Source: Ignavibacteria bacterium (lineage in GTDB: Bacteria; Bacteroidota; Ignavibacteria; Tepidaquicellales; OLB5). Taken from it: DNA of 64,000 nucleotides. Positions 1 through 64,000 of the stretch are shown here, piece after piece. Positions within the stretch are counted from its first letter, which is position 1. Every line of letters starts with the position of its first letter. Position numbers and translations under genes: made by a program. Under the pieces are notes generated by a model. The model worked only from the letters and a program-made list of their open reading frames with translations. It was not told where the DNA came from and searched no databases. Location: contig JAUQWS010000023.1 in assembly GCA_030835025.1 (NCBI GenBank), positions 1 to 64,000 on the forward strand. The letters run 5' to 3'.

Positions 1-422
1 TGAAAGACGCAATGCCCGAAGAACTGAGCCGGGTGAAGTCAAACCTTATAGTTATTCCATTATATGGAAATGTCGCAGCCGGTGAACCCGTTTTTGCAGA
101 TAATAATATCGAAGGATACATAGCCGTAGAAAAGCCCAAACGCGTAAAGGGTGACCTGTTTTCAGTAACTGTCCGCGGTGATAGTATGATAGATAAGAAA
201 ATTGTTGAGCTTGATAAGCTGATAATAAGGAAACAGGAAACGGCCAATGACGGAGAGATAGTTGTAGCGCTGCTGGATGATGAAGTCACCGTGAAAGTTT
301 TTAAGAAGAACGGGGGTGACCCGTACCTTCAGCCCGCAAACAATAAATATGACCCGATCCGCAGACCATTCAGGATACTGGGTGTCGTAGTTGGGCTGGT
401 GAGGGATTATACACTGCATTAG
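1..422 (+). CDS. lexA: LexA repressor, C-terminal part (5' end outside window)
   Basis: Repressor/autoprotease of the SOS regulon, family S24; only the C-terminal half is visible because the frame is open to the left edge. An ATG at position 12 exists but is probably internal, since the N-terminal winged-helix DNA-binding domain would lie upstream. Seen: an Ala-Gly self-cleavage site in 'VAAGEP', the nucleophile serine in 'RGDSMI', and the general-base lysine in 'DEVTVKVFKK', in the correct order and spacing. The next gene is a Y-family polymerase about 120 bp downstream, so this looks like a damage-response pair. A short UmuD-like protein is the alternative; the upstream sequence would decide it. 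Confidence 0.85.
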   Translation, partial: KDAMPEELSRVKSNLIVIPLYGNVAAGEPVFADNNIEGYIAVEKPKRVKGDLFSVTVRGDSMIDKKIVELDKLIIRKQETANDGEIVVALLDDEVTVKVFKKNGGDPYLQPANNKYDPIRRPFRILGVVVGLVRDYTLH

Positions 423-499
423 GATTCGCTTCAAAGATATTTCTTTAGAAGTGTCAAAATTTTAGGCCGCACTTACCGGGAAATCTTCAAATTCTTCCC

Positions 500-522
500 T
501 CCCTCTCCTTCAAGGAGAGGGA
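500..522. repeat. Palindromic intergenic repeat unit
   Basis: Perfect 11-bp inverted repeat (TCCCTCTCCTT / AAGGAGAGGGA) around a single C, between lexA and the polymerase gene, followed by a G-rich tail. There is no T-run, so it is not a classical terminator. It looks like a dispersed intergenic palindrome. Confidence 0.6.
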
Positions 523-545
523 GACGGAGGGTAAGGTTAAGCTTC

Positions 546-1862
546 ATGAACACAAATAAGAACAACGGAAAATTAAGCTCTTCATACTTTATCCCAAGAG
601 AGGCATCGCGCTCTTCACAGATATTCAAGCGAATCAGGATGATGCCGATGTATTCTTTTCCCCATCACAGGGATTTTGACTACAAGCGCACAGAAATCCG
701 CAATAAATATTTCATACATCTCGATCTGGATGCCTTTTTTGCTCAGGTCGAGCAGCGCGATAATCCGAAACTTCGGGGAAAACCTGTTTCAGTCGGCGGC
801 GGCTCAGGCAATAAGGGAATTGTAATGACTGCCAGTTACGAGGCACGGACTTACGGAGTTGATATCGGAATGTCTGTAGTAGATGCAAGAAGGCTTTGCC
901 CCGATCTGATCTCACTTCCGTCATACGGCACAAAGTACGAAGCAGTTCTGCAGAACATCCTGTTTCATATAGGCAAGCTTTTGCCGGAAGACTGCATAGA
1001 ACAGTATAGTGTTGATGAATGTTTCCTTGATATCACTCCCGTTGCGCCGGATTATTTCCAGGCGGCAAAGTTTGCATGGAAGATCAAAAAGCTCATCCGT
1101 GATGTTGAAAATCTTACCGCAACCGTGGGACTATCATACAACAAATCATTTGCAAAAATGGCAACTAAGCTCAACAAACCCGATGGGCTGACAATTGTGA
1201 GAGAAGAGAACAAAAACATCATAGATGACCTGCCCGTAAGAAAGATGTGGGGGATCGGCAGAAGAATGGAGATCAGAATGCAATCACTCGGCATAAACAC
1301 AATTGGCCAGCTTGCCGCCTCAAGCATTCATACCGTACATAAGGAGTTCGGCATTAACGGAGTAATGCTCCGCAAGATAGCCCGCGGCGAAGATACAAGC
1401 AAAATAGCGCAGTATGTTGAGCATGTCGAAAAGTCATTTAACCACAACCATACTCTATCGGATGCGATCTATGAAGAAAACCGTGCAGTGGATGAAATAA
1501 AGCGTATGACTGAATATGTGTGCCGAAGAATGCGGGCCAAAGACCTCATCACCGACCACGTTGCTCTTACGGTGAGGTTTGAAGACCTTGGTTACCGCGG
1601 CGGCAAAGTAAGGCTTGGGCATCCAACCAACAGTGAAAAAGAATTGTTTCACAATGCTATCGGGATTTACAAACAGCTTCCCCAGCCTGACTGGAATCAC
1701 AAGATAAGGACTTTCGGCATTTCGGTATTTCAGCTGCATAAAGTCTCAGCCTACAATCTTGACTTTTTTAACCGCGATCACTTGATCCCCTTCAGGCAGA
1801 TTGACCAGATAAAAGACAGGTACGGCGAAAATATTATAAGGCTTGGACTCGGCAACAGCTAA
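546..1862 (+). CDS. dinB: Y-family DNA polymerase (DinB/Pol IV type)
   Basis: Translesion DNA polymerase that copies damaged templates at low fidelity. Seen: the first catalytic aspartates in 'HLDLDAFFAQVEQ', the 'YSVDECFLD' catalytic motif, a helix-hairpin-helix region near 'WGIGRRM', and a little-finger domain ending near 'QIDQIKDRYG'. 'NLDFF' near the C-terminus could be a clamp-binding peptide. The protein has about 50 residues before the usual 'IHLDLDAFF' start; internal ATGs at 639, 642 and 648 are alternative starts. Placement after lexA suggests SOS control, although no operator is obvious to me in the 123-bp gap, which holds a palindromic repeat. UmuC is the alternative subfamily. 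Confidence 0.9.
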   Translation: MNTNKNNGKLSSSYFIPREASRSSQIFKRIRMMPMYSFPHHRDFDYKRTEIRNKYFIHLDLDAFFAQVEQRDNPKLRGKPVSVGGGSGNKGIVMTASYEARTYGVDIGMSVVDARRLCPDLISLPSYGTKYEAVLQNILFHIGKLLPEDCIEQYSVDECFLDITPVAPDYFQAAKFAWKIKKLIRDVENLTATVGLSYNKSFAKMATKLNKPDGLTIVREENKNIIDDLPVRKMWGIGRRMEIRMQSLGINTIGQLAASSIHTVHKEFGINGVMLRKIARGEDTSKIAQYVEHVEKSFNHNHTLSDAIYEENRAVDEIKRMTEYVCRRMRAKDLITDHVALTVRFEDLGYRGGKVRLGHPTNSEKELFHNAIGIYKQLPQPDWNHKIRTFGISVFQLHKVSAYNLDFFNRDHLIPFRQIDQIKDRYGENIIRLGLGNS

Positions 1863-1882
1863 ACTCATAATTACGCTTTACA

Positions 1883-1913
1883 TTGATAGTTACTCCGATT
1901 ATTGATATTTTTG
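1883..1913 (+). promoter_or_regulatory. Bacteroidota-type promoter
   Basis: TTG at 1883-1885, a 20-nt spacer, and TATTTTTG (TAnnTTTG) at 1906-1913. The expected start of transcription lies about 30 nt before the lipoprotein ATG at 1952. Its position argues against the longer TTG start at 1883. Confidence 0.55.
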
Positions 1914-1951
1914 CAGTAATTGTTAAATTTTTAATCATTCCTTCTATCACT

Positions 1952-2635
1952 ATGCAAAATCTTAAGTTCCTGTTATTATTTATTGTTCCTGCCCTGCTTT
2001 TCGTAGGCTGTTCAAAAGAATCTGAAGATTCTATTCTGCTGAGCGGGAAAACCAAAATGGAAGAAGCCAAGAAGTTTGAATCCGAGAACAAGCTTGATGA
2101 TGCAAAAAGAACATTTGGCGAAGCGATCGAGATTTACAAAAGATTCCTTACTGAATACCCTAATTCTGCTAAAGCACCGGAAGTTTACAGCAGTATAGCA
2201 AAAGTATATGTTGATAACCTGAAGGATTATTCCAATGCCATTAAGTATTACGGTGAACTTTCCGCAAAACATCCCACAACCAAAGAATCGAAATACGGAA
2301 TGTTCATGATAGCATTCATCTACGATGAGATGCTTAAGGATAAAGAGAAAGCGAAAGAAAACTACAGGAAATTCCTTGATAAGTACCCAAAGGATGAAGA
2401 CCCGAATGAGAAAATGAGCGAATCAGCAAGAATGATGCTGCAAATGCTCGATGAGAACCGTTCCATTGAAGATATTATCAAGAATACTCAGAAAGATTCC
2501 GTAAAGACCGAAAAGAAGGATGACGGAAAACCGAAGAAGGAAGAGCCAAAGAAAGACGTAAAGAAATCAGAGGACAAACCAAAAGATACTGACGTAAAGA
2601 CTCCGGCAGAAGATAACGACACAAAAAAGCAATAG
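1952..2635 (+). CDS. TPR-repeat outer-membrane lipoprotein
   Basis: 227-residue lipoprotein. The start at 1952 gives a clean signal peptide with lipobox 'LLFVGC'; the longer TTG start at 1883 would add 23 residues that overlap the promoter. After the lipidated cysteine come helical TPR-like repeats (for example the segment around 'YSNAIKYYGELSAKHP' and 'AKENYRKFLDKYP'), like BamD/YbgF-type tetratricopeptide lipoproteins. The last ~60 residues are a low-complexity Lys/Glu/Asp/Pro tail, probably disordered. Family knowledge suggests a scaffold in the envelope, but no partner is encoded next to it and the specific role is unknown. Confidence 0.75.
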   Translation: MQNLKFLLLFIVPALLFVGCSKESEDSILLSGKTKMEEAKKFESENKLDDAKRTFGEAIEIYKRFLTEYPNSAKAPEVYSSIAKVYVDNLKDYSNAIKYYGELSAKHPTTKESKYGMFMIAFIYDEMLKDKEKAKENYRKFLDKYPKDEDPNEKMSESARMMLQMLDENRSIEDIIKNTQKDSVKTEKKDDGKPKKEEPKKDVKKSEDKPKDTDVKTPAEDNDTKKQ

Positions 2636-2704
2636 CGGCGTTCTTTTATTCAGAAACATAATAGCCTGCTGAAGAGTTAAATTAAGTAACCAAAGTGAGA
2701 TCTA

Positions 2705-3679
2705 TTGCAGGCAGATTTTAAAAAATACCTTCAACCCTCGGTCATATCACGCCTGGCAAATATTGAACTGAAAGCCAAGTTTGTTGTTGAGGGTTTTATA
2801 GCAGGGCTGCATAAAAGCCCTTACCACGGATTCAGCGTTGAGTTTGCTGAGCACCGCCAATATATGCCGGGTGATGACCTGAAGTACCTTGACTGGAAGG
2901 TCCTGGGGAGAACTGACCGGTATTACATTAAACAATTCGAAGAAGAGACAAACCTTAAATCATACCTAATTGTTGATTCCAGCAAATCGATGTCATTTAA
3001 ATCAGCTGATTCAAAGCTGTCCGCTCTTTCGCCTTTAAGAAAGATATTCAGAAAGAAAGAAGACATTCCGGTTTCTTCCAAAAGTACTATTTCTAAACTG
3101 GAGTATTCAACATATCTTGCGGCATCTCTTGCAGTGCTAATGCATTTTCAGAAAGATGCAACCGGGCTGGCAATCTACGAGGAAAGTATTAAGACATTTA
3201 TACCGCCTAAAGCAACGAGCCAGAACCTCAAACAGATCCTCAGTAAACTATCTTCAATTGAACCATCGGGAAAAACAAATACTGCCGGCGCACTTAATTC
3301 CGTAGCAGAAAGGATCAAAAGGCGCGGACTTGTAATAATTTTCAGTGATCTGTTTGACGACCAGAACGCAGTCATAAATGCACTTAAGCATTTCAGGTAT
3401 AAACGAAACGAAGTCATCGTTTTCCAGGTGCTGGACCCTCTTGAAATGAGCTTCGCAATTGATTCACCAACACTTTTCAAGGATATGGAAACAGGCAAGG
3501 AAATGATATCGCAGCCTATTTCGGTCATCAACTCATACCATGATGCCGTCAAGGAGTTTGTTCAGAAGTACAAGTCAGAGTGTCTTTCCAATAACATCGA
3601 TTATACGCTGATATCCACAGAAACACCCTTTGATATTGCGCTGCTTGAATATCTGAACAAGCGAAAACGGCTTAATTAA
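2705..3679 (+). CDS. DUF58 domain protein
   Basis: DUF58 family protein of 324 residues with a TTG start. Seen: the family signature 'YMPGDDLKYLDWK' at residues 53-65, and a MIDAS-like 'DSSKSM' at 91-96 starting a von Willebrand A-like fold. DUF58 proteins are usually encoded next to MoxR AAA+ ATPases and take part in chaperone-like or metal-insertion systems. No MoxR gene is in this window, so the partner must be elsewhere. The gap to the preceding lipoprotein is about 70 bp, so co-transcription is possible. Confidence 0.8.
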   Translation: MQADFKKYLQPSVISRLANIELKAKFVVEGFIAGLHKSPYHGFSVEFAEHRQYMPGDDLKYLDWKVLGRTDRYYIKQFEEETNLKSYLIVDSSKSMSFKSADSKLSALSPLRKIFRKKEDIPVSSKSTISKLEYSTYLAASLAVLMHFQKDATGLAIYEESIKTFIPPKATSQNLKQILSKLSSIEPSGKTNTAGALNSVAERIKRRGLVIIFSDLFDDQNAVINALKHFRYKRNEVIVFQVLDPLEMSFAIDSPTLFKDMETGKEMISQPISVINSYHDAVKEFVQKYKSECLSNNIDYTLISTETPFDIALLEYLNKRKRLN

Positions 3680-3757
3680 ACCTTTCCTGTTAAAAAGTGT
3701 CTAACCTTTAGAATTGCATAATTTTACACATAAACGCATATTTTGCGGAGTAATATT

Positions 3758-4768
3758 TTGAAAAAATTCTCTAAAATAGGGTTTATTCTCTTCATCCTTC
3801 CTTATATCACTATATATTCCCAGGATCAGGACAGCCTGCTTGAAAAGATCAAAGATATTGATATTTCGTTTAATGAACCTGTTGAAGCTGAGGAAAATCT
3901 CTATCTCAACACGGTTTCATTTCAGTCGTTTTATGACGTACTTTCCCCGATGGGCGAATGGATTCAGATAACGAAAGAGGAAATAGATGAAGAGTTGGGT
4001 GACGGTGAAGGACAGTCATTTTCTTCTTTGAATACAGATGATCCAACAGTTTTCATATGGAAACCCAGTACAGAATCCGGCTGGAAACCATACGTTAATG
4101 GCAAATGGGAATATACAGACCATGGGTGGCTGTGGATATCAAGTGACAAGTGGGGCAACACCACTTATAATTACGGCAGGTGGTGGAATTCCCCCAAATA
4201 CGGATGGGTTTGGATGCCCGGTTACACCTGGGCTCCGGCGTGGGTAAGCTGGCGGCTTGATAATAACGGCAATCATTTGGGTTGGGTAGCACTTAACCCA
4301 AAAGCAAAATGGAGCAGTGAAACCGGGATAACGAATGAGAATTACAGATACAAAAACAGCGATGCAGACTGGGTATTTGTAAATACCGGTAATTTTGGTG
4401 ATGAATTAAGTACGTCAAGGATAGTTTCCTCAAGCGAGAACACTGCACTTGTACAGAATTCATCCAGAATAACTGACCTGAGAGCTGAAGATGACATTAT
4501 TACGAATAATGGTCCGGATGTTGTTAAGATCGAAGAAAAGACAGGGAAAAAATTCCAAAGAAAAAGACTCCGTTTTCAGAAAGGCAGAGACAATGCTTTG
4601 ATAGGGAGCAACGAAATTATAATCGTAAAAGAGAAATTCAACAAACGAAGTGAAGTACAGGATGAAAAGAACATTATCGACAAGCCAAAAAAATACAAGA
4701 AGAGCGAAAGAGTAAGGAAAATGCTCAAAAAGCGTTTGGGGCACAAAAAAAGATCCGGTAGAGAATAA
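3758..4768 (+). CDS. DUF6600-like secreted tryptophan-rich protein
   Basis: 336-residue exported protein. I chose the TTG at 3758 because a good ribosome binding site (GCGGAG, 3745-3750) lies 7 nt before it, and this start gives a compact signal peptide ending 'YSQ'. The central part is rich in Trp/Gly/Tyr repeats such as 'GWKPYVNGKWEYTDHGW', 'YGRWWNSPKYGWVWMPG' and 'WAPAWVSWR', which match the DUF6600 / YXWXXP-type envelope proteins. The C-terminal ~100 residues are strongly basic (Lys/Arg-rich). The function of the family is not established. A terminator follows. Confidence 0.65.
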   Translation: MKKFSKIGFILFILPYITIYSQDQDSLLEKIKDIDISFNEPVEAEENLYLNTVSFQSFYDVLSPMGEWIQITKEEIDEELGDGEGQSFSSLNTDDPTVFIWKPSTESGWKPYVNGKWEYTDHGWLWISSDKWGNTTYNYGRWWNSPKYGWVWMPGYTWAPAWVSWRLDNNGNHLGWVALNPKAKWSSETGITNENYRYKNSDADWVFVNTGNFGDELSTSRIVSSSENTALVQNSSRITDLRAEDDIITNNGPDVVKIEEKTGKKFQRKRLRFQKGRDNALIGSNEIIIVKEKFNKRSEVQDEKNIIDKPKKYKKSERVRKMLKKRLGHKKRSGRE

Positions 4769-4795
4769 CACCTGAATTTATCAGTTTGGGCACAA

Positions 4796-4821
4796 AATCC
4801 CGTTTAATGCGGGATTTTTTT
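4796..4821 (+). terminator. Rho-independent terminator
   Basis: AATCCCG stem, TTTAATG loop region, CGGGATT stem followed by a run of Ts; ends the DUF6600-like gene. Confidence 0.8.
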
Positions 4822-4869
4822 ATTACAAGTACTTGTTTTAAATTGATATGTATGTGGCATTTAATGAGA

Positions 4870-4900
4870 TTGTTACAAATGAATTTTTCAGATAAGTTTG
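4870..4900 (+). promoter_or_regulatory. Bacteroidota-type promoter, possibly leaderless
   Basis: TTG at 4870-4872, a 20-nt spacer, and TAAGTTTG at 4893-4900. The start codon at 4906 is only 5 nt further on, so the transcript would begin at or next to the ATG. Confidence 0.5.
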
Positions 4901-4905
4901 CACCT

Positions 4906-6981
4906 ATGAAAATATTTCTGATATTGTTTTTCACTTTCGGAGTTTGTGTGTTCTCACAGAATCTGCATCAGCGGTTTGAGGGAATACCCTTTTCTATCAA
5001 TTCAGCAACTCCGCAAAGTCCTTTTAACGGAGGGATTGAAATTCCCCGCTACCAGTTCACCAATATTGACGGGGATGGTGATCTTGACCTATTTGTTTTC
5101 GATAAAGATACAACTCTGAACTTTTACAGGAACGAGGGCAGTGCTTCTGTCCCCCTGTTCAGGCTAAACAGTGTTCGCTACCAGAATTTAAATATCAGGA
5201 ATTGGTTCTCATTTGCAGATCTTGACGGCGATAACGACAAAGATCTCTTCTGCGGCGGAGATTCACAGCACGTAAGGTATTATAAGAATGTGGGCAGTGT
5301 CTCAAGCCCGGTCTTCCAGCTCCAGACATATGGTGTGAGAACCAACCTGAACCAGTTTATGGATAGCGAAGCAGCGAGTGTCCCGGTACTGGTCGATATC
5401 GATGCAGATGGTGACCTGGATTTTTTTACAGGTAGTTCTTCGGGCAAAATAACTTTTTATCAGAATACAGGAAGCAGTACAAACTTTGTATTCACATTTG
5501 TAACGGATTTCTACAAGAATATAGAGATTATCGGCGGAGCAGATGAGCTGCGACACGGAGCAGATGAACTTCGCCACGGAGCAAGCTCTATTACTTTTGC
5601 TGATATAGACGGCGATAATGATAAAGACCTTTATTGGGGCGACCTTTTCGGATACAGTATATATTTCATTAAGAATACCGGTACTGCGCAGAACTTCGAC
5701 TGGAATTTCATTGATACAACTTCTCCTGAACCGAATCCGTATTATTCAGGCGGCTTTAACATGCCGGGCATTTACGACATAAATAACGACGGAAGAAATG
5801 ATTTTTTCATCGGAGTACTTATCGGCTCCAAATCGATTGATAATTTCGTTTATTACCGCAATGATGGACCAATAAACACTCCGGTGTTTACAAAAGTAAC
5901 CGATAATTTCATTCTCTCAGCTGATATTGGTTCCTACAGCTACCCCGCTGCTGCCGATATTGATAATGACAATGATAAGGACCTGTTTATCGGATGTGAT
6001 CATTCCGTTGCCTTTTTCAGGAATACGGGAACTGCAAGTGCACCTGCATATACACTTGAAAACGACAGCCTGCCGCTTAACATTTCGAATTTCAATTATG
6101 CTCCTGCTGTTGCCGATCTGGATGGTGACGGCAAGAAAGATCTGGTTGTTGGATATTACGCGAGTGCGAGGCTGAAATTCTTCAAAAACACCGGTTCAGT
6201 GACAAATCCGGCTTTCACTTATCAAAGTTCGCAAATGGATACCATGAACCTGCAGCAGTCAAGCGCACCGGTTCTGGCTGATCTTGATAATGACGGCGAC
6301 CTTGATATTCTTGCGGGAAACTCAAGCGGAAGATTGACATATTACAGGAATAATGGTAATGCTTCTTCATTCAATTTTCAATTCATAACAAATAACTATT
6401 TAGGGGCATCGGTTGGCAATGATGCCGCACCTTCGCTTGGTGATCTGGATGGAGATGGTGACCTTGACCTCCTGATAGGAAACCGTACCGGATCAATACA
6501 TTTCTACAGAAATACAGGTACACCTTCATCACCCGCTTTTGCGTTTGTAACAAACAATTATGCAGGGATAAATACGTATCAAAACGCTGTACCCTGCATA
6601 ATTGATATCAATAATGATACTGACCCGGATCTGTTTATTGGTAACACAAAAGGCGGACTCTATTTCTATGAGAACTGGGACGTTTTCGGCATACAACAGA
6701 CGGGCAGCGAAATTCCTGATAGTTACAAACTGTTTCAGAATTATCCAAATCCGTTCAATCCAATGACAAATGTCAAAATCCAAATGCCAAATAATGGTTT
6801 TGTGAACCTCATAGTTTATGACATAACAGGAAAAGTAGCTGCTGTATTGGTTAATGAAGAGTTGAATGCCGGAGAATATAGTGTGGATTTTGACGCATCT
6901 TATTTGGCAAGCGGCATCTATTTTTACAGGTTTACAGCCGGTGATTATTCCGAAGCAAGGAAAATGGTCCTGGTAAAATAG
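4906..6981 (+). CDS. Secreted FG-GAP/VCBS propeller protein with T9SS sorting domain
   Basis: 691-residue exported protein. The start at 4906 opens directly with a signal peptide ending 'CVFSQ'; the longer frame from 4786 runs through the preceding terminator and the promoter, so I reject it. Seen: eight or more FG-GAP/VCBS repeats with Ca-binding loops such as 'DIDGDNDKDLY', 'DLDNDGDLDIL' and 'DLDGDGDLDLL', i.e. an integrin-like beta-propeller. The last ~80 residues are a type IX sorting domain ('NYPNPFNP', 'SGIYFYRF', 'KMVLVK'). Likely attached to or released from the cell surface; ligand unknown. An in-frame 21-bp tandem duplication interrupts one blade (see repeat at 5536). Confidence 0.85.
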   Translation: MKIFLILFFTFGVCVFSQNLHQRFEGIPFSINSATPQSPFNGGIEIPRYQFTNIDGDGDLDLFVFDKDTTLNFYRNEGSASVPLFRLNSVRYQNLNIRNWFSFADLDGDNDKDLFCGGDSQHVRYYKNVGSVSSPVFQLQTYGVRTNLNQFMDSEAASVPVLVDIDADGDLDFFTGSSSGKITFYQNTGSSTNFVFTFVTDFYKNIEIIGGADELRHGADELRHGASSITFADIDGDNDKDLYWGDLFGYSIYFIKNTGTAQNFDWNFIDTTSPEPNPYYSGGFNMPGIYDINNDGRNDFFIGVLIGSKSIDNFVYYRNDGPINTPVFTKVTDNFILSADIGSYSYPAAADIDNDNDKDLFIGCDHSVAFFRNTGTASAPAYTLENDSLPLNISNFNYAPAVADLDGDGKKDLVVGYYASARLKFFKNTGSVTNPAFTYQSSQMDTMNLQQSSAPVLADLDNDGDLDILAGNSSGRLTYYRNNGNASSFNFQFITNNYLGASVGNDAAPSLGDLDGDGDLDLLIGNRTGSIHFYRNTGTPSSPAFAFVTNNYAGINTYQNAVPCIIDINNDTDPDLFIGNTKGGLYFYENWDVFGIQQTGSEIPDSYKLFQNYPNPFNPMTNVKIQMPNNGFVNLIVYDITGKVAAVLVNEELNAGEYSVDFDASYLASGIYFYRFTAGDYSEARKMVLVK
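5536..5577. repeat. In-frame 21-bp tandem repeat inside a coding sequence
   Basis: Two imperfect 21-nt units (5536-5556 and 5557-5577), both encoding 'GADELRH'-like peptides, placed between blades of the FG-GAP protein. Remaining blades have no such insert. Confidence 0.7.
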
Positions 6982-6998
6982 AATTCCGAAGATATAAT

Positions 6999-7034
6999 TC
7001 CCCTCTTTACAGGGGTGGCCGAAGGCCGGAGTGT
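6999..7034. repeat. Intergenic double-hairpin repeat
   Basis: CCCCT...AGGGG stem followed directly by GGCC-GAA-GGCC, between convergent genes (the FG-GAP protein and dapA). It may double as a transcription stop, but it lacks a T-run and looks like a dispersed palindromic unit. Confidence 0.5.
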
Positions 7035-7062
7035 GCCAAAACCTGATATCAATTCAATGCAA

Positions 7063-7947
7063 TCAAACCAGTTTCAGTTCCTTTAGAACATTCTTCAGTT
7101 TATCACTGTTAACTTTCGACATCTTGGTTAGCGGAAGCCTCAAAGTATCTTCCATCATACCCATCATATGCATTGCCGCTTTGACGGGTATTGGATTTGA
7201 TTCAAAAAAGTTAGCCCTCATCAGGTCAAACAGTTTGTAATGCAAATCCCGTGCCTTAGTAAGGTCACCTTTCAGGGCATATCTTACCATATCGCTGAAT
7301 TCCTTTGGCACTTCATTTGAAATAACGCTTATCACCCCGTCGCCGCCCGAGGTAACTATTGGGAGAGTCTGGGAATCCTCGCCTGAAAGTACTGAAAAAT
7401 CTTTCGGTGCATGTTTGATTATCTGCATAACTTGTTCAAGATTGCCGGAAGCCTCTTTTATAGCAATTACCTGTTCTACTTCCTCAGCCAGCCTCAGCGC
7501 AGTTTCTGCGAGCATGTTAGAGGATGTCCGGCCGGGCACATTATAAAGCACGACTTTAACGTCACACTCTTCGGCAATCTTCCGGAAATGCTGGAAGAAT
7601 CCTTCCTGCGTAGGCTTGTTATAATACGGGCCCACAAGCAGAACCGTATCAATTCCGATCTCTTTTGCGTCGTGAGTAAGCTCTATGGAATCATTAGTTG
7701 AATTTGTGCCGGTACCTGCAATTACGGGAACCCGCTCGGCCGCCTGCTCGAAGACTATCTGTATGACACGGCGTCTTTCATCGCGAGTCATTGTGGCTGA
7801 TTCACCGGTTGAACCGCACGGAACTAGAAATTCGATCTTGTTCTTTATCTGCCAGTCAACCAGCTTACGCAGTGACTGCTCGTCTATTGTGCCGTTTTTC
7901 TTGAAAGGAGTAACTAATGCTGTACCGGTACCCTGAAGTTTTGCCAT
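7063..7947 (-). CDS. dapA: 4-hydroxy-tetrahydrodipicolinate synthase
   Basis: Cytosolic enzyme that condenses pyruvate with aspartate semialdehyde, the first committed step to diaminopimelate and lysine. Full family length (294 residues). Seen: 'GSTGES' with Thr47, Tyr135 and Arg140 of 'YNVPGRTSSN', and the Schiff-base lysine Lys164 in 'AIKEASG'. It is flanked by its own promoter (7971-8001) and by the terminator of the upstream lpxD block, so it is probably a single-gene transcript. No Shine-Dalgarno sequence is visible. Confidence 0.95.
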   Translation of the reverse strand: MAKLQGTGTALVTPFKKNGTIDEQSLRKLVDWQIKNKIEFLVPCGSTGESATMTRDERRRVIQIVFEQAAERVPVIAGTGTNSTNDSIELTHDAKEIGIDTVLLVGPYYNKPTQEGFFQHFRKIAEECDVKVVLYNVPGRTSSNMLAETALRLAEEVEQVIAIKEASGNLEQVMQIIKHAPKDFSVLSGEDSQTLPIVTSGGDGVISVISNEVPKEFSDMVRYALKGDLTKARDLHYKLFDLMRANFFESNPIPVKAAMHMMGMMEDTLRLPLTKMSKVNSDKLKNVLKELKLV

Positions 7948-7970
7948 AACAATTTGCTATTAATATTTTA

Positions 7971-8001
7971 CAAATTTACTTTTAATAATGAACTTAAACA
8001 A
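7971..8001 (-). promoter_or_regulatory. Bacteroidota-type promoter for dapA
   Basis: On the minus strand: TTG (8001-7999), a 20-nt spacer, TAAATTTG (7978-7971), then a 23-nt leader to the dapA ATG. Confidence 0.6.
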
Positions 8002-8041
8002 ATTAGAAAATAATATTGCAGCAATTTCAATTTCTGAAACG

Positions 8042-8068
8042 TAAAAAAGGCGTCCCATCGGAACGCCT
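8042..8068 (-). terminator. Rho-independent terminator after lpxD
   Basis: AGGCGT / ACGCCT stem with a run of Ts on the minus strand; ends the envelope block. Confidence 0.75.
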
Positions 8069-8116
8069 CTATAATTACATTTCTATCTGGTCAAAAAAAC
8101 CTAAGAAAACTCTACT

Positions 8117-9118
8117 TCATTTCTTCTTCGAAAGATTCCGAATAACTGCTTCCTGTTTCAGTTCCTGCATTTGCGGCTGAGCGCGGTAACCGGAATACAC
8201 TCCCGGTTTTGAAATTGATTTCGATACATTCGTCGCGGCTGTTAAGATAACTCCATCACAGATCTCGATGTGGCCGACTATTCCGACCTTGCCGCCGATC
8301 ATGCAGTTTTTCCCTATCTTTGTGCTGCCGGCAATCCCTGTTTGCGCAGCAATAACCGTGTTCTCGCCAATTTCAACATTATGTGCTATCTGAATCATGT
8401 TATCCAGCTTAACGCCTTTGTTTATAACTGTTTCGCCGATTGTAGCTCTATCTATGGAGCAGTTGCTGCCAATCTCCACATCATCAGCTATGACAACGAT
8501 ACCTTTCTGCGGTATCTTCTGAAAAGTACCGTCGGGATTCTTCGCCTGCCCGAATCCGTCACTCCCTATTACCGTGCCGGAATGAATAATAACACGCTTC
8601 CCTATTTTGCACCCGTTGTAAATGGTCACATTCGGATAGATAAGCGCATCATCACCAATTTCTGCACCGGCAAGTATAACAGCGTTCGGTAAAACAGTCA
8701 CTCTTTTCCCGATCTTTGCTTTGGCGCCAATAAAACAATGGGGACCTATCCTTACATCTTTAATTGATATTTCGGCGGTCTCATCTATCACAGCAGTTTC
8801 ATGAATGCCGATCTTCTGAAGCTCGGTCTTGGGTGAAAATTTTTCGAGAAGCTCAAGGAATGCGAGATAGGGGTCATCGACTTTTATTAAAGGAATAATG
8901 CGTTCATCAAGCCGTTTGTATTTACCCGTATTGAATTTCCTGGAAACAACAACGGCACCTGCAGAGGTGCCGCTGAAAAATTTTTCGTAAACCGGGTTAG
9001 CTATAAATGTTACTTCATCCGGGCCCGCAGTTTCTATTTTGCCAATATTGGCAATTTCGATACTTCCGTCACCAACAAGCTCGCCTCCGATAAGCTCTGC
9101 AACATCTGATAGCTTCAT
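8117..9118 (-). CDS. lpxD: UDP-3-O-(3-hydroxyacyl)glucosamine N-acyltransferase
   Basis: Third step of lipid A synthesis: transfers a hydroxyacyl chain from acyl carrier protein to the 2-amino group of UDP-3-O-acyl-glucosamine. Length (333) fits the family. Seen: an N-terminal uridine-binding domain, then about ten left-handed beta-helix hexapeptide turns, the 'GSDGFG' loop near residue 185, the catalytic His246 in 'IAHNVEIG', and a C-terminal helix. Last gene of the uppS-bamA-ompH-ompH-lpxD block, 9 bp after ompH, as in many Gram-negatives. It shows that this organism makes lipid A. Confidence 0.95.
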   Translation of the reverse strand: MKLSDVAELIGGELVGDGSIEIANIGKIETAGPDEVTFIANPVYEKFFSGTSAGAVVVSRKFNTGKYKRLDERIIPLIKVDDPYLAFLELLEKFSPKTELQKIGIHETAVIDETAEISIKDVRIGPHCFIGAKAKIGKRVTVLPNAVILAGAEIGDDALIYPNVTIYNGCKIGKRVIIHSGTVIGSDGFGQAKNPDGTFQKIPQKGIVVIADDVEIGSNCSIDRATIGETVINKGVKLDNMIQIAHNVEIGENTVIAAQTGIAGSTKIGKNCMIGGKVGIVGHIEICDGVILTAATNVSKSISKPGVYSGYRAQPQMQELKQEAVIRNLSKKK

Positions 9119-9127
9119 ATTAAAAAA

Positions 9128-9640
9128 CTATTGTGCTTCAAGTTTTCTTATGACTTTCTGCGTCAGGTCATACTTATCGTTCATATACAAAAGCATAAGC
9201 TGGGTTGAACGGTCAATTACAAAATCATAGCCGCCTTCCCTTGCAACATCCTGTATTGCTTTAAAAACCCTGTCCTGGACAGGCTTCATCAGCTCGTTTT
9301 GCTTTTGGAAATACTCGCCGTTCTCGCCGAATTTCTGCTGTTTAAACTCATTTATCCTCTTTTCCTGGGTCTTTATTTCATCTTCTTTCTGGTTCCTAAC
9401 ATTATCGGTCAATATCAGTTTCTTCTTCTCATAATCATCCTTTAGGAATACGAGGCTGTCATTAAGTCCGGCAAGCTCTACCTGCCACTTTTGCATCATG
9501 TTATCAAGATTTGTCTGCGCATCCTTTGCATCCTGCAAAGTCTCAAGTATAACTTTAGAATCCACGTAACCGATCTTCTGCTGGCTTAAGGCAGCCGAGA
9601 CCAGCATAAGAGATAATATTACCGCAATTTTTAGATTCAT
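9128..9640 (-). CDS. OmpH/Skp periplasmic chaperone (second copy)
   Basis: Skp-family holdase that carries unfolded outer-membrane proteins to BamA. 170 residues: signal peptide ending 'ALSQ', the family opening 'KIGYVDSKVI', a long charged coiled-coil tentacle, and a C-terminal strand ('YDFVIDRSTQLMLL'). It lies between lpxD and the other OmpH. The two copies are clearly related in layout but divergent in sequence, so the duplication is old. Confidence 0.85.
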   Translation of the reverse strand: MNLKIAVILSLMLVSAALSQQKIGYVDSKVILETLQDAKDAQTNLDNMMQKWQVELAGLNDSLVFLKDDYEKKKLILTDNVRNQKEDEIKTQEKRINEFKQQKFGENGEYFQKQNELMKPVQDRVFKAIQDVAREGGYDFVIDRSTQLMLLYMNDKYDLTQKVIRKLEAQ

Positions 9641-9706
9641 CTGTTTAAAATAGAATTGTTGGAATAAAACCTTTCAGAATGCACTGTTCAATCCTTTAAA
9701 CTTATG

Positions 9707-10252
9707 CTATTTAAGCTTATCGAGAACTTTGAAAGTAATATCGATGTCCTTATCGCCGTAGATCAATGCATCAGATGCCTTATCAAGAACCATATTGTAC
9801 TTAAGCTCTTTTGCCAATCCTTCAATTGCCTTTGTGATCTTCTCTTTCACGGGTTTAAAAAGTTCAACCTGAGTATCATAAAGCAGCTTCTGCACATTCT
9901 GCTTGTAAACAGAAAGCTCCTGGTCCAGGCTCTGGACTTCTTCCTGCATTATTCCCAGTTCACTTTCAAGTGCCTTTATCTGGTCTGCCGTGAGTTTGCC
10001 TGCTTCGATCTGCTTTTGTGCATCTTCGTATTTCGCCTTGAAAGCATCTGCCTTTGTCTTGATATCATTCTCTTTTACAGTGATGGTATCAACATATTGC
10101 TTCTGGAGCCCCTCAAGCTGGGTTTTAACAGCCTGCGCCTCGGGAAGCTGGTTTATGATAACTTCACTGTCTACAAAAGCAATCTTAACCTGTGCGCCGG
10201 TAATTGCCGCGCCGAAGATAAGAACCATCAGCGCAAATAATGTTTTTTTCAA
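9707..10252 (-). CDS. OmpH/Skp periplasmic chaperone (first copy)
   Basis: Skp-family chaperone, 181 residues, directly downstream of bamA. Seen: signal peptide ending 'ITGAQ', 'KIAFVDSEVIINQLPEAQ', a Gln/Glu/Lys-rich coiled coil over roughly residues 40-125, and a C-terminal strand 'YNMVLDKASDALIYG'. A Shine-Dalgarno sequence (AGGAG on the minus strand) precedes the start. A second OmpH follows 66 bp downstream. Confidence 0.85.
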   Translation of the reverse strand: MKKTLFALMVLIFGAAITGAQVKIAFVDSEVIINQLPEAQAVKTQLEGLQKQYVDTITVKENDIKTKADAFKAKYEDAQKQIEAGKLTADQIKALESELGIMQEEVQSLDQELSVYKQNVQKLLYDTQVELFKPVKEKITKAIEGLAKELKYNMVLDKASDALIYGDKDIDITFKVLDKLK

Positions 10253-10307
10253 TTAATTCTCCTTTAGAATTATATTATAAATTAAAAATTCTTTTTCAGC
10301 ATTCACA

Positions 10308-12662
10308 TCAGAATCCTCTGCCGAACTGGAAATGGAAGAGCCATGCAGGATCCTGGTTATCAACAATCTTCCTGTCAAATCCGTATCCCAGGTCAAATCC
10401 GATAATTCCGACTGCGGGCAGCATTAGTCTTGCTCCAACCCCTACCGATCTTTTGAGGTCGAAAAAGTCGGCCTGCTTGAAAGATTTCCACAGGTTACCT
10501 GCTTCGGCAAATGCTGTCAGGAATATCGGGATCGGGTCCTGTGAGAGCGAGTACCTGAGCTCAACACCATACTTCATATAAAACCTGCCGCCGATCGGGC
10601 TGCCTATTACATTTTGCGGACCTATAGTCCTGTCATCATAACCTCTTAATGCAACGGTGTTATAAGAAAGTCCGCTGCCGCCCATAAAGAACAGTTCGTT
10701 GGGCGGAACGTAATTATCACTGGAAAGATTGCTGATGCTTTCCACATCAAATATTGTTGCCAGAACAAGCTTACCGGAATTGTCAAGGCTCTTGAATGCT
10801 TCAGACTTGAATCCGAGCTTGTAAAAATTGGTAGTACCTACCAGGTTTGCACCTGCTATCTCCGCAGAAAGTGATATCTTTGATCCAACCGAAGGAAAGA
10901 TAGGACTGTTAGTTGAATTCCTGGAAATCACCTGTCCAATACTGAACTGGCTTCTGACACCGGTTTCATAAATGCCGGCACCCTGAATAACATTGGTACG
11001 CTGGAACTTCAGGAACCAGTCACCCCGGAAATAATCATCGGGGAATTTGAAACGTCTGCCGATATTAAGCGTGGAACCGGTCTCCTGGATCTGGTAAGTA
11101 TAATTCTGTCTTGTATCATAAACATCTATTCCGCCCGAAGTGGGAGTGTTGAAAAGCCATGGCTCCGTAAAGCCTATTCTGAATGTGCGGTAAGAGCCAT
11201 CAGTCCCGAAATCCCATTGCAAACTAAGTATTTGGCCCGCACCGCCGGAAAGCGGGTCAAGAATATCAAAGTTATTGAAGGTTAATCCAAGACTGCCGGA
11301 AAAACCAAATGTCTGACTGTACCCTACTGAAGCGTTAAGCTGGTCTGAAGATCTCTCTTCCACTATATAAACAAGGTCAACCGTACTGTCATTTCTCTGC
11401 ACAAAATCGTAATTCATTGATTCAGGATTAAAGTAGTTCAGCTGAGACATTTGCTGCATGCTGCGCACCATTGCTGTCTTGTTGAAATACTGTCCCGGCA
11501 AGGTGAAGAGCTCACGCCTTATGACTTTATCCTGAGTTTTGGTGTTCCCCGAAAACGATACGAGCCCCACCCTGTACTGATGGTTCTCTGAAATCTTAAC
11601 TGTCAGGTCAACATAATTATTATCTTTCACGTCTTCGTCAACATCTGCCTGGAATCCCAGATACCCGTTATCAAGATACATTGAAGCAATATCTGTCTGG
11701 CTTTCGTTCCCTCTTAAGTTTTGTTGGAATTTCTGGATATTATATACATTACCGCGCTTCATATCCAGCATCTCAACAAGAAGTGAATCCTTATAAACTT
11801 CGTTGCCTTCGAAGTTAATTTTACCAACTCTGAACTTAGGTCCTTCGTTCACTTTGATTACGATATCAACATCTTCTTTGTTGTTCTTATATGTAAGCTT
11901 GTCTTCTACTATTGTTGCGTCTTTAAAACCATTTTCTCTGTAATAATCCAGTATCAGTCCTTTATCTTTTTCGTAATCTTTGCGGTTGAACCTTGCTTTA
12001 TCCCAGAATTGCCACCATACTTTTTCAGAGGTTCCATCCATAGCACCTCTAAGGTCACCTGATGAGATTCTGGAGTTTCCTTCGAAGCGGATCTTCCGAA
12101 CGCTTATCTTAGTGCCTTCATCAATCTTTACCCTTAGCTGCGCTTCGTTATAAGAATTCACGAACTGGTCAACCTTCACTTCGGCAAGCGGGTAACCTTC
12201 TTCCTCATAAAGCTTTACCAGGTTATACTCAATATCTTTCAGGGTTTGGGGAGTTATGACCTGTCCTTTTTCAAGGGGTATTTTCTCTTCGAGGTCTTTA
12301 TCACTGAACTCATCATTGCCGGAAAATTTCATATTATCAAGCTTGGGAAGCTCTTTCACCTTGATCACAAGATATGCACCGTCGCCGATCTTCTTATCAA
12401 CATTAACCTCTATATCAGAAAAAAGCTTCATATTCCACAGATTCATTATCGCAGACTGAGTTGCTTCCGATGGCACCATGATCTCTTCCCCGACCTTTAA
12501 GCCGCTGCTTGAAACTATGATCCTGGAGTCATAGAATTTATTTCCTTCTGTCGAAATGGAAAGGATCTTATATGTCCTTGGCCCATCCTGCGAAAATGAA
12601 ACTGAACAGAAAAACATCATTAGGGCAAGTAAAGAAAAGACTTTTCTATTTAAATATATCAT
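10308..12662 (-). CDS. bamA: Outer membrane protein assembly factor BamA
   Basis: Omp85-family insertase that folds beta-barrels into the outer membrane. 784 residues: signal peptide ending 'SFSQ', five POTRA domains over about residues 30-440, then a 16-strand barrel. Seen: the Omp85 loop-6 signature in 'LRGYDDRTIGP' and a terminal phenylalanine in 'FQFGRGF'. Its ATG overlaps the uppS stop codon by one base, which implies translational coupling. The two OmpH chaperones downstream fit its role. Confidence 0.95.
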   Translation of the reverse strand: MIYLNRKVFSLLALMMFFCSVSFSQDGPRTYKILSISTEGNKFYDSRIIVSSSGLKVGEEIMVPSEATQSAIMNLWNMKLFSDIEVNVDKKIGDGAYLVIKVKELPKLDNMKFSGNDEFSDKDLEEKIPLEKGQVITPQTLKDIEYNLVKLYEEEGYPLAEVKVDQFVNSYNEAQLRVKIDEGTKISVRKIRFEGNSRISSGDLRGAMDGTSEKVWWQFWDKARFNRKDYEKDKGLILDYYRENGFKDATIVEDKLTYKNNKEDVDIVIKVNEGPKFRVGKINFEGNEVYKDSLLVEMLDMKRGNVYNIQKFQQNLRGNESQTDIASMYLDNGYLGFQADVDEDVKDNNYVDLTVKISENHQYRVGLVSFSGNTKTQDKVIRRELFTLPGQYFNKTAMVRSMQQMSQLNYFNPESMNYDFVQRNDSTVDLVYIVEERSSDQLNASVGYSQTFGFSGSLGLTFNNFDILDPLSGGAGQILSLQWDFGTDGSYRTFRIGFTEPWLFNTPTSGGIDVYDTRQNYTYQIQETGSTLNIGRRFKFPDDYFRGDWFLKFQRTNVIQGAGIYETGVRSQFSIGQVISRNSTNSPIFPSVGSKISLSAEIAGANLVGTTNFYKLGFKSEAFKSLDNSGKLVLATIFDVESISNLSSDNYVPPNELFFMGGSGLSYNTVALRGYDDRTIGPQNVIGSPIGGRFYMKYGVELRYSLSQDPIPIFLTAFAEAGNLWKSFKQADFFDLKRSVGVGARLMLPAVGIIGFDLGYGFDRKIVDNQDPAWLFHFQFGRGF

Positions 12663-13450
12663 TAAGCTTTTTTCTTTGATTGAATTTGTTTTGTAGTCAT
12701 GCCGTATCTTCGCTCCCTGTGCTGGTAAGCCCTGATAGCATCGTATAGCTGTGTTCGTCTGAATTCGGGCCAGAACGTCTTATCAAAATAGAACTCTGTA
12801 TAGGCAGATTCCCATAAGAGAAAATTGCTGATCCTGAAATCTCCGCCGGTCCTGATCAAAAGATCAGGCTCGGGAATACCTGCAGTTACAAGATAATCAG
12901 CAAACAGGTTTTCGTTTATATCTCCGAGGTTTATCTTTCCTGTTTTATAATCTGAAGAAATATTTTTGACTGCATTCAATATGTCCCAGCGGCCACTGTA
13001 ACTTAATGCTAAAACCAAAGTTAAGCCCTTATTGTTCCTTGTTTTTTCAATGGCTTCTTTAAGTTCTCTGAGAACCTGGGGCGGCATGATCGACAGATCG
13101 CCCACTGCCAAAAGTCTTACGTTATTCTCGTGAAGCTTATCAGTTTCACTTTTGAGGGATCTTATCAAAAGCCGCATCAAAATAGCGACCTCGGTTTTGG
13201 GTCTGCGCCAGTTTTCGGTAGAAAAAGTATATAAAGTGAGGTATTTGATCCCGATTTGTCCCGAAGCTTCAACAATATCCCTTACCGAGTGAACACCCTG
13301 CCTATGACCGAAAGTGCGGGGTTTTCTTTTTTCCTGAGCCCAGCGGCCGTTACCATCCATAATAACAGCTACATGCCGCGGAATCTCACCCGATTTTTTT
13401 AAAGAATCCTGAACCCTTTTGTCAGCTCCAGAAGGTTCGTTAAAAGCCAT
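12662..13450 (-). CDS. uppS: Undecaprenyl diphosphate synthase
   Basis: Cis-prenyltransferase that makes the C55 lipid carrier for peptidoglycan and surface polysaccharides from farnesyl and isopentenyl diphosphates. Seen: 'VIMDGNGRWA' with the metal-binding Asp32, 'GHRQGVHSVRDIV', 'LTLYTFSTENWRRP' and the C-terminal 'RTGGDFRISNFLLWE' with 'FWPEF'. Length 262 includes about 20 extra N-terminal residues. First gene of the envelope block; a short AGGGTTTT hairpin lies just before it in the leader (13467-13490). Confidence 0.95.
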   Translation of the reverse strand: MAFNEPSGADKRVQDSLKKSGEIPRHVAVIMDGNGRWAQEKRKPRTFGHRQGVHSVRDIVEASGQIGIKYLTLYTFSTENWRRPKTEVAILMRLLIRSLKSETDKLHENNVRLLAVGDLSIMPPQVLRELKEAIEKTRNNKGLTLVLALSYSGRWDILNAVKNISSDYKTGKINLGDINENLFADYLVTAGIPEPDLLIRTGGDFRISNFLLWESAYTEFYFDKTFWPEFRRTQLYDAIRAYQHRERRYGMTTKQIQSKKKA

Positions 13451-13609
13451 CCTATATTATTAACAAAGGGTTTTCTGCATCAAAAACCCTGATTTTCTAT
13501 TAGTAAACCAATAATTTAGCGTATAGTGAACAAAAATACAATTGATAAAAAAATGCAGAAATATTGCAGGTAATTGCAGAAAATGATTCAAACATGAGAA
13601 AAGCATACA

Positions 13610-13629
13610 AAGCTCAGCGTGCCGAGCTT
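13610..13629 (-). terminator. Probable terminator after TonB receptor
   Basis: AAGCTC / GAGCTT stem 19 bp after the receptor stop codon, followed on the minus strand by a T-rich stretch. A second hairpin (13467-13490) may back it up. Confidence 0.5.
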
Positions 13630-13647
13630 GGTTTAACCTGAATATTA

Positions 13648-15972
13648 TCAGAATCTGAATGGTACACTTAACTGTAAACTAAAACTTCTTCCAGGATTTA
13701 ATGCGTAACCCTTATACCTGCTTAAATGATCAACATATTTTATGTCTGCAAAATTGGTTACAATAAGGTCCACGGATGCCGCAGATTTTGCGAATTCGAA
13801 ATCAAAACCAATCCCTCCGTTTAGTAGAATGTAACCATCAGTTTTTGCTTCAAGCGGATCTGTTTTGCTCTGCGGGGAAATTACTTTAGCCGAAATCCTG
13901 AAATAAGGATTAAGAAGCATACCCCAGCTGTGTTTTTGAAGCTTGAACTCAAAAATGTTCTTCATTGGCGGTGTAAATGGCAGCGGATTACCTGTTGCAT
14001 TGTTTTCAGTACGGACAAAATCACCTGAAACATTCAGTACAAGCCATTTAAGAGGCTGATACTGCACGGAATACTCGTACCCGATAAAAGTGCTCCTGGA
14101 TTGCTTAATATCAAACACCGGGTTTCCCTCTAATGTATCACCGGTAGGAGAAGGATAGATGAAGTTGTCAACAAGATTCCTGTAAGCTGATAGCTCGATC
14201 CTCAGCGCTTTATAGTTAAGCCTTATACCAAGATCAATGTTGATTGATTCTTCGGGTTCAGGTACTGAATAAGGATCAAGTGATTTCAGTCCACGTTCAA
14301 ATCTTCCGGCGCCTTCATGAACCCCATCAACATACAGTTCAAATTCAGAGGGAGGCCTCCAACCTCTTCCGGCGTTTGCATAAATGTTAAGTAACTTCAC
14401 AGGTGAATACACAATTCCGAAAGAGCCGGTTACTGAACTGAAATTTATCATATCGGGATTCAGAACTTTTACCGGTATACCGGCAGAGTCGGTCTCGAAA
14501 ACTGTTTCCTTTATGTTAAGATTCTTTGAGTCTAATCTGGTTCCAGCCGAAAGAGTAAGATCCCCGATAATGAATTTTTCCAGAAGATAAATACCAACCG
14601 TATTAGCATAATAGTTTGGAATAAGCTTTTCATCGGCAAGAGTTTCATTCTTCTGGTAAGTGAATGAAGTACCAATAGTACCGCCAAGACATTTAGAAAG
14701 CTGGTGGTCAAGCTTAAGGGAAGCATCGAATGTTCCGAGCCTCAAATATAACGCATAGTTATCCGATTCGACATCTGCTTTGGTTTCAAATTCCTTTCTA
14801 TCCTGAAGCTGAAAAGAAAAAACGGGTTTAATCTGAAATCCCGGACTTAGATCAAAACTGCTTTCTATGGAAACCTGGCTCGTATTCATTTTCTGAGTCA
14901 GGGTAGCCTCGGGGTCTTCTGCAGGGTCTTCATGTATTCCAAGTTCCCTTCTGAAAGTCTCGAAACCGAGATTTACATTTCCGAAACTGCCATTAACTCC
15001 TAGATTTGCGCCGGCCTGGAATTCCTTTGAAGAGCTGTTGGAAAGAACTCCTCCTGTTATTTCTTTTGTCCCTTCGGGAGTGTTTACAAGAAAAGTACCT
15101 TCCGGTGTTTTTACGTTACCTGTATTTCTATAACCCAAATGCCCTTTCAATCCAAATTTTTTAGAGCCCACTCCGAGTCCTAAACTCCCCAAAAGCTGTT
15201 CATCACCCGAGAATCCTCCTAAAACGGCATCACCGTAGAATATTGCATGTTTTTTACCTGAGAACATAAGAGGTTTTGAAATAACATTGATAACTCCTCC
15301 TATGCCATCTGCTCCGTAAATCAAGCTTGCCGGACCTCGCAGCACCTCAATTCTTTCCAGATCGAACAAGCTTAACTCAGGTCCATGCTCATCGCCCCAT
15401 GACTGACTTTCGTGCTTCACGCCATCGTGAACTATCAATACACTTTGTGAGCCGAGTCCTCTTATCACCGGTTTGCCAATTCCCGGCCCTGTTGAAATGT
15501 TACTAATACCCGGGATATTCTGTATAGTTTCAGCAAGCGTCTGGCTTCTCAATTTTGTGATATTGCGGCTGTTAAGCTCGGTAATGGAAAATGTACTTTT
15601 GGAAATATCAACAGCATTAAACGAACCAGTTACATCAATTACCGGTGTTTCTATCAGGCTTTCGGTCATTGTAATACTCAACATAGTATCAATTCCGCTG
15701 AAATCCACTTCAAGCGATCTGGACTGGTAACCATTACGTTTGAATGTGAGTAGGTAATCACCACTGGAAACATTACCAAAATAGAACATGCCTTTGCTGT
15801 TAGTTGAAGAAATTAACCCGAGGTCTTCTATCACTACGGAAACAAACTCAAGTGGTCTGTCATTCTCATCTTTAACAAAACCCTTTAACAAATTGTTTGA
15901 AGGAAGTGTCTGGGATTGGACAATGCTGCATAGGAATGCGAAAAGAAATATGGCTTTGATCTGTTTTCTCAT
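13648..15972 (-). CDS. TonB-dependent outer-membrane receptor with carboxypeptidase-like N-domain
   Basis: Outer-membrane beta-barrel that imports a scarce ligand using TonB energy. I take the start at 15972, which gives a signal peptide ending 'IVQSQ'; 13 residues upstream in the open frame look spurious. Seen: an N-terminal carboxypeptidase-regulatory-like domain ('LKGFVKDENDRPLEFVSVVI'), a plug domain ('TIQNIPGISN', 'IRGLGSQSVLIVHDGV', 'IEVLRGPASLIYGADGIGG'), and a barrel ending in 'LSVPFRF'. The neighbouring small His/Cys protein (16048) and the downstream-facing metal proteins suggest a metal or metal-chelate ligand; this is inference. Confidence 0.85.
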   Translation of the reverse strand: MRKQIKAIFLFAFLCSIVQSQTLPSNNLLKGFVKDENDRPLEFVSVVIEDLGLISSTNSKGMFYFGNVSSGDYLLTFKRNGYQSRSLEVDFSGIDTMLSITMTESLIETPVIDVTGSFNAVDISKSTFSITELNSRNITKLRSQTLAETIQNIPGISNISTGPGIGKPVIRGLGSQSVLIVHDGVKHESQSWGDEHGPELSLFDLERIEVLRGPASLIYGADGIGGVINVISKPLMFSGKKHAIFYGDAVLGGFSGDEQLLGSLGLGVGSKKFGLKGHLGYRNTGNVKTPEGTFLVNTPEGTKEITGGVLSNSSSKEFQAGANLGVNGSFGNVNLGFETFRRELGIHEDPAEDPEATLTQKMNTSQVSIESSFDLSPGFQIKPVFSFQLQDRKEFETKADVESDNYALYLRLGTFDASLKLDHQLSKCLGGTIGTSFTYQKNETLADEKLIPNYYANTVGIYLLEKFIIGDLTLSAGTRLDSKNLNIKETVFETDSAGIPVKVLNPDMINFSSVTGSFGIVYSPVKLLNIYANAGRGWRPPSEFELYVDGVHEGAGRFERGLKSLDPYSVPEPEESINIDLGIRLNYKALRIELSAYRNLVDNFIYPSPTGDTLEGNPVFDIKQSRSTFIGYEYSVQYQPLKWLVLNVSGDFVRTENNATGNPLPFTPPMKNIFEFKLQKHSWGMLLNPYFRISAKVISPQSKTDPLEAKTDGYILLNGGIGFDFEFAKSAASVDLIVTNFADIKYVDHLSRYKGYALNPGRSFSLQLSVPFRF

Positions 15973-16047
15973 ATCAGAATAGTTAAAAATGCCAATGCAG
16001 AATGTCTGCAAAGACAGAGTCCTAAGAAACTAAATAAAATTTATGTA

Positions 16048-16350
16048 TTATATAGAACCGGTATGAGAAGAAAAAGGAGGCGCCCTTCCATAAAAGGACT
16101 GCAATATCTCGGCTTGAGAAAGGAGAAACAAAGATCTCCGGAAATCCTGGTATGTAACTTCAAGGGTAATGCCCGGACTGTTTACCGGCAATGAAGAAGC
16201 GTTTAATGTCTTATTGAAAAAGCACGCCTGACATTTATCTGATGAATGAAATGCATCCTCATCATGGTGATGCAACAATTCAGACCCGTTAATTGCAGAC
16301 AGCGCAAAAAACAGAACAATTGAAGCTATATATTTCCTTGAATTCGTCAA
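16048..16350 (-). CDS. Small exported His/Cys protein (DUF2946-like)
   Basis: 100-residue exported protein 75 bp upstream of the TonB receptor and in the same direction. Seen: signal peptide to about residue 22, then 'LLHHHDEDAFHSSDKCQAC', a dense set of His, Asp and Cys that could bind a metal ion, and the tail motif 'GRAPPFSS', which resembles the 'RGPP' end of DUF2946-type proteins found next to copper/zinc TonB receptors. Family assignment rests on these short motifs only. Likely co-expressed with the receptor as a metal-linked accessory protein. Confidence 0.5.
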   Translation of the reverse strand: MTNSRKYIASIVLFFALSAINGSELLHHHDEDAFHSSDKCQACFFNKTLNASSLPVNSPGITLEVTYQDFRRSLFLLSQAEILQSFYGRAPPFSSHTGSI

Positions 16351-16543
16351 TCAGGCACAATTGTAATAACTATTATATAATGTAACAAGTCAAATTGCAG
16401 ATTAATTGCTCTTTCAACAGTTTCTTCTGCCGCTAATCTGAATTTGTGCTCTGATGCTATACTTTGCAGGCATATTCTGTTTTTTTGGAATAACAACTAT
16501 TGCCAGTACCATAGATATTATACGCCTGTTTATGTTTTGTACA

Positions 16544-16572
16544 TAAAAAAAGCGGAGCAATATTGCCCCGCT
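16544..16572 (-). terminator. Rho-independent terminator
   Basis: AGCGG(A)GCAAT / ATTGC(C)CCGCT stem with seven Ts on the minus strand; ends the BNR protein gene at 16595. Confidence 0.8.
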
Positions 16573-16594
16573 TTATATGTGTATAAATGAATTA

Positions 16595-18307
16595 TTATTT
16601 GATTAGAACCATCCTCTTTGTTTCTGAATAGTCCCCTGCCGAAAGCTTATAGAAATATACTCCGCTTGGATTTGAAGAAGCGTTCCATGTAATTTCATAA
16701 CTCTTCGGAAGTAATTCCGCATCAATAAGACGAGTGACTTCTTTTCCCAAAATATCATAAACAACCAGTTTTACGAATCCTTCTTTTTTAATATCGAATC
16801 TTATCTTTGTTTCAGGATTAAAAGGATTGGGATAATTCTGTTCAAGAGAGTATTCCTTCGGAACATTATTCCCCTCAACAATACCGGTCAATATGCCGAT
16901 TTTTACTGTCCATGCCTGCTGGACACCTGTAAAATCATCCATCCACAACGGCCAAACTGCACCGTTGCCTGATGTTATTCCGATGTAGTCTCCCTGGTAA
17001 GCAGATTTGGGCCTGGATTTGTGGTCGCTTGCGAGTATATCAACCCAGGTATTTCCTCCATCGGCAGAACGGGAAACAAAGACTTCCAAAGAGTCATTTG
17101 TCGGAGTATTTCTTGAATCATAATACACCACATTTATGTTGGAAGCTTCATCAACTCTTATAGCGGGGAATAACTGGTACTTCCCGTTACCCGGTGTATC
17201 CTGATTAACCCTGATGCCTGAAGACCAGCTCACACCCCCATCTGTTGAACGGTATAGAATAACATCGGCAAGATCTGTTGCAGGTGCAACGTTCATTTCA
17301 TTTGTGACTATGTATATCCATCCGTTCCTTTGGCTTCCGCTTCTATCCACGTCAACTCTGGGGAAATGGAAATATCTCATTCCGTTAATTGTACTGCCAG
17401 TAGGCAATCCGTTAATATTAAAAGCTGTGTTAGTTGAAAGGTCCCAGTTAATTCCGCCATTGGTGGATTTTGCAAATCCAATGGAATCCGGCTGGCTGGA
17501 TCCGATATAATTATTCCATATCACATAAATCTCCCCTCCCGGTCCGGTCCTTGAAGGAATATCTGACCATGCAGCATAGTGCCCCGATGAAGAAACCGGG
17601 CTTATTGTCAGCGGCAGACTCCAGTTAACTCCTCCGTTAGTAGTATGAGAGAACTGTACTTTTCTTACCCCTGCAACGTTTGTATAAGTTACATAACTTC
17701 TGCCGTAAAAAGTGCTCCACGGCGCATCATCAGTTCCCATTGAGGGTTCATGCTGAAGAACATTTCCGCTTTCGATCTGGTAGCTATCGCTCCAGGTTGC
17801 ACCCATATTCGTCGAAAAATTCGCGGCCATTCCGGGTACAGTGCCGCCGCCAATGTGGGTAAAGAGCAGCCTTCCGTCTTTATCTATAATAATTCCCGGA
17901 TCTCCGCCGTGTGATGCCATTGGGAGCCCGAATATCGTATCACTGCCAAACCAGTTCACTCCGTTGTTAGTGGTTAAGTACAGCCCTTCTGAAATTCCCG
18001 GAGCCTGAACATTTGCAGAACCCCACATTATATTATGGTTCAAAGGATGTCTCACTATTATTGTCTCAGTCTGCCTGTGTGTGTTGGGATAGACCCTCAC
18101 ATTGGGTTCAACAATAAATGCAGCATCCTGAAAATAGAATACCTTTGAACTTGTGTTTTGATGAATGTAAATATCTTTCGGAAGAGGGATATATTCACCC
18201 GATGTAAGATCAGGTGTATGCGGCAGCAATTGTGAAGCGTCCTGAGAGTAAACAGAACAAACAGAGAAAAATAGTAAAGCAAAAACAATATTCTTAAAGA
18301 GTTTCAT
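16595..18307 (-). CDS. Secreted sialidase-fold (BNR) protein with T9SS sorting domain
   Basis: 570-residue exported protein with a signal peptide ending 'VYSQ'. Seen: repeated Asp-box-like motifs ('STNMGATW', 'TTNGGVNW', 'STDGGVSW', 'SADGGNTW') typical of BNR/sialidase six-bladed propellers, then a type IX sorting domain ('NYPNPFNPETKIRFDI', 'SGVYFYKL', 'KRMVLIK'). It is a clear paralogue of the protein at 27666: both share the blocks 'VRHPLN', 'SHGGDPG.IIDK.GR' and a 'RNGWIYIV'-like segment. I cannot show that the catalytic residues of sialidases are present, so the enzymatic role is open. Confidence 0.8.
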   Translation of the reverse strand: MKLFKNIVFALLFFSVCSVYSQDASQLLPHTPDLTSGEYIPLPKDIYIHQNTSSKVFYFQDAAFIVEPNVRVYPNTHRQTETIIVRHPLNHNIMWGSANVQAPGISEGLYLTTNNGVNWFGSDTIFGLPMASHGGDPGIIIDKDGRLLFTHIGGGTVPGMAANFSTNMGATWSDSYQIESGNVLQHEPSMGTDDAPWSTFYGRSYVTYTNVAGVRKVQFSHTTNGGVNWSLPLTISPVSSSGHYAAWSDIPSRTGPGGEIYVIWNNYIGSSQPDSIGFAKSTNGGINWDLSTNTAFNINGLPTGSTINGMRYFHFPRVDVDRSGSQRNGWIYIVTNEMNVAPATDLADVILYRSTDGGVSWSSGIRVNQDTPGNGKYQLFPAIRVDEASNINVVYYDSRNTPTNDSLEVFVSRSADGGNTWVDILASDHKSRPKSAYQGDYIGITSGNGAVWPLWMDDFTGVQQAWTVKIGILTGIVEGNNVPKEYSLEQNYPNPFNPETKIRFDIKKEGFVKLVVYDILGKEVTRLIDAELLPKSYEITWNASSNPSGVYFYKLSAGDYSETKRMVLIK

Positions 18308-18433
18308 TCAATCCTCCGGGATTTGACGAATCATTTATGAAAATAGGCTTAAGAAAAAGGAATCTATAATTCCTGATGAGCTGAATAACTAAATATAATA
18401 TAAAAAGATATCAGATTTTCTGTATTAAATGCT

Positions 18434-19690
18434 TCATTTCAAAAGAGCCATTCTGATAGTTCCCGCAATTCCCGGTGAATATATCCTGCAGAAATAAATC
18501 CCTGATGGATATTCATCTGCATTCCATGTCAACTCATATGTTCCTGCTTTAAGATTGCCCTCAAACATCTTACACACTTCCCTTCCCATTTCATCAAATA
18601 TCGAGACTTCATAATTATCTGACCTGGTTCGATCAGGTACAGAAAACCGTATCCTGGTAGTGGGATTGAACGGATTCGGATAATTCTGCTCCAGTATAAA
18701 TTCACCTGGTACAGAATTTGAAACCTGCTGAATAGAAGTTACTCCACCATTTGTTGTTTTGAGTATTACACCTCCATCACCGCAAGCAAAGCCTGTGAGT
18801 GAATCGATAAATTCGATACTTCTTAGTATCGAAGTTACTCCGCTTGATTGTGGGAGCCATGTAGTACCGCCATCAGTAGTTTTTATTATGCTGCCGTTTA
18901 TTCCGGCGGCAAATCCCGTATTTGTACCCGAAAAATCAACACAATTAAGTGCATAAGTCTGAAACTGGGTAGTCCAGTTCATTCCTCCGTTAGTTGTTAA
19001 TGAGACCCCGCCTCTGCCATCCCATACATTTGAAACTGCTATGCCGGTATTTGCTGTGAAAAAATAGAGATCCCTCAAATTCCCTTCATTGCTGTTGAGG
19101 TAAAATGCCCCGTAACTCCAGTTTGCTCCTCCGTTTGAAGTTCTTGCAAAAAGAGGCTGAAATATTGTATTAACTCCCCCCGCAAATGCTGAAGCAGTAC
19201 TTACCATAAAGACACCGTAATATGAAGAAAGAAAACCGTTCGCGGCAACTATCCAGTTCAAGCCGCCATTTGAAGTGAACAGCAGTGTACCCCCTGAACC
19301 CGAACAGACTCCGTTTGCTGTACCCGAAAAAGAAATTGAATAAAGATTATCAGTCACACCACTGGTTAACGGGCTCCAGTTTGCTCCTGCATTTGTTGTC
19401 ATTATGAGATTTCCGCCATTTGCACATGCAAATCCCGTGTTCGGGTCTATAAAATGTATCGAATTGATTTCTGAAGTTATTCCTGAAACAAGGGGATTCC
19501 AGTTAGTACCGCCGTTAGTTGTCTTGATCAATGTGCCCGAAGAACCGCATGCGAAACCTGTTGAGGAATTCAGGAAGTAGATACTTCTGAGATTTACGCT
19601 TGTGCCGGAATTTTGTATTATCCATTGTGAACTTGTATCTGACACCAAAATGAATACACAAAGCAGTAAAAATCTAAAAGAGTTCACCAT
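18434..19690 (-). CDS. Secreted YCF48-like propeller protein with T9SS sorting domain
   Basis: 418 residues: signal peptide ending 'DTSSQ', about seven repeats of the form 'TGFACG.GG.L..T.NGG..W' that match the YCF48/BNR propeller pattern, and a type IX sorting domain ('NYPNPFNPTTRIRFSV', 'SGIYFCRI', 'IRMALLK'). Despite the family name there is no photosystem context; in this phylum such proteins are generic surface or secreted propellers. A decayed sorting-domain fragment lies 18 bp upstream. Confidence 0.8.
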   Translation of the reverse strand: MVNSFRFLLLCVFILVSDTSSQWIIQNSGTSVNLRSIYFLNSSTGFACGSSGTLIKTTNGGTNWNPLVSGITSEINSIHFIDPNTGFACANGGNLIMTTNAGANWSPLTSGVTDNLYSISFSGTANGVCSGSGGTLLFTSNGGLNWIVAANGFLSSYYGVFMVSTASAFAGGVNTIFQPLFARTSNGGANWSYGAFYLNSNEGNLRDLYFFTANTGIAVSNVWDGRGGVSLTTNGGMNWTTQFQTYALNCVDFSGTNTGFAAGINGSIIKTTDGGTTWLPQSSGVTSILRSIEFIDSLTGFACGDGGVILKTTNGGVTSIQQVSNSVPGEFILEQNYPNPFNPTTRIRFSVPDRTRSDNYEVSIFDEMGREVCKMFEGNLKAGTYELTWNADEYPSGIYFCRIYSPGIAGTIRMALLK

Positions 19691-19708
19691 AACTTTTCTA
19701 AGACTTAT

Positions 19709-19905
19709 TTACTTCATAATAATCATTTTTCTCACTTTAGAAAAGTCTCCCGCTGATAACCTGGAGAAGTAAACTCCGCTCGGGAAATTTGAAGCATTCC
19801 AGTCAATTTCATAAGTCCCGGGGTTGAGATGTTCGTTAATAAGTTCATCAATCTCCCTTCCAGGAGCTTCATAAACTCATATCTTTACAGAATCTGAAAT
19901 GGATA
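19709..19905 (-). pseudogene. Remnant of a T9SS sorting domain
   Basis: On the minus strand this stretch translates as a sorting-domain end: 'VYEAPGREIDELINEHLNP', 'GTYEIDWNASNFPSGVYF', 'SRLSAGDFSKVRKMIIMK' and a stop. An in-frame TGA precedes 'VYEAPG', and the 'NYPNPFNP' motif and any protein head are missing, so it is a relic. It sits in the 311-bp gap between the YCF48-like gene and the TRASH-domain gene; the rest of that gap holds the terminator at 19924-19952. Confidence 0.75.
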
Positions 19906-19923
19906 TTTCAATCTATGATATAC

Positions 19924-19952
19924 AAAAAAACCCCGTAAATCAATTTACGGGG
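19924..19952 (-). terminator. Rho-independent terminator
   Basis: CCCCGTAAAT / ATTTACGGGG stem with a 2-nt loop and seven Ts on the minus strand; ends the TRASH-domain gene. Confidence 0.85.
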
Positions 19953-20001
19953 TTAAATTAAACTGCTGAAAAACAGTTATTAAATTCTATCGTTTGTGTT
20001 C

Positions 20002-20466
20002 TTATTTACCGGCGCCTTTTATATATTTTTCAGGGTCGTTCTCGAATTTCTTAAGGCATGATTTGCAGCAAAGATAGTATTTGGTATCATTATGGATCAC
20101 AAATACATCCTTCACGATCGGTTCACCCATTACCGGGCAATTCACTTCTTCTTTAAGATAGTCGAAAGGCTCTTTTTTGAACTTTGCTACACAGCCATCA
20201 CAGCAAAAAGTATACGTCTTTCCGTAATAATCGAACTTGACTCCCTGGCCTTCGGCAATTGTTTCGCCAGAAACAGGACAAGTTAATCCTGCAATAGAAG
20301 TATCGCCTCCGGCGATTCCGACTGCATCATTGCAGCAATCACTTTTTTCCACGCAGCAGCTTGCGGATTTATCTGCACAGCAGCTACTTTCCTGGCTGTT
20401 AATAGAGTTAGTTATCAACGCAAAAAACATAAGGAATACTGAGCTTAAAAATATTTTGGTTTTCAT
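20002..20466 (-). CDS. Exported protein with two TRASH/YHS metal-binding domains
   Basis: 154 residues with signal peptide ending 'NSQ'. Between signal and domains lies a Cys-dense stretch ('SSCCADKSASCCVEKSDCC'). Two TRASH/YHS-type modules follow: 'CPVSGE...YTFCCDGCVAKFKKEP' and 'CPVMGEP...YYLCCKSCLKKFENDP'. Each has the Cys...Cys-x-x-Cys pattern known from copper- and heavy-metal-sensing or trafficking proteins. Together with the Cys-rich protein 109 bp upstream it suggests periplasmic heavy-metal handling. The exact metal is not shown by the sequence. Confidence 0.8.
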   Translation of the reverse strand: MKTKIFLSSVFLMFFALITNSINSQESSCCADKSASCCVEKSDCCNDAVGIAGGDTSIAGLTCPVSGETIAEGQGVKFDYYGKTYTFCCDGCVAKFKKEPFDYLKEEVNCPVMGEPIVKDVFVIHNDTKYYLCCKSCLKKFENDPEKYIKGAGK

Positions 20467-20575
20467 TTTATTTTATTCAATAAGTTAATAATCATTTCAT
20501 AGTAATGTTAAATTCCATAAACGGCGCTTTATCAGACCGAATTGGTAACGTGATTAATCTTTGAGATGCAGCTTG

Positions 20576-20986
20576 TTAAATCCGAAGATTCAGATTAGTA
20601 AGGTAAATATTTGGACCTCCACTTTCTGGAGGTGAGTATTTTACAACATGAAATTGACCTTGCGAGTCAATATCTGAGAAAGGAAATTCAAAAAATTCAA
20701 TTACCTTATGGAATTTAGAATTACTGCTGTTTGCTAAATCGGTGTAAAGATCAGAAGGCTGCTGTGTTTCCTTCATATTGCATCCGCAGTGACCCGAAAT
20801 ACGGTCAACGTTTATTTTAAGTTTCTTAACGCAGCATGATTTAACAGTTTTCTCTGTATGACAGCATCCTTCATCCTGCAGCATAAGGGAGCAATGAGTG
20901 ATTGCTGAAATGTTCAGGGTAAGTACAGAAAATACCAGAAGACCTGACAAAATTCTTAAGCCATTATGGAGCTTTAAACGATTCAT
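20576..20986 (-). CDS. Exported cysteine-rich protein of unknown function
   Basis: 136 residues: an N-terminal hydrophobic signal segment, then cysteines clustered in 'CCHTEKTVKSCCVKK' and 'HCGCNMKE', with nearby histidines, suggesting metal binding. The C-terminal half has no motif I recognise but contains 'YSPPESGGPNIYL'. Placed just upstream of the TRASH-domain gene in the same direction, so probably part of a metal-resistance pair. A TATATTTG box on the minus strand (21001-20994) lies 7 nt before the start codon, without a well-spaced TTG partner. Confidence 0.5.
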   Translation of the reverse strand: MNRLKLHNGLRILSGLLVFSVLTLNISAITHCSLMLQDEGCCHTEKTVKSCCVKKLKINVDRISGHCGCNMKETQQPSDLYTDLANSSNSKFHKVIEFFEFPFSDIDSQGQFHVVKYSPPESGGPNIYLTNLNLRI

Positions 20987-21040
20987 TTACATACAAATAT
21001 AACCAAATTTGAACATACAAGTTCCCCAAAAATCAGGTTA

Positions 21041-22279
21041 TTATTTGAGAAGTATCATTTTCTTCACTGAACTGTAATCACCTGCAATCAGTCTGTAGAA
21101 ATAAACTCCGCTCGGATATCCGGTAGCATTCCAGTTAATCTCATAAGTTCCCGGCCTAAGCTCTTCGTTTACAAGTGTTTCAACTTCCCTTCCCATCACA
21201 TCAAACAACACCAGACTTACAATGCCTGTCCTGTTCTTGTCAGCAGGAATATCAAATCTTATTTTTGCAGCAGGGTTAAACGGGTTAGGGTAGTTTTGTG
21301 AAAGTCCGTATGAACGCGGAATTACTGTAGATACAGGCTGTATGCCGAGTAGATCATATATACTGGCCCTGTACACTCCCCCGCGGGTTGCAAGAAAAAC
21401 GTACTTTGTTTGTCTTGTGATATTATCAATTGAATTTACCGCAAGACCACCGTTTTTCGGTTCCCAGTTCTGACCGTTATTCAAAGAGAGATAAAGCCCG
21501 CTTTGATAAGTGCCCGCAAAAACGTAGCCATCAGAAACAAAAATATCGGTAATATTCTGAGTTGTTAGCTGAGTTTGTACCCAGCTTAGCCCGTCATTAT
21601 CCGAAAACATTACCCCATTTGAATCCGTCCCTGCAAAAATGCGGTTCCCGTTTTGCTCTAATGCATTTACATGAGTATAGTCAATAACTGTTGGATTCCA
21701 CATTATTCCGCCATCTGTTGATTCATACAGTCCTTCGTCATAAATAAAGTGTCCCCCAACAAACATCTTTCCGGGTCTCCACAGAACAGAATTCACGAAG
21801 TTCAGGTTAAAAGACACTCTGTACCATGTCAGCCCGTTATCTTCGGAAAGGTGCAAACCATAGAAGTTAGTACCTGCATATATCTTACTCCCATCAGAAG
21901 AAAAGCAGGTTACGCCCTGAACTGTTTGCATTTTCTGCTCCCAGCTAAGTCCGTCATCAGTTGAAAAATACAGGCTGTTACCAAGTGTACCTGCGTAAAT
22001 ATTCCCGCCAAGTGAAAGAAGTGTTCTCACTGTAGAGAAGTTCAAGGTTGTTTGAGTCCAGCTTTCGCCAAGATCAGAAGAAACAAATACACCGCTTCCC
22101 TGAGTACCGGCAAATATCTTATCGCCCTTCACTTCAATCGAAAGCACAAGAGGATTTGTTACACCGTTTGATTTAAGTACCCATTGTGAACGAATATCTT
22201 CTGTGGATAAAAAGCCAGCAAGCAGTAATACTGCAATTACAGCTTTTGAGAATGAACTTCTGTAATTACTCTCTTTCAT
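21041..22279 (-). CDS. Secreted BNR/YCF48-type propeller with T9SS sorting domain
   Basis: 412 residues from the ATG at 22279, which directly precedes a signal peptide ending 'IRSQW'; an open frame to 22360 adds 27 unlikely residues. Seen: seven repeats such as 'IFAGTQGSGVFVSSDLGESW' and 'IYAGTNFYGLHLSEDNGLTW', a regular propeller pattern ('.AGT...G...S.D.G..W'), and a type IX sorting domain ('NYPNPFNPAAKIRFDI', 'SGVYFYRL', 'KKMILLK'). Same secreted family as the next gene upstream (22460). No catalytic signature seen. Confidence 0.8.
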   Translation of the reverse strand: MKESNYRSSFSKAVIAVLLLAGFLSTEDIRSQWVLKSNGVTNPLVLSIEVKGDKIFAGTQGSGVFVSSDLGESWTQTTLNFSTVRTLLSLGGNIYAGTLGNSLYFSTDDGLSWEQKMQTVQGVTCFSSDGSKIYAGTNFYGLHLSEDNGLTWYRVSFNLNFVNSVLWRPGKMFVGGHFIYDEGLYESTDGGIMWNPTVIDYTHVNALEQNGNRIFAGTDSNGVMFSDNDGLSWVQTQLTTQNITDIFVSDGYVFAGTYQSGLYLSLNNGQNWEPKNGGLAVNSIDNITRQTKYVFLATRGGVYRASIYDLLGIQPVSTVIPRSYGLSQNYPNPFNPAAKIRFDIPADKNRTGIVSLVLFDVMGREVETLVNEELRPGTYEINWNATGYPSGVYFYRLIAGDYSSVKKMILLK

Positions 22280-22459
22280 ATTCCTGTTCTCCCGGATGAA
22301 TTGAATCCATTTATTGATAAAAGCGAATCTGAAACCGGCAAGGGACACTGCAAAATCCACTTAGTTACAGCAATGCGAAAAGGGTAAATATATACATAAA
22401 TTACTGCAAATTGAAATACATATTTGGTTTAGAATTGAACAAAACGTGAAAACAAGTTA

Positions 22460-23692
22460 TCATTTAATCAAAACCATTTTCTTCATTGCTGTGAAATCAC
22501 CGGTTTGGATACTGTAAAAATATATACCGCTTGAAAGATTCTCTGCATTCCACTTAATTTCATAAGAACCCGGCTTCAATTCTTCATCTACCGGAAAAGA
22601 AACAACTCTACCCAAAATATCAAATACTCTCAGCGAAACATATCCCTGCACGAGAATATCAAATCTTATTTTTGTGGCAGGGTTGAACGGGTTCGGGTAA
22701 TTTTGATACAGCTCGAATTTCAATGCTGTTTCATTAAGATTGGTTACTCCAAGCGGTTCTGTGAACACCCAAACACCTCCGTTTGATGAACCGCTCAATC
22801 CCGCAAAGACCTTGTTGGTATTTCCTCCAAGTATAGGAGTAGCACTGTTTGTAATGCCTGCATTTGTAAATGACGTGCCACCGTTAAGTGAATAGAATAC
22901 GCCTCCGTTACCTGCAATATAAATTGCAGGTCCACCCGTGGAATTGTAAAGTGTGGCACCCCTTGAAACATAACCCGATGTTGCCATAACCCAGTTCACG
23001 CCGCCATTGGTTGATCTATGAACCGGCCCGCCGGCAGAAGTTGACACCGTGACAAGTGTTTGAGGGTTAAGCTGAACTATGCCATATACGTTTATTCCTG
23101 AATTAAGATTGGCCGAAAATGAAACGCCGTGATCGGTTGACTTATAAAAACCATTTGGGCCTATGGATGTTGAAGTTGTCCCTACGTATATGATCGATGA
23201 GTTGAATTTATCGGCAGCTATGGTTATCACCTGAGTAGAAGGTAATCCTGCCGGATTAAACGTATTTCCGCCGTTCGTGCTTCTGTGCAAACCGCCGCCA
23301 TTTGTACCAACGTAAACATATCCCTCCTTTCCGCAAGCAACGGCCTGAACGTTTGAGCCGCCGAAGCTGCTTATTGGGACGGAAACAAAATTAGCCCCTG
23401 CATTAGTTGATATTAGCAGCCCTGCTGAAAAATTCGCCGCAAATATCCTGCCTGAAGAATCCACAGCAATACTGAATACAGTCTGACCGTTTCCGCCGGT
23501 CAGTGTGCTCCAGTTCAAACCGAAATTGGTAGTTTTGTACAGTGAAGATGATGAACCCAGTGAGCCCGCATAGACATTTCCGCTGAGATCCTTGGTAAGA
23601 GACCAAATAGAGATCCCATTCAGGGTTTGAACCCACTGAGAGCCTGTTTCAGCAGAGAGGAAAAGGATGGCTAATAACACAATTTTTTTCAA
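22460..23692 (-). CDS. Secreted BNR/YCF48-type propeller with T9SS sorting domain
   Basis: 410 residues from a TTG at 23692. This start has a strong ribosome binding site (GGGAGGT) on the minus strand a few bases before it and gives a normal signal peptide ending 'ETGSQW'; the frame continues open to 23824 but that part looks non-coding. Propeller repeats such as 'YKTTNFGLNW', 'HRSTNGGNTF' and 'YKSTDHGVSF' are followed by a sorting domain ('NYPNPFNPATKIRFDI', 'SGIYFYSI', 'KKMVLIK'). Confidence 0.8.
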   Translation of the reverse strand: MKKIVLLAILFLSAETGSQWVQTLNGISIWSLTKDLSGNVYAGSLGSSSSLYKTTNFGLNWSTLTGGNGQTVFSIAVDSSGRIFAANFSAGLLISTNAGANFVSVPISSFGGSNVQAVACGKEGYVYVGTNGGGLHRSTNGGNTFNPAGLPSTQVITIAADKFNSSIIYVGTTSTSIGPNGFYKSTDHGVSFSANLNSGINVYGIVQLNPQTLVTVSTSAGGPVHRSTNGGVNWVMATSGYVSRGATLYNSTGGPAIYIAGNGGVFYSLNGGTSFTNAGITNSATPILGGNTNKVFAGLSGSSNGGVWVFTEPLGVTNLNETALKFELYQNYPNPFNPATKIRFDILVQGYVSLRVFDILGRVVSFPVDEELKPGSYEIKWNAENLSSGIYFYSIQTGDFTAMKKMVLIK

Positions 23693-23950
23693 TGGAACAC
23701 CTCCCTTTTTATGATAAAAAATAACACAAAAAAGCCAAACAAAATAGCTCATTTCTGGAGTTCTTTGTGCCAAGTTTGGTAATACAAAGAGGAGAAATAA
23801 ACTGAGTTGTTTCTTCTTAATCAATCAAAATCCGCTTACTTAAGTCAGAAACGAAATCTTCGGGCACTAATTTGAGGAAAAAACGCAGAATTCTATAATT
23901 CATTGTTTCTGCAAAATTAAATTTCAATTTCGAATAAAAGGTTATTTCAT

Positions 23951-23981
23951 TTGCATAAATTCCCATAATAGGTTATTTTTG
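23951..23981 (+). promoter_or_regulatory. Bacteroidota-type promoter
   Basis: TTG at 23951-23953, a 20-nt spacer, TATTTTTG at 23974-23981, 30 nt before the ATG at 24012. Confidence 0.55.
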
Positions 23982-24011
23982 TTCATTAATAAAAATTAAA
24001 CAATACAGAAA

Positions 24012-24539
24012 ATGTCAAATTTAGGTCAACAATTAGATTCAGTAAAATCAAAGGAAAACTTCCTCGAAAAGATCACACGATTCATTCCGGGATATAACGG
24101 CTATGTTAACAGGGATAATTCCAGGGAACTTGATACTATTCTGAGGAACACTTTGGCAACAAGGCTTGATGCAAATCACATAAAACTGAAAAATACAATC
24201 CTGAATCTTTCACAAAGAGGAAAACTTTTTGAATCTGACAGTATCGATAAGCTTGATAAGAAGCTTCAGCTTTGCGTTGCTAAATTCAAATCTGCAGCCC
24301 GCGGTTATTCCGGAGCTTTTGATGTGGTAAAGGTAAAAGAAGATAAGCTTAACCAGCTTTATGAATTTGATGCAAACTTATTTGATGATGTTGAGGCAAT
24401 TTCAGCCGCCTGTGCAGAGATGGAAAGTAATTCCAAGGGCGGCGTAGATATAAACCCAAGCTCAGATAAAGTCAGCACTTTATTGGATAGCCTTGTGAAG
24501 ATGTTTGATGAAAGAGAAAACATTCTGAATACTGTATAG
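24012..24539 (+). CDS. Conserved-looking helical protein of unknown function
   Basis: 175 residues, no signal peptide and no membrane segment, so probably cytosolic. The sequence looks mostly helical and charged. The N-terminal motif 'FIPGYNGYVNRDNSRELD' followed by 'ILRNTLATRL' has the shape of a conserved block (PGY-GY-R-D-LR) that I recall from unannotated proteins of several phyla, but I cannot name a family. It has its own promoter (23951-23981). Function unknown. Confidence 0.6.
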   Translation: MSNLGQQLDSVKSKENFLEKITRFIPGYNGYVNRDNSRELDTILRNTLATRLDANHIKLKNTILNLSQRGKLFESDSIDKLDKKLQLCVAKFKSAARGYSGAFDVVKVKEDKLNQLYEFDANLFDDVEAISAACAEMESNSKGGVDINPSSDKVSTLLDSLVKMFDERENILNTV

Positions 24540-24576
24540 TGTTTTTATGTGCTATATTTGAATATAATATAGATTC

Positions 24577-24942
24577 TTGAAGAAGATTTACAGACAAATA
24601 TCGAAATTCATCAGCTATTTGGATATTTCCCCGATAGATGGAGGAAGCTTTCCTAAAGTTTTCATCTATATTGTCTGGGGTCTAAATGCTGCGATCTTTC
24701 TCGGTGAAGATATTATAGTAGAGCATTTTACTCTTGCTGATACCAAAACAACAGTTTCACCTTCCTCGATCTGCACTATCCTTAAGAAAGTGAATTCTGA
24801 TGCTGATCTGAGCGAGAATATCGAAGTAGTAAACTCAAATGAGTTTTTTATCACGTCCTCCTGTGATAATGAACTTGTTACTTTTGATGTAATAATAACC
24901 CGAAAATCCCGCGCTCCTCCCGTGGGGACTGCTCTCGCCTGA
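24577..24942 (+). CDS. Small hypothetical protein with repeat-derived C-terminus
   Basis: 121 residues from a TTG start; one possible membrane segment around 'VFIYIVWGLNAAIFLG'. Not recognised. The last residues ('RKSRAPPVGTALA') are encoded by a GC-richer stretch that forms two hairpins (24918-24928 and 24930-24947) and looks like an intergenic repeat invading the 3' end. A TATATTTG box lies at 24553-24560 but the upstream element is weak. The gene may be real with a replaced tail, or degenerate. Confidence 0.35.
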   Translation: MKKIYRQISKFISYLDISPIDGGSFPKVFIYIVWGLNAAIFLGEDIIVEHFTLADTKTTVSPSSICTILKKVNSDADLSENIEVVNSNEFFITSSCDNELVTFDVIITRKSRAPPVGTALA

Positions 24943-24947
24943 GGGCA
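24918..24947. repeat. GC-rich double hairpin at the end of a small gene
   Basis: TCCC-GTG-GGGA (24918-24928) followed by TGCTCTC-GCCT-GAGGGCA with one mismatch (24930-24947), overlapping the last codons of the 24577 gene. Confidence 0.45.
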
Positions 24948-24985
24948 GATCATTTTCAAATCAATTTTATAAATGACAAAAATAC

Positions 24986-25011
24986 GATCCCGTTTCTCGC
25001 GGGATCAGGAG
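24986..25011 (+). promoter_or_regulatory. Leader hairpin abutting the Shine-Dalgarno site of the TonB receptor
   Basis: GATCCCG / CGGGATC stem (24986-24992 with 25000-25006) followed immediately by AGGAG (25007-25011) and the ATG at 25019. It could be a short control hairpin, a terminator relic or a repeat unit. Confidence 0.4.
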
Positions 25012-25018
25012 ATATAGA

Positions 25019-27166
25019 ATGAAAGCATCTACAAGATTGCTTGTTCTGATCTTGGCGGTATTCGGCGCAAATGTAAATTTGCTTGCGCAGGATGATCCTG
25101 TTGATACTACGTATTATCAGACAGACGAGATCATTATTACCGGTACAAGACTTGAACAGAAGATCATTGATATACCATATCCTGTAACAAGAATAAACCA
25201 GACAAACTGGATCATGAGCAGAAAGATGGGAGTGCAGGACGTGCTTCTGACGGTCCCGGGACTTTTCCTCCAGCCGCGCTACGGAAACCATGATACGAGG
25301 ATCACCATTCGCGGTTACGGCAGCCGTTCAAATACCGGGATAAGAGGTGTAAGGATAATGCTTGACGGGATCCCTGAATCAGAACCCGATGGTCAGACGA
25401 GAATTGAAGCAATAGATTTTGACGCTATCGGCAGAATCGAAGTTGTTCGCGGATATTCATCCTCACTTTATACAAATGCACCGGGAGGAGTGATTAATTT
25501 CCTTACGGATAAGTATTTCCCTATATCATATGTACAAACCAACAATGAATTCGGTTCGTACGATCTGAGGAAAAATGGAATCAAGCTTGGAATACGCGGC
25601 AAGACTTCGACATTTATGACAAACTACAGCTACCAGAACTACAAGGGTTACCGCCAGCACAGTCAGGAATACCAGCACAGGCTGAACACGCTTCTTGAAA
25701 CTGAATTCACACCGCAATCGAAGCTTTCTGTTTACGGTTATTATGTAGGCGGTATTATTAAATTACCTGGAGCTCTTACACTTACCCAGTACAATGATAA
25801 TGATACTTTGGCAAATCCAAGATCAGTTAGCCGTGATGAGAAAAGAATTTCAAAGAAGGGAAGATTCGGTGCAACGCTGTTAACAAGCTTTGAAAAAGGA
25901 AAAATGAAACATACCCTTGAGGCAACCGGCTACGGCACTTTCAAGATATTTGACAGAACTGCCAGAACTTATAGGCTGTTCACAAGGTACGGTATCGGCG
26001 GAACTTTCAGGTATGTTAACAAATTTACATTCGGCGGCAAAGCAAAATCAAAGCAAAGGGTAAACGAATTTACTATTGGAACTGATCTTTTTTACCAGGA
26101 CGGTCCCATCAGGGAATTCAACAACCTGAACGGTCAAAAAGGTGATGACCTTCTTGGCTTAAGCAATGAAGTTATCTCAAATGTAGGTGCTTACGCCCTT
26201 AACCAGATAGATATACTTCCTCAAAAGCTTTCATTTCTTGTTAGCGGAAGATATGACAGGGTCGTGTATAATTTCCAGGATGAACTTGCAAGCTTCAGAG
26301 ATACCAGCAGGGTCTTTGCCGAGTTCACACCAAAGGCTGCGCTTAATTTCAAACTGACTCCGCATATTGCACTTTACACTTCTTTTGGATTCGGTTTCGA
26401 TTCACCTGCCGGAAATGAAATGGATAATTATCTTTTCACTTCGGATGGCGGTTTGCGCACGCTCAACCCTGACCTGAAAGCACAAAAATCCAGCAGCTTC
26501 GAAGTTGGAATAAAAGGTGAGGTTTCAGGTCTGAAAGAGAAATATTTTAAGAATACGCTCTTCGAAATATCTTTCTATAATACCAAGATCGAGGATGTGA
26601 TAGTTCCTTTTGTTGTTGATGGCGATGTATTCTACCGCAACGCAGCAGTATCAAAAAGAAACGGACTTGAGGTCGGCTTCAGTTCTGAACTGGTCAAAGG
26701 GCTCACATTGAAGGGTTCATATGCATTTCAGGATTTCAAGTATGATAAATACCTGGCCGGTAGTATCGATGAATTAGGAAATCGCACAGATGTTGATTAC
26801 AGCGGTAATATTGAAGCTTCTAACCCGGATAATTTTGCAGCAGGTGAGATCATGTACCAATACACCATAGCAAAAAAATATACTTTGTACGCTAAATCCA
26901 GCCTGCAGTATGTTGGTGGCATGTTTGTTGATGATGCAAATACAGACAGCCTTAAGACTGAACCGTATACACTTATTAACGGACAAATTGGCATTGACTG
27001 CAATTTCAAGAACTTCAGGCTTGTTGCTTACGGCGGGTTGAACAATATTACTGACGAGAAGTATGTAGCATTTATAAACATTAATTCAGCTAATATGGAT
27101 TTCTATGAGTCAGGACCAAGGAGAAACTTCTTTGGAGGATTAACGCTTGCTTACATGTTCAGGTAA
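25019..27166 (+). CDS. TonB-dependent receptor (iron/siderophore type)
   Basis: 715-residue outer-membrane receptor. Seen: signal peptide ending 'LLAQ', a TonB-box-like region 'DEIIITGTR', a plug domain ('VQDVLLTVPGLFL', 'ITIRGYGSRSNTGIRGVRI', 'RIEVVRGYSSSLYTNAPGG') and a barrel ending 'GLTLAYMFR'. The plug pattern 'RG.G.R...GIRG....DGIPES.PDGQ' resembles FecA/FhuE-like ferric-chelate receptors. A PepSY membrane fragment follows, a common partner of iron-chelate receptors, which supports iron uptake. Ligand not determinable from sequence. Confidence 0.85.
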   Translation: MKASTRLLVLILAVFGANVNLLAQDDPVDTTYYQTDEIIITGTRLEQKIIDIPYPVTRINQTNWIMSRKMGVQDVLLTVPGLFLQPRYGNHDTRITIRGYGSRSNTGIRGVRIMLDGIPESEPDGQTRIEAIDFDAIGRIEVVRGYSSSLYTNAPGGVINFLTDKYFPISYVQTNNEFGSYDLRKNGIKLGIRGKTSTFMTNYSYQNYKGYRQHSQEYQHRLNTLLETEFTPQSKLSVYGYYVGGIIKLPGALTLTQYNDNDTLANPRSVSRDEKRISKKGRFGATLLTSFEKGKMKHTLEATGYGTFKIFDRTARTYRLFTRYGIGGTFRYVNKFTFGGKAKSKQRVNEFTIGTDLFYQDGPIREFNNLNGQKGDDLLGLSNEVISNVGAYALNQIDILPQKLSFLVSGRYDRVVYNFQDELASFRDTSRVFAEFTPKAALNFKLTPHIALYTSFGFGFDSPAGNEMDNYLFTSDGGLRTLNPDLKAQKSSSFEVGIKGEVSGLKEKYFKNTLFEISFYNTKIEDVIVPFVVDGDVFYRNAAVSKRNGLEVGFSSELVKGLTLKGSYAFQDFKYDKYLAGSIDELGNRTDVDYSGNIEASNPDNFAAGEIMYQYTIAKKYTLYAKSSLQYVGGMFVDDANTDSLKTEPYTLINGQIGIDCNFKNFRLVAYGGLNNITDEKYVAFININSANMDFYESGPRRNFFGGLTLAYMFR

Positions 27167-27217
27167 TACACAGTAAATCAAAAATTGAATTTGATTCGTT
27201 TTTCATTTGTGATAAAA

Positions 27218-27281
27218 AGGAGGCAGGCATCTTGACTGAATTACGTTAAGAGCGTGATGGATACTGAACAAACTGCCTCCT
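27218..27281. repeat. 9-bp inverted repeat after the TonB receptor
   Basis: AGGAGGCAG (27218-27226) pairs with CTGCCTCCT (27273-27281) across a 46-nt loop. It may act as a terminator for the receptor gene or mark a deletion scar before the truncated PepSY fragment; there is no strong T-run. Confidence 0.45.
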
Positions 27282-27315
27282 ATTATATTTAAATTGATGT
27301 GAGGCCTGAAAAGGA

Positions 27316-27573
27316 ATGCTCAGAATTGTTTTCATAGACGGATATAGAGGTAAACAGCTTGATGGTGCAACCGGTGAATTGCTGCATATAGAAAGAAGAA
27401 GATCCGATTTTGTGGAGAATATTCATGACGGATCAATACTTGACCTCGTTTTTAATACCGGAGGTGAATATATAAAACTCCTTTACACAACTATAATGGG
27501 TTTAGCACTCTTATTGTTTACCGTAACGGGATTTTGGCTATGGATTGGCCCCAAAAGAATGAGAAATTCATGA
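27316..27573 (+). pseudogene. Truncated PepSY-associated membrane protein (C-terminal fragment)
   Basis: 85 codons that match the C-terminal part of PepSY/PepSY-TM proteins: 'FIDGYRGKQLDGATGELLHI', 'NIHDGSILD' and a terminal membrane helix ending 'TGFWLWIGPKRMR'. Family members normally begin with a first membrane helix and a PepSY domain, which are missing here; in-frame stop codons lie just upstream and there is no properly spaced ribosome binding site. PepSY membrane proteins often act as ferric-chelate reductases or helpers beside TonB receptors, so the intact gene would have fitted this spot. Confidence 0.65.
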
Positions 27574-27665
27574 GTTTATGTTTAGACTTTCAATTTGGGT
27601 CAATAAAATTTAAATTTACATAATTATGCTGAATTCCAACTGAAGTCAGTTTAAATTGAGGAATA

Positions 27666-29267
27666 TTGAAGCTCATGAAAAAATACATCTTAATAGCATC
27701 GGGATTATTCTTGATCTGCCTTAGCGTTTATGCTCAATATACAAACACAAGAATTTATCCTTCTGCAGTAAATCAGATTGAACCCTTCATCGTTAGACAT
27801 CCGCTTAACCAGAAGATACTTTTTGCAAGTGCATATACAATTACTTCGGTAGGATTCAGGAGCGAAGGTATATATGTTTCAACAAACGGAGGAAATTCGT
27901 GGAGGGGTAACGATACCTGCACCGGTTCCAATATTGGCTCTCACGGCGGTGACCCGGGCCCGATCATAGATAAGAATGGCAGATTCATCATAACTCACCA
28001 GGGCGGTTTACCAACCGGCATGTTTTCGAATTACTCAACGGATCAGGGGCTCTCATGGTCGAATAACTATCCAATACTTACAGGAGATAATGATAAAGGC
28101 TCTCCTCAGACTGATGATGCACCGGCAAGTCCGTATTACGGCAACACATATCTGGCATGGACAAGATTTTCACCGCCCTTCCCTATAGTATTTTCTTATA
28201 CAAGCAACGGCGGCACAAACTGGTCGTCAGTCATTCAGATAAATAATGCTTATAACACCAACAGGTCATACGGCCCTGCAATAGGAATTGGCCCTAATGG
28301 CACAATTTATACTGTTTGGGCTTCATCAAGTCCAAACTCTCCTTTTACCGAGGACCGGGTTGGTTTTGCCAAATCTTCTAACGGCGGTTTGAATTGGAGT
28401 GTATCAGAGGGCGCTATTGATTGTAACGGCATAAGAACAACACAGCTTCCACCCTGGACAATAAGAGCAAACAGTTTTCCGGTTATTGATATTGATAAGA
28501 CCGGCGGTTCCAGAAACGGCTGGATATATGTAGTGGTAACCGATAAAAGTATAGCCCCGGCTGGCAATGATCCTGACATAGTTTTTCACAGGTCAACAGA
28601 CCAGGGTTCAACGTGGTCAGCAGGTGTTAGAGTGAACCAGGATGCGATCAACAACGGCCGCAACCAATTCTTTCCTTCTATCAGAGTTGATGAGAACGGC
28701 GGAATAAATATTGCATATTTCGATAGCAGGAATTCCGTTGACTCAGTTGATGTATATCTTTCAAGATCAATTGACGGCGGCATAAGCTGGAGTGATTTCA
28801 GGGTTACAGCACAAAGATTTCGTCCGCAGGCCGTCTCAGGTGCAGGAGGAGCAGGCAATATGGGTGATAACATCGGCCTGACTTCCGGCAACGGTAATCT
28901 TTACCCGGTGTGGATGAGTAATCAGACAGGCGTATTTCAGACCTGGACTGCAATTATCAATTATCTGACAATCGGTATACAACAAATCGGAAGCGAAGTT
29001 CCGGGCGATTACGGCTTGAAACAGAATTATCCCAATCCTTTCAATCCGATAACTAAAATTGAATTCAGTATTCCATACCCAGGAAACACAAGACTATCAG
29101 TGTACGATATTACGGGAAAACTCATCAGGAATTTAGTTGAGCAGGAACTTCACGCAGGTACATATTCAACAAATTGGGATGCTTCTGAATTGCCCTCAGG
29201 TATATACCTGTACAGAATTCAGAGCGGGAACTTTTACGAAAGCAAAAAGATGATATTGGTGAAATAA
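27666..29267 (+). CDS. Secreted sialidase-fold (BNR) protein with T9SS sorting domain
   Basis: 533 residues from a TTG at 27666; an ATG at 27675 is an equally good start and gives 'MKKYILIA...'. Signal peptide ending 'VYAQ'. Asp-box-like repeats ('STNGGNSW', 'TSNGGTNW', 'STDQGSTW', 'SIDGGISW') form a BNR propeller; the C-terminal sorting domain shows 'NYPNPFNPITKIEFSI', 'SGIYLYRI', 'KKMILVK'. It is the paralogue of the protein at 16595 but lacks that protein's extra N-terminal segment. Cell-surface or secreted; substrate unknown. Confidence 0.8.
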   Translation: MKLMKKYILIASGLFLICLSVYAQYTNTRIYPSAVNQIEPFIVRHPLNQKILFASAYTITSVGFRSEGIYVSTNGGNSWRGNDTCTGSNIGSHGGDPGPIIDKNGRFIITHQGGLPTGMFSNYSTDQGLSWSNNYPILTGDNDKGSPQTDDAPASPYYGNTYLAWTRFSPPFPIVFSYTSNGGTNWSSVIQINNAYNTNRSYGPAIGIGPNGTIYTVWASSSPNSPFTEDRVGFAKSSNGGLNWSVSEGAIDCNGIRTTQLPPWTIRANSFPVIDIDKTGGSRNGWIYVVVTDKSIAPAGNDPDIVFHRSTDQGSTWSAGVRVNQDAINNGRNQFFPSIRVDENGGINIAYFDSRNSVDSVDVYLSRSIDGGISWSDFRVTAQRFRPQAVSGAGGAGNMGDNIGLTSGNGNLYPVWMSNQTGVFQTWTAIINYLTIGIQQIGSEVPGDYGLKQNYPNPFNPITKIEFSIPYPGNTRLSVYDITGKLIRNLVEQELHAGTYSTNWDASELPSGIYLYRIQSGNFYESKKMILVK

Positions 29268-29302
29268 TGCATTGATAATTATTTGAATATCTGGCATCTG
29301 AT

Positions 29303-29338
29303 AAAGAAGCCTCACCATGCAATTGGCGAGGCTTCTTT
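29303..29338. terminator. Bidirectional terminator
   Basis: Perfect 11-bp stem AAAGAAGCCTC / GAGGCTTCTTT between convergent genes (the BNR protein and a lipoprotein). Confidence 0.8.
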
Positions 29339-29367
29339 GTTTACAAATCATCAAAATATTGTGAATT

Positions 29368-29712
29368 TCAGTATGTGCACCAGTAAATATGATCGCTGCA
29401 TTGGGCGGGTGTCGGAGTACTTTCATTGCAAGCCACTGTATTTGTATTTGTAACTTTAAAAGTCAGGGTGTGCTGTACTGCAGATACCGTGAAAGAGCTG
29501 CTTGTGCTTCCCGGTACTACCGTTGCGATCTTTAATCCGTCCCAGATTATGTCATACGTTGTATTGGTATTTGACCTGTTCTCGAATTTTACTGTAGCAG
29601 TATTATTTGTTACACAAGGCTGTGTAGTTGTTTTTGTAGAAACAGGATCATCTTTGCACGAATTGATAAATAACAAAACAAGCAAAATAACAAAAAGCCG
29701 TACATATTTCAT
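29368..29712 (-). CDS. Small lipoprotein of unknown function
   Basis: 114 residues: signal with lipobox 'LFINSC', a Thr/Asn-rich linker, then a short beta-rich domain ('TVKFENRSNTNTTYDIIWDG', 'HTLTFKVTNTNT') reminiscent of a small immunoglobulin-like fold, and a Cys-containing tail ('ACNESTPTPAQC', 'YWC'). The tail cysteines could form disulfides in the periplasm or at the surface. No family recognised. Transcribed alone towards the shared terminator. Confidence 0.6.
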   Translation of the reverse strand: MKYVRLFVILLVLLFINSCKDDPVSTKTTTQPCVTNNTATVKFENRSNTNTTYDIIWDGLKIATVVPGSTSSSFTVSAVQHTLTFKVTNTNTVACNESTPTPAQCSDHIYWCTY

Positions 29713-29902
29713 ATTTCACCTTCTGAAATTATTTCTAAAGAACGAGTTAGGAAAAACCAAACTCTGTTTCCTAATTACAAAATTATATACAATTTCTTAA
29801 GCGAAATATGATACTTATCAAGTATTATTTTGATTCTTATCCTTACATAAGAAAATCATGGGATATTGATGCCATTGGGAGATTGCAGCTTCGTATTTTC
29901 AA

Positions 29903-31216
29903 CTACTTTAGAAGCACCATCTTCTTTGATTCAACGAAATCACCGGCTTCTATTTTGTATATGTAAACGCCTGAGGCAAGTCCGAAATTCTGGAATCTGA
30001 AGTTATTACTCCCGGCAGGCCTGTATCCTTCCGCAAAAACCTTCAGTTGTCTTCCAAGAAGATCATACAGGGTTATTTTTACGAATTCCTGTTTTGCTAA
30101 ATAGTACGAAATAACAGTCGCCGGATTGAACGGATTGGGATAGTTCTGAAATAATCTGCTCCTTACCGGAACCTGGGACTGCCCGTTATTAATACCGATC
30201 ACTGCGGTGTTATACTTCACAATAGTTCCGTACGAACCAAAACCGAAACCATATGTAGGAGTGACAAATTTTGCCGTATAGATGGAAGATGAATCAGGAG
30301 CAGGTATACTATACCACGGGGAATTTATACTTCCTGAATCCAGATTGAGTGCAAATGCCTGTGCAAAAGTAAGCGGCATCCAAAGCTCTTTAGCCGTCCT
30401 GAATGCAAGATCCGCTCCGATTCCGAAAAAATTCGTAGTGTCATACAGCCAAACAGTACCGCCATTATAGCTTGTTGAAGTTGTAGCTCCAAACTCATAA
30501 TCGCCGCCGGAAGATATTATTTTATTTTCATTTATCACCTTAATATCCCAAAGAGGCTCCGGGGCAACACAATAAGTAAACCAGTTCAGTCCTGAATCAG
30601 TAGTTTTCCAAATGATACCCTGAATATCATAATGCCCTCCGCAGGCAAAACCGGTTGATTGATTCAGAAAGTCGATCCTGTTTTTCGGAAACCTGAAAAG
30701 AACGGGACAGTATTGAGTATCAATATGGCATTCATTCCAGCTTGCTCCGGCATCGGTTGTCTTGAACATAAATCCGCTGAAGCCTGTAAAGAAGCCATTG
30801 AGTGAATCCTGAAAATAGATCGACGTTACAACAACACTCGTATCAAAAAATCGGGATGTGCTCCATGTATTGCCGCCGTTCGTTGTCTTTAAGACAAATG
30901 TACCCTGAAAAAGATAATCATTTGCCAGGGCCCAGCCCAGGCGGCTGTTAATAAAGAATATGTCATCTATCGGGTATTCGGTAATTCCTGAATTCAGAAC
31001 GACCCAATTACTGCCGCCGTTAGAGGTCTTAATAATCGTGCCGTACTCGCCTGCCGCCCAGCCATAGACCGTATCAAGCAAAAAACTTCTTGTCAGCCAT
31101 TTATCTGTTGGTGAAGGAACTCTAAGCCAATAGTCCTGTGATAAGACACTTAGAGAATTGAGCACCAGATTGATTGCAAAAATAGAAGAGAGTAATATTT
31201 TTGTAAGATTTTTCAT
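29903..31216 (-). CDS. Secreted YCF48-like propeller, downstream member of a tandem pair
   Basis: 437 residues: signal peptide ending 'VLSQ', repeats such as 'YGWAAGEYGTIIKTSNGGSNW' type blades, and a sorting domain ('NYPNPFNPATVISYYL', 'SGVYIYKI', 'KKMVLLK'). The head is strongly similar along its whole length to the next gene upstream (shared blocks 'NWFTYC.APEPL', 'FALNLDSG', 'FVTPTYG', 'KYNTAVIG'), whereas the last 90 residues differ much more. The ATG overlaps the upstream stop codon (ATGA), so the pair is translationally coupled. Confidence 0.8.
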   Translation of the reverse strand: MKNLTKILLSSIFAINLVLNSLSVLSQDYWLRVPSPTDKWLTRSFLLDTVYGWAAGEYGTIIKTSNGGSNWVVLNSGITEYPIDDIFFINSRLGWALANDYLFQGTFVLKTTNGGNTWSTSRFFDTSVVVTSIYFQDSLNGFFTGFSGFMFKTTDAGASWNECHIDTQYCPVLFRFPKNRIDFLNQSTGFACGGHYDIQGIIWKTTDSGLNWFTYCVAPEPLWDIKVINENKIISSGGDYEFGATTSTSYNGGTVWLYDTTNFFGIGADLAFRTAKELWMPLTFAQAFALNLDSGSINSPWYSIPAPDSSSIYTAKFVTPTYGFGFGSYGTIVKYNTAVIGINNGQSQVPVRSRLFQNYPNPFNPATVISYYLAKQEFVKITLYDLLGRQLKVFAEGYRPAGSNNFRFQNFGLASGVYIYKIEAGDFVESKKMVLLK

Positions 31217-32523
31217 TTCAGAAGTACCATTTTCTTTGATAATTTATATACAGCATTTTCAGCGGTTTTCATAGTTAACACATAGAAGTAGACTCCGCTT
31301 GGTTCGTTGCTTCCGTTGAATTGAATTGAATGCTCTCCTGCCCCGAGCCGGCCGTTTACCGGTTCAGAGATCAGCCTGCCCAGAGCATCATAGAAAGACA
31401 AATTAACATACTTATCCCCATCCAATTCCGGGATACTAAATTGAATGACCGAAAGAGGGTTGAACGGATTCGGATAGTTCTGCTTCAGAACAAATCCTTC
31501 CGGAATTTCACTCTCAGCAGCACTGACCCCAATTACAGCTGTATTATATTTAAGTATAGTACCGCCTCCGCCGAAAGCCCATCCGTATGTCGGCGTTACA
31601 AACTGCGCTGCGTTCAGATTCACCATCACGGGCGGGCTTATCTCAAGCCAACTGGAGCCGGCATTTCCTGAATCAAGGTTCAAAGCGAATTTCTGAAGAA
31701 AGAACCCGGGGATCCATAATTCAGATGGAGTTCTGAAAGCAAGGGACCTGCCCATTCCGAACAAACCTGTTTCCTGATAGCTCCACGTTAAACCCGCGTC
31801 ATATGATTTAACAAAGCTGACACCGTAATCGGGGTCGCCACCCGTTGCCACAACTTTGTTTTGATTTATTGATTTAATTTCCAGTAAGGGTTCAGGCGCA
31901 ATACAATATGTGAACCAGTTCAGCCCGGCATCAGTTGTCCTCCATACTATACCCTGAATATCAATCTGTCCGCCGCAGGCAAAACCCGTAGTGGCGTTCA
32001 TAAATGTCATATCCCATTTAGGGAACAAATAAAGAATTGAACAATAGGCAGTATCAACATGGCACTCAATCCAATTTGAGCCTCCATTGGTAGTCTTAAG
32101 TATCTGTCCTGTGTAACCTGTTAGAAAACCGGTTGCAGAGTCCAGGAAATATACGGTGTTAAATACTTTTGTAGTATCGGGAAAGCGTGAATTAGTCCAG
32201 TTTATTCCGCCGTTAAAAGTTCTGAGTATAGTTGTGCCTGAGAACAGAAAATCGTTTGCAATTGCCCAGCCAAGCCTTTTGTTTATAAAAAAGATATCGT
32301 CTATCATGTAATCGATCCCTGTATTCTGGATATTCCAGTTCTGGCCTCCGTTTGAAGTATTGACTATTATTCCCAAATCCCCTGCTGCCCAACCGTATAT
32401 GGTATCCAGCAAATGACATCTGTAGAAATCCTTTGTTGTCGGGGATGGTACACTTAGCCAATACTGCTGTGAACTCGAATTCTCAATCATCAGCAGGAAG
32501 ATAAGAACCGGAAAAAACCTCAT
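31213..32523 (-). CDS. Secreted YCF48-like propeller, upstream member of a tandem pair
   Basis: 436 residues from the ATG at 32523; two further in-frame ATGs at 32529 and 32535 lie inside or against a TATATTTG promoter box on the minus strand (32540-32533), so I prefer the third. Signal peptide ending 'NSSSQ'. YCF48/BNR blades ('TSNGGQNW', 'TFNGGINW', 'TTNGGSNW', 'TTDAGLNW') and a sorting domain with an insertion ('NYPNPFNPLSVIQFSI', 'SGVYFYVL', a 7-residue extra stretch, then 'KKMVLLK'). Duplicate of the following gene; function unknown. Confidence 0.8.
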   Translation of the reverse strand: MRFFPVLIFLLMIENSSSQQYWLSVPSPTTKDFYRCHLLDTIYGWAAGDLGIIVNTSNGGQNWNIQNTGIDYMIDDIFFINKRLGWAIANDFLFSGTTILRTFNGGINWTNSRFPDTTKVFNTVYFLDSATGFLTGYTGQILKTTNGGSNWIECHVDTAYCSILYLFPKWDMTFMNATTGFACGGQIDIQGIVWRTTDAGLNWFTYCIAPEPLLEIKSINQNKVVATGGDPDYGVSFVKSYDAGLTWSYQETGLFGMGRSLAFRTPSELWIPGFFLQKFALNLDSGNAGSSWLEISPPVMVNLNAAQFVTPTYGWAFGGGGTILKYNTAVIGVSAAESEIPEGFVLKQNYPNPFNPLSVIQFSIPELDGDKYVNLSFYDALGRLISEPVNGRLGAGEHSIQFNGSNEPSGVYFYVLTMKTAENAVYKLSKKMVLLK

Positions 32524-32604
32524 AATCATAATCAAATATAATTAATAAGTACCTATTATAGCAGGTAAAAAACAGCAGTTTTTCGGAAATTTTGCATCAC
32601 TACA

Positions 32605-32635
32605 TTGCAATAGATTCAGCTTATTGCTAATTTTG
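32605..32635 (+). promoter_or_regulatory. Bacteroidota-type promoter
   Basis: TTG at 32605-32607, a 20-nt spacer, TAATTTTG at 32628-32635, 28 nt before the ATG at 32664. Confidence 0.55.
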
Positions 32636-32663
32636 CCAATTACTTCATCCAAAAAGAAAGAGC

Positions 32664-34019
32664 ATGCTAGATATAGATAATATCCGCGAAGAATTCCCTA
32701 TTACCCAAAAGTCATTTCAGGTTTACGGCAGCAGCGAGCCCAGAAAACTTGTATATCTGGATCATGGCGCATCAACTCATCCGAGCAGAACCGTGCTTAA
32801 CAAGTATATTGATTTCGTCAAGAATTATTACTCTAATGTCCATCGCGGAAAGCATTTCCTTTCAATGATCTCTACTGAGCTGTTTGAAAGGGTCTATAAG
32901 ACCATCTTCAGCTTCATTAGCGCCGATAAGGACGAGAATGCAATTGTACTGACTGCGAATACAACAAGTGCACTTGATATGACTGCGTGGTTCATGCGCG
33001 AGGTCGAGGGGATTACTCTTGTTTCTATGATGGAACATCACTCCAATGATCTTCCGCACCGGCACAGGAGCAAAGTACTTCATTTTGGAGTGAAACCGGA
33101 TGGCACACTTGATATGGATGATCTTGAAAATAAGCTTAAGAATAATAAGGTGAAACTTGTTGCTGTAACAGGCGCATCCAACGTAACAGGGTTTTTGACC
33201 GATATTTACCGGATTGCGAAGCTTGCACATGAAAACGGAGCGCGAATACTTATAGATGCAGCACAGCTTCTTGCGCACAAGCAAATTGATGTTAAACCAA
33301 ATGATCACCCTGAACATATTGACTTTCTGGCGGCAGCAGGTCATAAAGCCTATGCACCGTTCGGTTCGGCGTTTCTTTTCGGTCCGCGGGATGTACTTGA
33401 TAGAGTGCAGCCATACGTTCCCGGAGGCGGCACAGTACTTTTTGTGAGTGAAGATGACTACATTTATGCAAGTTCTCCCGACAGGCATCAGGGGGGCACA
33501 CCTAATATTGCCGGAGCCATTGCACTTGCAGAATCACTGAACTGTTTAAGTGAGATCGGTATGGATAATGTTCGAAGTCACGAAATTGAATTGACAGAAT
33601 ACGCTTTGGACCGGCTAAAAGAAGTGCCTGAAATCAATATACTTGGCAATATTCCTGCATCCAACAGGCTTGGAGTAATAACTTTCAACATAGGCAAGCT
33701 TAGTAATGGATTGGTTTCTGATATATTGAATCATGAAGCGGCGATTGCAACCAGGAACGGGAGATTCTGCGCTCACCCGTATTTGAGTTACCTGCTTGGC
33801 AGAAACGATTCTGATGAGATCATTGCAAATCTGCGCCGTGGAGAGAAGTTCGATATAGGCGGCGCAGTCAGAATTTCTTTCGGCATTTTTAATTCACTGG
33901 AAGAAGTTGATTATGTAACAGAGAACTTAAAAATGATCGCGGAGCACAGATGGAAAGCGAATTATGGAGACGACACGACATATTTTGACTGCAAAGGAGT
34001 CCAGTTAAGCGCTTCTTAG
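32664..34019 (+). CDS. Class V aminotransferase-fold PLP enzyme (cysteine desulfurase-like)
   Basis: 451-residue PLP-dependent enzyme of the class V fold. Seen: 'YLDHGASTHPS' opening, the PLP-stacking region 'EHHSNDLPHR', the cofactor aspartate in 'ILIDAAQLLAHK', the Schiff-base Lys228 in 'AAGHKAYAPFG', and a Cys369 in 'NGRFCAHPYL' at the place where SufS-like desulfurases carry their catalytic cysteine. The order matches group II desulfurases, but no suf/isc genes are nearby, so the substrate could be cysteine or a related compound. It is about 50 residues longer than SufS. Confidence 0.8.
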   Translation: MLDIDNIREEFPITQKSFQVYGSSEPRKLVYLDHGASTHPSRTVLNKYIDFVKNYYSNVHRGKHFLSMISTELFERVYKTIFSFISADKDENAIVLTANTTSALDMTAWFMREVEGITLVSMMEHHSNDLPHRHRSKVLHFGVKPDGTLDMDDLENKLKNNKVKLVAVTGASNVTGFLTDIYRIAKLAHENGARILIDAAQLLAHKQIDVKPNDHPEHIDFLAAAGHKAYAPFGSAFLFGPRDVLDRVQPYVPGGGTVLFVSEDDYIYASSPDRHQGGTPNIAGAIALAESLNCLSEIGMDNVRSHEIELTEYALDRLKEVPEINILGNIPASNRLGVITFNIGKLSNGLVSDILNHEAAIATRNGRFCAHPYLSYLLGRNDSDEIIANLRRGEKFDIGGAVRISFGIFNSLEEVDYVTENLKMIAEHRWKANYGDDTTYFDCKGVQLSAS

Positions 34020-34123
34020 CCCGGCGCTTCAATCTTTATATCTTCTGAGTGTCAACACCCCCTTAAATTTCAAAAAATCATTGCTAAATCTCTATTTTAT
34101 AGTTATATTACTTTTTTGACCTG

Positions 34124-35137
34124 ATGAATAAGGATATCGTTAGTTTAATTAATAATTATCAAGAGTTTATATTAACAAGCCACGTTAACCCCGATGGGGA
34201 CTCAATAGGCAGCGAAATTGCTCTTTATCTGTTTCTGAGTAATCTTGGCAAACGCACAAAGATTATAAACTACTCCCCTACTCCCTCTAATTACACATTC
34301 CTTGATAAGGATAATGTCATAGAGCAATTTGTTGAAGAGAAACACAAGGATTCTATAGCTAATGCAGATGTGATATTTATCCTCGATACAAATGAGTATT
34401 CCAGGCTAAGAACACTGGCTCCTTACATCCAGTCAAGCAATGCTAAAAAAGTTTTGATAGATCATCACCTGGGATTTGATGCGAATGGTTTCGATTACTC
34501 TTTCTCAGATACTAACTCGCCTGCAACTGGTGAAATGCTTTTCAGGTTCTTTAAAAATTTTGACGGTTCAAACAGTGATACACAACCGATCGGCAATATC
34601 ATTTCCAAGCCGATGGCAGAGGCTCTATATGCGGCTATTATGACTGATACAGGGTCTTTCAGGTTTGAACGTACGGGCGCCGAAACTCACAATATAGCCG
34701 CAGAACTTATCAGTGCCGGAGCAGAGCCTGACAAAATATATTCAGAGATCTACAACAAGGCAACAATCGGCAAGCTGCACCTGCTAGGCAAGTTCCTGAA
34801 CCGGATAACACTTGAACATGATAACAAGCTTGCATATTCAATAGTTTTGCAGAAAGATTTTCAGGAAACATCAACCGATGAATACGCCATCGAAGGATTC
34901 AGTTCTCATCTTATGAGCCTTGATTCCGTAAAACTGGGAATAGTCATCACACAAACACTAAGGGGCGTAAAACTGAGCTTCAGGTCAAACGGCGAAGTTA
35001 TGTGTAACAACCTTGCAAAAGAATTTGAAGGCGGGGGGCATCAGAATGCCTCTGGGGCATTTGTACCCGGCGCAGATGTTAATGAGCTGACAGTGAAAGT
35101 AGTAGAAAGATCGAAATTTTATCTGAAGCAATCTTAA
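34124..35137 (+). CDS. DHH/DHHA1 phosphoesterase (NrnA-like)
   Basis: 337 residues; cytosolic phosphoesterase of the NrnA type, which degrades short oligoribonucleotides and can dephosphorylate 3'-phosphoadenosine 5'-phosphate. Seen: 'SHVNPDGDSIGSE', an aspartate in 'FILDTNEYSRL', the DHH triad near residue 113 ('LIDHHLGF'), 'AIMTDTGSF', and the DHHA1 glycine-rich 'GGGHQNASGAF'. All Mn-binding motifs are present, so it should be active. Followed by leucyl aminopeptidase 56 bp downstream. Confidence 0.9.
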   Translation: MNKDIVSLINNYQEFILTSHVNPDGDSIGSEIALYLFLSNLGKRTKIINYSPTPSNYTFLDKDNVIEQFVEEKHKDSIANADVIFILDTNEYSRLRTLAPYIQSSNAKKVLIDHHLGFDANGFDYSFSDTNSPATGEMLFRFFKNFDGSNSDTQPIGNIISKPMAEALYAAIMTDTGSFRFERTGAETHNIAAELISAGAEPDKIYSEIYNKATIGKLHLLGKFLNRITLEHDNKLAYSIVLQKDFQETSTDEYAIEGFSSHLMSLDSVKLGIVITQTLRGVKLSFRSNGEVMCNNLAKEFEGGGHQNASGAFVPGADVNELTVKVVERSKFYLKQS

Positions 35138-35193
35138 ACCAGAAAAGAAAAAAACAAATAAATTATATAACATTATACTATCCGGAGATTTAA

Positions 35194-36708
35194 ATGAAGA
35201 TCAAATATGAGGTAAAGAAAATAAAAGATATCAAGGCTGATGTGGTATGCTCGGCTGCATTCGAGGACCAGGCAGAACAGAAACTGCATTGGCTTAATAC
35301 GCTTTTTAAAGGAACTCTTGATACGCTGATCGAAACAAATGATTTTAAGGGAAAAGTCAATTCTACAGTCCTTTCTTACCTTGGACCTGATAACCGCAGC
35401 AAAAGACTTATGATTTTAGGACTTGGGAACTCAAAGGAAGTAACACTTGAAATCCTCAGGAAAGCATATGCTTCAGCGGCAAAAAAGGTAAACAGTTTCA
35501 AGCTTAATTCGGCCGCATTTGAAGTGCCTGATCTTGCACTCATAAAAAGCATTACAGGAGCATCACATTATGAAGTTATGCAGGCGATCTGCGAAGGCGT
35601 TTTCCTTACGCAGTATAATCCTAAGAAATACTACACGAAAAACGATTACACACCGATAAACGAAGTAATTTTCTTCACTGATTCTCCGAAATACACACGC
35701 GAGGCAACAGAAGCGCTCAAGGATTCAAAGATCGTTTGCGATGCAGTAATTGTAGCAAGGGACCTTGAAAACGAACCTTCGAATTTCCTCACTCCCGAAA
35801 AATTTGCGGAGTACGTAAAAAAATCCTCTATCAAAGGCGGGTATTCAGTGACAGTTTTTGATGAGAAAAAAATTAGCCAGCTTAATATGGGCTGTGTTCT
35901 CGCGGTAGGAAAAGGAAGCTCCAATCCTCCCAGATTTTTGATACTACAGTATTTCGGCGCCAACAAATCCGAAAAGCCCGTTGTTCTGGTCGGAAAGGGT
36001 GTTACATTTGATTCCGGCGGAATTTCGATCAAGCCGGCCCAGGGAATGGACCAAATGAAGATGGATATGGGCGGTGCAGCTGCTGTAGTCGGAGCCTTCG
36101 AGGCTGTTGCAAGGTTGAAGTATAAGATGAACCTTATCGGGCTGATCCCTGCTGTGGAAAATATGCCTGATGCCAATTCTTACAAACCCGGCGATGTTCT
36201 GAAGAGTTACTCGGGAACCACAGTTGAGATTGATAATACAGATGCAGAAGGAAGACTAATACTTGCTGATGCGCTTGATTATGCAGCCAATTATAAACCC
36301 AAAGCAGTAATTGATGTCTGCACTTTGACCGGTGCTGCAGTTATTTGCTTCGGCCACCTGCTTGCAGGACTTATGGGAAATGATGCAGAGCTGAAGAAGA
36401 AGATATTTGCAGCAGGAGAAAAAACATACGAGCGTGTGTGGGAACTCCCGCTGTACAATGAGTATGATAAGCTGATGAAGAGCGAAATAGCCGATATTAA
36501 AAATGCCGGTCCCGCAAGGCAGGCAGGCACTATTATGGGAGGAATATTCCTGAAGAAATTCGTTCAGGATAAATACCCGTGGGCACATCTGGATATTGCA
36601 AGTGTTGCATTTAATCTGGCGGAATCAGCAGAAGAGTATCATACACCCGGAGCTACGGGCTATGGAGTAAGGCTTTTTACCGAGCTTCTTAAACAGTATT
36701 CGCACTAA
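35194..36708 (+). CDS. pepA: Leucyl aminopeptidase (M17)
   Basis: 504-residue metallopeptidase that removes N-terminal residues from peptides in the cytosol. Seen: an N-terminal macro-like domain, 'GKGVTFDSGGISIKP' near residue 267 with the metal-binding Lys and Asp, 'KMDMGGAAAV', and the signature 'NTDAEGRLILADAL' near residue 347 with Asp and Glu ligands. Length fits the family. It is followed 26 bp later by an MFS transporter, with which it is probably co-transcribed. Confidence 0.9.
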   Translation: MKIKYEVKKIKDIKADVVCSAAFEDQAEQKLHWLNTLFKGTLDTLIETNDFKGKVNSTVLSYLGPDNRSKRLMILGLGNSKEVTLEILRKAYASAAKKVNSFKLNSAAFEVPDLALIKSITGASHYEVMQAICEGVFLTQYNPKKYYTKNDYTPINEVIFFTDSPKYTREATEALKDSKIVCDAVIVARDLENEPSNFLTPEKFAEYVKKSSIKGGYSVTVFDEKKISQLNMGCVLAVGKGSSNPPRFLILQYFGANKSEKPVVLVGKGVTFDSGGISIKPAQGMDQMKMDMGGAAAVVGAFEAVARLKYKMNLIGLIPAVENMPDANSYKPGDVLKSYSGTTVEIDNTDAEGRLILADALDYAANYKPKAVIDVCTLTGAAVICFGHLLAGLMGNDAELKKKIFAAGEKTYERVWELPLYNEYDKLMKSEIADIKNAGPARQAGTIMGGIFLKKFVQDKYPWAHLDIASVAFNLAESAEEYHTPGATGYGVRLFTELLKQYSH

Positions 36709-36734
36709 ATAATTATTAAAGAGAGACCAGCAGC

Positions 36735-37958
36735 TTGAAAGAAATCGGGTCTCCCTCAAAGATACTTCTTGTCTTAACGTTAGTTGAATTCATCAACTAT
36801 TTCGATAGACAGGTTGTGTTTCCCCTGTTCAGTTTCCTTAAAGCAGATTTTGGGCTTAGTGATTTTGAGCTTGGCCTCATCGGCACTGTCTTCATGATCG
36901 TTCACGCAACTTGTTCAGTACCCCTCGGAATCCTTGCAGATAAATGGGTCAGGAAAAATATTATTGCTATGGGAGTTGCAGTCTGGTCAGTGGCAACTTT
37001 TGTAACGGGTCTGGTACAGAACTTTGGGCAGCTTCTGGCTACACGTGCATTTGTTGGTATTGGAGAAGCATCCTATGCGCCTGCTGCTACTTCATTAATA
37101 GCCGATAATTTCCCTGTAGAAAAGCGCGCACGCGCAAGTTCAATTTTTCATCTTGGAATGTTTCTTGGCGGTACGCTTGGAATGATACTGGCAGGGGTTA
37201 TCGGAACTCATCTCGGATGGCGCGCCTGTTTTTTTCTTGTAGCACTTCCGGGACTGATACTCGCATTTTTTGCTCTTAAGATAAAGGAAACAAAACACGA
37301 GCATAAGAACGTTGCTGAAGTTAATACAAAAGCCATTTTAAAGCTTTTCAGAACTCCGGCCTACTTGCTGACTCTTTCTGCCGGTGTTATGCTTACTTTC
37401 ACTTCATCGGCTATCATTGCCTGGATGACTCAGTTCTTTATCCGCTTCCATAATTATTCTGTTGATCAGGCTTCGCTTACTATCGGGCTTGCTGTGGTGA
37501 TCGGCGGGCCGCTGGGGATCTATTCGGGAGGATATGTTTCGGACCTGCTTTTTAATAAATTTAAAAAGCCGCGCTCACTTGCAATGGCTTTTGCATTTCT
37601 CGCAGCGACTCCTTTAATGTATATAACGCTGACTACAAAAAATGAGGTGCTTTTGCTGGTGACATTGGTTATTGCAACTTATTTGATGACTTGGTATTAT
37701 GGACCAATGGTTGCGCTGATCCAGGATATCGTCCCCGGCTCACTGAAGGCGACTGCATTCGCGTTCTACCTGTTCACTGTTCATCTAATCGGCTCAACGC
37801 CTGCCCCGGCTTTGATAGGTAAGGTATCGGATATGTCAAATCTGCAAACAGGCCTTTTTCTTGTTGTGATCTCGAACTTTCTGGGGGGTACATTACTACT
37901 TGTTACAACCAAGATAATAATGAACTCAAATGCAGGGTTATTACACAAAAATGACTAA
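36735..37958 (+). CDS. MFS transporter
   Basis: 407 residues with a TTG start and about twelve hydrophobic segments, so an inner-membrane secondary transporter of the major facilitator superfamily. Seen: 'NYFDRQVVFPLF' in helix 1, the loop 2-3 signature region 'GILADKWVRKN', and 'RAFVGIGEASYAPAATSL' in helix 4, a combination typical of the Spinster-like/anion-cation symporter branch. A charged loop separates the two halves near residue 195. The substrate cannot be told; proximity to a peptidase hints at peptides or amino acids, but only weakly. Confidence 0.8.
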   Translation: MKEIGSPSKILLVLTLVEFINYFDRQVVFPLFSFLKADFGLSDFELGLIGTVFMIVHATCSVPLGILADKWVRKNIIAMGVAVWSVATFVTGLVQNFGQLLATRAFVGIGEASYAPAATSLIADNFPVEKRARASSIFHLGMFLGGTLGMILAGVIGTHLGWRACFFLVALPGLILAFFALKIKETKHEHKNVAEVNTKAILKLFRTPAYLLTLSAGVMLTFTSSAIIAWMTQFFIRFHNYSVDQASLTIGLAVVIGGPLGIYSGGYVSDLLFNKFKKPRSLAMAFAFLAATPLMYITLTTKNEVLLLVTLVIATYLMTWYYGPMVALIQDIVPGSLKATAFAFYLFTVHLIGSTPAPALIGKVSDMSNLQTGLFLVVISNFLGGTLLLVTTKIIMNSNAGLLHKND

Positions 37959-38031
37959 ATTATTAAAAATCTTTGAGATAAATTTGTGAAACATAAAACA
38001 CGGTTTCAGGATTAAATAAGTAGAGTAGTTT

Positions 38032-39420
38032 TTGGACAAAAAAGACACTAAAAATAGCGAAAAAATAGAAGACAGTGGGAAATCGCTTCAAAATGGCAAA
38101 GTTTTGAGGTGTATAAATATTGACTGTGTTTTCAACAGCTCAAATGAGCACGGAGCGATCCGCAACACTTGCCGGCATCCAAATGTGGTTGTAGAAAGCC
38201 GATTTGCTGATATAACTATTGCTATTTGTTCTGAATTCCGCTCGAAGAAAGATTACTCGTTTGAAAAACCTGCAACTCTTATCGATCTTAAATCAAGAGA
38301 AAAAACCGAGATAGTGGGCAGACCCGACCTTGGCATAACTACCATTGAAAAAGTAACAACCGAAGAGCTTGAAGAGGGTGTTTCAAAAACCAAGTCCGTA
38401 AAGAAAGTATCCGCTAAAAAGAGTAAACCTGAAGAGATTCAGCCGGAGGTAAAGCTAAAACCTGTTGTTGTCGAGACTGTTCCTGAAATGCCTTCAGAGC
38501 TTAGCCCCGCAGAGTTGTATAATCTGACCGATAAACCCGGTACAGGTTTCCTGATTCTCAAATCTCTCTATCAGCCATATACAAAACGGGGACTTGCAGC
38601 TTCGATCGTGATTCATTTGTTTATGCTTTTGCTAATGTATCAATTTCTTGTACCAAAGGAAGAAACACAAAATGGTGAACATAACCAGAGAATAGTTGTG
38701 GTTGAAGATCTTGAAATGCCTAAGTTTGACCCGCCGGATATTGATAAAATGAAAGAGGAAGAGAAGCTTGAAGAGGATGCATTAAAGGAAAATTCAAAAG
38801 AGATAAGGCCGAAGATCACAAAGAAGAATGTGACTCCGAAAATAAACCGGCCTAAGGATAATACAAAGGACACTAATCAGACTGCGCAGAATGACAGTAA
38901 TAAGATCAAAACAGATTCAAGTCTAGTGAATCTGACCAGGGATACTTCCCGTATCCTGGTGCCGGACTCAATGAAATCTACCTTTGACCAGAATGATGTC
39001 GGGCTGAAACTTTGGTATCCGCTCGGCTGGAGGCTCCTGGATAACCGCCAGGTCAATCTGAACCAGAAGGAATTCAATGGTGTAATAATTGCCACCGATT
39101 CACTCAGTGAAGACCCGGGGGCAGTGAATCTGTTCATTCTCATCGATGATCCTCAGCACAGTTCTTACAACAAGGCAACATATAAGAATCCGTTCCAGAT
39201 GGACGATTCAATGGCAGTTGCGTATGTAACAGACCCCATAAAATCAAGCGGAAAGAAATATTCAGCCAAGTATTTCCTTTTCACCGATCCGACAGGCAAG
39301 AAGAACATTCAGGTTAACGTCGATTTTGCCTCTCAGGCAATGATGGAAAAGTACCAAAAGCTCGTTGATGCAGTCGTACGTTCCATCAAGATCGCCGAAC
39401 CTCCACCAAAGAATCCATAG
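38032..39420 (+). CDS. Membrane-anchored protein with TonB-like stalk and PsbP-like C-terminal domain
   Basis: 462 residues, TTG start. Seen in order: a cytosolic N-terminal module with four spaced cysteines ('CINIDCVFNSS', 'NTCRHPN', 'AICSEF') that could bind zinc; a charged linker; a single membrane helix near residue 195 ('SIVIHLFMLLLMYQFL'); a periplasmic Lys/Glu/Pro stalk like that of TonB ('PKFDPPDIDKMKEEEK'); and a C-terminal domain beginning 'LWYPLGWRLLDNR' and ending 'YQKLVDAVVRSIKI', which resembles PsbP/Mog1-type folds rather than the TonB C-domain. No named family fits the whole protein. A TAAATTTG box lies at 37979-37986. Confidence 0.5.
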   Translation: MDKKDTKNSEKIEDSGKSLQNGKVLRCINIDCVFNSSNEHGAIRNTCRHPNVVVESRFADITIAICSEFRSKKDYSFEKPATLIDLKSREKTEIVGRPDLGITTIEKVTTEELEEGVSKTKSVKKVSAKKSKPEEIQPEVKLKPVVVETVPEMPSELSPAELYNLTDKPGTGFLILKSLYQPYTKRGLAASIVIHLFMLLLMYQFLVPKEETQNGEHNQRIVVVEDLEMPKFDPPDIDKMKEEEKLEEDALKENSKEIRPKITKKNVTPKINRPKDNTKDTNQTAQNDSNKIKTDSSLVNLTRDTSRILVPDSMKSTFDQNDVGLKLWYPLGWRLLDNRQVNLNQKEFNGVIIATDSLSEDPGAVNLFILIDDPQHSSYNKATYKNPFQMDDSMAVAYVTDPIKSSGKKYSAKYFLFTDPTGKKNIQVNVDFASQAMMEKYQKLVDAVVRSIKIAEPPPKNP

Positions 39421-39440
39421 AAACATAAACCTACACCGCA

Positions 39441-39463
39441 TCATGCTGAACTTGTTTCAGCAT
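39441..39463 (+). repeat. Palindromic repeat unit, copy 1
   Basis: Contains GCTGAACTTGTTTCAGC, a 6-bp stem with a 5-nt loop extended by AT/AT to ATGCTGAA/TTCAGCAT. First of two direct copies before the GIY-YIG gene. Confidence 0.8.
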
Positions 39464-39474
39464 TTGTTCTTCCG

Positions 39475-39500
39475 TCATGCTGAACTTGTTTCAGCATCTT
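39475..39500 (+). repeat. Palindromic repeat unit, copy 2
   Basis: Second direct copy with the same 23-bp core (39475-39497), 21 bp before the GIY-YIG start codon. Confidence 0.8.
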
Positions 39501-39520
39501 TAAAATATTATATTCGCATT

Positions 39521-39850
39521 ATGTACGAAAAAGACTTTTACGTATATATTATGAGTAATTTCTCAAAAACACTTTACATTGGCATGACCAATAATCTGAT
39601 GAGAAGAGTTCTTGAACACAGATACAAACTCAACCCCGGTTTTACTGCCAAATATAACATAACAAAACTGGTCTATTTTGAACAATACACATCAGCCTTA
39701 GACGCAATAGCCCGAGAGAAACAACTTAAGAATTGGCATAGAGATTGGAAGATCAACCTTATCGAATCTATTAACGAAGATTGGAATGATCTTTCATTGG
39801 AATGGTTTGACGAAATTGATATAAAAGAATTCCTTATTTCAAGAACTTAG
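39521..39850 (+). CDS. Small GIY-YIG nuclease-family protein
   Basis: 109 residues. I place the start at 39521; the open frame extends to 39365, but the extra part overlaps the previous gene and translates repeat DNA ('HAELVSASL'). Seen: 'YVYIMSNFSKTLYIGMTNNL' with the paired GIY/YIG motif, 'RRVLEHR' with the catalytic arginine, and 'AIAREKQLKNWHRDWKINLI' with the catalytic glutamate: a complete, single-domain UPF0213/YhbQ-like nuclease. It is bracketed by two direct palindromes upstream and one inverted copy downstream that starts right at its stop codon. Cellular role of this subgroup is not established. Confidence 0.85.
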   Translation: MYEKDFYVYIMSNFSKTLYIGMTNNLMRRVLEHRYKLNPGFTAKYNITKLVYFEQYTSALDAIAREKQLKNWHRDWKINLIESINEDWNDLSLEWFDEIDIKEFLISRT

Positions 39851-39875
39851 ACCCTGAAACGAGTTCAGGGTGACG
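39850..39875 (-). repeat. Palindromic repeat unit, inverted copy
   Basis: ACCCTGAA-ACGAG-TTCAGGGT stem-loop. Read on the minus strand it matches the upstream units except for paired changes in the stem (ATGC..GCAT became ACCC..GGGT), which keep base pairing. It includes the GTG start of the next frame. Confidence 0.8.
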
Positions 39876-40895
39876 AATCGAGAAAGTAAATCGAGATTGG
39901 ATATCAATTCAGAAATTCTAAAAGCCGCAATTACCTCAAAAGCCAAAGAGCTTGGGTTCTTCAAAATTGGATTTGCGAAATATGAGGTGCTCGGAAAAGA
40001 ATTTGATTATCTGAAGAAGTGGATTGATGAGGGCAAGCACGCCGATATGGAATGGATCCCTCGAGGATTTGAAAAGCGTAAAGATATTCGAAATATATTA
40101 GCCGATGCAAAGAGCGTAATATCCCTTGCATTCAACTACTACACACCGTTTGAACATGATGATACCAAGCCCAAAATTTCACGTTATGCGTGGGGTAAGG
40201 ATTATCATAAAATACTTAAGAAGAAGTTAAAAGAAATAATCCGCTTTTGCGAGGCATTGCTTTGGAATGCCGAAGCAATCCCTACCGCCAATGAGATTGC
40301 CTCGTCACTGCGTTCCTCGCAATTTATTGCCTACGTTGATGACGGTCCCGTAATGGACAAAGTCTGGGCGCAGAAAGCGGGAATCGGCTGGATGGGAAAG
40401 CATACCAATATCATAAATCCGGAATATGGTTCATGGTTCTTTTTGTGCGAGATTATCACAAATATTGACTTTGAAAACTATGATACTCCGATTGAAGACT
40501 TGTGCGGAAGCTGTTCACTCTGCATTTCAGCCTGCCCAACCGGAGCGATTACTGACGAATATCAACTCGATGCCAACAAGTGCATTTCCTATCAGACAAT
40601 CGAGAACCGCGGAGAAATTCCCCCTGAAATTGACCTTGATGGCTGGATATTCGGCTGCGATGTATGTCAGGATGTATGCCCGTTCAACTCACCCAAGTAT
40701 AACCATGTAACAGAGGAAAAGGGTTTTTACCCCGGTGTCATCCTGAGCGTTAGCGAAGGATCCATTAATAATGCAACACAGAAAGAACTTAAATCGATCA
40801 CTGAAGAACAATTCATGACTGTTTTTGCCGACTCCCCTATTAAGCGAACAAAATATGCAGGGTGGAAAAGGAATTTGAATCAATTCTTGGAATAG
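39870..40895 (+). CDS. queG: Epoxyqueuosine reductase
   Basis: Last enzyme of queuosine synthesis: reduces epoxyqueuosine in tRNA, using cobalamin and two [4Fe-4S] clusters. Seen: 'LGFFKIGFAKYE' opening, 'YAWGKDYH', 'DDGPVMDKVWAQKAGIGWMG', and the ferredoxin motifs 'CGSCSLCISACPTGAI' near residue 211 and 'CDVCQDVCPFN' near 264. The GTG at 39870 lies inside a palindromic repeat; a TTG at 39897 is a plausible older start. Near residue 290 a repeat unit is inserted in frame, adding 'GVILSVSEGS'. The frame stays open and the conserved 'SPIKRTKYAGWKRN' end is intact, so the enzyme is probably active. Confidence 0.9.
   Translation: MTNRESKSRLDINSEILKAAITSKAKELGFFKIGFAKYEVLGKEFDYLKKWIDEGKHADMEWIPRGFEKRKDIRNILADAKSVISLAFNYYTPFEHDDTKPKISRYAWGKDYHKILKKKLKEIIRFCEALLWNAEAIPTANEIASSLRSSQFIAYVDDGPVMDKVWAQKAGIGWMGKHTNIINPEYGSWFFLCEIITNIDFENYDTPIEDLCGSCSLCISACPTGAITDEYQLDANKCISYQTIENRGEIPPEIDLDGWIFGCDVCQDVCPFNSPKYNHVTEEKGFYPGVILSVSEGSINNATQKELKSITEEQFMTVFADSPIKRTKYAGWKRNLNQFLE
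40736..40763. repeat. Palindromic repeat inserted in frame within queG
   Basis: ATCCTGAGC-GTTA-GCGAAGGAT: a stem interrupted by tandem G-A mismatches. It resembles the units around the GIY-YIG gene in length and outer sequence (GTCA...GATC). Confidence 0.75.
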
Positions 40896-40906
40896 TCGAT
40901 GCATCT

Positions 40907-40936
40907 TTGAGGTTTTTCAGAAATTTCCTATATTTG
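40907..40936 (+). promoter_or_regulatory. Bacteroidota-type promoter
   Basis: TTG at 40907-40909, a 19-nt spacer, TATATTTG at 40929-40936, 37 nt before the methyltransferase ATG at 40974. AAGGAGCAGCAG before that ATG is a good ribosome binding site. Confidence 0.65.
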
Positions 40937-40973
40937 TAATCATCCATAAATATTTTTACTAAGGAGCAGCAGA

Positions 40974-41798
40974 ATGTCTCAGCAGTTGACGCCTGAATTA
41001 CAGGCTGTAAAACAAAGGATTAAATCAGTTTGGTCAAACGGTGATTTTGGAGTTGTAGCAGAAGTTTTAGCTCCCGAAGAGATCCAGTTTTATTCACGGC
41101 TTAGTATCCCAAAAGGAGCAAAAGTGCTTGATGTTGCGTGCGGGTCCGGTACAATAGCTCTTGAAGCTGCAAGGCATGGCGCAAATGTTAAGGGACTGGA
41201 TCTTGTTGAAGACCTGATACGACAGGCTAAAGAGCGCGCTTTATCTGAAGGGCTGAATGCTGAATTCACTGTCGGCGACGCTGAGGGCTTGCCTTACGGT
41301 GATAATGAGTTTGATTATGTGATATCAATGTTCGGCGCAATGTTTGCCCCAAGGCCTGAAGTAGCTGCTTCAGAGCTTTTCAGAGTATGTAAACCCGGCG
41401 GGATCGTAGCTATGGGCAACTGGACTGATGAGGGAGAAATTAGTGATTTCTTTGATGTGGTCTCATCATTCGCTCCCCCAATGCCTCCCGGGGTACCCAA
41501 GCCAATTGAATGGGGGAACCGTGAAATCATTAAGCAGAGACTGGGAAAATACACTAATGACCTGAAGATGAACATCAGGAAGCTTGAAATGAATTTCCCT
41601 ATGCCTCCTTTAGAAGTAACAAGGCATTACTTTAAGTTCTTCGGGCCCACAAAAACTGTTTATGACATGCTCGATGATGGTAAAAAGGCAGAGTTTGAAA
41701 AAGCACTGACTGCAGTGTGGGAAAAAGAGAACACAGCAACTGACGGAAACACAAGAACTGCAGTTGATTATGTTGAAATAACCGCAGTAAAAAAATAA
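40974..41798 (+). CDS. Class I SAM-dependent methyltransferase
   Basis: 274-residue cytosolic methyltransferase. Seen: SAM-binding motif I 'VLDVACGSGTIALEAA' at residues 51-66, the acidic ribose-binding residue in 'VKGLDLVEDLI', motif 'VGDAEGLPYGDNEFDYVIS' and 'RVCKPGGIVAMGNW'. This matches the UbiE/Methyltransf_11-like small-molecule group. First gene of a tight run (1-bp spacing to the next gene, then 0 bp), so probably an operon with two small membrane proteins. Substrate unknown. Confidence 0.85.
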   Translation: MSQQLTPELQAVKQRIKSVWSNGDFGVVAEVLAPEEIQFYSRLSIPKGAKVLDVACGSGTIALEAARHGANVKGLDLVEDLIRQAKERALSEGLNAEFTVGDAEGLPYGDNEFDYVISMFGAMFAPRPEVAASELFRVCKPGGIVAMGNWTDEGEISDFFDVVSSFAPPMPPGVPKPIEWGNREIIKQRLGKYTNDLKMNIRKLEMNFPMPPLEVTRHYFKFFGPTKTVYDMLDDGKKAEFEKALTAVWEKENTATDGNTRTAVDYVEITAVKK

Positions 41799-41799
41799 G

Positions 41800-42030
41800 A
41801 TGAACAGTCCGAAATTCCTGAAAATGTTCGCAATGATTGAGATGCTCTCAGCCGTTGTGTTTATTGCGCTGGCTGTTATTACTTACTTATCTCTTGATAA
41901 GCTTGGTGGTGATATAATGATCCCTCTGATCTTTGGAATTATCGGCGGTTGCGCACTTATTGCCGCGCCGGTATTGTTTACAGTCGCCAAAAAACGTGAG
42001 TCTGAAAATCAATCACCTGTTGAATACTAA
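41800..42030 (+). CDS. Small two-helix membrane protein
   Basis: 76 residues with two hydrophobic segments ('MIEMLSAVVFIALAVITYL' and 'LIFGIIGGCALIAAPVLF') and a short charged tail. Starts one base after the methyltransferase stop codon and ends directly at the next ATG, so it is co-translated with its neighbours. No family recognised; probably an inner-membrane protein. Confidence 0.6.
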   Translation: MNSPKFLKMFAMIEMLSAVVFIALAVITYLSLDKLGGDIMIPLIFGIIGGCALIAAPVLFTVAKKRESENQSPVEY

Positions 42031-42513
42031 ATGAATAACCGGTTCAATATACTTAGATTCGTAGCATTCGGTATGCTGGCTGTAAGCGTACTGCTTGTAA
42101 TACTCGGAGTGTATTTCTACACAAAAGAGAGTGCTTTCCTTAAGGAGTGCAAGCTTATAACCTGCCGAATTACAAAAATAGATGAAGAAAAAAGGGGAGA
42201 TGCAAACCTTACATTCAGGGAAATTAACGGGAATTACCCCCCCTTTACATACAATGTAACGTATGATGCTAGCGAAAGTGACCTTGACTATCATATAAAT
42301 GAGACATATGAAGTATATTACTATCAGAAAGAAGTTAGCAGATCAGAGATCAAGGATTTTTTTATAAATCACATAACTTCATTCATACTTGTAGTAGTTG
42401 GTTTTGCATTCATGCTGGATTTTCCGATAATGCTTTTCGTGATCTCAAGAGTCAGGAATCAGCAGCTATCCAAACAGCAGTTCGGCATTAAAGATGAAGT
42501 TGTAAGCGAGTAA
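42031..42513 (+). CDS. DUF3592-like membrane protein
   Basis: 160 residues: an N-terminal membrane helix ('FGMLAVSVLLVILGVYFY'), a beta-rich extracytoplasmic stretch with 'CKLITCRITKIDEE' and 'YNVTYDASES', then a second membrane helix ('SFILVVVGFAFMLDFPIML') and a polar tail. This two-helix layout around a small domain resembles DUF3592 proteins, but the match is by shape only. Its ATG follows the previous stop codon without a gap. Confidence 0.45.
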   Translation: MNNRFNILRFVAFGMLAVSVLLVILGVYFYTKESAFLKECKLITCRITKIDEEKRGDANLTFREINGNYPPFTYNVTYDASESDLDYHINETYEVYYYQKEVSRSEIKDFFINHITSFILVVVGFAFMLDFPIMLFVISRVRNQQLSKQQFGIKDEVVSE

Positions 42514-42612
42514 TTGAAGCCGCTCCGGCCGTTGTTGTTCCCTTTTATCCTTTCATTACCAAATGCAATATGGAGTTGAACTTGAAATTATTTGTTTGAT
42601 ATTAATGTTAAT

Positions 42613-44079
42613 ATGAATCGTATGCGCACATTTTTGATCATTTCGTTGCTTGGCGGTTTTGTATTAAGCGCTTATTTTCTAACAGGCTGCTCTGAAACAC
42701 CTGTTGAAAGCAATACGGGTACTTCATTTTCCGGTGATGTTTTGCCGGTATTTGAACAAAGCTGCAATTACAGCGGATGCCATAACTCTGTTGATAAACA
42801 ATCCGGTATAGACCTAACTAGCTGGAATTCGATAATGGTAAACGGATCAAACTTTGGCGCAGAGATTATTCCATACAACTCTAAATGGAGCCATTTACTG
42901 CAGCATATAAATGTAGATACCAACCTTGCTCCAGTCGCAAGTCCTCTTATGCCAAAAGCACTCCCCCCGTACAGCAACGGGATCCCTTTGAGTGTGGATA
43001 AGGTTAAACTGATAATGAAATGGATAGATGAAGGTGCAAAAAATGATTATGGCAAAGTTGCATATGAAAATATCCGGAACAAAGCATTTATTACAAACCA
43101 GGCATCGGATTTTGTTGCAGTTGTTGACCTGGATAACTTCTTTCTCACAAGGTTTGTAAGAACTGGTGAATCGGCCTCTTCACTTGCCTCTCCGCATAAC
43201 GTGGCAGTTGATAATGACGGAAGGTTTTTTTACGTTACATTGATCGCTGAAGGATTCATAGAGAAGTTTGATGCAATGACTTATGAGAAACTGGGAAGGC
43301 TACAGATTGTTACTGCTCCCGGACACGTTATTATTTCTCCCGATGGAGCAATAGGATACGTGACAAATTATAACGTTAACGGAACGGAAAGATTTGTCAG
43401 AAGCTTCAGGACTTCGGACATGACAGTGCTCAACACTATATCTGACATTACGATGAATGCAACTCATGGAGGGAGGATCACTTCTGACGGTAATTATCTG
43501 ATAACAGTAAGCGAGCTTGGTGAGTATATTCAGGTAATACGGACTTCAGACGACCAGGTTGAGCAGTCAATTCCGATTGACCCTATTGTACCGCCGACAG
43601 GCAACGGAACAGGACTTTTCAGGCCGATTGCAGTATCGATCTCTCCTGATGACAATTATGCTTTTATTACATGTGATAAGTCAAACGATGTGAGGGTACT
43701 TGATATGAACACAAGGACAATTACGGCGACCATCAGTGTAGGATTGTTCCCGATTCAATCAGAATGCACACCCGACGGGAAATGGCTTTATGTTGCCAAC
43801 AGGAACAGCAACTCCGTTACCGTAATTGATATCAATACATTTACAGTTGCAATGACTATTCCGAATGTAGGTGCTCAGCCGCATGGAGTTGCAGTTACAT
43901 CAGACGGTAAATATGTTTTTGTAACATGCGAATCGCGCAGCGGTACTTACGTCCATCATCCTTCTGTCGGATCTTCTGTTCCAGGTACAACTGCAGTCAT
44001 AAGCGTACTAAATGGGCATACAAAAATAAAGGATATTGAAATGGCTTCGTATCCTGCCGGAATCTCCATAACAAGATAA
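42613..44079 (+). CDS. Lipoprotein with c-type heme-like motif and YncE/YVTN propeller
   Basis: 488 residues from the ATG at 42613 (an open frame runs back to a TTG at 42592). Signal with lipobox-like 'FLTGC'. Residues ~45-140 resemble a surface cytochrome module: 'VFEQSCNYSGCHNS' has a CxxxxCH spacing (Cys51, Cys56, His57) instead of CxxCH, and a possible distal ligand region with 'MPKALPP' follows. The rest is a seven-bladed YncE/YVTN-type propeller ('SPHNVAVDNDGRFFYVT', 'VANRNSNSVTVIDINT', 'PHGVAVTSDGKYVFVTC'). Likely outer-surface electron transfer or sensing; heme attachment is unproven. Confidence 0.7.
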   Translation: MNRMRTFLIISLLGGFVLSAYFLTGCSETPVESNTGTSFSGDVLPVFEQSCNYSGCHNSVDKQSGIDLTSWNSIMVNGSNFGAEIIPYNSKWSHLLQHINVDTNLAPVASPLMPKALPPYSNGIPLSVDKVKLIMKWIDEGAKNDYGKVAYENIRNKAFITNQASDFVAVVDLDNFFLTRFVRTGESASSLASPHNVAVDNDGRFFYVTLIAEGFIEKFDAMTYEKLGRLQIVTAPGHVIISPDGAIGYVTNYNVNGTERFVRSFRTSDMTVLNTISDITMNATHGGRITSDGNYLITVSELGEYIQVIRTSDDQVEQSIPIDPIVPPTGNGTGLFRPIAVSISPDDNYAFITCDKSNDVRVLDMNTRTITATISVGLFPIQSECTPDGKWLYVANRNSNSVTVIDINTFTVAMTIPNVGAQPHGVAVTSDGKYVFVTCESRSGTYVHHPSVGSSVPGTTAVISVLNGHTKIKDIEMASYPAGISITR

Positions 44080-44171
44080 CAGGATTTTTTCTTATTTTTT
44101 GCAGCATTATCTGACCTCATTGTCACACTGCTGAATTTTATGCTGTCTAACCCTTTGAACAAACTAATAAT

Positions 44172-44636
44172 ATGAAAACATTAACAATTCTCTTAGCCCT
44201 CGTAATTGGGAGTGTTGCTTACTCGCAGACTGATATGGAAAAACAGAAGGATGCTCTCAAGCAAACTGATATTGATTTTTCAAATCTGAGCAAAGATAAA
44301 GGAATGAGGGAATCATTCCTTGCATTTATTGCAGAAACAGGCGTATTGTTAAGGCCAAACATGATGCCGGTTGAAGGATATGAAGCAGTCAAAAAGCTGC
44401 TGGATGAAGGGAATACGGATTTTCAATTGACATGGGCTCCCCTGTTTGCAGATATAAGTAATTCAGGTGAACTTGGATATACTTACGGCACGTATGAGCT
44501 GACATTTAAAGATGATAAGGGTGCCCAGGTTACCCGAAAAGGAACATATGTAACTATCTGGAAAAAGGACTCAAAGGGCAAATGGAAATTCGTTCTTGAT
44601 ACAGGCAATCCGGGTCTTGAACCGCCGGCTAAGTAA
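44172..44636 (+). CDS. Exported DUF4440/SnoaL-like protein
   Basis: 154 residues with signal peptide ending 'AYSQ'. The mature part has the cone-shaped NTF2/SnoaL pattern: an N-terminal helix pair, 'SFLAFIAETGVLLRPNMMPV', 'GELGYTYGTYEL' and 'YVTIWKKDSKGKWKFVLDTG', which matches DUF4440. These proteins bind or convert small molecules, but no catalytic residues can be assigned. Convergent with the ArsR gene; both share the terminator at 44648-44678. Confidence 0.7.
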   Translation: MKTLTILLALVIGSVAYSQTDMEKQKDALKQTDIDFSNLSKDKGMRESFLAFIAETGVLLRPNMMPVEGYEAVKKLLDEGNTDFQLTWAPLFADISNSGELGYTYGTYELTFKDDKGAQVTRKGTYVTIWKKDSKGKWKFVLDTGNPGLEPPAK

Positions 44637-44647
44637 TTGCACTTTAA

Positions 44648-44678
44648 GACCTGCTGAGAAGGGCTGTTTCAGCAGGTT
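44648..44678. terminator. Bidirectional terminator
   Basis: ACCTGCTGA / TCAGCAGGT 9-bp stem with A/T flanks, between the convergent DUF4440 and arsR-type genes; it ends exactly at the arsR stop codon. Confidence 0.75.
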
Positions 44679-44992
44679 TAAACATCTTTTGTCTCTTCAA
44701 GAAATTTCTCGAGGGCATCCAGTTTTTGGGTCCAGAATATTCTGTACTTCTCTACCCAGTTTGAGACTTCCTTCAATTTTTCAAGCCTCGGCTCACAATA
44801 CCGCTCTCTGCCTTCCTTCCTTATTTTCACAAGGCCGCATTCTTTCAAAACTCTTACATGTTTTGATACCGCAGGCCTCGAGATCCTGAACTTCTCAGCA
44901 ACTCCGTTAAGGGTCAGCTGTTCTGCGGTAATGATACCAAGTATCTGCCTTCGTGTCGGGTCAGCAATTGCGTGAAATACATCTCTTCTCAT
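44678..44992 (-). CDS. ArsR-family transcriptional regulator (AHSA1-associated type)
   Basis: 104-residue winged-helix repressor. Seen: 'FHAIADPTRRQILGIIT', recognition helix region 'ISRPAVSKHVRVLKECGLV', wing 'IRKEGRERYCE', and the C-terminal dimer helix 'YRIFWTQKLDALEKFLEE'. The metal-site cysteines of ArsR/SmtB are absent; this form is the one usually encoded beside AHSA1/SRPBCC proteins. It is the last gene of the ten-gene minus-strand run starting at 49466, and I infer that it represses that run through the two dyads at 49487-49526. Effector unknown. Confidence 0.85.
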   Translation of the reverse strand: MRRDVFHAIADPTRRQILGIITAEQLTLNGVAEKFRISRPAVSKHVRVLKECGLVKIRKEGRERYCEPRLEKLKEVSNWVEKYRIFWTQKLDALEKFLEETKDV

Positions 44993-45017
44993 TTATTTGT
45001 TTTTCCCCTTCTGATTT

Positions 45018-45281
45018 CTAATATGAAAATGTCATTGAGTTCATAACCTTTACATCAGACTCGTAAATCGTATCTTCAAGAACATCACACTTATAGCCCA
45101 TCCGGTTAAGCTGTTCCTCAATATCTGTTGCTTTTACTGCCTCGGCTTTTACCCTCAAAATCCTGTCGCAGTCTTCCAGGTCAATATTCATTCTGTACCC
45201 AGGGAATTTTATATTGAGTACACTAAGCACATAACCTGCCTCGGCTGTAGTTTCAACATTTGTTCTGAATTTTTCTACCAT
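45018..45281 (-). CDS. HMA-like ferredoxin-fold small protein without the metal motif
   Basis: 87 residues with an alternating strand-helix-strand-strand-helix-strand pattern ('KFRTNVETTAEAGYVLSVL', 'YRMNIDLEDCDRILRVKA', 'DIEEQLNRMGYKCDVLED') like the heavy-metal-associated ferredoxin fold. The CxxC metal motif normally found in the first loop is missing, so metal binding is unlikely at that site. It lies between DoxX and ArsR genes in the AHSA1 cluster. Function unknown. Confidence 0.5.
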   Translation of the reverse strand: MVEKFRTNVETTAEAGYVLSVLNIKFPGYRMNIDLEDCDRILRVKAEAVKATDIEEQLNRMGYKCDVLEDTIYESDVKVMNSMTFSY

Positions 45282-45317
45282 CTACAATCTCCCAAAAGAA
45301 TAAAAGGAAAATGTTTT

Positions 45318-45803
45318 TCAATTATTTGAATACGAAGCATTATTTGTAACTGCAATACTGTTCTTATTCCTTAGATTCGTAATAACTCTGTCAACACTAT
45401 ACTTGCCCGCACCTAAAAAAATTAATGCTACAAATACCGAGAACAATTCCATTGGATGAAATGCAACATGCCATGGGTCTAATGCTTTAAGATGATGAAA
45501 CGACGCCATGAACATTGTGAACGCCATGAAAAATGCCGTTGTGCGTGTGAACAGCCCAAGAATCAGAAAAATACCGCCAAAGAACTCGCTTGCCATTGCT
45601 ATGAATCCCCACATCAAATGCCCGAAGCCTATACCCAGATAGTTCATTGCTGTACCTATTTGCTCCCAAAGTACGGGTCCACCCTGAATCTTGAATAATC
45701 CGTAAGTGGAAGCAAACGCCAGGCCTACGCCTATCCGCATAATTAGGATACCCGCATCTTTATTTCTATCGAAAAACCTGCTTAATAATTTCATAATTGT
45801 CAA
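45318..45803 (-). CDS. DoxX-family membrane protein
   Basis: 161 residues with four hydrophobic helices and the DoxX pattern ('LIMRIGVGLAFASTYGLFKI', 'AMNYLGIGFGHLMWGFIAMA', 'EFFGGIFLILGLFTRTTAFF', 'FVALIFLGAGKYSVDRVI'). DoxX proteins are inner-membrane proteins linked in various bacteria to redox or thiol stress; no enzymatic role is certain. Part of the AHSA1/ArsR run. An in-frame ATG three codons on is an alternative start. Confidence 0.75.
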   Translation of the reverse strand: MTIMKLLSRFFDRNKDAGILIMRIGVGLAFASTYGLFKIQGGPVLWEQIGTAMNYLGIGFGHLMWGFIAMASEFFGGIFLILGLFTRTTAFFMAFTMFMASFHHLKALDPWHVAFHPMELFSVFVALIFLGAGKYSVDRVITNLRNKNSIAVTNNASYSNN

Positions 45804-45831
45804 TTCTATTCATTAATTGAAGATTTTTCAT

Positions 45832-46353
45832 TCACTTCTGTGCCAAAGCAATTTTCATTTCCTCAACAGCCTTTTCGCCATCTTTAGTAATGCCCATAAT
45901 TTCCGTAAATACGCCGATCTCTTTTCGTGTATCAAACATAACTATCCTGGCAATTGGCGTATCGAAGCTGCTTACAATTGTAAAGCCCTTGCCTTCGAAC
46001 TCCGAGATAACTTTCTCAAGGTTTGAAACGGGAGTGCTGTATGCAATATGCTGAACTCCGCCTGCCGGATTAATTTCTATGTAATCCTTAAAAATACTCT
46101 TCCCTGTAATTGGCTGAATAAGTTCAATAAATGTACCGCCTGAATAAGCCATTGCCATGAGATTTTCTGCTTCAGACGGTTCACCATAGTAGGTTCCGTT
46201 GTATTCCTTAAGGCGTGTCTTGGTCACCGGACTGAAATTGGTAACACCAAACGATTCCTGAAAGAATGTCTTTGCTTTCTCTACATCTTTAACCACCCAG
46301 GCTATTTGAGAAGGTGTTAGTCCGGAGGTACTTTCATTCTTTGTCATTTTCAT
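45832..46353 (-). CDS. VOC-family (glyoxalase-like) protein
   Basis: 173 residues with two beta-alpha-beta-beta-beta modules of the vicinal-oxygen-chelate fold: 'QIAWVVKDVEKAKTFFQESF' at the start of module 1, 'GTFIELIQPI' at its end, and 'GGVQHIAYSTPVSNLEKVIS' opening module 2, ending 'FDTRKEIGVFTEIM'. Candidate metal ligands include a glutamate in 'FIELIQP', His in 'VQHIAY' and Glu in 'VFTEIM'. Enzymes of this fold act on glyoxals, catechols or antibiotics; substrate not assignable. Confidence 0.75.
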   Translation of the reverse strand: MKMTKNESTSGLTPSQIAWVVKDVEKAKTFFQESFGVTNFSPVTKTRLKEYNGTYYGEPSEAENLMAMAYSGGTFIELIQPITGKSIFKDYIEINPAGGVQHIAYSTPVSNLEKVISEFEGKGFTIVSSFDTPIARIVMFDTRKEIGVFTEIMGITKDGEKAVEEMKIALAQK

Positions 46354-46386
46354 AGATCGAATTTTTGTGATAATAGATTATTTGTT

Positions 46387-46869
46387 TTAATCAGAAACCA
46401 GATCCTGCAACTTAACCAAACTATGATCCCAGCCTGTCTCCATATCGCCCAAGGCCTCAACTGCTTCGGGTGGACACTTCGTAACCTCTACATTCAGTTT
46501 AAGTTCAGTTTTTCCACCGAGCTCTCTGAAAGTAACTGTATTCATGCTTTCAATAAGGTATTCGCCTTTCTCATCACCGTAACAGGTGGCAATAAACACG
46601 ATCTTTTTTCCGGGGATTATTTCAATGAAGTTTCCTCTCATTGGAAATTGTGAGCCATCCGGACCCTGCATAATAACATTGATATTTCCGTTTGGCACGA
46701 TATCAAGCTCACAAACCGGGTTTATGAATCCCTGCGGCCCCCACCACAAAGCGAACAACTCCGGGTCTGCCCAGGCTTGAAAGACCTTATCAACGGGCGC
46801 ATTGAAGATTCGGGAAAGTTCAAGTCCTTCTTTCAGGACCTTTTCAGCAGCCGAAGAAGTTTTATTCAT
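46387..46869 (-). CDS. SRPBCC/AHSA1-family protein
   Basis: 160 residues from the ATG at 46869. Seen: the AHSA1 pattern 'LELSRIFNAPVDKVFQAWAD', 'LWWGPQGFINPVCELDI', 'MRGNFIEIIPGKKIVFI' and 'TGWDHSLVKLQDLV', forming a lipid/ligand-binding START-like pocket. The frame stays open to 47046, but the extra 59 residues contain a fossil ArsR C-terminal helix (see 46888) and not an AHSA1 part, so I start the gene at 46869. Confidence 0.8.
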   Translation of the reverse strand: MNKTSSAAEKVLKEGLELSRIFNAPVDKVFQAWADPELFALWWGPQGFINPVCELDIVPNGNINVIMQGPDGSQFPMRGNFIEIIPGKKIVFIATCYGDEKGEYLIESMNTVTFRELGGKTELKLNVEVTKCPPEAVEALGDMETGWDHSLVKLQDLVSD

Positions 46870-46887
46870 GTAAGTTGATTGAATTAA

Positions 46888-46947
46888 AGTTTGTCTTAAG
46901 AAATCTTCAAGTGAATTAAGCTTTGCTTCCCAAAACATCCTGTAAAA
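46888..46947 (-). pseudogene. Fossil ArsR C-terminal helix
   Basis: Translates as 'FYRMFWEAKLNSLEDFLRQT'. The living ArsR of this cluster ends 'KYRIFWTQKLDALEKFLEET': 12 of 20 positions match. The rest of an arsR gene is missing upstream, so this is a relic of a second regulator gene that lay between two AHSA1 genes. Confidence 0.6.
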
Positions 46948-47048
46948 AGCAAGGATCGCATTCTCTTCCGATTGTCCCGCACTCAGCGTGTTCAATCGTA
47001 CTTTCTTCCCGTTAAGAGTGCTCCTGTTCCGCAAGAAAAACGGCACAG

Positions 47049-47522
47049 TTACTTATTCTTTTTGAGGAACTCTTCCAGCCTGCCGATATGCTGTTCCCAG
47101 CCCTCAATAGCTCCGTATTCCTTAATAGTATATTCCAGCCTTTCTGCCGTTCTGAAGCGCATAACAACTGCAATTTCAGTTTTCCCATCCAGATCCCTGA
47201 ATTCAGTTGTAACGTGGAACTGCCCGGGATCATCATCCTTGTCTGAATCCTGCATATATACAAGCCTGCTGGGGAAAGTGATCTCCTCGAATATAATTCT
47301 GTTGTCGTAATCCGTTCCGTCCGGACCGTGCATAATGAAACGCCATACACCGCCCGGCTTAAGCTCGAATTCGTGAAAAGTATTTGTGAACCCGTCCGGC
47401 CCAAACCACTGGATAAGCTGCTTAGGATCTGTCCATGCCCTGAAGACACGGTCTATTGGCGCATTAACAACACGTTTCAGACGAAGCTCATTTTCATTTA
47501 TAATATGTTCTCCAGTTTTCAT
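47049..47522 (-). CDS. SRPBCC/AHSA1-family protein
   Basis: 157 residues with the standard layout: 'LRLKRVVNAPIDRVFRAWTD', 'QLIQWFGPDGFTNTFHEFEL', 'GGVWRFIMHGPDG', 'IIFEEITFPSRLVYM', and 'EGWEQHIGRLEEFLKK' at the end. One of four paralogues in the operon; the four differ enough that the duplications are not recent. AHSA1-like proteins share a hydrophobic pocket, but no ligand is known for this group. Confidence 0.85.
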   Translation of the reverse strand: MKTGEHIINENELRLKRVVNAPIDRVFRAWTDPKQLIQWFGPDGFTNTFHEFELKPGGVWRFIMHGPDGTDYDNRIIFEEITFPSRLVYMQDSDKDDDPGQFHVTTEFRDLDGKTEIAVVMRFRTAERLEYTIKEYGAIEGWEQHIGRLEEFLKKNK

Positions 47523-47555
47523 CTCTCTTAGGTTTAGTTAATGTCTGAACACCCG

Positions 47556-48053
47556 TTAATCATACTTAATAGCAGGATACCCGAGAAGCCTTCTCCACAA
47601 TGCAAGCTGACCAATCATGTTAGCTTCGCGGTAAATCATGAAAGTCATCATGTCATACCAGGGAAATTTCATATCCGGCATTTCGAAATCAGTGTTAAGC
47701 TTTTCGTCGGTAAGCTCTGCGCATGTTTTTCTGAAAAGCGGAGATATCTTCTTCCAGTCCTCTGCATAAACAGAAAGTGAAGGATAATCGCCATCATCCT
47801 GAATTCCTTTGTAGTCTTTGAAAAGCTCATCGGCTGTTTGTTTCAGCTTATTGCCGGTCAGTTCATTGTACATTTCAAACCGCTGCTGAAGAAGGCTGCC
47901 CGCGATCCATGCAGGATGGTTTGCTTTTGTGTTAAGCCTGTTCAATGAATCACTTTCTGAAATTCCTTCAATTGCCTTGAGAAAGTAATCTGTATGGAGA
48001 TCGTACAGCTTTACCAGCGATTCCATTCTTGTACTTGTTGTTTTATTTGACAT
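47556..48053 (-). CDS. DinB-fold protein lacking the metal histidines
   Basis: 165 residues with the four-helix DinB/YfiT pattern: 'LVKLYDLHTDYFLKAIEGI', 'NHPAWIAGSLLQQRFEM', and 'MIYREANMIGQLALWRRLLG'. In metal-binding members the second helix has 'GH' and the last has 'H..HiGQ'; here these positions read 'GS', 'R' and 'N', so the metal site is probably lost. This is unrelated to the DNA polymerase also called DinB. Lies inside the AHSA1 cluster. Confidence 0.75.
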   Translation of the reverse strand: MSNKTTSTRMESLVKLYDLHTDYFLKAIEGISESDSLNRLNTKANHPAWIAGSLLQQRFEMYNELTGNKLKQTADELFKDYKGIQDDGDYPSLSVYAEDWKKISPLFRKTCAELTDEKLNTDFEMPDMKFPWYDMMTFMIYREANMIGQLALWRRLLGYPAIKYD

Positions 48054-48082
48054 AGTTTAACCTTTAAATATTAGAGAATGAT

Positions 48083-48466
48083 TTAGAAATTTACTTTTAT
48101 ATTGAATCCGCCATACGACATGCGTTTCATATCAAATGGCATGTCATTTGGATCCATCATTTTTTCGAGTCGCGGATCCTTCATTATTTTTTCATTTACA
48201 CTATCCCGGTGCTTCTTTGATCTGTAGACTATCCAGGAAAAGAAAACAACTTCATTGGATTTCGCCTTAGCCGCTTTTGCAAATGGTACTCCCATTTTAA
48301 TGTTCATGTCATCACCCGCGCACTCCCTGTATTCAAGCGCACCATGCTCCATCCAAACTTTTCCCGCTTTTTTTGACATTTTGACATAAGCAGCAAGTTT
48401 TCTCTTAGGTATTGCCAACAGGAATCCGTCAGCATAACGCCCTTTGCTTCTATTGCTTTTTGCCAT
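48083..48466 (-). CDS. DUF1428 (YbaA-like) protein
   Basis: 127 residues. Seen: 'YADGFLLAIPKRKLAAYVKM', 'WMEHGALEYRECAGDDM', 'VVFFSWIVYRSKKHRDSVNE' and 'MPFDMKRMSYGGFNIKV', which closely follow the DUF1428 family order (a ferredoxin-like alpha-beta barrel fold). The family's biochemical role is not established, but it commonly travels with AHSA1 and DinB-fold genes as here. Confidence 0.85.
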   Translation of the reverse strand: MAKSNRSKGRYADGFLLAIPKRKLAAYVKMSKKAGKVWMEHGALEYRECAGDDMNIKMGVPFAKAAKAKSNEVVFFSWIVYRSKKHRDSVNEKIMKDPRLEKMMDPNDMPFDMKRMSYGGFNIKVNF

Positions 48467-48489
48467 GATGGTTACTCCTTATTTTTAGA

Positions 48490-48978
48490 TTATTGATTTA
48501 ACAAAACTTTTTCAAGCTTATCAAGTGTTTCGTTCCAGCCTGTACCAGTCATATCCTTCATTCTGCCTGCAGGCAATCCTTCGTGTCTAAGGGTCATTTT
48601 TGTTTTTCCGTCAACATCTTCAAGCGTGATTGTGATCATCATCTCCAGGGGAAAATCATCTCCCATGCCATAATCGCTTGCAGGTACAACATTGCCTTTC
48701 TTATCTGCAAATGAATCAGTCATAACTAGCTTCTCGTTTTCAACAACTTCTTTGTAAACACCGGTTGACCAGTATTCTTTCCCGTCGGGAGCTTTCATGC
48801 AGTTAAGATATTTCCCTCCCGGACGAAGGTCCAATTCACAATACGGCGCAGTGAAGTCTTTTGGTCCCCACCACTTTTTTGTAATTTCAGGATCTGTCCA
48901 TGCTTTCCATACTGTTGCACTCGGAGCGTTGAAGATCCTTGTTATTACCAGCACATTCTCTCTAACTTCTGTTCCCAT
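48490..48978 (-). CDS. SRPBCC/AHSA1-family protein
   Basis: 162 residues: 'LVITRIFNAPSATVWKAWTD', 'ITKKWWGPKDFTAPYCELDL', 'GGKYLNCMKAPDG', 'TMTLRHEGLPAG' and 'TGWNETLDKLEKVL'. Typical single-domain AHSA1 protein; second gene of the run. The 'KKWWGP' box and the 'GW....DKLE' helix are the best family markers. Confidence 0.85.
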   Translation of the reverse strand: MGTEVRENVLVITRIFNAPSATVWKAWTDPEITKKWWGPKDFTAPYCELDLRPGGKYLNCMKAPDGKEYWSTGVYKEVVENEKLVMTDSFADKKGNVVPASDYGMGDDFPLEMMITITLEDVDGKTKMTLRHEGLPAGRMKDMTGTGWNETLDKLEKVLLNQ

Positions 48979-49034
48979 TTTGTTTTGATTGTTAAATTCC
49001 AGATTATTGTTTCAGTTATACCCAATATCTGATT

Positions 49035-49466
49035 TTACTGCTTTGTTTCAACAAAATTCTTAAGAGATGTTCCGATAATTCCCGTCCAGCCGCGAACAAA
49101 GTTATGCCTTGCAAGATCCGGATTATCTGCAGGGAATGTCTCAAGTCCGGCATGTGTCAGTTTGAGCCTAGTCCTATTTCCTTCTTCAAACAGTTCCCAT
49201 GTTACAAGTGATTCCCCTTCATAGCCGTCATATTTCCATGTATATGCAATCTTCTTTCCTTCTTCAACTTCTGTTACCCTGCATAAATGCAGATAAGTTT
49301 TGCCTTTGTCTCCTCCTTCGAAACTGAATTCAAATCCGACTTTAGGATTGAACTCCGGCAATTCAAAATACCACTGTTTCATATCGTCTTTATCCGTGAT
49401 CGCTTTCCAGACTCTTGATGCCGGAGCATTTAAAACTATTTCCTGAATATACGGTTCGTTATTCAT
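49035..49466 (-). CDS. SRPBCC/AHSA1-family protein, first gene of the operon
   Basis: 143 residues: 'IVLNAPASRVWKAITDKDDM', 'QWYFELPEFNPKVGFEFSFE', 'KKIAYTWKYDGYEGESLVTW', 'RTRLKLTHAGLETFP' and 'FVRGWTGIIGTSLKNFVE'. It opens the ten-gene run that ends with arsR; the promoter and the two matching dyads lie 21-67 bp upstream of its ATG. Confidence 0.85.
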   Translation of the reverse strand: MNNEPYIQEIVLNAPASRVWKAITDKDDMKQWYFELPEFNPKVGFEFSFEGGDKGKTYLHLCRVTEVEEGKKIAYTWKYDGYEGESLVTWELFEEGNRTRLKLTHAGLETFPADNPDLARHNFVRGWTGIIGTSLKNFVETKQ

Positions 49467-49486
49467 AGCAATTTAGATTTATTTAC

Positions 49487-49502
49487 GTAACTGATTGGTT
49501 AC
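49487..49502. promoter_or_regulatory. ArsR-type operator dyad 1
   Basis: GTAAC-TGATTG-GTTAC, covering the expected transcription start of the AHSA1 run. Confidence 0.7.
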
Positions 49503-49533
49503 AAATATAAGTAACCGAATGGTTACATGTCAA
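49502..49533 (-). promoter_or_regulatory. Bacteroidota-type promoter of the AHSA1-ArsR operon
   Basis: On the minus strand: TTG (49533-49531), a 21-nt spacer, TATATTTG (49509-49502). The box sits exactly between the two dyads. Confidence 0.65.
49511..49526. promoter_or_regulatory. ArsR-type operator dyad 2
   Basis: GTAACC-GAAT-GGTTAC, 24 bp from dyad 1 and inside the promoter spacer. Confidence 0.7.
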
Positions 49534-49644
49534 TAGGTCAGATGTTTTTTATCACAGAAAAGTTCTTAATCTGTTAATTATCCATAACTTGAAAGTACGA
49601 AGAAATTCAGTTTCCACCATGCAATTCCTAAACGAATAAACAAT

Positions 49645-49676
49645 AAAAAAACCCGGCAGGTTTAGCACTTGCCGGG
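49645..49676 (-). terminator. Rho-independent terminator
   Basis: CCCGGCA / TGCCGGG stem with seven Ts on the minus strand; ends the alpha-2-macroglobulin gene. Confidence 0.85.
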
Positions 49677-49707
49677 CTTAAGATAAAATTAATATGTTCA
49701 GAATTGA

Positions 49708-52700
49708 TTAATCAATTATTTCAATCCTGATTTCCTCGCTGGAGCCGCGTACATCAGGATAGTACATCAGCATACCGGTTGCAGGTATTGCACTGTAATT
49801 GCCCGGTATTTGCGCACGCATGATGTAAGTGAACTCATATGTATCACCATAGAGATAAGTTGCAAAGAAAGTCACCCGGTTATCGCGGATATCCTTATCG
49901 GCATACCACCATCTCCACCAGTAATATGTCCACCCCTGGTAATCTTTTTCATCTTCTATCTTATATGCCCAGTCATCCTTTATGACTTCGCATCCTGCAG
50001 GGATCGGGTCCTCAAGCATGAAGTACTGGTTATTGTTATCCTTGCCTTCAACTCTTACTTTTACAAGTATCTCATCACCTGATTTTACAGTACCGTCAAA
50101 CAAGCGCTTGCGGTAGATTATCTCATCATCGTTGTACTTCGTGTATTTCTCAAGCTTGTAGTATTCTTTCTGTACCCTGAAGCCATTCTCACGGGGTTGA
50201 ATGAGTTCTTCGCTTGTATAATACCTCAGGTCACTTGAAACATATACCTTTCCTGCGCCGCTTTTTTCGATCTTGATATCATTCTGTCCGACCTTCAGCT
50301 TAGTGCCATCTATTACAAACTTCATATCTTTCATGAATACATCTTCCCTGGTGATTTTCTTATCAAGGATCATTTCACCATTGACAGATATTTTAACGGA
50401 ATAATCAGGCTCAAGTTCCTTTGAATTCTTAAGATAATCAACCATAGCATAGACTATAAAAGCAGTTGACTGAGTGTTCCACCAGCCGCCGCCCTGGCGC
50501 TGCTGCATCAGCCAGCGTATAGCTTTATTCATTAATTCCGGATTATCCTTCAGGCTTAACGGGTCAGCAAGCAATGCCTTCACTGCCATTGCAGTTGTCT
50601 GCACCTTGTCATCCTGCCAAGTGTACTTAAATATCTGACCGCCCCAGTATGCGCCTGATTCGCCCATATCCTGAGCATGTGAGACCAGCATTGCAGAATA
50701 TTTCTGAGATGTCTCAATATCTCCAAAATTACGCGCGGCCATTGAAATAAGAGCAATCGCGTAATCGTTCATCTCTTTTCCGCTCAGCTCCCGCAGCTGT
50801 TCTTCAAAAAGCTTAGTATCTTTATTATCCGCATATGAAAGTGAATACAGCATATAAGCGCGGGTTGCCGGATCTAAATCAGAATTTTTCAGCAGAGTCT
50901 TAATTGCTGCTATGCCTTTTTTATACAGATCCTGTCTTACGGGATAGCCTGCACTGTTTCCAAGTGTCAATCCATACACAACATAGGCTGTCATGAACGG
51001 CTGTGACTGGTCATTAGTCCACCAGCCCCATCCGCCGTCATAATGCTGCATCGAATACAGCCTGTTATAGCCTGCTTCAACCATCTTTGGCAGGTCCTTC
51101 TGCGTAGCTTCGCTGATTGGTGCATTGAGATCCTTGAATGCATTAGCAACAATTACTGTCGGCAGGAAGCGGCTCATTGTCTGCTCCACACAGCCGTACG
51201 GATATCCGACAAGCTCATCCAAAGCACTAAGCATTGTTGATGCAAGCGAAGGGGCAACATTCAGCGTCAGCTTTGTGCTCCTAAGATCAGTATACTGCGG
51301 CACTTCAACAAATTTATAATCTGTCTTTTCCGGATCAGAAATATCCATTGCCTGGTACTTTGCAAGCTGCAAACCGTGCGGCTGCAGCGGAACCTTTAGC
51401 TCGACAGCATCAGACTCTTCGTTCGTCAGGGCAGAAGCTGTAAGCTTTGCGAACCCGTTGGGATCGCTGACCTTAACACGCCAGTCAATACGCTTCTCCT
51501 CATTCTTACCCAATGTAAAGATCTGATCTTTCGGGTCGCCAAGAATTGTGAGGTTCTCTGTTTTAAGGCTAAGCTTGGTTTCCTTATCCGTTTCAAGATA
51601 GTTGTGAATGATCGTCGAAATTGTAACTTCATCATTCTGCTGGAAGAACCTCGGTGTTTCCATCCTGACTAGCAGGTCCTTACGTGTAATTACAGTATTA
51701 ACCTGCTGCCCGACTTTTGTATCATCGGTTATTACTCTGGAGGTAATTCTCCACGCAGTCAGATTATCGGGGAACTTAACAGAAACAGTTGCATAACCAT
51801 TCTCATCTGTGGTTACGGCCGGGCTCCACAATATCGCATCCCTGAAATCACTCCTTGTTTCGGCTTCAACAAACTGTCCGGATTCATCAAGATCACGCCC
51901 GCCTTTAAAATCATCATCTTTTCCGTTTTTGCTCTTGCTCATAATTTTGTCTTCTGAGGTCGGCGCATTTACTTCCTTTTTGGATTCATCAAGTTTCCTG
52001 CCGTTTAGATTTATCTGCCCTGTTGATATTTCAGACTGGTTCTGCTGGTAACCAAACGTTACGCCGTCCATTATCAGGCCTTCACTGCTGCTTCTTAGAT
52101 TTACCTCAATAGTCTGCCCTTTCTTTACCTTAAGCTCTCTTTCGCTTTCATTGGATTTCTTGTTCTTCATTACTCCGATCGTATAGCTGCCTTCGGGTAA
52201 TTTGAACTCATAGCTGCCGTCTTCTCCGGTTATGCCTGCCACAAAGTCCCCGTCAATTATTATTGTCACAAAAGGCATAGCATTACCGTTCTTATCTGTG
52301 AGTCCGCCCTTGATCGTTCCCAGTTCATTCTCACTGAGAGATTTCACGTCAAACCGTTCGTATATTGTTATGAGCCTTGAATAGCTGTAATACGAATATG
52401 AATTACTGTAATGAACACTGACGGCATTCCACATAGGCGAGTAAAAGAACGATTTTATGTCCTTCACTGCATCCGGTTTAATGGCATAGATACTTTCATC
52501 AACTATCCCAATTGATACTTCTGCATTCCTGACCGGGTTGCCAAGGTTATCGGTAACCTTGACCATCATAATTCCTTCTTCTTTAGGCTTATATGATGTC
52601 TTGTCAGTTCCGATGCTTACAGTAAGGAACTGCTGCTCTGGCATTACCAACACGTTTTTGCTGGCCGAATAAAAGGTCCCGTTGCTGACGTAAGATACCG

Positions 52701-54768
52701 AAATATAGAAATTAGGTGTCGCATTGGCTTCAACAGGTATTTCAATGATCTTGGAAGTACCTTCTATTTTTTCCACTCTGTAAGAGAGGATATTATTGTT
52801 CTGAGTAGATATGAGCACATTTGCACCCGGAGTTGTTGTGACTACAAGTGCTTTGCAAATTTCACCTGCTTTATATGAATCCTTATCAGGAAATATCTGC
52901 ACCGTGCCTGCTTCGTTGTACCACCACCACATATCTCCCTTGGATACATAACAATAGGTCTGGTCAGTGACTTTCCTGCCGCGGTCATCGTATGAGGTTA
53001 TTTCAATTGAGTAATACCCTTCGCCGTCTGCATCAAATGATACAGAGCCGGTTCCCTGCGCGTTAGTGCTTCCCGATACCGTGGTTACATAATCTTTCTT
53101 CTGTTTATAATCAGGGTAGGAACCCCAGGTTAGCCTGTTGACTGCTGCTTCAAATCTTACTTCGCGAGCTTTTTCCGAAAAATCCATAGCGCGCACTTCA
53201 ACAGTTATTTTTTCATCAGGCTTATAAAGGTATTTATCTGCATTTGATGTCAAAAAGAAGTCAGCCCTTGTTACGTATACAGTGTGAGTTGAAGAAATCT
53301 CTCTTCTTGATTTATCAGTTACTTTAGCCTGAATGATGTACTGGAAATCCGTCTCATAGGAACTTTCCCTATCCCAATACCACCAGTAATTATATTTTGA
53401 TTTAAAGTCTTCTTTAATATTATAATCAAAATCGAACCTGCCTTCTTTATCAAGCTTACCTGTCCCGCTGTAGATAAACTCAGCATCGTTATACTTTTGG
53501 TTATCATCCTGGTTTGCATAATAATCTTCATACCACCACTTATACTCGCTGAAATACCACCACGGTTTATAGAAGGTCTTCTTGTACACATTGTATTCGA
53601 CTTCTGCTTCCTGGACGGGTGAGCCGAAGTAATAATCAGCCTGCACAACCCCTTTAATATTATCGCCGTTTGTGTACTGGTCCTTATCAACCGTGATTCC
53701 GACCTTATACTCAGGTTTCTTATATTCTTCGACAAAGAATGTACCAGTATATTGCTGTCCCCTGTCAAGCTCAGCATAAATGTAATACTGTCCAAGAGGT
53801 GCGCTTTCATCTATTGAATATGAACCGGTGAAACTCCCGTTTGAATTTGTTTTCAGTACCTGTTTATAAACTTCCGCGTTCTTTGAATCCTTTATCTTTA
53901 CTGTAATATCTTTCTCAGGGTAATTTTCAAAACCGCCGGGGTTGGATTTTCTAATCGTACCTTTAAAATCCACCACAGTTTTAGGCCTGTAAACCGGCTG
54001 GCTTGGGTAGATATACACCGAATACATATTAGCTCCGTAACCAAAATACAGGTAAGGATCCGATACCGCTATATCATCACCTTTTCTGCCGATAATCAAA
54101 GGGTAAGATACACTGTTGGCAGCTGCGTACTCTCTATCTGTATTCTCAAGCGTTTTGTAGAACAGGCCGCCAAGAGTTCTGCCAACTCCTATTTTCTTTT
54201 GCCCCAAATAGAAACCCAGCTCTACATCATTGATAGGTTCACCTGTTTTCTTATCAACAGTATATGCAAGCAAAGCATTATTTGATGCTTCTGTAATTGT
54301 GCCGATATCGGTAACAAAAAATCCCGTATATGCAACTTTGTTCTGATACGAGACTCTTATAAGAAATGCACCTTTATGCTTTGGCTTGTATGAAACGGTT
54401 TCATAGCCGTAATAATAATCTTCCGAACCCTCAAGCTTCAGCTTCCTGTTGAAGCTATCGACCTCTTCGCACATTGAAAGCAGGTTTAGGCTGTCTTTGC
54501 TTAATACGTCTATTGAATAGTTAGAAGTCTGCCTTGAGAAAAATCCTTCAATATCATTTATTTTATATATTTTGAAATTGAATTCTGTCCCTTTCCTCAT
54601 GTAATAGGCGTATAGATTGATAGAAACTTCATCGCCTGACGAGTACATACTATTGGTATATACCGTGAATGATGTATTGTATTCATCCCATTGTGAATAG
54701 ACCGCGGACGAGTAAATCATCAAACCGGCTACCAGACCAAAAATCATTAGTTTTACGAAGTTAAACAT
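49708..54768 (-). CDS. Bacterial alpha-2-macroglobulin with embedded carboxypeptidase-like domain
   Basis: 1686-residue exported protein; signal peptide ending 'AVYSQW', no lipobox. Macroglobulin-type MG domains fill the N-terminal half ('IYPSQPVYRPKTVVDFKGTI', 'YVTRADFFLTSNADKYLYKP'). An extra carboxypeptidase-regulatory-like domain lies at about residues 810-893 ('GTIKGGLTDKNGNAMPFVTI'). The 'DAILWSPAVTTDENG' segment starts the A2M core, the thioester motif is present as 'YPYGCVEQTMS' (Cys1193, Gln1196), and a terpenoid-cyclase-like helical domain follows. Known role of the family: trapping host or rival proteases in the periplasm or at the surface. No pbpC-type partner is adjacent. Confidence 0.85.
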   Translation of the reverse strand: MFNFVKLMIFGLVAGLMIYSSAVYSQWDEYNTSFTVYTNSMYSSGDEVSINLYAYYMRKGTEFNFKIYKINDIEGFFSRQTSNYSIDVLSKDSLNLLSMCEEVDSFNRKLKLEGSEDYYYGYETVSYKPKHKGAFLIRVSYQNKVAYTGFFVTDIGTITEASNNALLAYTVDKKTGEPINDVELGFYLGQKKIGVGRTLGGLFYKTLENTDREYAAANSVSYPLIIGRKGDDIAVSDPYLYFGYGANMYSVYIYPSQPVYRPKTVVDFKGTIRKSNPGGFENYPEKDITVKIKDSKNAEVYKQVLKTNSNGSFTGSYSIDESAPLGQYYIYAELDRGQQYTGTFFVEEYKKPEYKVGITVDKDQYTNGDNIKGVVQADYYFGSPVQEAEVEYNVYKKTFYKPWWYFSEYKWWYEDYYANQDDNQKYNDAEFIYSGTGKLDKEGRFDFDYNIKEDFKSKYNYWWYWDRESSYETDFQYIIQAKVTDKSRREISSTHTVYVTRADFFLTSNADKYLYKPDEKITVEVRAMDFSEKAREVRFEAAVNRLTWGSYPDYKQKKDYVTTVSGSTNAQGTGSVSFDADGEGYYSIEITSYDDRGRKVTDQTYCYVSKGDMWWWYNEAGTVQIFPDKDSYKAGEICKALVVTTTPGANVLISTQNNNILSYRVEKIEGTSKIIEIPVEANATPNFYISVSYVSNGTFYSASKNVLVMPEQQFLTVSIGTDKTSYKPKEEGIMMVKVTDNLGNPVRNAEVSIGIVDESIYAIKPDAVKDIKSFFYSPMWNAVSVHYSNSYSYYSYSRLITIYERFDVKSLSENELGTIKGGLTDKNGNAMPFVTIIIDGDFVAGITGEDGSYEFKLPEGSYTIGVMKNKKSNESERELKVKKGQTIEVNLRSSSEGLIMDGVTFGYQQNQSEISTGQINLNGRKLDESKKEVNAPTSEDKIMSKSKNGKDDDFKGGRDLDESGQFVEAETRSDFRDAILWSPAVTTDENGYATVSVKFPDNLTAWRITSRVITDDTKVGQQVNTVITRKDLLVRMETPRFFQQNDEVTISTIIHNYLETDKETKLSLKTENLTILGDPKDQIFTLGKNEEKRIDWRVKVSDPNGFAKLTASALTNEESDAVELKVPLQPHGLQLAKYQAMDISDPEKTDYKFVEVPQYTDLRSTKLTLNVAPSLASTMLSALDELVGYPYGCVEQTMSRFLPTVIVANAFKDLNAPISEATQKDLPKMVEAGYNRLYSMQHYDGGWGWWTNDQSQPFMTAYVVYGLTLGNSAGYPVRQDLYKKGIAAIKTLLKNSDLDPATRAYMLYSLSYADNKDTKLFEEQLRELSGKEMNDYAIALISMAARNFGDIETSQKYSAMLVSHAQDMGESGAYWGGQIFKYTWQDDKVQTTAMAVKALLADPLSLKDNPELMNKAIRWLMQQRQGGGWWNTQSTAFIVYAMVDYLKNSKELEPDYSVKISVNGEMILDKKITREDVFMKDMKFVIDGTKLKVGQNDIKIEKSGAGKVYVSSDLRYYTSEELIQPRENGFRVQKEYYKLEKYTKYNDDEIIYRKRLFDGTVKSGDEILVKVRVEGKDNNNQYFMLEDPIPAGCEVIKDDWAYKIEDEKDYQGWTYYWWRWWYADKDIRDNRVTFFATYLYGDTYEFTYIMRAQIPGNYSAIPATGMLMYYPDVRGSSEEIRIEIID

Positions 54769-54951
54769 AGCTTTCTCTCCTTTAGTGAGTATTCTTTTCC
54801 TTTCTTGTTATATACAAAATTAGCGAATTTGTTCCCAAATTGATGTGATAAATTAGTTTACTGAATTTTAAACTAATATAAAGTAAATTTATAGAATTTG
54901 TTAATTTTTGATTCAGTAATTATCAGCTATTTACTTAACTCAAGGTAATAA

Positions 54952-56928
54952 ATGCTTTCAGTTTCAGATATTACGGTAAGATACGGTGCACGTACGCTCT
55001 TTGAGGGCGTTTCGTTCATTGTGAATCCAAGAGACAGGATTGGTTTAGTTGGCTCTAACGGAGCGGGGAAATCTACTCTGCTTAAGATCATATGCGGACA
55101 ACTGGAGTCAGATAAGGGTGAAATTGCAGTATCTCAGCACACAACTGTCGGCTATCTCCCTCAGGATGGTATTACATATCTCGGTAAGACACTTTATGAT
55201 GAAGTTTATTCCGGAGTTGGGGATATTTCAAAACTGAAAGATGAAATTGATGACGTGCAGAAAGAACTTGAGACTCACCCCGACCACACAAGCGATGAAT
55301 ATATGGAGCTTGTTGAAAAACACGGAGAGCTGCTTCACAAATTTGAAGCGCTCGACGGATTCAGAGTAAAATCGAATATTGAAAAAATACTTGAAGGGCT
55401 GGGATTCCATACTAGAGATTTCGACCGCTTAACTGATGAATTTTCAGGCGGCTGGCAAATGAGAATTGCGCTTGCCAAGCTTTTGCTGATGCAGCCATCA
55501 GTCCTTTTGCTTGATGAACCGACAAATCATCTGGATATTGAATCGTTGATCTGGGTCGAAGACTTCCTTAAGAGCTATGAAGGTGCAATAATCCTGGTTT
55601 CTCATGACAGGACATTTCTGGATAACATTACAAATAAGACGGTAGAAATATATACCGGCAAAGTAACAATATACAACGGGAATTATTCATATTATGTAAA
55701 GGAAAGAGAGATACGCAAAGAGCTGCTGATGAAAAGCTATGAAAATCAGCAGCGGTATCTTAAACAGCAGGAAAGATTCATAACCCGTTTCCGCTCCAAG
55801 GCTTCCAAGGCAAGCAATGTGCAGAGCAGGATAAAAATGCTTGAAAAGCTTGACCGGGTTGAGATCGAAGAAGAAGAATCAGCTATCCATTTCCACTTCC
55901 CGCCTGCAACTCACTCCGGCAGAAAAGTATTTGAGCTCAAGAATGTCTCAAAAAGCTATGGTGATAACCTTGTTTTGAGCGGCGTTAATCTTGAAATCGG
56001 GCGCGGTGAAAAGATCGGCCTTGTTGGAGTGAACGGCGCAGGAAAATCAACTTTGGCAAGAATAATGCGAGGTGATGAGGAAATCCAGAAAGGAACCCGC
56101 AAGCTCGGTTTCCAGGTCGAACTGGAATATTACTCCCAGCACCAGGCAGATACTCTTGACCCTAAAACAAATGTACTCGGAACGCTTGACGCGGTAGCTG
56201 CAGGTGATATACGAAAGCAATTGAGAACAATACTCGGGAGTTTTCTATTCAGAGGAGATGATGTATTCAAGACCGTTTCAGTACTCTCAGGCGGTGAGAA
56301 ATCAAGGCTCGCACTGGCAAGAATGCTTCTGAAATCATCCAATTTCTTGATACTTGATGAGCCAACAAACCATCTGGACATGAACTCGAAGAAGGTTTTG
56401 ATGGAAGCATTAAAGAATTATACAGGAACAATTGTAATTATATCACATGACAGGGAATTCCTAGACGGCATAGTAACAAAGATAATTGAAGTCAAAGACC
56501 GCAACATCAAGACCTATCTTGGCAACTGCTCATACTTTCTTCAGAAAAAAGAAGAGGAAAAGAAAGCTGTTAGCGGAGAAGCTAACAGGCAAAGAGTCAT
56601 GCAGAATGAAAGCAGCACAAACGGAACAACTGCAAAAAAAACCAAAGAACAGAAAAGATTAGAGGCAGAATCCCGCAACAAGTTATATAAGGCTGCAAAA
56701 CCGTTGAAAGACAAAATACATAAAATAGAAAAAAGTATTAAATCCGCAGAAGACAGAATAAAGGAAATTGAAAGCCTGATGGCATCTTCGGAGTTTTATA
56801 AAGACGGAGCAAACTCAGCGAAAGTGACGAATGAATATAAAGAGACAAAAGAAAAGCTCAATGGATATTACCATGAATGGATGGAAGAAACAAAAAAGCT
56901 CAGCAAAATAGAAGAATCAATAAAATAA
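54952..56928 (+). CDS. ABC-F family ATPase
   Basis: 658-residue cytosolic protein with two ABC domains and no membrane part. Seen: Walker A 'GSNGAGKST' near residue 35 and 'GVNGAGKST' near 360, signatures 'FSGGWQMR' and 'LSGGEKSR', Walker B 'VLLLDEPTNHLD' and 'FLILDEPTNHLD', a P-site-tRNA-interaction linker with 'RFRSKASKASNVQSRIKML', and a long C-terminal coiled coil (Uup-like). ABC-F proteins act on the ribosome or, for Uup, on DNA-related functions. The C-terminal coiled coil favours the Uup/YdiF side. Confidence 0.9.
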   Translation: MLSVSDITVRYGARTLFEGVSFIVNPRDRIGLVGSNGAGKSTLLKIICGQLESDKGEIAVSQHTTVGYLPQDGITYLGKTLYDEVYSGVGDISKLKDEIDDVQKELETHPDHTSDEYMELVEKHGELLHKFEALDGFRVKSNIEKILEGLGFHTRDFDRLTDEFSGGWQMRIALAKLLLMQPSVLLLDEPTNHLDIESLIWVEDFLKSYEGAIILVSHDRTFLDNITNKTVEIYTGKVTIYNGNYSYYVKEREIRKELLMKSYENQQRYLKQQERFITRFRSKASKASNVQSRIKMLEKLDRVEIEEEESAIHFHFPPATHSGRKVFELKNVSKSYGDNLVLSGVNLEIGRGEKIGLVGVNGAGKSTLARIMRGDEEIQKGTRKLGFQVELEYYSQHQADTLDPKTNVLGTLDAVAAGDIRKQLRTILGSFLFRGDDVFKTVSVLSGGEKSRLALARMLLKSSNFLILDEPTNHLDMNSKKVLMEALKNYTGTIVIISHDREFLDGIVTKIIEVKDRNIKTYLGNCSYFLQKKEEEKKAVSGEANRQRVMQNESSTNGTTAKKTKEQKRLEAESRNKLYKAAKPLKDKIHKIEKSIKSAEDRIKEIESLMASSEFYKDGANSAKVTNEYKETKEKLNGYYHEWMEETKKLSKIEESIK

Positions 56929-56945
56929 GAATATACAACAGTTGA

Positions 56946-56969
56946 TTTCACGCAAAGTCGCAGAGACGC
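56946..56969 (+). repeat. Inverted terminal repeat, left copy
   Basis: Begins TTTCACGCAAAG, then TCGCAGAGACGC. It is the left partner of the copy at 57381 and flanks the GxxExxY gene. Confidence 0.75.
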
Positions 56970-56996
56970 TTAAGGCAAATAGAAAGCAAGTCTATA

Positions 56997-57374
56997 ATGA
57001 CAGAAAATGATATATCTGCAATAATAGTTGACAGTTGTCTTAAAATTCATACCAGTCTGGGTCCGGGACTTCTTGAATCTGTTTACGAAGAAGTGTTATG
57101 TTATGAATTGAGGAAAAATGGTCTTAAATTCGAAAGACAAAAACCGATTGGTGTCTTCTATGATAGTGTCAAAATGGACATCGGCTTCATTGCAGATATT
57201 ATTGCAGAAGAAAAGGTGATTATTGAAATTAAGTCGATAGAAACTGTAAAAGCTGTTCATCACAAACAACTGATTACATACTTAAAGCTTACAGACAAAA
57301 AATTGGGATTACTTGTAAACTTTAATGTTAACCTTATAAAAGATGGCATCAAGAGGATCGTGAATAACCTGTGA
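56997..57374 (+). CDS. GxxExxY-family protein (PD-(D/E)XK nuclease-like)
   Basis: 125 residues. Seen: the naming motif in 'LGPGLLESVYEEVLCYEL', then the nuclease-like core 'DIGFIADIIAEEKVIIEIKS' with Asp, and Glu-x-Lys in 'IEIKS' as in the PD-(D/E)XK fold, and 'LLVNFNVNLIKDGIKRIV' at the end. The family is widespread in Bacteroidota and cyanobacteria and its function is unknown. It is bracketed by inverted copies of the CACGCAAAG repeat, 27 bp before the start codon and 6 bp after the stop codon, and separates two unrelated housekeeping genes. Confidence 0.9.
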   Translation: MTENDISAIIVDSCLKIHTSLGPGLLESVYEEVLCYELRKNGLKFERQKPIGVFYDSVKMDIGFIADIIAEEKVIIEIKSIETVKAVHHKQLITYLKLTDKKLGLLVNFNVNLIKDGIKRIVNNL

Positions 57375-57380
57375 TGTTTT

Positions 57381-57405
57381 GCGACTTATGCGTCTTTGCG
57401 TGAAA
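57381..57405 (-). repeat. Inverted terminal repeat, right copy
   Basis: Ends CTTTGCGTGAAA, the reverse complement of the first 12 bases of the left copy; inner parts are similar but not identical. Confidence 0.75.
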
Positions 57406-57442
57406 TTATGAAAATTTTTTATATAATATTGAACGTTACACT

Positions 57443-58309
57443 ATGCAAATAGGAAATTACAAACTGTATTCTGTTCAAACCGGTTTATTCAGACTGGATG
57501 GCGGAGCTATGTTTGGGGTTGTACCCAAACCGTTATGGTCAAGAACCAATCCTCCCGATGAGCTTAACCGTATAGATATGTGTATGAGATCGCTCTTGCT
57601 GGTATCAGATAAGAAAAAGATCCTCATAGATAACGGTGCGGGATACAAAATGAGCAAAAAGCTGAACGAGATTTATGGAGTGGACCATTCTACATATACA
57701 TTTGAAAATGGCCTTAGGGAACACAAACTGGCTGCAGAGGATATTACAGATGTAATACTTACGCATTTGCATTTTGACCATGCCGGAGGTTCAACAAAGT
57801 ACAATGAAGATCATGAGCCGGTATTGAGTTTCCCGAATGCTGTTTATCATGTGCAGAAAAAGCATTGGGACTGGGGGCAGAATCCAAGCGAGCGGGATAA
57901 AGCCAGCTTCATGCCTCAGAACTACGACCCGATAAAAGCAAAAGGACAATTAAACTTCTTTGATGGCGATTCAATATTTGATGATCATATCACTCTGCTT
58001 ACTGTAAACGGTCATACTCCCGCTATGCAGCTAGTAAAGATTAAAGATGATAACAATACCCTGCTTTTTACAGCGGATCTGTTTCCGACTATTTCTCACA
58101 TTCCGCTGGCTTATATTATGGGCTATGACCTGTATCCGCTGACAACACTTGATGAAAAGAAGAAATTCCTGCCCCAAATTGTGAAAGAGAACTGGCTGCT
58201 TTTTTTTGAACATGATGCGTTTACAGAAACCTGCAATCTTGCAGCTAATGATAAAGGGTTTTCTGTAATTAATAAAATGAATCTCAGCGAAAGAAAACAG
58301 AGTGAGTGA
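57443..58309 (+). CDS. MBL-fold metallohydrolase
   Basis: 288-residue hydrolase. Seen: the zinc motif 'THLHFDHAGG' (H108, H110, D112, H113), a further His in 'TVNGHTPAMQL', an Asp in 'LLFTADLFPT' and a last His in 'LFFEHDAF', so both zinc sites look complete. The overall order matches lactonase/AttM-like or general hydrolases. Its end overlaps the Rieske gene by 8 bp, so the two are co-translated. Substrate unknown. Confidence 0.85.
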   Translation: MQIGNYKLYSVQTGLFRLDGGAMFGVVPKPLWSRTNPPDELNRIDMCMRSLLLVSDKKKILIDNGAGYKMSKKLNEIYGVDHSTYTFENGLREHKLAAEDITDVILTHLHFDHAGGSTKYNEDHEPVLSFPNAVYHVQKKHWDWGQNPSERDKASFMPQNYDPIKAKGQLNFFDGDSIFDDHITLLTVNGHTPAMQLVKIKDDNNTLLFTADLFPTISHIPLAYIMGYDLYPLTTLDEKKKFLPQIVKENWLLFFEHDAFTETCNLAANDKGFSVINKMNLSERKQSE

Positions 58310-58652
58310 TTACTTAAAAATCTGCAAAGTATCTGACCTCCCCAACCGCCGCGGACGAAAATTTACAATTGCTGAAGATACAGATATTGCAGTCTTTAGA
58401 GTGAACGGTATTGTTTATGCCGTATCAAACGTCTGTCCCCACAACCACAGCGAAGTTATGTATGATGGTTATGTGGATGAAGATTTGTACCTCGCTTGTC
58501 CTATTCACGGCTGGCAGTTCCACCTCGAAAAAGGTACCGTACCCCCTGAATGTAAAGGACTTTCCGCCAAACTTGAAACTTACCGGGTAAAAATTGAAAA
58601 TGATGAGGTTTGGGTGGAAGTTAAAATAAAGAAGAAAAAGTGGTTGTGGTAA
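58302..58652 (+). CDS. Rieske [2Fe-2S] ferredoxin (NirD-like)
   Basis: 116 residues with a GTG start inside the end of the MBL gene. Seen: cluster ligands Cys45-x-His47 in 'VCPHNHSEV' and Cys66-x-x-His69 in 'ACPIHGWQFHLEKG'. No signal or membrane anchor, so it is a soluble cytosolic Rieske protein like the small subunit of nitrite reductase or an aromatic dioxygenase ferredoxin. No reductase or oxygenase is nearby, and the partner might be the co-translated MBL hydrolase. Confidence 0.85.
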   Translation: MSDYLKICKVSDLPNRRGRKFTIAEDTDIAVFRVNGIVYAVSNVCPHNHSEVMYDGYVDEDLYLACPIHGWQFHLEKGTVPPECKGLSAKLETYRVKIENDEVWVEVKIKKKKWLW

Positions 58653-58690
58653 AGATACTTCACTGCGCTCTGAACTTTAATTCGTAATTC

Positions 58691-60151
58691 CTAATTTCCA
58701 ATTGATAATTGTTTGAACGGCCATTCTCTTTTCCTCCACGCCCTGAACATGTAAACGATAGTTCCCGCAACCAATAGCACAACCGCATATTTAACTTCTT
58801 TCTGGAAATTTTGCCGTGAGAATAACACGTAAACAAATCCTATAAACGCAACCAGAGCTGGGAGAGGATAAAGCCACATCTTAAACGGTCTGGACACCTG
58901 AGGATTTTTGATCCTGAAATACACTACACCGATAGTCTGAGCAAGGAACTGAACAATGAGTCTGATTACCACAAGTGCAGCAATAATATCCTTCAGCTTC
59001 AGGAAGCAGAAGCATATCGCAACACCACCAAGAATTAACAATGATGCATACGGGAATTTATGTTTCGGGTGAACTTTCGAAAATACCTTGAAATAGTCAC
59101 CCTCAACCGCAGCAGCGTAAGGAACTCTTGAATATCCCATTAAAAGCGAAAATACAGATGCAAAAGCAGTCCACACAATCAGCAGGGTTACAAGGTTCCC
59201 AGCCCAGGTACCATAGATTTTCTGCATAAATACTGACACAATGTACTTTCTCGCATCGCTTCCTGCTGTTTCACTCACCTCCTGCCAGGGCAGAACACCA
59301 AGAATGCTGATGTTCATCACAATATATAATCCCGCAACTGCAAGGATAGAATAGATTATCGCTCGCGGTATGTTCCGGGTCGGATTTTCGACCTCACCAC
59401 CGAAGAAGTTCACATTATAATATCCCCAATAGTCATACAAAGCAATAAGCATAGCAGAACCAAGTCCAAGGAAGAAACCTGAATCAAAACTGAAAGCGTT
59501 TGGCGGAAAATCAAATGCAAGTTTCGGGTCAAAACTAAATACGCCTGAGATGATTATCCAGATAACAGTCAGTATTACCCCAACCCATAACAACTGCGAA
59601 AACTTGCTGATCTTGTTCACCCGCCTGTAGAGCAAAAATACTGCTACCAGCACTGTTCCGATTGCGACAAATGTGCCATTCTGTGCAATGAAATTCGCAT
59701 CCAGTGAGCCCAATAAAGGCAGCGGTACACTTAGATCATAACTGAAATATGTATTGTTCAACCCGGGGAAAATATAGCTGGAATACATTGCCAGCCCAAC
59801 ACAGCCGCTTGCCATTGATAACGGCGCGCTGAAAGTGAGCTGGAAGATGAAAAGAAAGCTCATAAGCTTCCCGAATCTATCCTTCCCGTAAATTTCCTTC
59901 AGGTAGTTGTAAGAGCCTCCTGCATGCGGCATTGCGGCTCCAAACTCAGCCCAAACAAGCCCGTCACATAGACAAATGAGAGCGCCCACTATCCACCCTA
60001 TCATTGCCTGGGGGCCGCCCATAGCAGCAATAATAAGTGGTATCGTTATGAACGGCCCAACACCTATCATATCGATCATATTAAGGGCAGTGGCTCCTTT
60101 AAGTGTCACTCCCCTTACAAGCTGTTTATCCGCCTTATTATCAACAAGCAT
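58691..60151 (-). CDS. APC-family amino acid permease
   Basis: 486 residues with about twelve to fourteen membrane helices, so an inner-membrane amino acid/polyamine/organocation transporter. Seen: helix 1 motif 'NMIDMIGVGPFITIPLIIAA', 'WAEFGAAMPHAGGSYNYLKE' in helix 2-3, and 'DYWGYYNVNFFGGEVENPTR' in helix 6-7, a typical APC order. The substrate could be an amino acid; the specific one is not readable. A CAAAGATA element (minus TATCTTTG, 60166-60159) lies 7 nt before the start codon, without a clear TTG partner. Confidence 0.85.
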   Translation of the reverse strand: MLVDNKADKQLVRGVTLKGATALNMIDMIGVGPFITIPLIIAAMGGPQAMIGWIVGALICLCDGLVWAEFGAAMPHAGGSYNYLKEIYGKDRFGKLMSFLFIFQLTFSAPLSMASGCVGLAMYSSYIFPGLNNTYFSYDLSVPLPLLGSLDANFIAQNGTFVAIGTVLVAVFLLYRRVNKISKFSQLLWVGVILTVIWIIISGVFSFDPKLAFDFPPNAFSFDSGFFLGLGSAMLIALYDYWGYYNVNFFGGEVENPTRNIPRAIIYSILAVAGLYIVMNISILGVLPWQEVSETAGSDARKYIVSVFMQKIYGTWAGNLVTLLIVWTAFASVFSLLMGYSRVPYAAAVEGDYFKVFSKVHPKHKFPYASLLILGGVAICFCFLKLKDIIAALVVIRLIVQFLAQTIGVVYFRIKNPQVSRPFKMWLYPLPALVAFIGFVYVLFSRQNFQKEVKYAVVLLVAGTIVYMFRAWRKREWPFKQLSIGN

Positions 60152-60191
60152 AAGAGTTCAAAGATAATTATAAATCATTAAAATAAAACAG

Positions 60192-60214
60192 AAAAGGGAG
60201 CAATGCTCCCTTTT
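60192..60214 (-). terminator. Terminator between permease and HzsA-like gene
   Basis: Perfect palindrome AAAAGGGAGCA / TGCTCCCTTTT with A/T runs; ends the HzsA-like gene. Confidence 0.8.
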
Positions 60215-60247
60215 AAAAAAAATTGCGACCCTGAAATGTACCGGGCT

Positions 60248-62743
60248 TCACTTCACCAAAACCATCTTCTTCACTTCTGAATAATCACTATCAACTATCA
60301 ACTTATAAAAGTAAACACCGCTGGCGTAATTAGTGCCGATGAAATCAGCTTCATATACTCCTGTTCTTTGAAGTTCATTGACAAGTACCGAAACAAGCCG
60401 TCCGGTTATATCGTAAACATATAGTCTAACGTTTCGGAAAGTATTGGAACTATGCGGTATTGAATACCTGATCTTAGTTGTTGGATTGAAGGGATTCGGA
60501 TAATTTTGTAACAGGCTGAATCTTTCGGCAATGCCTGATATTTGAGTGATCCCGAATATATCGTAATAGGAAATTCTCGCATTGGTTTCAACCTCGGCAA
60601 GTCCCGCAACACTTTGCCCTTCGATCTGTCCCGTAAAACTTTTGATGGTCACTTTCATCTCATCAAATTTCGGGTTACTGTTAATGCTGAATGTAGTTCC
60701 GTTTTGTGTTATGGGTCCGGTACTGTTTATTCTGTACACCTCACTTCCCAGATAGTAAAGGATTATTTCGCAATCAGTAACCTGTATATTTGTATTGTTA
60801 GAAACATCTGGTTTTATATTATAAAGTGTAACTCTTCTTGCATCCAGAGGTACGCTCCATTTCAGATTAACGAATTCGTTATTTGAACCTGCTGCTATCC
60901 AGTTCACTTTAAGTGAGTCATTTCTTGCTTTCCTGTCGATTACCCTTTTACCGGGATACTGCAGCGTATCATTTATGAATCTGAATGAACTCTGAGTAAC
61001 TGTTGCCGATGTTGAAGTATTGAAATAAGATGCTTCTGAGATAGTTGGAGGGACAAATATTTTTGTATGGCCCGAGTGGCAGCCAACACACTTCGTTCCG
61101 GTTCCGACCCTGCCGTAATTAAGACCAATTACGTGTGCAACCTGACCTTTGGCACCGCGCAGCACTTTGCCGGTGCTATCGACAACCTGCTCAAACATCG
61201 GAACGTTAGCTGGGGCGTTATCAAAAGCTATTTGCCCGGTGTGGAAAACCGGCTGCGTAGTAAGGTAAATTGCAGTATCAAGTCCCAGAGAATCCATTCT
61301 TTGAAAATTCATAAAAAACCTTATCTGTGCGTATCTCGTAATTGGCGGTGCATCCTGCATGGGCACATCCACATCTCCGTTTACAAACATGTTCACACAA
61401 TCAAACCTGAAGCCGCCATCTTTGTACCATGTCGCCGGATCAATAGTCGGAGGAAGCTCGTCGGCTACTTCAACCACTCCATCTATTAATACAGGCGGAA
61501 CCGGCTTCGGAAGCAGTACTTCTGCATTAAGTTCAAGCTTGCCCGGGATATCGTAATATGGAGCAAGGCCGGAACCGTTCATATTTATGGTATAAAGACC
61601 ATAGTCCTGGTTTTCGACCTGCGTTGAATAAGAGAACAATATCAGGCCGTTAGGCAATTCAACCGGGTCAGTTGCATAAGGCGGCTGCATTGTGCCTGTT
61701 GAAGGCGGATTTGAAACATAAAGCTGCATGTTGTTTTGATTGACCCCTGCAATATGATTAGGATATCCTACGCCTTCATCGTACCATCTTATTCCCGTAC
61801 TTCCTCCTGTATAGACCATCGGTGTATTCGGAACAAAGACACCAAGCATTCTCCCGTCGTTCAGTATCCGCACTTTGTAATTATGCAGCCCATTACGGAA
61901 ATCGCCTGTTCCGGAGTAAATCGCCACACCTTCACCGTCCGGTCTGATCTTGGATGACGCCCATACATTTGCTATATCATTTGTTACGGCAAGTGCAGAG
62001 TCACGGGTTAAACCGTTAGTCGTTAGTATAGAGGGGTGATCTATGTTAAGCCACCACCTGCTGAAAACTATTTTCCCTGTAACGGGATCTATTGCAGGCT
62101 CTTCTGCCCCGTTCTTTTCAGTTGTAATCCTATGGTAAGCAAGGGTATTTGCATCAAGTATATACAGATTCGTTGTCCTTGCGCCTGTATACTGAGCCAA
62201 AGATGGATACCTTGTACTTGCAAAACATATTCTGCCATCGGGAAGGTAACACGGATCTATGTCATCATACCTCACAAACTTTCCGGCTGTCGGTCCGAAT
62301 TGAGAAAGATTAATATTCCTGTTTGTAAATGTCAGCTTCCTGAATCCCGTGCCGTTTGCTCCAATTTCGTATATTCTCCAGGAGCTATCCCTGTGTTCAA
62401 CTCCTGCAAAAACGATTTTTGAAGCGTCCCAAAAAACACCAGGGTCAGATACGTCGACAAGTGAAATTCCAGAAAAGTTCATTGTGCTGTCCACAAGTAC
62501 TCTAAGAGTTCCGTTTGCTTCCCTAACAAGAAGCCTGCCTCCGACAACTTTGAATCTTGAGTGCGGTCCCATTCCGGGCAAGAGTCCGGCCTGCGGATAG
62601 AAGAAATTTCCTCCCTGAACAAGGTTCCTTGAAACAAAGACGATAGGGTAATTCTGTGCATGGATAGAAATTGATTCTGACAGAATCAAAAAGCCCAGTA
62701 CCATAAATGATACCGGGCGTAATATTTGAAATAAAAACTTCAT
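60248..62743 (-). CDS. Secreted HzsA-like propeller with c-type heme motif and T9SS sorting domain
   Basis: 831 residues: signal peptide ending 'SIHAQ', a large TolB/HzsA-like beta-propeller ('PDGRICFASTRYPSLAQYTG', 'AEEPAIDPVTGKIVFSRWW'), a heme c motif 'KCVGCHSGH' (Cys552, Cys555, His556), a discoidin-like beta domain ('LKWSVPLDARRVTLYNI'), and a type IX sorting domain ('NYPNPFNPTTKIRYSI', 'SGVYFYKL', 'KKMVLVK'). The propeller-plus-heme layout resembles the hydrazine synthase alpha subunit, but a relation does not mean anammox. Predicted extracellular, last gene of the run from sod. Confidence 0.75.
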   Translation of the reverse strand: MKFLFQILRPVSFMVLGFLILSESISIHAQNYPIVFVSRNLVQGGNFFYPQAGLLPGMGPHSRFKVVGGRLLVREANGTLRVLVDSTMNFSGISLVDVSDPGVFWDASKIVFAGVEHRDSSWRIYEIGANGTGFRKLTFTNRNINLSQFGPTAGKFVRYDDIDPCYLPDGRICFASTRYPSLAQYTGARTTNLYILDANTLAYHRITTEKNGAEEPAIDPVTGKIVFSRWWLNIDHPSILTTNGLTRDSALAVTNDIANVWASSKIRPDGEGVAIYSGTGDFRNGLHNYKVRILNDGRMLGVFVPNTPMVYTGGSTGIRWYDEGVGYPNHIAGVNQNNMQLYVSNPPSTGTMQPPYATDPVELPNGLILFSYSTQVENQDYGLYTINMNGSGLAPYYDIPGKLELNAEVLLPKPVPPVLIDGVVEVADELPPTIDPATWYKDGGFRFDCVNMFVNGDVDVPMQDAPPITRYAQIRFFMNFQRMDSLGLDTAIYLTTQPVFHTGQIAFDNAPANVPMFEQVVDSTGKVLRGAKGQVAHVIGLNYGRVGTGTKCVGCHSGHTKIFVPPTISEASYFNTSTSATVTQSSFRFINDTLQYPGKRVIDRKARNDSLKVNWIAAGSNNEFVNLKWSVPLDARRVTLYNIKPDVSNNTNIQVTDCEIILYYLGSEVYRINSTGPITQNGTTFSINSNPKFDEMKVTIKSFTGQIEGQSVAGLAEVETNARISYYDIFGITQISGIAERFSLLQNYPNPFNPTTKIRYSIPHSSNTFRNVRLYVYDITGRLVSVLVNELQRTGVYEADFIGTNYASGVYFYKLIVDSDYSEVKKMVLVK

Positions 62744-62756
62744 TTTAAGTTAAATA

Positions 62757-63254
62757 CTACCTGTATGTTACAACGACAGAAGAAATACTCTTGTCTTTAT
62801 CCCATGCAAGCATAATGCTTACTTCTCTTTTTTCTTTATTCCAAACAGCCATTCCGCCGTCATCGCTCATCATTTCGCCTTCAGCTTTTTTGAAGCCGGC
62901 TTTTTCAACACCTTCAGTAAAAGGTGCTAGTATGACTTTCGGCTTATCTGTAGATTCAAAAGTAACGACTGTGCCTTCTGAAGTATTAAGCGAGCCAAGA
63001 CATTTTGAATTGACCGGTTGAGGAATGTCAGCCGGATAATCTGCCGGCATGCCTTCTTTTATACCAAGCTCATTGGATTTCGGGTCTGTGTTTGGCTTGT
63101 TCTCTCCGGCAACTTCAGTCTTATTCTGGTTTGTCTGCGAAGTAGAGTCTGTCTTTTTATCACCGTCGGTTTTCTGGTCCTTATTGCCGCATCCGCCTGC
63201 CAAAACGGCAAGAGTTATCAAAAACGCAAATAAAACGTTGAGTTTAGTTTTCAT
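62757..63254 (-). CDS. Lipoprotein of unknown function
   Basis: 165 residues: lipobox 'LAGGC', a charged Lys/Asp/Gln linker (residues ~25-60), then a compact alpha-beta domain ('ADYPADIPQPVNSKCLGSL', 'VVTFESTDKPKVILAPFTEG', 'GGMAVWNKEKREVSIMLAW') with no catalytic motif I recognise. It ends 13 bp before the HzsA-like gene and follows another lipoprotein gene, so the three are probably one transcript. Confidence 0.65.
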   Translation of the reverse strand: MKTKLNVLFAFLITLAVLAGGCGNKDQKTDGDKKTDSTSQTNQNKTEVAGENKPNTDPKSNELGIKEGMPADYPADIPQPVNSKCLGSLNTSEGTVVTFESTDKPKVILAPFTEGVEKAGFKKAEGEMMSDDGGMAVWNKEKREVSIMLAWDKDKSISSVVVTYR

Positions 63255-63279
63255 CCTTTATGATTAAATTAATAATATG

Positions 63280-63837
63280 CTAGTTATTACAAATATTTGC
63301 TTCAAACTTTCCTGCTATCCAGCTTTTTGCCGGGTCATTAAAATAAATGAGGATCTTTCCGGCCGCTTTTTTGCTGTCAATGCTTTCGATATTCAATGCA
63401 CAATTCCATGCTGCAGAAGATGTAATTCCGCCGGTTTTAAAACTGGCATTGTAGGTCGCAGGATCGGAATCAAATTTAGATTTTATCCACTCACCCAGTT
63501 TTATCTCGCCGCCTTTATTCATCAGCACAAATCCTTCGAAATTCTCAATGAAACCGCAGCTTTGTTCAGGTTTATTTACCGAGAAATTAATGACGTTATC
63601 ATTTGAACCGCGCCACTTTTCGAAATTAATATACCCGAACTGCACTTCCTTGCCACCAATCATACCTTTAACGGGAAAATCAGGTATATCACCAGCAGTC
63701 ACATTGTCTTTCCAGCCAAATTCTCTCTTTTCAGTAGATGTCTTATCGTTTTCACCGGACTTGTTTCCGCATGCACTAAACAGTACAGAAACAAGCAGAA
63801 TAACCACCAGTATTACCTTTCTCAAATTTCCTGCCAA
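63280..63837 (-). CDS. Lipoprotein of unknown function
   Basis: 185 residues with a TTG start at 63837 that directly follows the superoxide dismutase stop codon; a second TTG at 63825 also gives a good signal. Lipobox 'LFSAC'. The mature part has strands such as 'KGMIGGKEVQFGYINFEKW' and cysteines in 'SCGFIENFEG', 'WNCALNIES' and 'ANICNN' that could form disulfides. No family recognised. Part of the sod-to-HzsA-like run. Confidence 0.6.
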   Translation of the reverse strand: MAGNLRKVILVVILLVSVLFSACGNKSGENDKTSTEKREFGWKDNVTAGDIPDFPVKGMIGGKEVQFGYINFEKWRGSNDNVINFSVNKPEQSCGFIENFEGFVLMNKGGEIKLGEWIKSKFDSDPATYNASFKTGGITSSAAWNCALNIESIDSKKAAGKILIYFNDPAKSWIAGKFEANICNN

Positions 63838-64000
63838 TTATTTACAGTACTTATTATACCTGTCGTTTATCCTTGCCCAGTTAAGGTTGTTCAGGAAATT
63901 ATCAATATACTTGGCTCTTGCCGGACCGTCTTTATGATAATACGCGTGTTCAAACACGTCGCAAGCAACCAAAGGAACACCGCCCCAAATTGCACCATAC
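63838..64000 (-). CDS. sod: Fe/Mn superoxide dismutase, C-terminal part (5' end outside window)
   Basis: Only the last ~53 codons are inside the window. Seen: 'GAIWGGVPLVACDVFEHAYY', including the metal-ligand Asp and His of the family signature D-x-W-E-H (here with Phe in place of Trp), then 'IDNFLNNLNWARINDRYNKY'. These match the C-terminal domain of the iron/manganese enzyme, which removes superoxide. Whether it is exported cannot be seen. It heads the run of two lipoproteins and the HzsA-like heme protein. Confidence 0.85.
   Translation of the reverse strand, partial: YGAIWGGVPLVACDVFEHAYYHKDGPARAKYIDNFLNNLNWARINDRYNKYCK

Follow-up and report, generated by a model that had tools for sequence, protein, structure and literature searches.

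A probable remnant of a second arsR gene between two AHSA1 genes of an Ignavibacteria cluster

The gap between the third and fourth AHSA1 genes (A3 and A4) of a ten-gene cluster in an Ignavibacteria bacterium probably holds the truncated, dead remnant of a second arsR; we give this reading a probability of roughly 0.78. It is the simplest account. The match to ArsR, the position of the segment, the undetectable winged-helix DNA-binding (HTH) part and the lack of a comparable extension in the other proteins of the A4 clade are direct observations; we infer both the loss of function and the order of events. A deletion would have removed the HTH part of the second arsR, and the remainder, some 22 codons from the C-terminal helix (in ArsR proteins a dimerisation helix), would now form the spacer between A3 and A4 and read in frame into A4.

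The window, i.e. the whole stretch of 64,000 nucleotides analysed here, carries the cluster on its minus strand. Ten genes form a packed row in the order A1-A2-DUF1428-165aa-A3-(relic)-A4-VOC-DoxX-87aa-ArsR. Eight of the nine gaps measure 23-56 nt, and the A3/A4 gap (47048-46870, 179 nt) is the sole long one. The features are the following:

49035-49466, minus strand: A1, AHSA1 gene (PF08327), first of the cluster
48490-48978, minus strand: A2, AHSA1 gene (PF08327)
48083-48466, minus strand: DUF1428 gene
47556-48053, minus strand: gene for 165 aa, without a Pfam or NCBIfam match ('DinB' is a by-eye label)
47049-47522, minus strand: A3, AHSA1 gene (PF08327), upstream of the relic
46948-47048, minus strand: upstream part of the gap, free of stops in the A4 frame, not clearly ArsR-like
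46885-46956, minus strand: probable remnant of an ArsR C-terminal helix, about 22-24 codons, with its core FYRMFWEAKLNSLEDFLRQT at 46888-46947
46387-46869, minus strand: A4, AHSA1 gene (PF08327), 160 aa counted from ATG 46869, sharing the relic's reading frame
45832-46353, minus strand: VOC/glyoxalase-family gene (PF13669)
45318-45803, minus strand: DoxX-family gene (PF07681)
45018-45281, minus strand: gene for 87 aa, without a significant family match ('HMA' is a by-eye label)
44678-44992, minus strand: live ArsR of subtype I, the cluster's last gene, above the cut-off of NF033788 (ArsR/SmtB)

As a whole, the cluster combines an ArsR family gene and four PF08327 genes in one operon-like array, as in an ArsR-COG3832 module. 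Judged from sequence, the single ArsR at the 3′ end probably controls the whole cluster now, its genes being presumably co-transcribed. A search near the A3/A4 gap for known RNAs and terminators found none, and one sigma-70-like site was located inside A3 (47156-47127) with a promoter model which may not suit the host organism. A further ArsR-family match (45.1 bits) lies outside the window on the same contig, about 32 kb from the cluster (G000:C68:81339-81563). By eye, the live ArsR (44678-44992) is without an ELCVCDL-type motif, which we take to be the ArsR metal site. This agrees with the available part of the module account, where the ArsR subfamily of the modules is said to be without metal-binding motifs (PMC2701414).

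The preliminary description had pointed to an open frame ahead of the A4 gene and to its likeness to the C-terminal helix of the live ArsR. The frame is real: opening at GTG 47046 and closed by the stop at 46387, it spans 219 aa and encodes FYRMFWEAKLNSLEDFLRQT at 46888-46947. The likeness is equally borne out. On the gap frame, a profile of 27 ArsRs scores 16.8 bits (16.6 bits without the window's own ArsR) versus 0.3 bits for a profile of 72 AHSA1 open reading frames; for this comparison a weak ArsR relative scoring below 80 bits was dropped and the AHSA1 profile was built without the window's A4. The low AHSA1 score rules out the C-terminal helix of AHSA1 proteins, which also reads W...L..LE.FL, as the source. 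For the gap frame alone, the match has E = 2.8e-7, or 3.2e-7 if the window's own ArsR is left out; these values assume a search size of one sequence, and the scan covered six frames. Across the organism's own 3.0-Mb genome, the relic is recovered at E = 0.33 with the live ArsR as single query (fifth of five matches), at E = 0.049 with a 20-row ArsR alignment (third of three) and at E = 0.017 with a 6-row subtype II alignment (third of four); with the last of these, another genomic match, on the profile's HTH portion, nearly equals the relic (E = 0.027).

Further comparisons place the relic close behind genuine ArsR genes. A six-frame control of 543 kb comprised the window and 50 loci, the latter chosen for their ArsR or AHSA1 genes and therefore not a random sample. 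The relic scores 15.2 and 13.7 bits there with two profiles and comes directly after the ArsR-family genes (45 matches of at least 60 bits, then one weak ArsR relative), and the next sequences reach 11.1 and 9.9 bits. Of 200 dinucleotide shuffles made from the gap, not one attains the relic's score in any of three gap/frameshift settings. Among the residues invariant in 20 ArsRs, R84, W87, L94 and L98 are all retained in the relic helix and W79 is lost. By score alone, the match to ArsR is modest. It is convincing together with the position in the cluster, since the helix lies on the sense strand, in the only 179-nt gap, and ends six codons ahead of the A4 start codon. Against a dead arsR speak the small number of matching codons (about 22), the missing W79 and the genome-wide E values, which are weak without the position (0.017-0.33). 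The stop-free frame of 59 codons is also more open than expected for a long-dead gene.

The fossil had been placed at 46870-47046; the ArsR-like part comprises about 22-24 codons (46885-46956 across searches), matching ArsR profile positions of about 80-102 only, and the rest of the span is not clearly ArsR-like. The HTH part, which marks a functional ArsR/SmtB regulator, was sought in the gap and was not found above shuffles. The upstream 101-104 nt alone give a score which is reached or exceeded by 55-99 of 200 shuffles with either ArsR subtype. When the helix is kept fixed and the upstream part is shuffled, 96-200 of 200 shuffles still attain the whole-gap score with subtype I and only 18-47 of 200 do so with subtype II, the latter being a weak hint of some further ArsR trace upstream of the helix. 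A longer, frameshifted arsR upstream, for which a second frame had been read by eye (CG...GRKY...R), was rejected because the upstream part alone is no better than shuffles. At the opposite end of the helix, the best frame-tolerant profile path gains three more residues past a 1-nt shift, which is too little to count. GC content is 50.5% at 46948-47048 and 29.5% at 46870-46947.

On position-specific tail profiles of the ArsR subtypes, the relic scores 30.9 (II), 28.3 (I), 24.0 (IV) and 16.1 (III) bits. Of the real tails tested by leave-one-out on their own subtype, 42 of 43 score 33.7-70.7 bits, above the relic's maximum of 30.9 bits; six of the 49 ArsRs (L074, L092, L104, two of L115, and L116) were left out of these profiles and the 43rd tail (L094) is mislocated. 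The low score of the relic is as expected of a decayed copy, and it could also be a sign of an unsampled ArsR subtype. In pairwise comparisons with the tails of 49 ArsR open reading frames, the top four are of subtype II (61, 61, 59, 58), the fourth tied with a haloarchaeal tail (58). The live ArsR ranks sixth (56), and the remaining two subtype II tails come 11th and 22nd (51, 42). Tails and profiles lean toward subtype II for the relic, by a small margin over I that allows either.

The phylogeny of the four AHSA1 proteins, proposed in the preliminary description as a check, was carried out on 116 domains (SH-aLRT being the sole support measure, and 41 of the 113 inner branches left open). 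A1 falls in a clade of 16 rows (97), A2 in one of 18 rows (96) and A4 in one of 8 rows (99), and A3 belongs to a 48-row group (97) that excludes A4. According to this tree, the four genes are old, separate classes; as they occupy separate clades, they are not products of local duplication.

The relatives inform about the history of the cluster. In the family (15 genomes including the window's), seven genomes carry A1 at E 1e-15, the G005 copy with one internal stop; this count is a lower bound since several of the family genomes without A1 are incomplete. In five of the seven, an ArsR of subtype II lies 3′ of A1 (G005, G011, G013) or of A1-DUF1428 (G002, G006), DUF1428 sitting between A1 and this second ArsR in the last two. 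The second ArsRs of the five genomes form one clade with the ArsR of G028 (100/99). The A1-bearing family genomes without ArsR(II) are the window's and that of its congener G008; in both, A1 belongs to an ArsR(I) cluster. In the most likely history, of which we are less sure than of the remnant itself, a unit of A1 and an ArsR 3′ of it would have merged with an ArsR(I)-governed unit carrying the other AHSA1 classes, and the redundant regulator would have decayed. Such a merger followed by regulator loss fits the family pattern best, because ArsR(II) stands beside A1 in five of the seven genomes and is missing in the two where A1 is in an ArsR(I) cluster. It is not required, since in the class-mate G099 a single ArsR precedes genes of all four AHSA1 classes (L110, within the 10 kb fetched). 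Nor need the relic be the upstream partner of A4, as the second subtype lies 3′ of A1 in all five family genomes. Of the history first proposed, in which at least two ArsR-AHSA1 pairs were joined and a regulator was lost, one part holds: the remnant looks like an ArsR other than the live one. The joining itself may have occurred, as the family pattern favours it.

An identical relic would result if an ArsR had been copied in part or had moved. We consider it possible, if rather less probable, that the relic is of subtype I, the lineage of the live ArsR. An ArsR before A4 would have been copied or moved to the 3′ end and left its tail behind, with no joining of units; this estimate is its share as a history, and the claim of a dead arsR piece is common to both histories. 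Such a move would accord with the usual gene order, as 26 of 30 fetched stretches have both ArsR and AHSA1 and ArsR comes first in 24 of the 26, that is, in all but the window and G008. The end of the relic six codons before A4, the four classes behind one ArsR in G099 and the little difference between the subtype scores (28.3 bits for I, 30.9 bits for II) also fit. On the other hand, the four best of the 49 pairwise tails are of subtype II (the fourth tied with the haloarchaeal one) with the live ArsR sixth, and no other copy of the gap DNA exists in the organism's own genome, whose best remaining matches span 14-24 bases. Furthermore, the live ArsR and that of G008 are sisters (100/97) and neither is first in its own cluster, which implies that this placement is not a recent change of this genome alone.

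The G008 cluster, the nearest to that of the window, has the order A1-A4-A3-DUF1428-ArsR-A1′, and the profiles detect no ArsR relic in it. Behind its ArsR lies a second A1-like gene (L067 184-549, G008:C33), whose match spans A1 residues 26-126 only and whose open frame looks broken at both ends. Judged from this gene, decay may be under way in the G008 cluster as well.

Genome scans for A4 gave six positives among 99 relatives at E 1e-20 (G000, G008, G010, G060, G065, G073), five among 391 class genomes at 1e-27 (G000, G008, G065, G073, G099) and three among 395 phylum genomes at 1e-25 (G000, G073, G099), and a short-pattern search in genome contigs found one locus, which is distant. Six of 309 plasmid records matching A4 were examined, three yielding members of the A4 clade. 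On a Nostoc plasmid, an ArsR precedes the A4 match, yet the gene falls outside the A4 clade. On a Natrinema plasmid, an ArsR precedes a longer SRPBCC gene containing the A4 match, and a Salinigranum plasmid stretch has no annotated ArsR; both were left out of the tree. An intact arsR at the same spot in relatives had been suggested as a further check. It was found directly ahead of the A4-clade gene in two of the seven other members, on haloarchaeal plasmids (L118, L120), and in none of the four bacterial class-mates; no ArsR match above 0 bits occurs within 400 nt before the start in L119, L067, L089, L095 and L110. Between A3 and A4, an intact arsR is absent in every relative examined.

A segment conserved as part of a longer AHSA1 protein, which according to the preliminary description would speak against a fossil, was also looked for. 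All seven other A4-clade proteins lack the N-terminal extension and thus give no sign of a fusion protein; their open frames begin 11-22 residues before the domain motif (L110 counted by eye). This bears on an unlikely reading in which the helix is alive, translation would start at GTG 47046 and the 219-aa A4 would carry the ArsR-derived helix at its N-terminus as a dimerisation arm. The 59 codons without a stop (as in 75 of 5,000 shuffles), the GTG 2 nt past the A3 stop and the codon usage of 46870-46947 (better than 988 of 1,000 shuffles) would agree with it, and the available part of one account mentions AHA1-related domains in proteins of the ArsR family (PMC2577659). However, besides the missing extension in the clade, the upstream part has poor codon usage, at -0.12 per codon where the ten genes give 0.04 to 0.33 over their first 33 codons (79 of 1,000 shuffles do as well), and the usual protein length is already obtained from ATG 46869. 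The relic itself has a codon usage of 0.10 per codon, below the first 33 codons in nine of the ten cluster genes. It is highly improbable that the dimerisation helix of the lost regulator was captured in frame as the N-terminal arm of its AHSA1 ligand-binding neighbour; if so, A4 could pair with the surviving ArsR and pass a ligand signal to it. Very unlikely, too, is an amphipathic helix-like stretch or stray AHSA1 tail resembling ArsR by accident: the match is short and E is 0.017-0.33 per genome, but the AHSA1 profile gives just 0.3 bits, none of 200 shuffles per setting reaches the score, the next sequences in 543 kb lie about 4 bits lower, and strand and place are both right.

ArsR-AHSA1 modules are already known from the parts of two accounts considered here (PMC2701414, PMC4531530), their function being unproven. 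Two-gene modules of ArsR and COG3832 (Aha1) were described as predicted operons with lineage-specific expansions (Biol Direct 2009 4:19, PMC2701414). As in these modules, a putative ArsR repressor adjoins AHSA1/START-family genes in the window; the present cluster differs in its four AHSA1 and other genes, in having its live ArsR as the 3′-terminal gene and in the probable relic of a second ArsR, and relics are not mentioned in that part of the module account. In Frankia, ArsR-like genes likewise stand in a potential operon with AHSA1, a link not elucidated there, whereas the available part of that account has neither a multi-AHSA1 cluster nor a relic (PMC4531530). Gene fragments persist as spacers in Buchnera intergenic regions as well, although there, as far as the excerpt goes, in the reduced genome of a symbiont and here at a single spot of a 3-Mb genome (PMC3164680). 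Among the matches listed in a literature search, titles and the beginnings of abstracts name no ArsR relic in such a cluster. A dead arsR between A3 and A4 is in itself ordinary and small; it would document, at one concrete spot, that ArsR clusters with several AHSA1 genes can lose a regulator. From the comparison within the family, it seems that AHSA1 genes switch regulators during cluster rearrangement.

Lastly, AHSA1 domains also occur in fused proteins. In L095 (5477-6358, G073:C7), an A4-clade AHSA1 domain and a DoxX domain (PF08327, PF07681) form one 293-aa protein; the two families are near neighbours in the window and fused in L095. In L102 (2620-3462, G013:C35), an AHSA1 and NUDIX domain fusion directly follows a subtype II ArsR.
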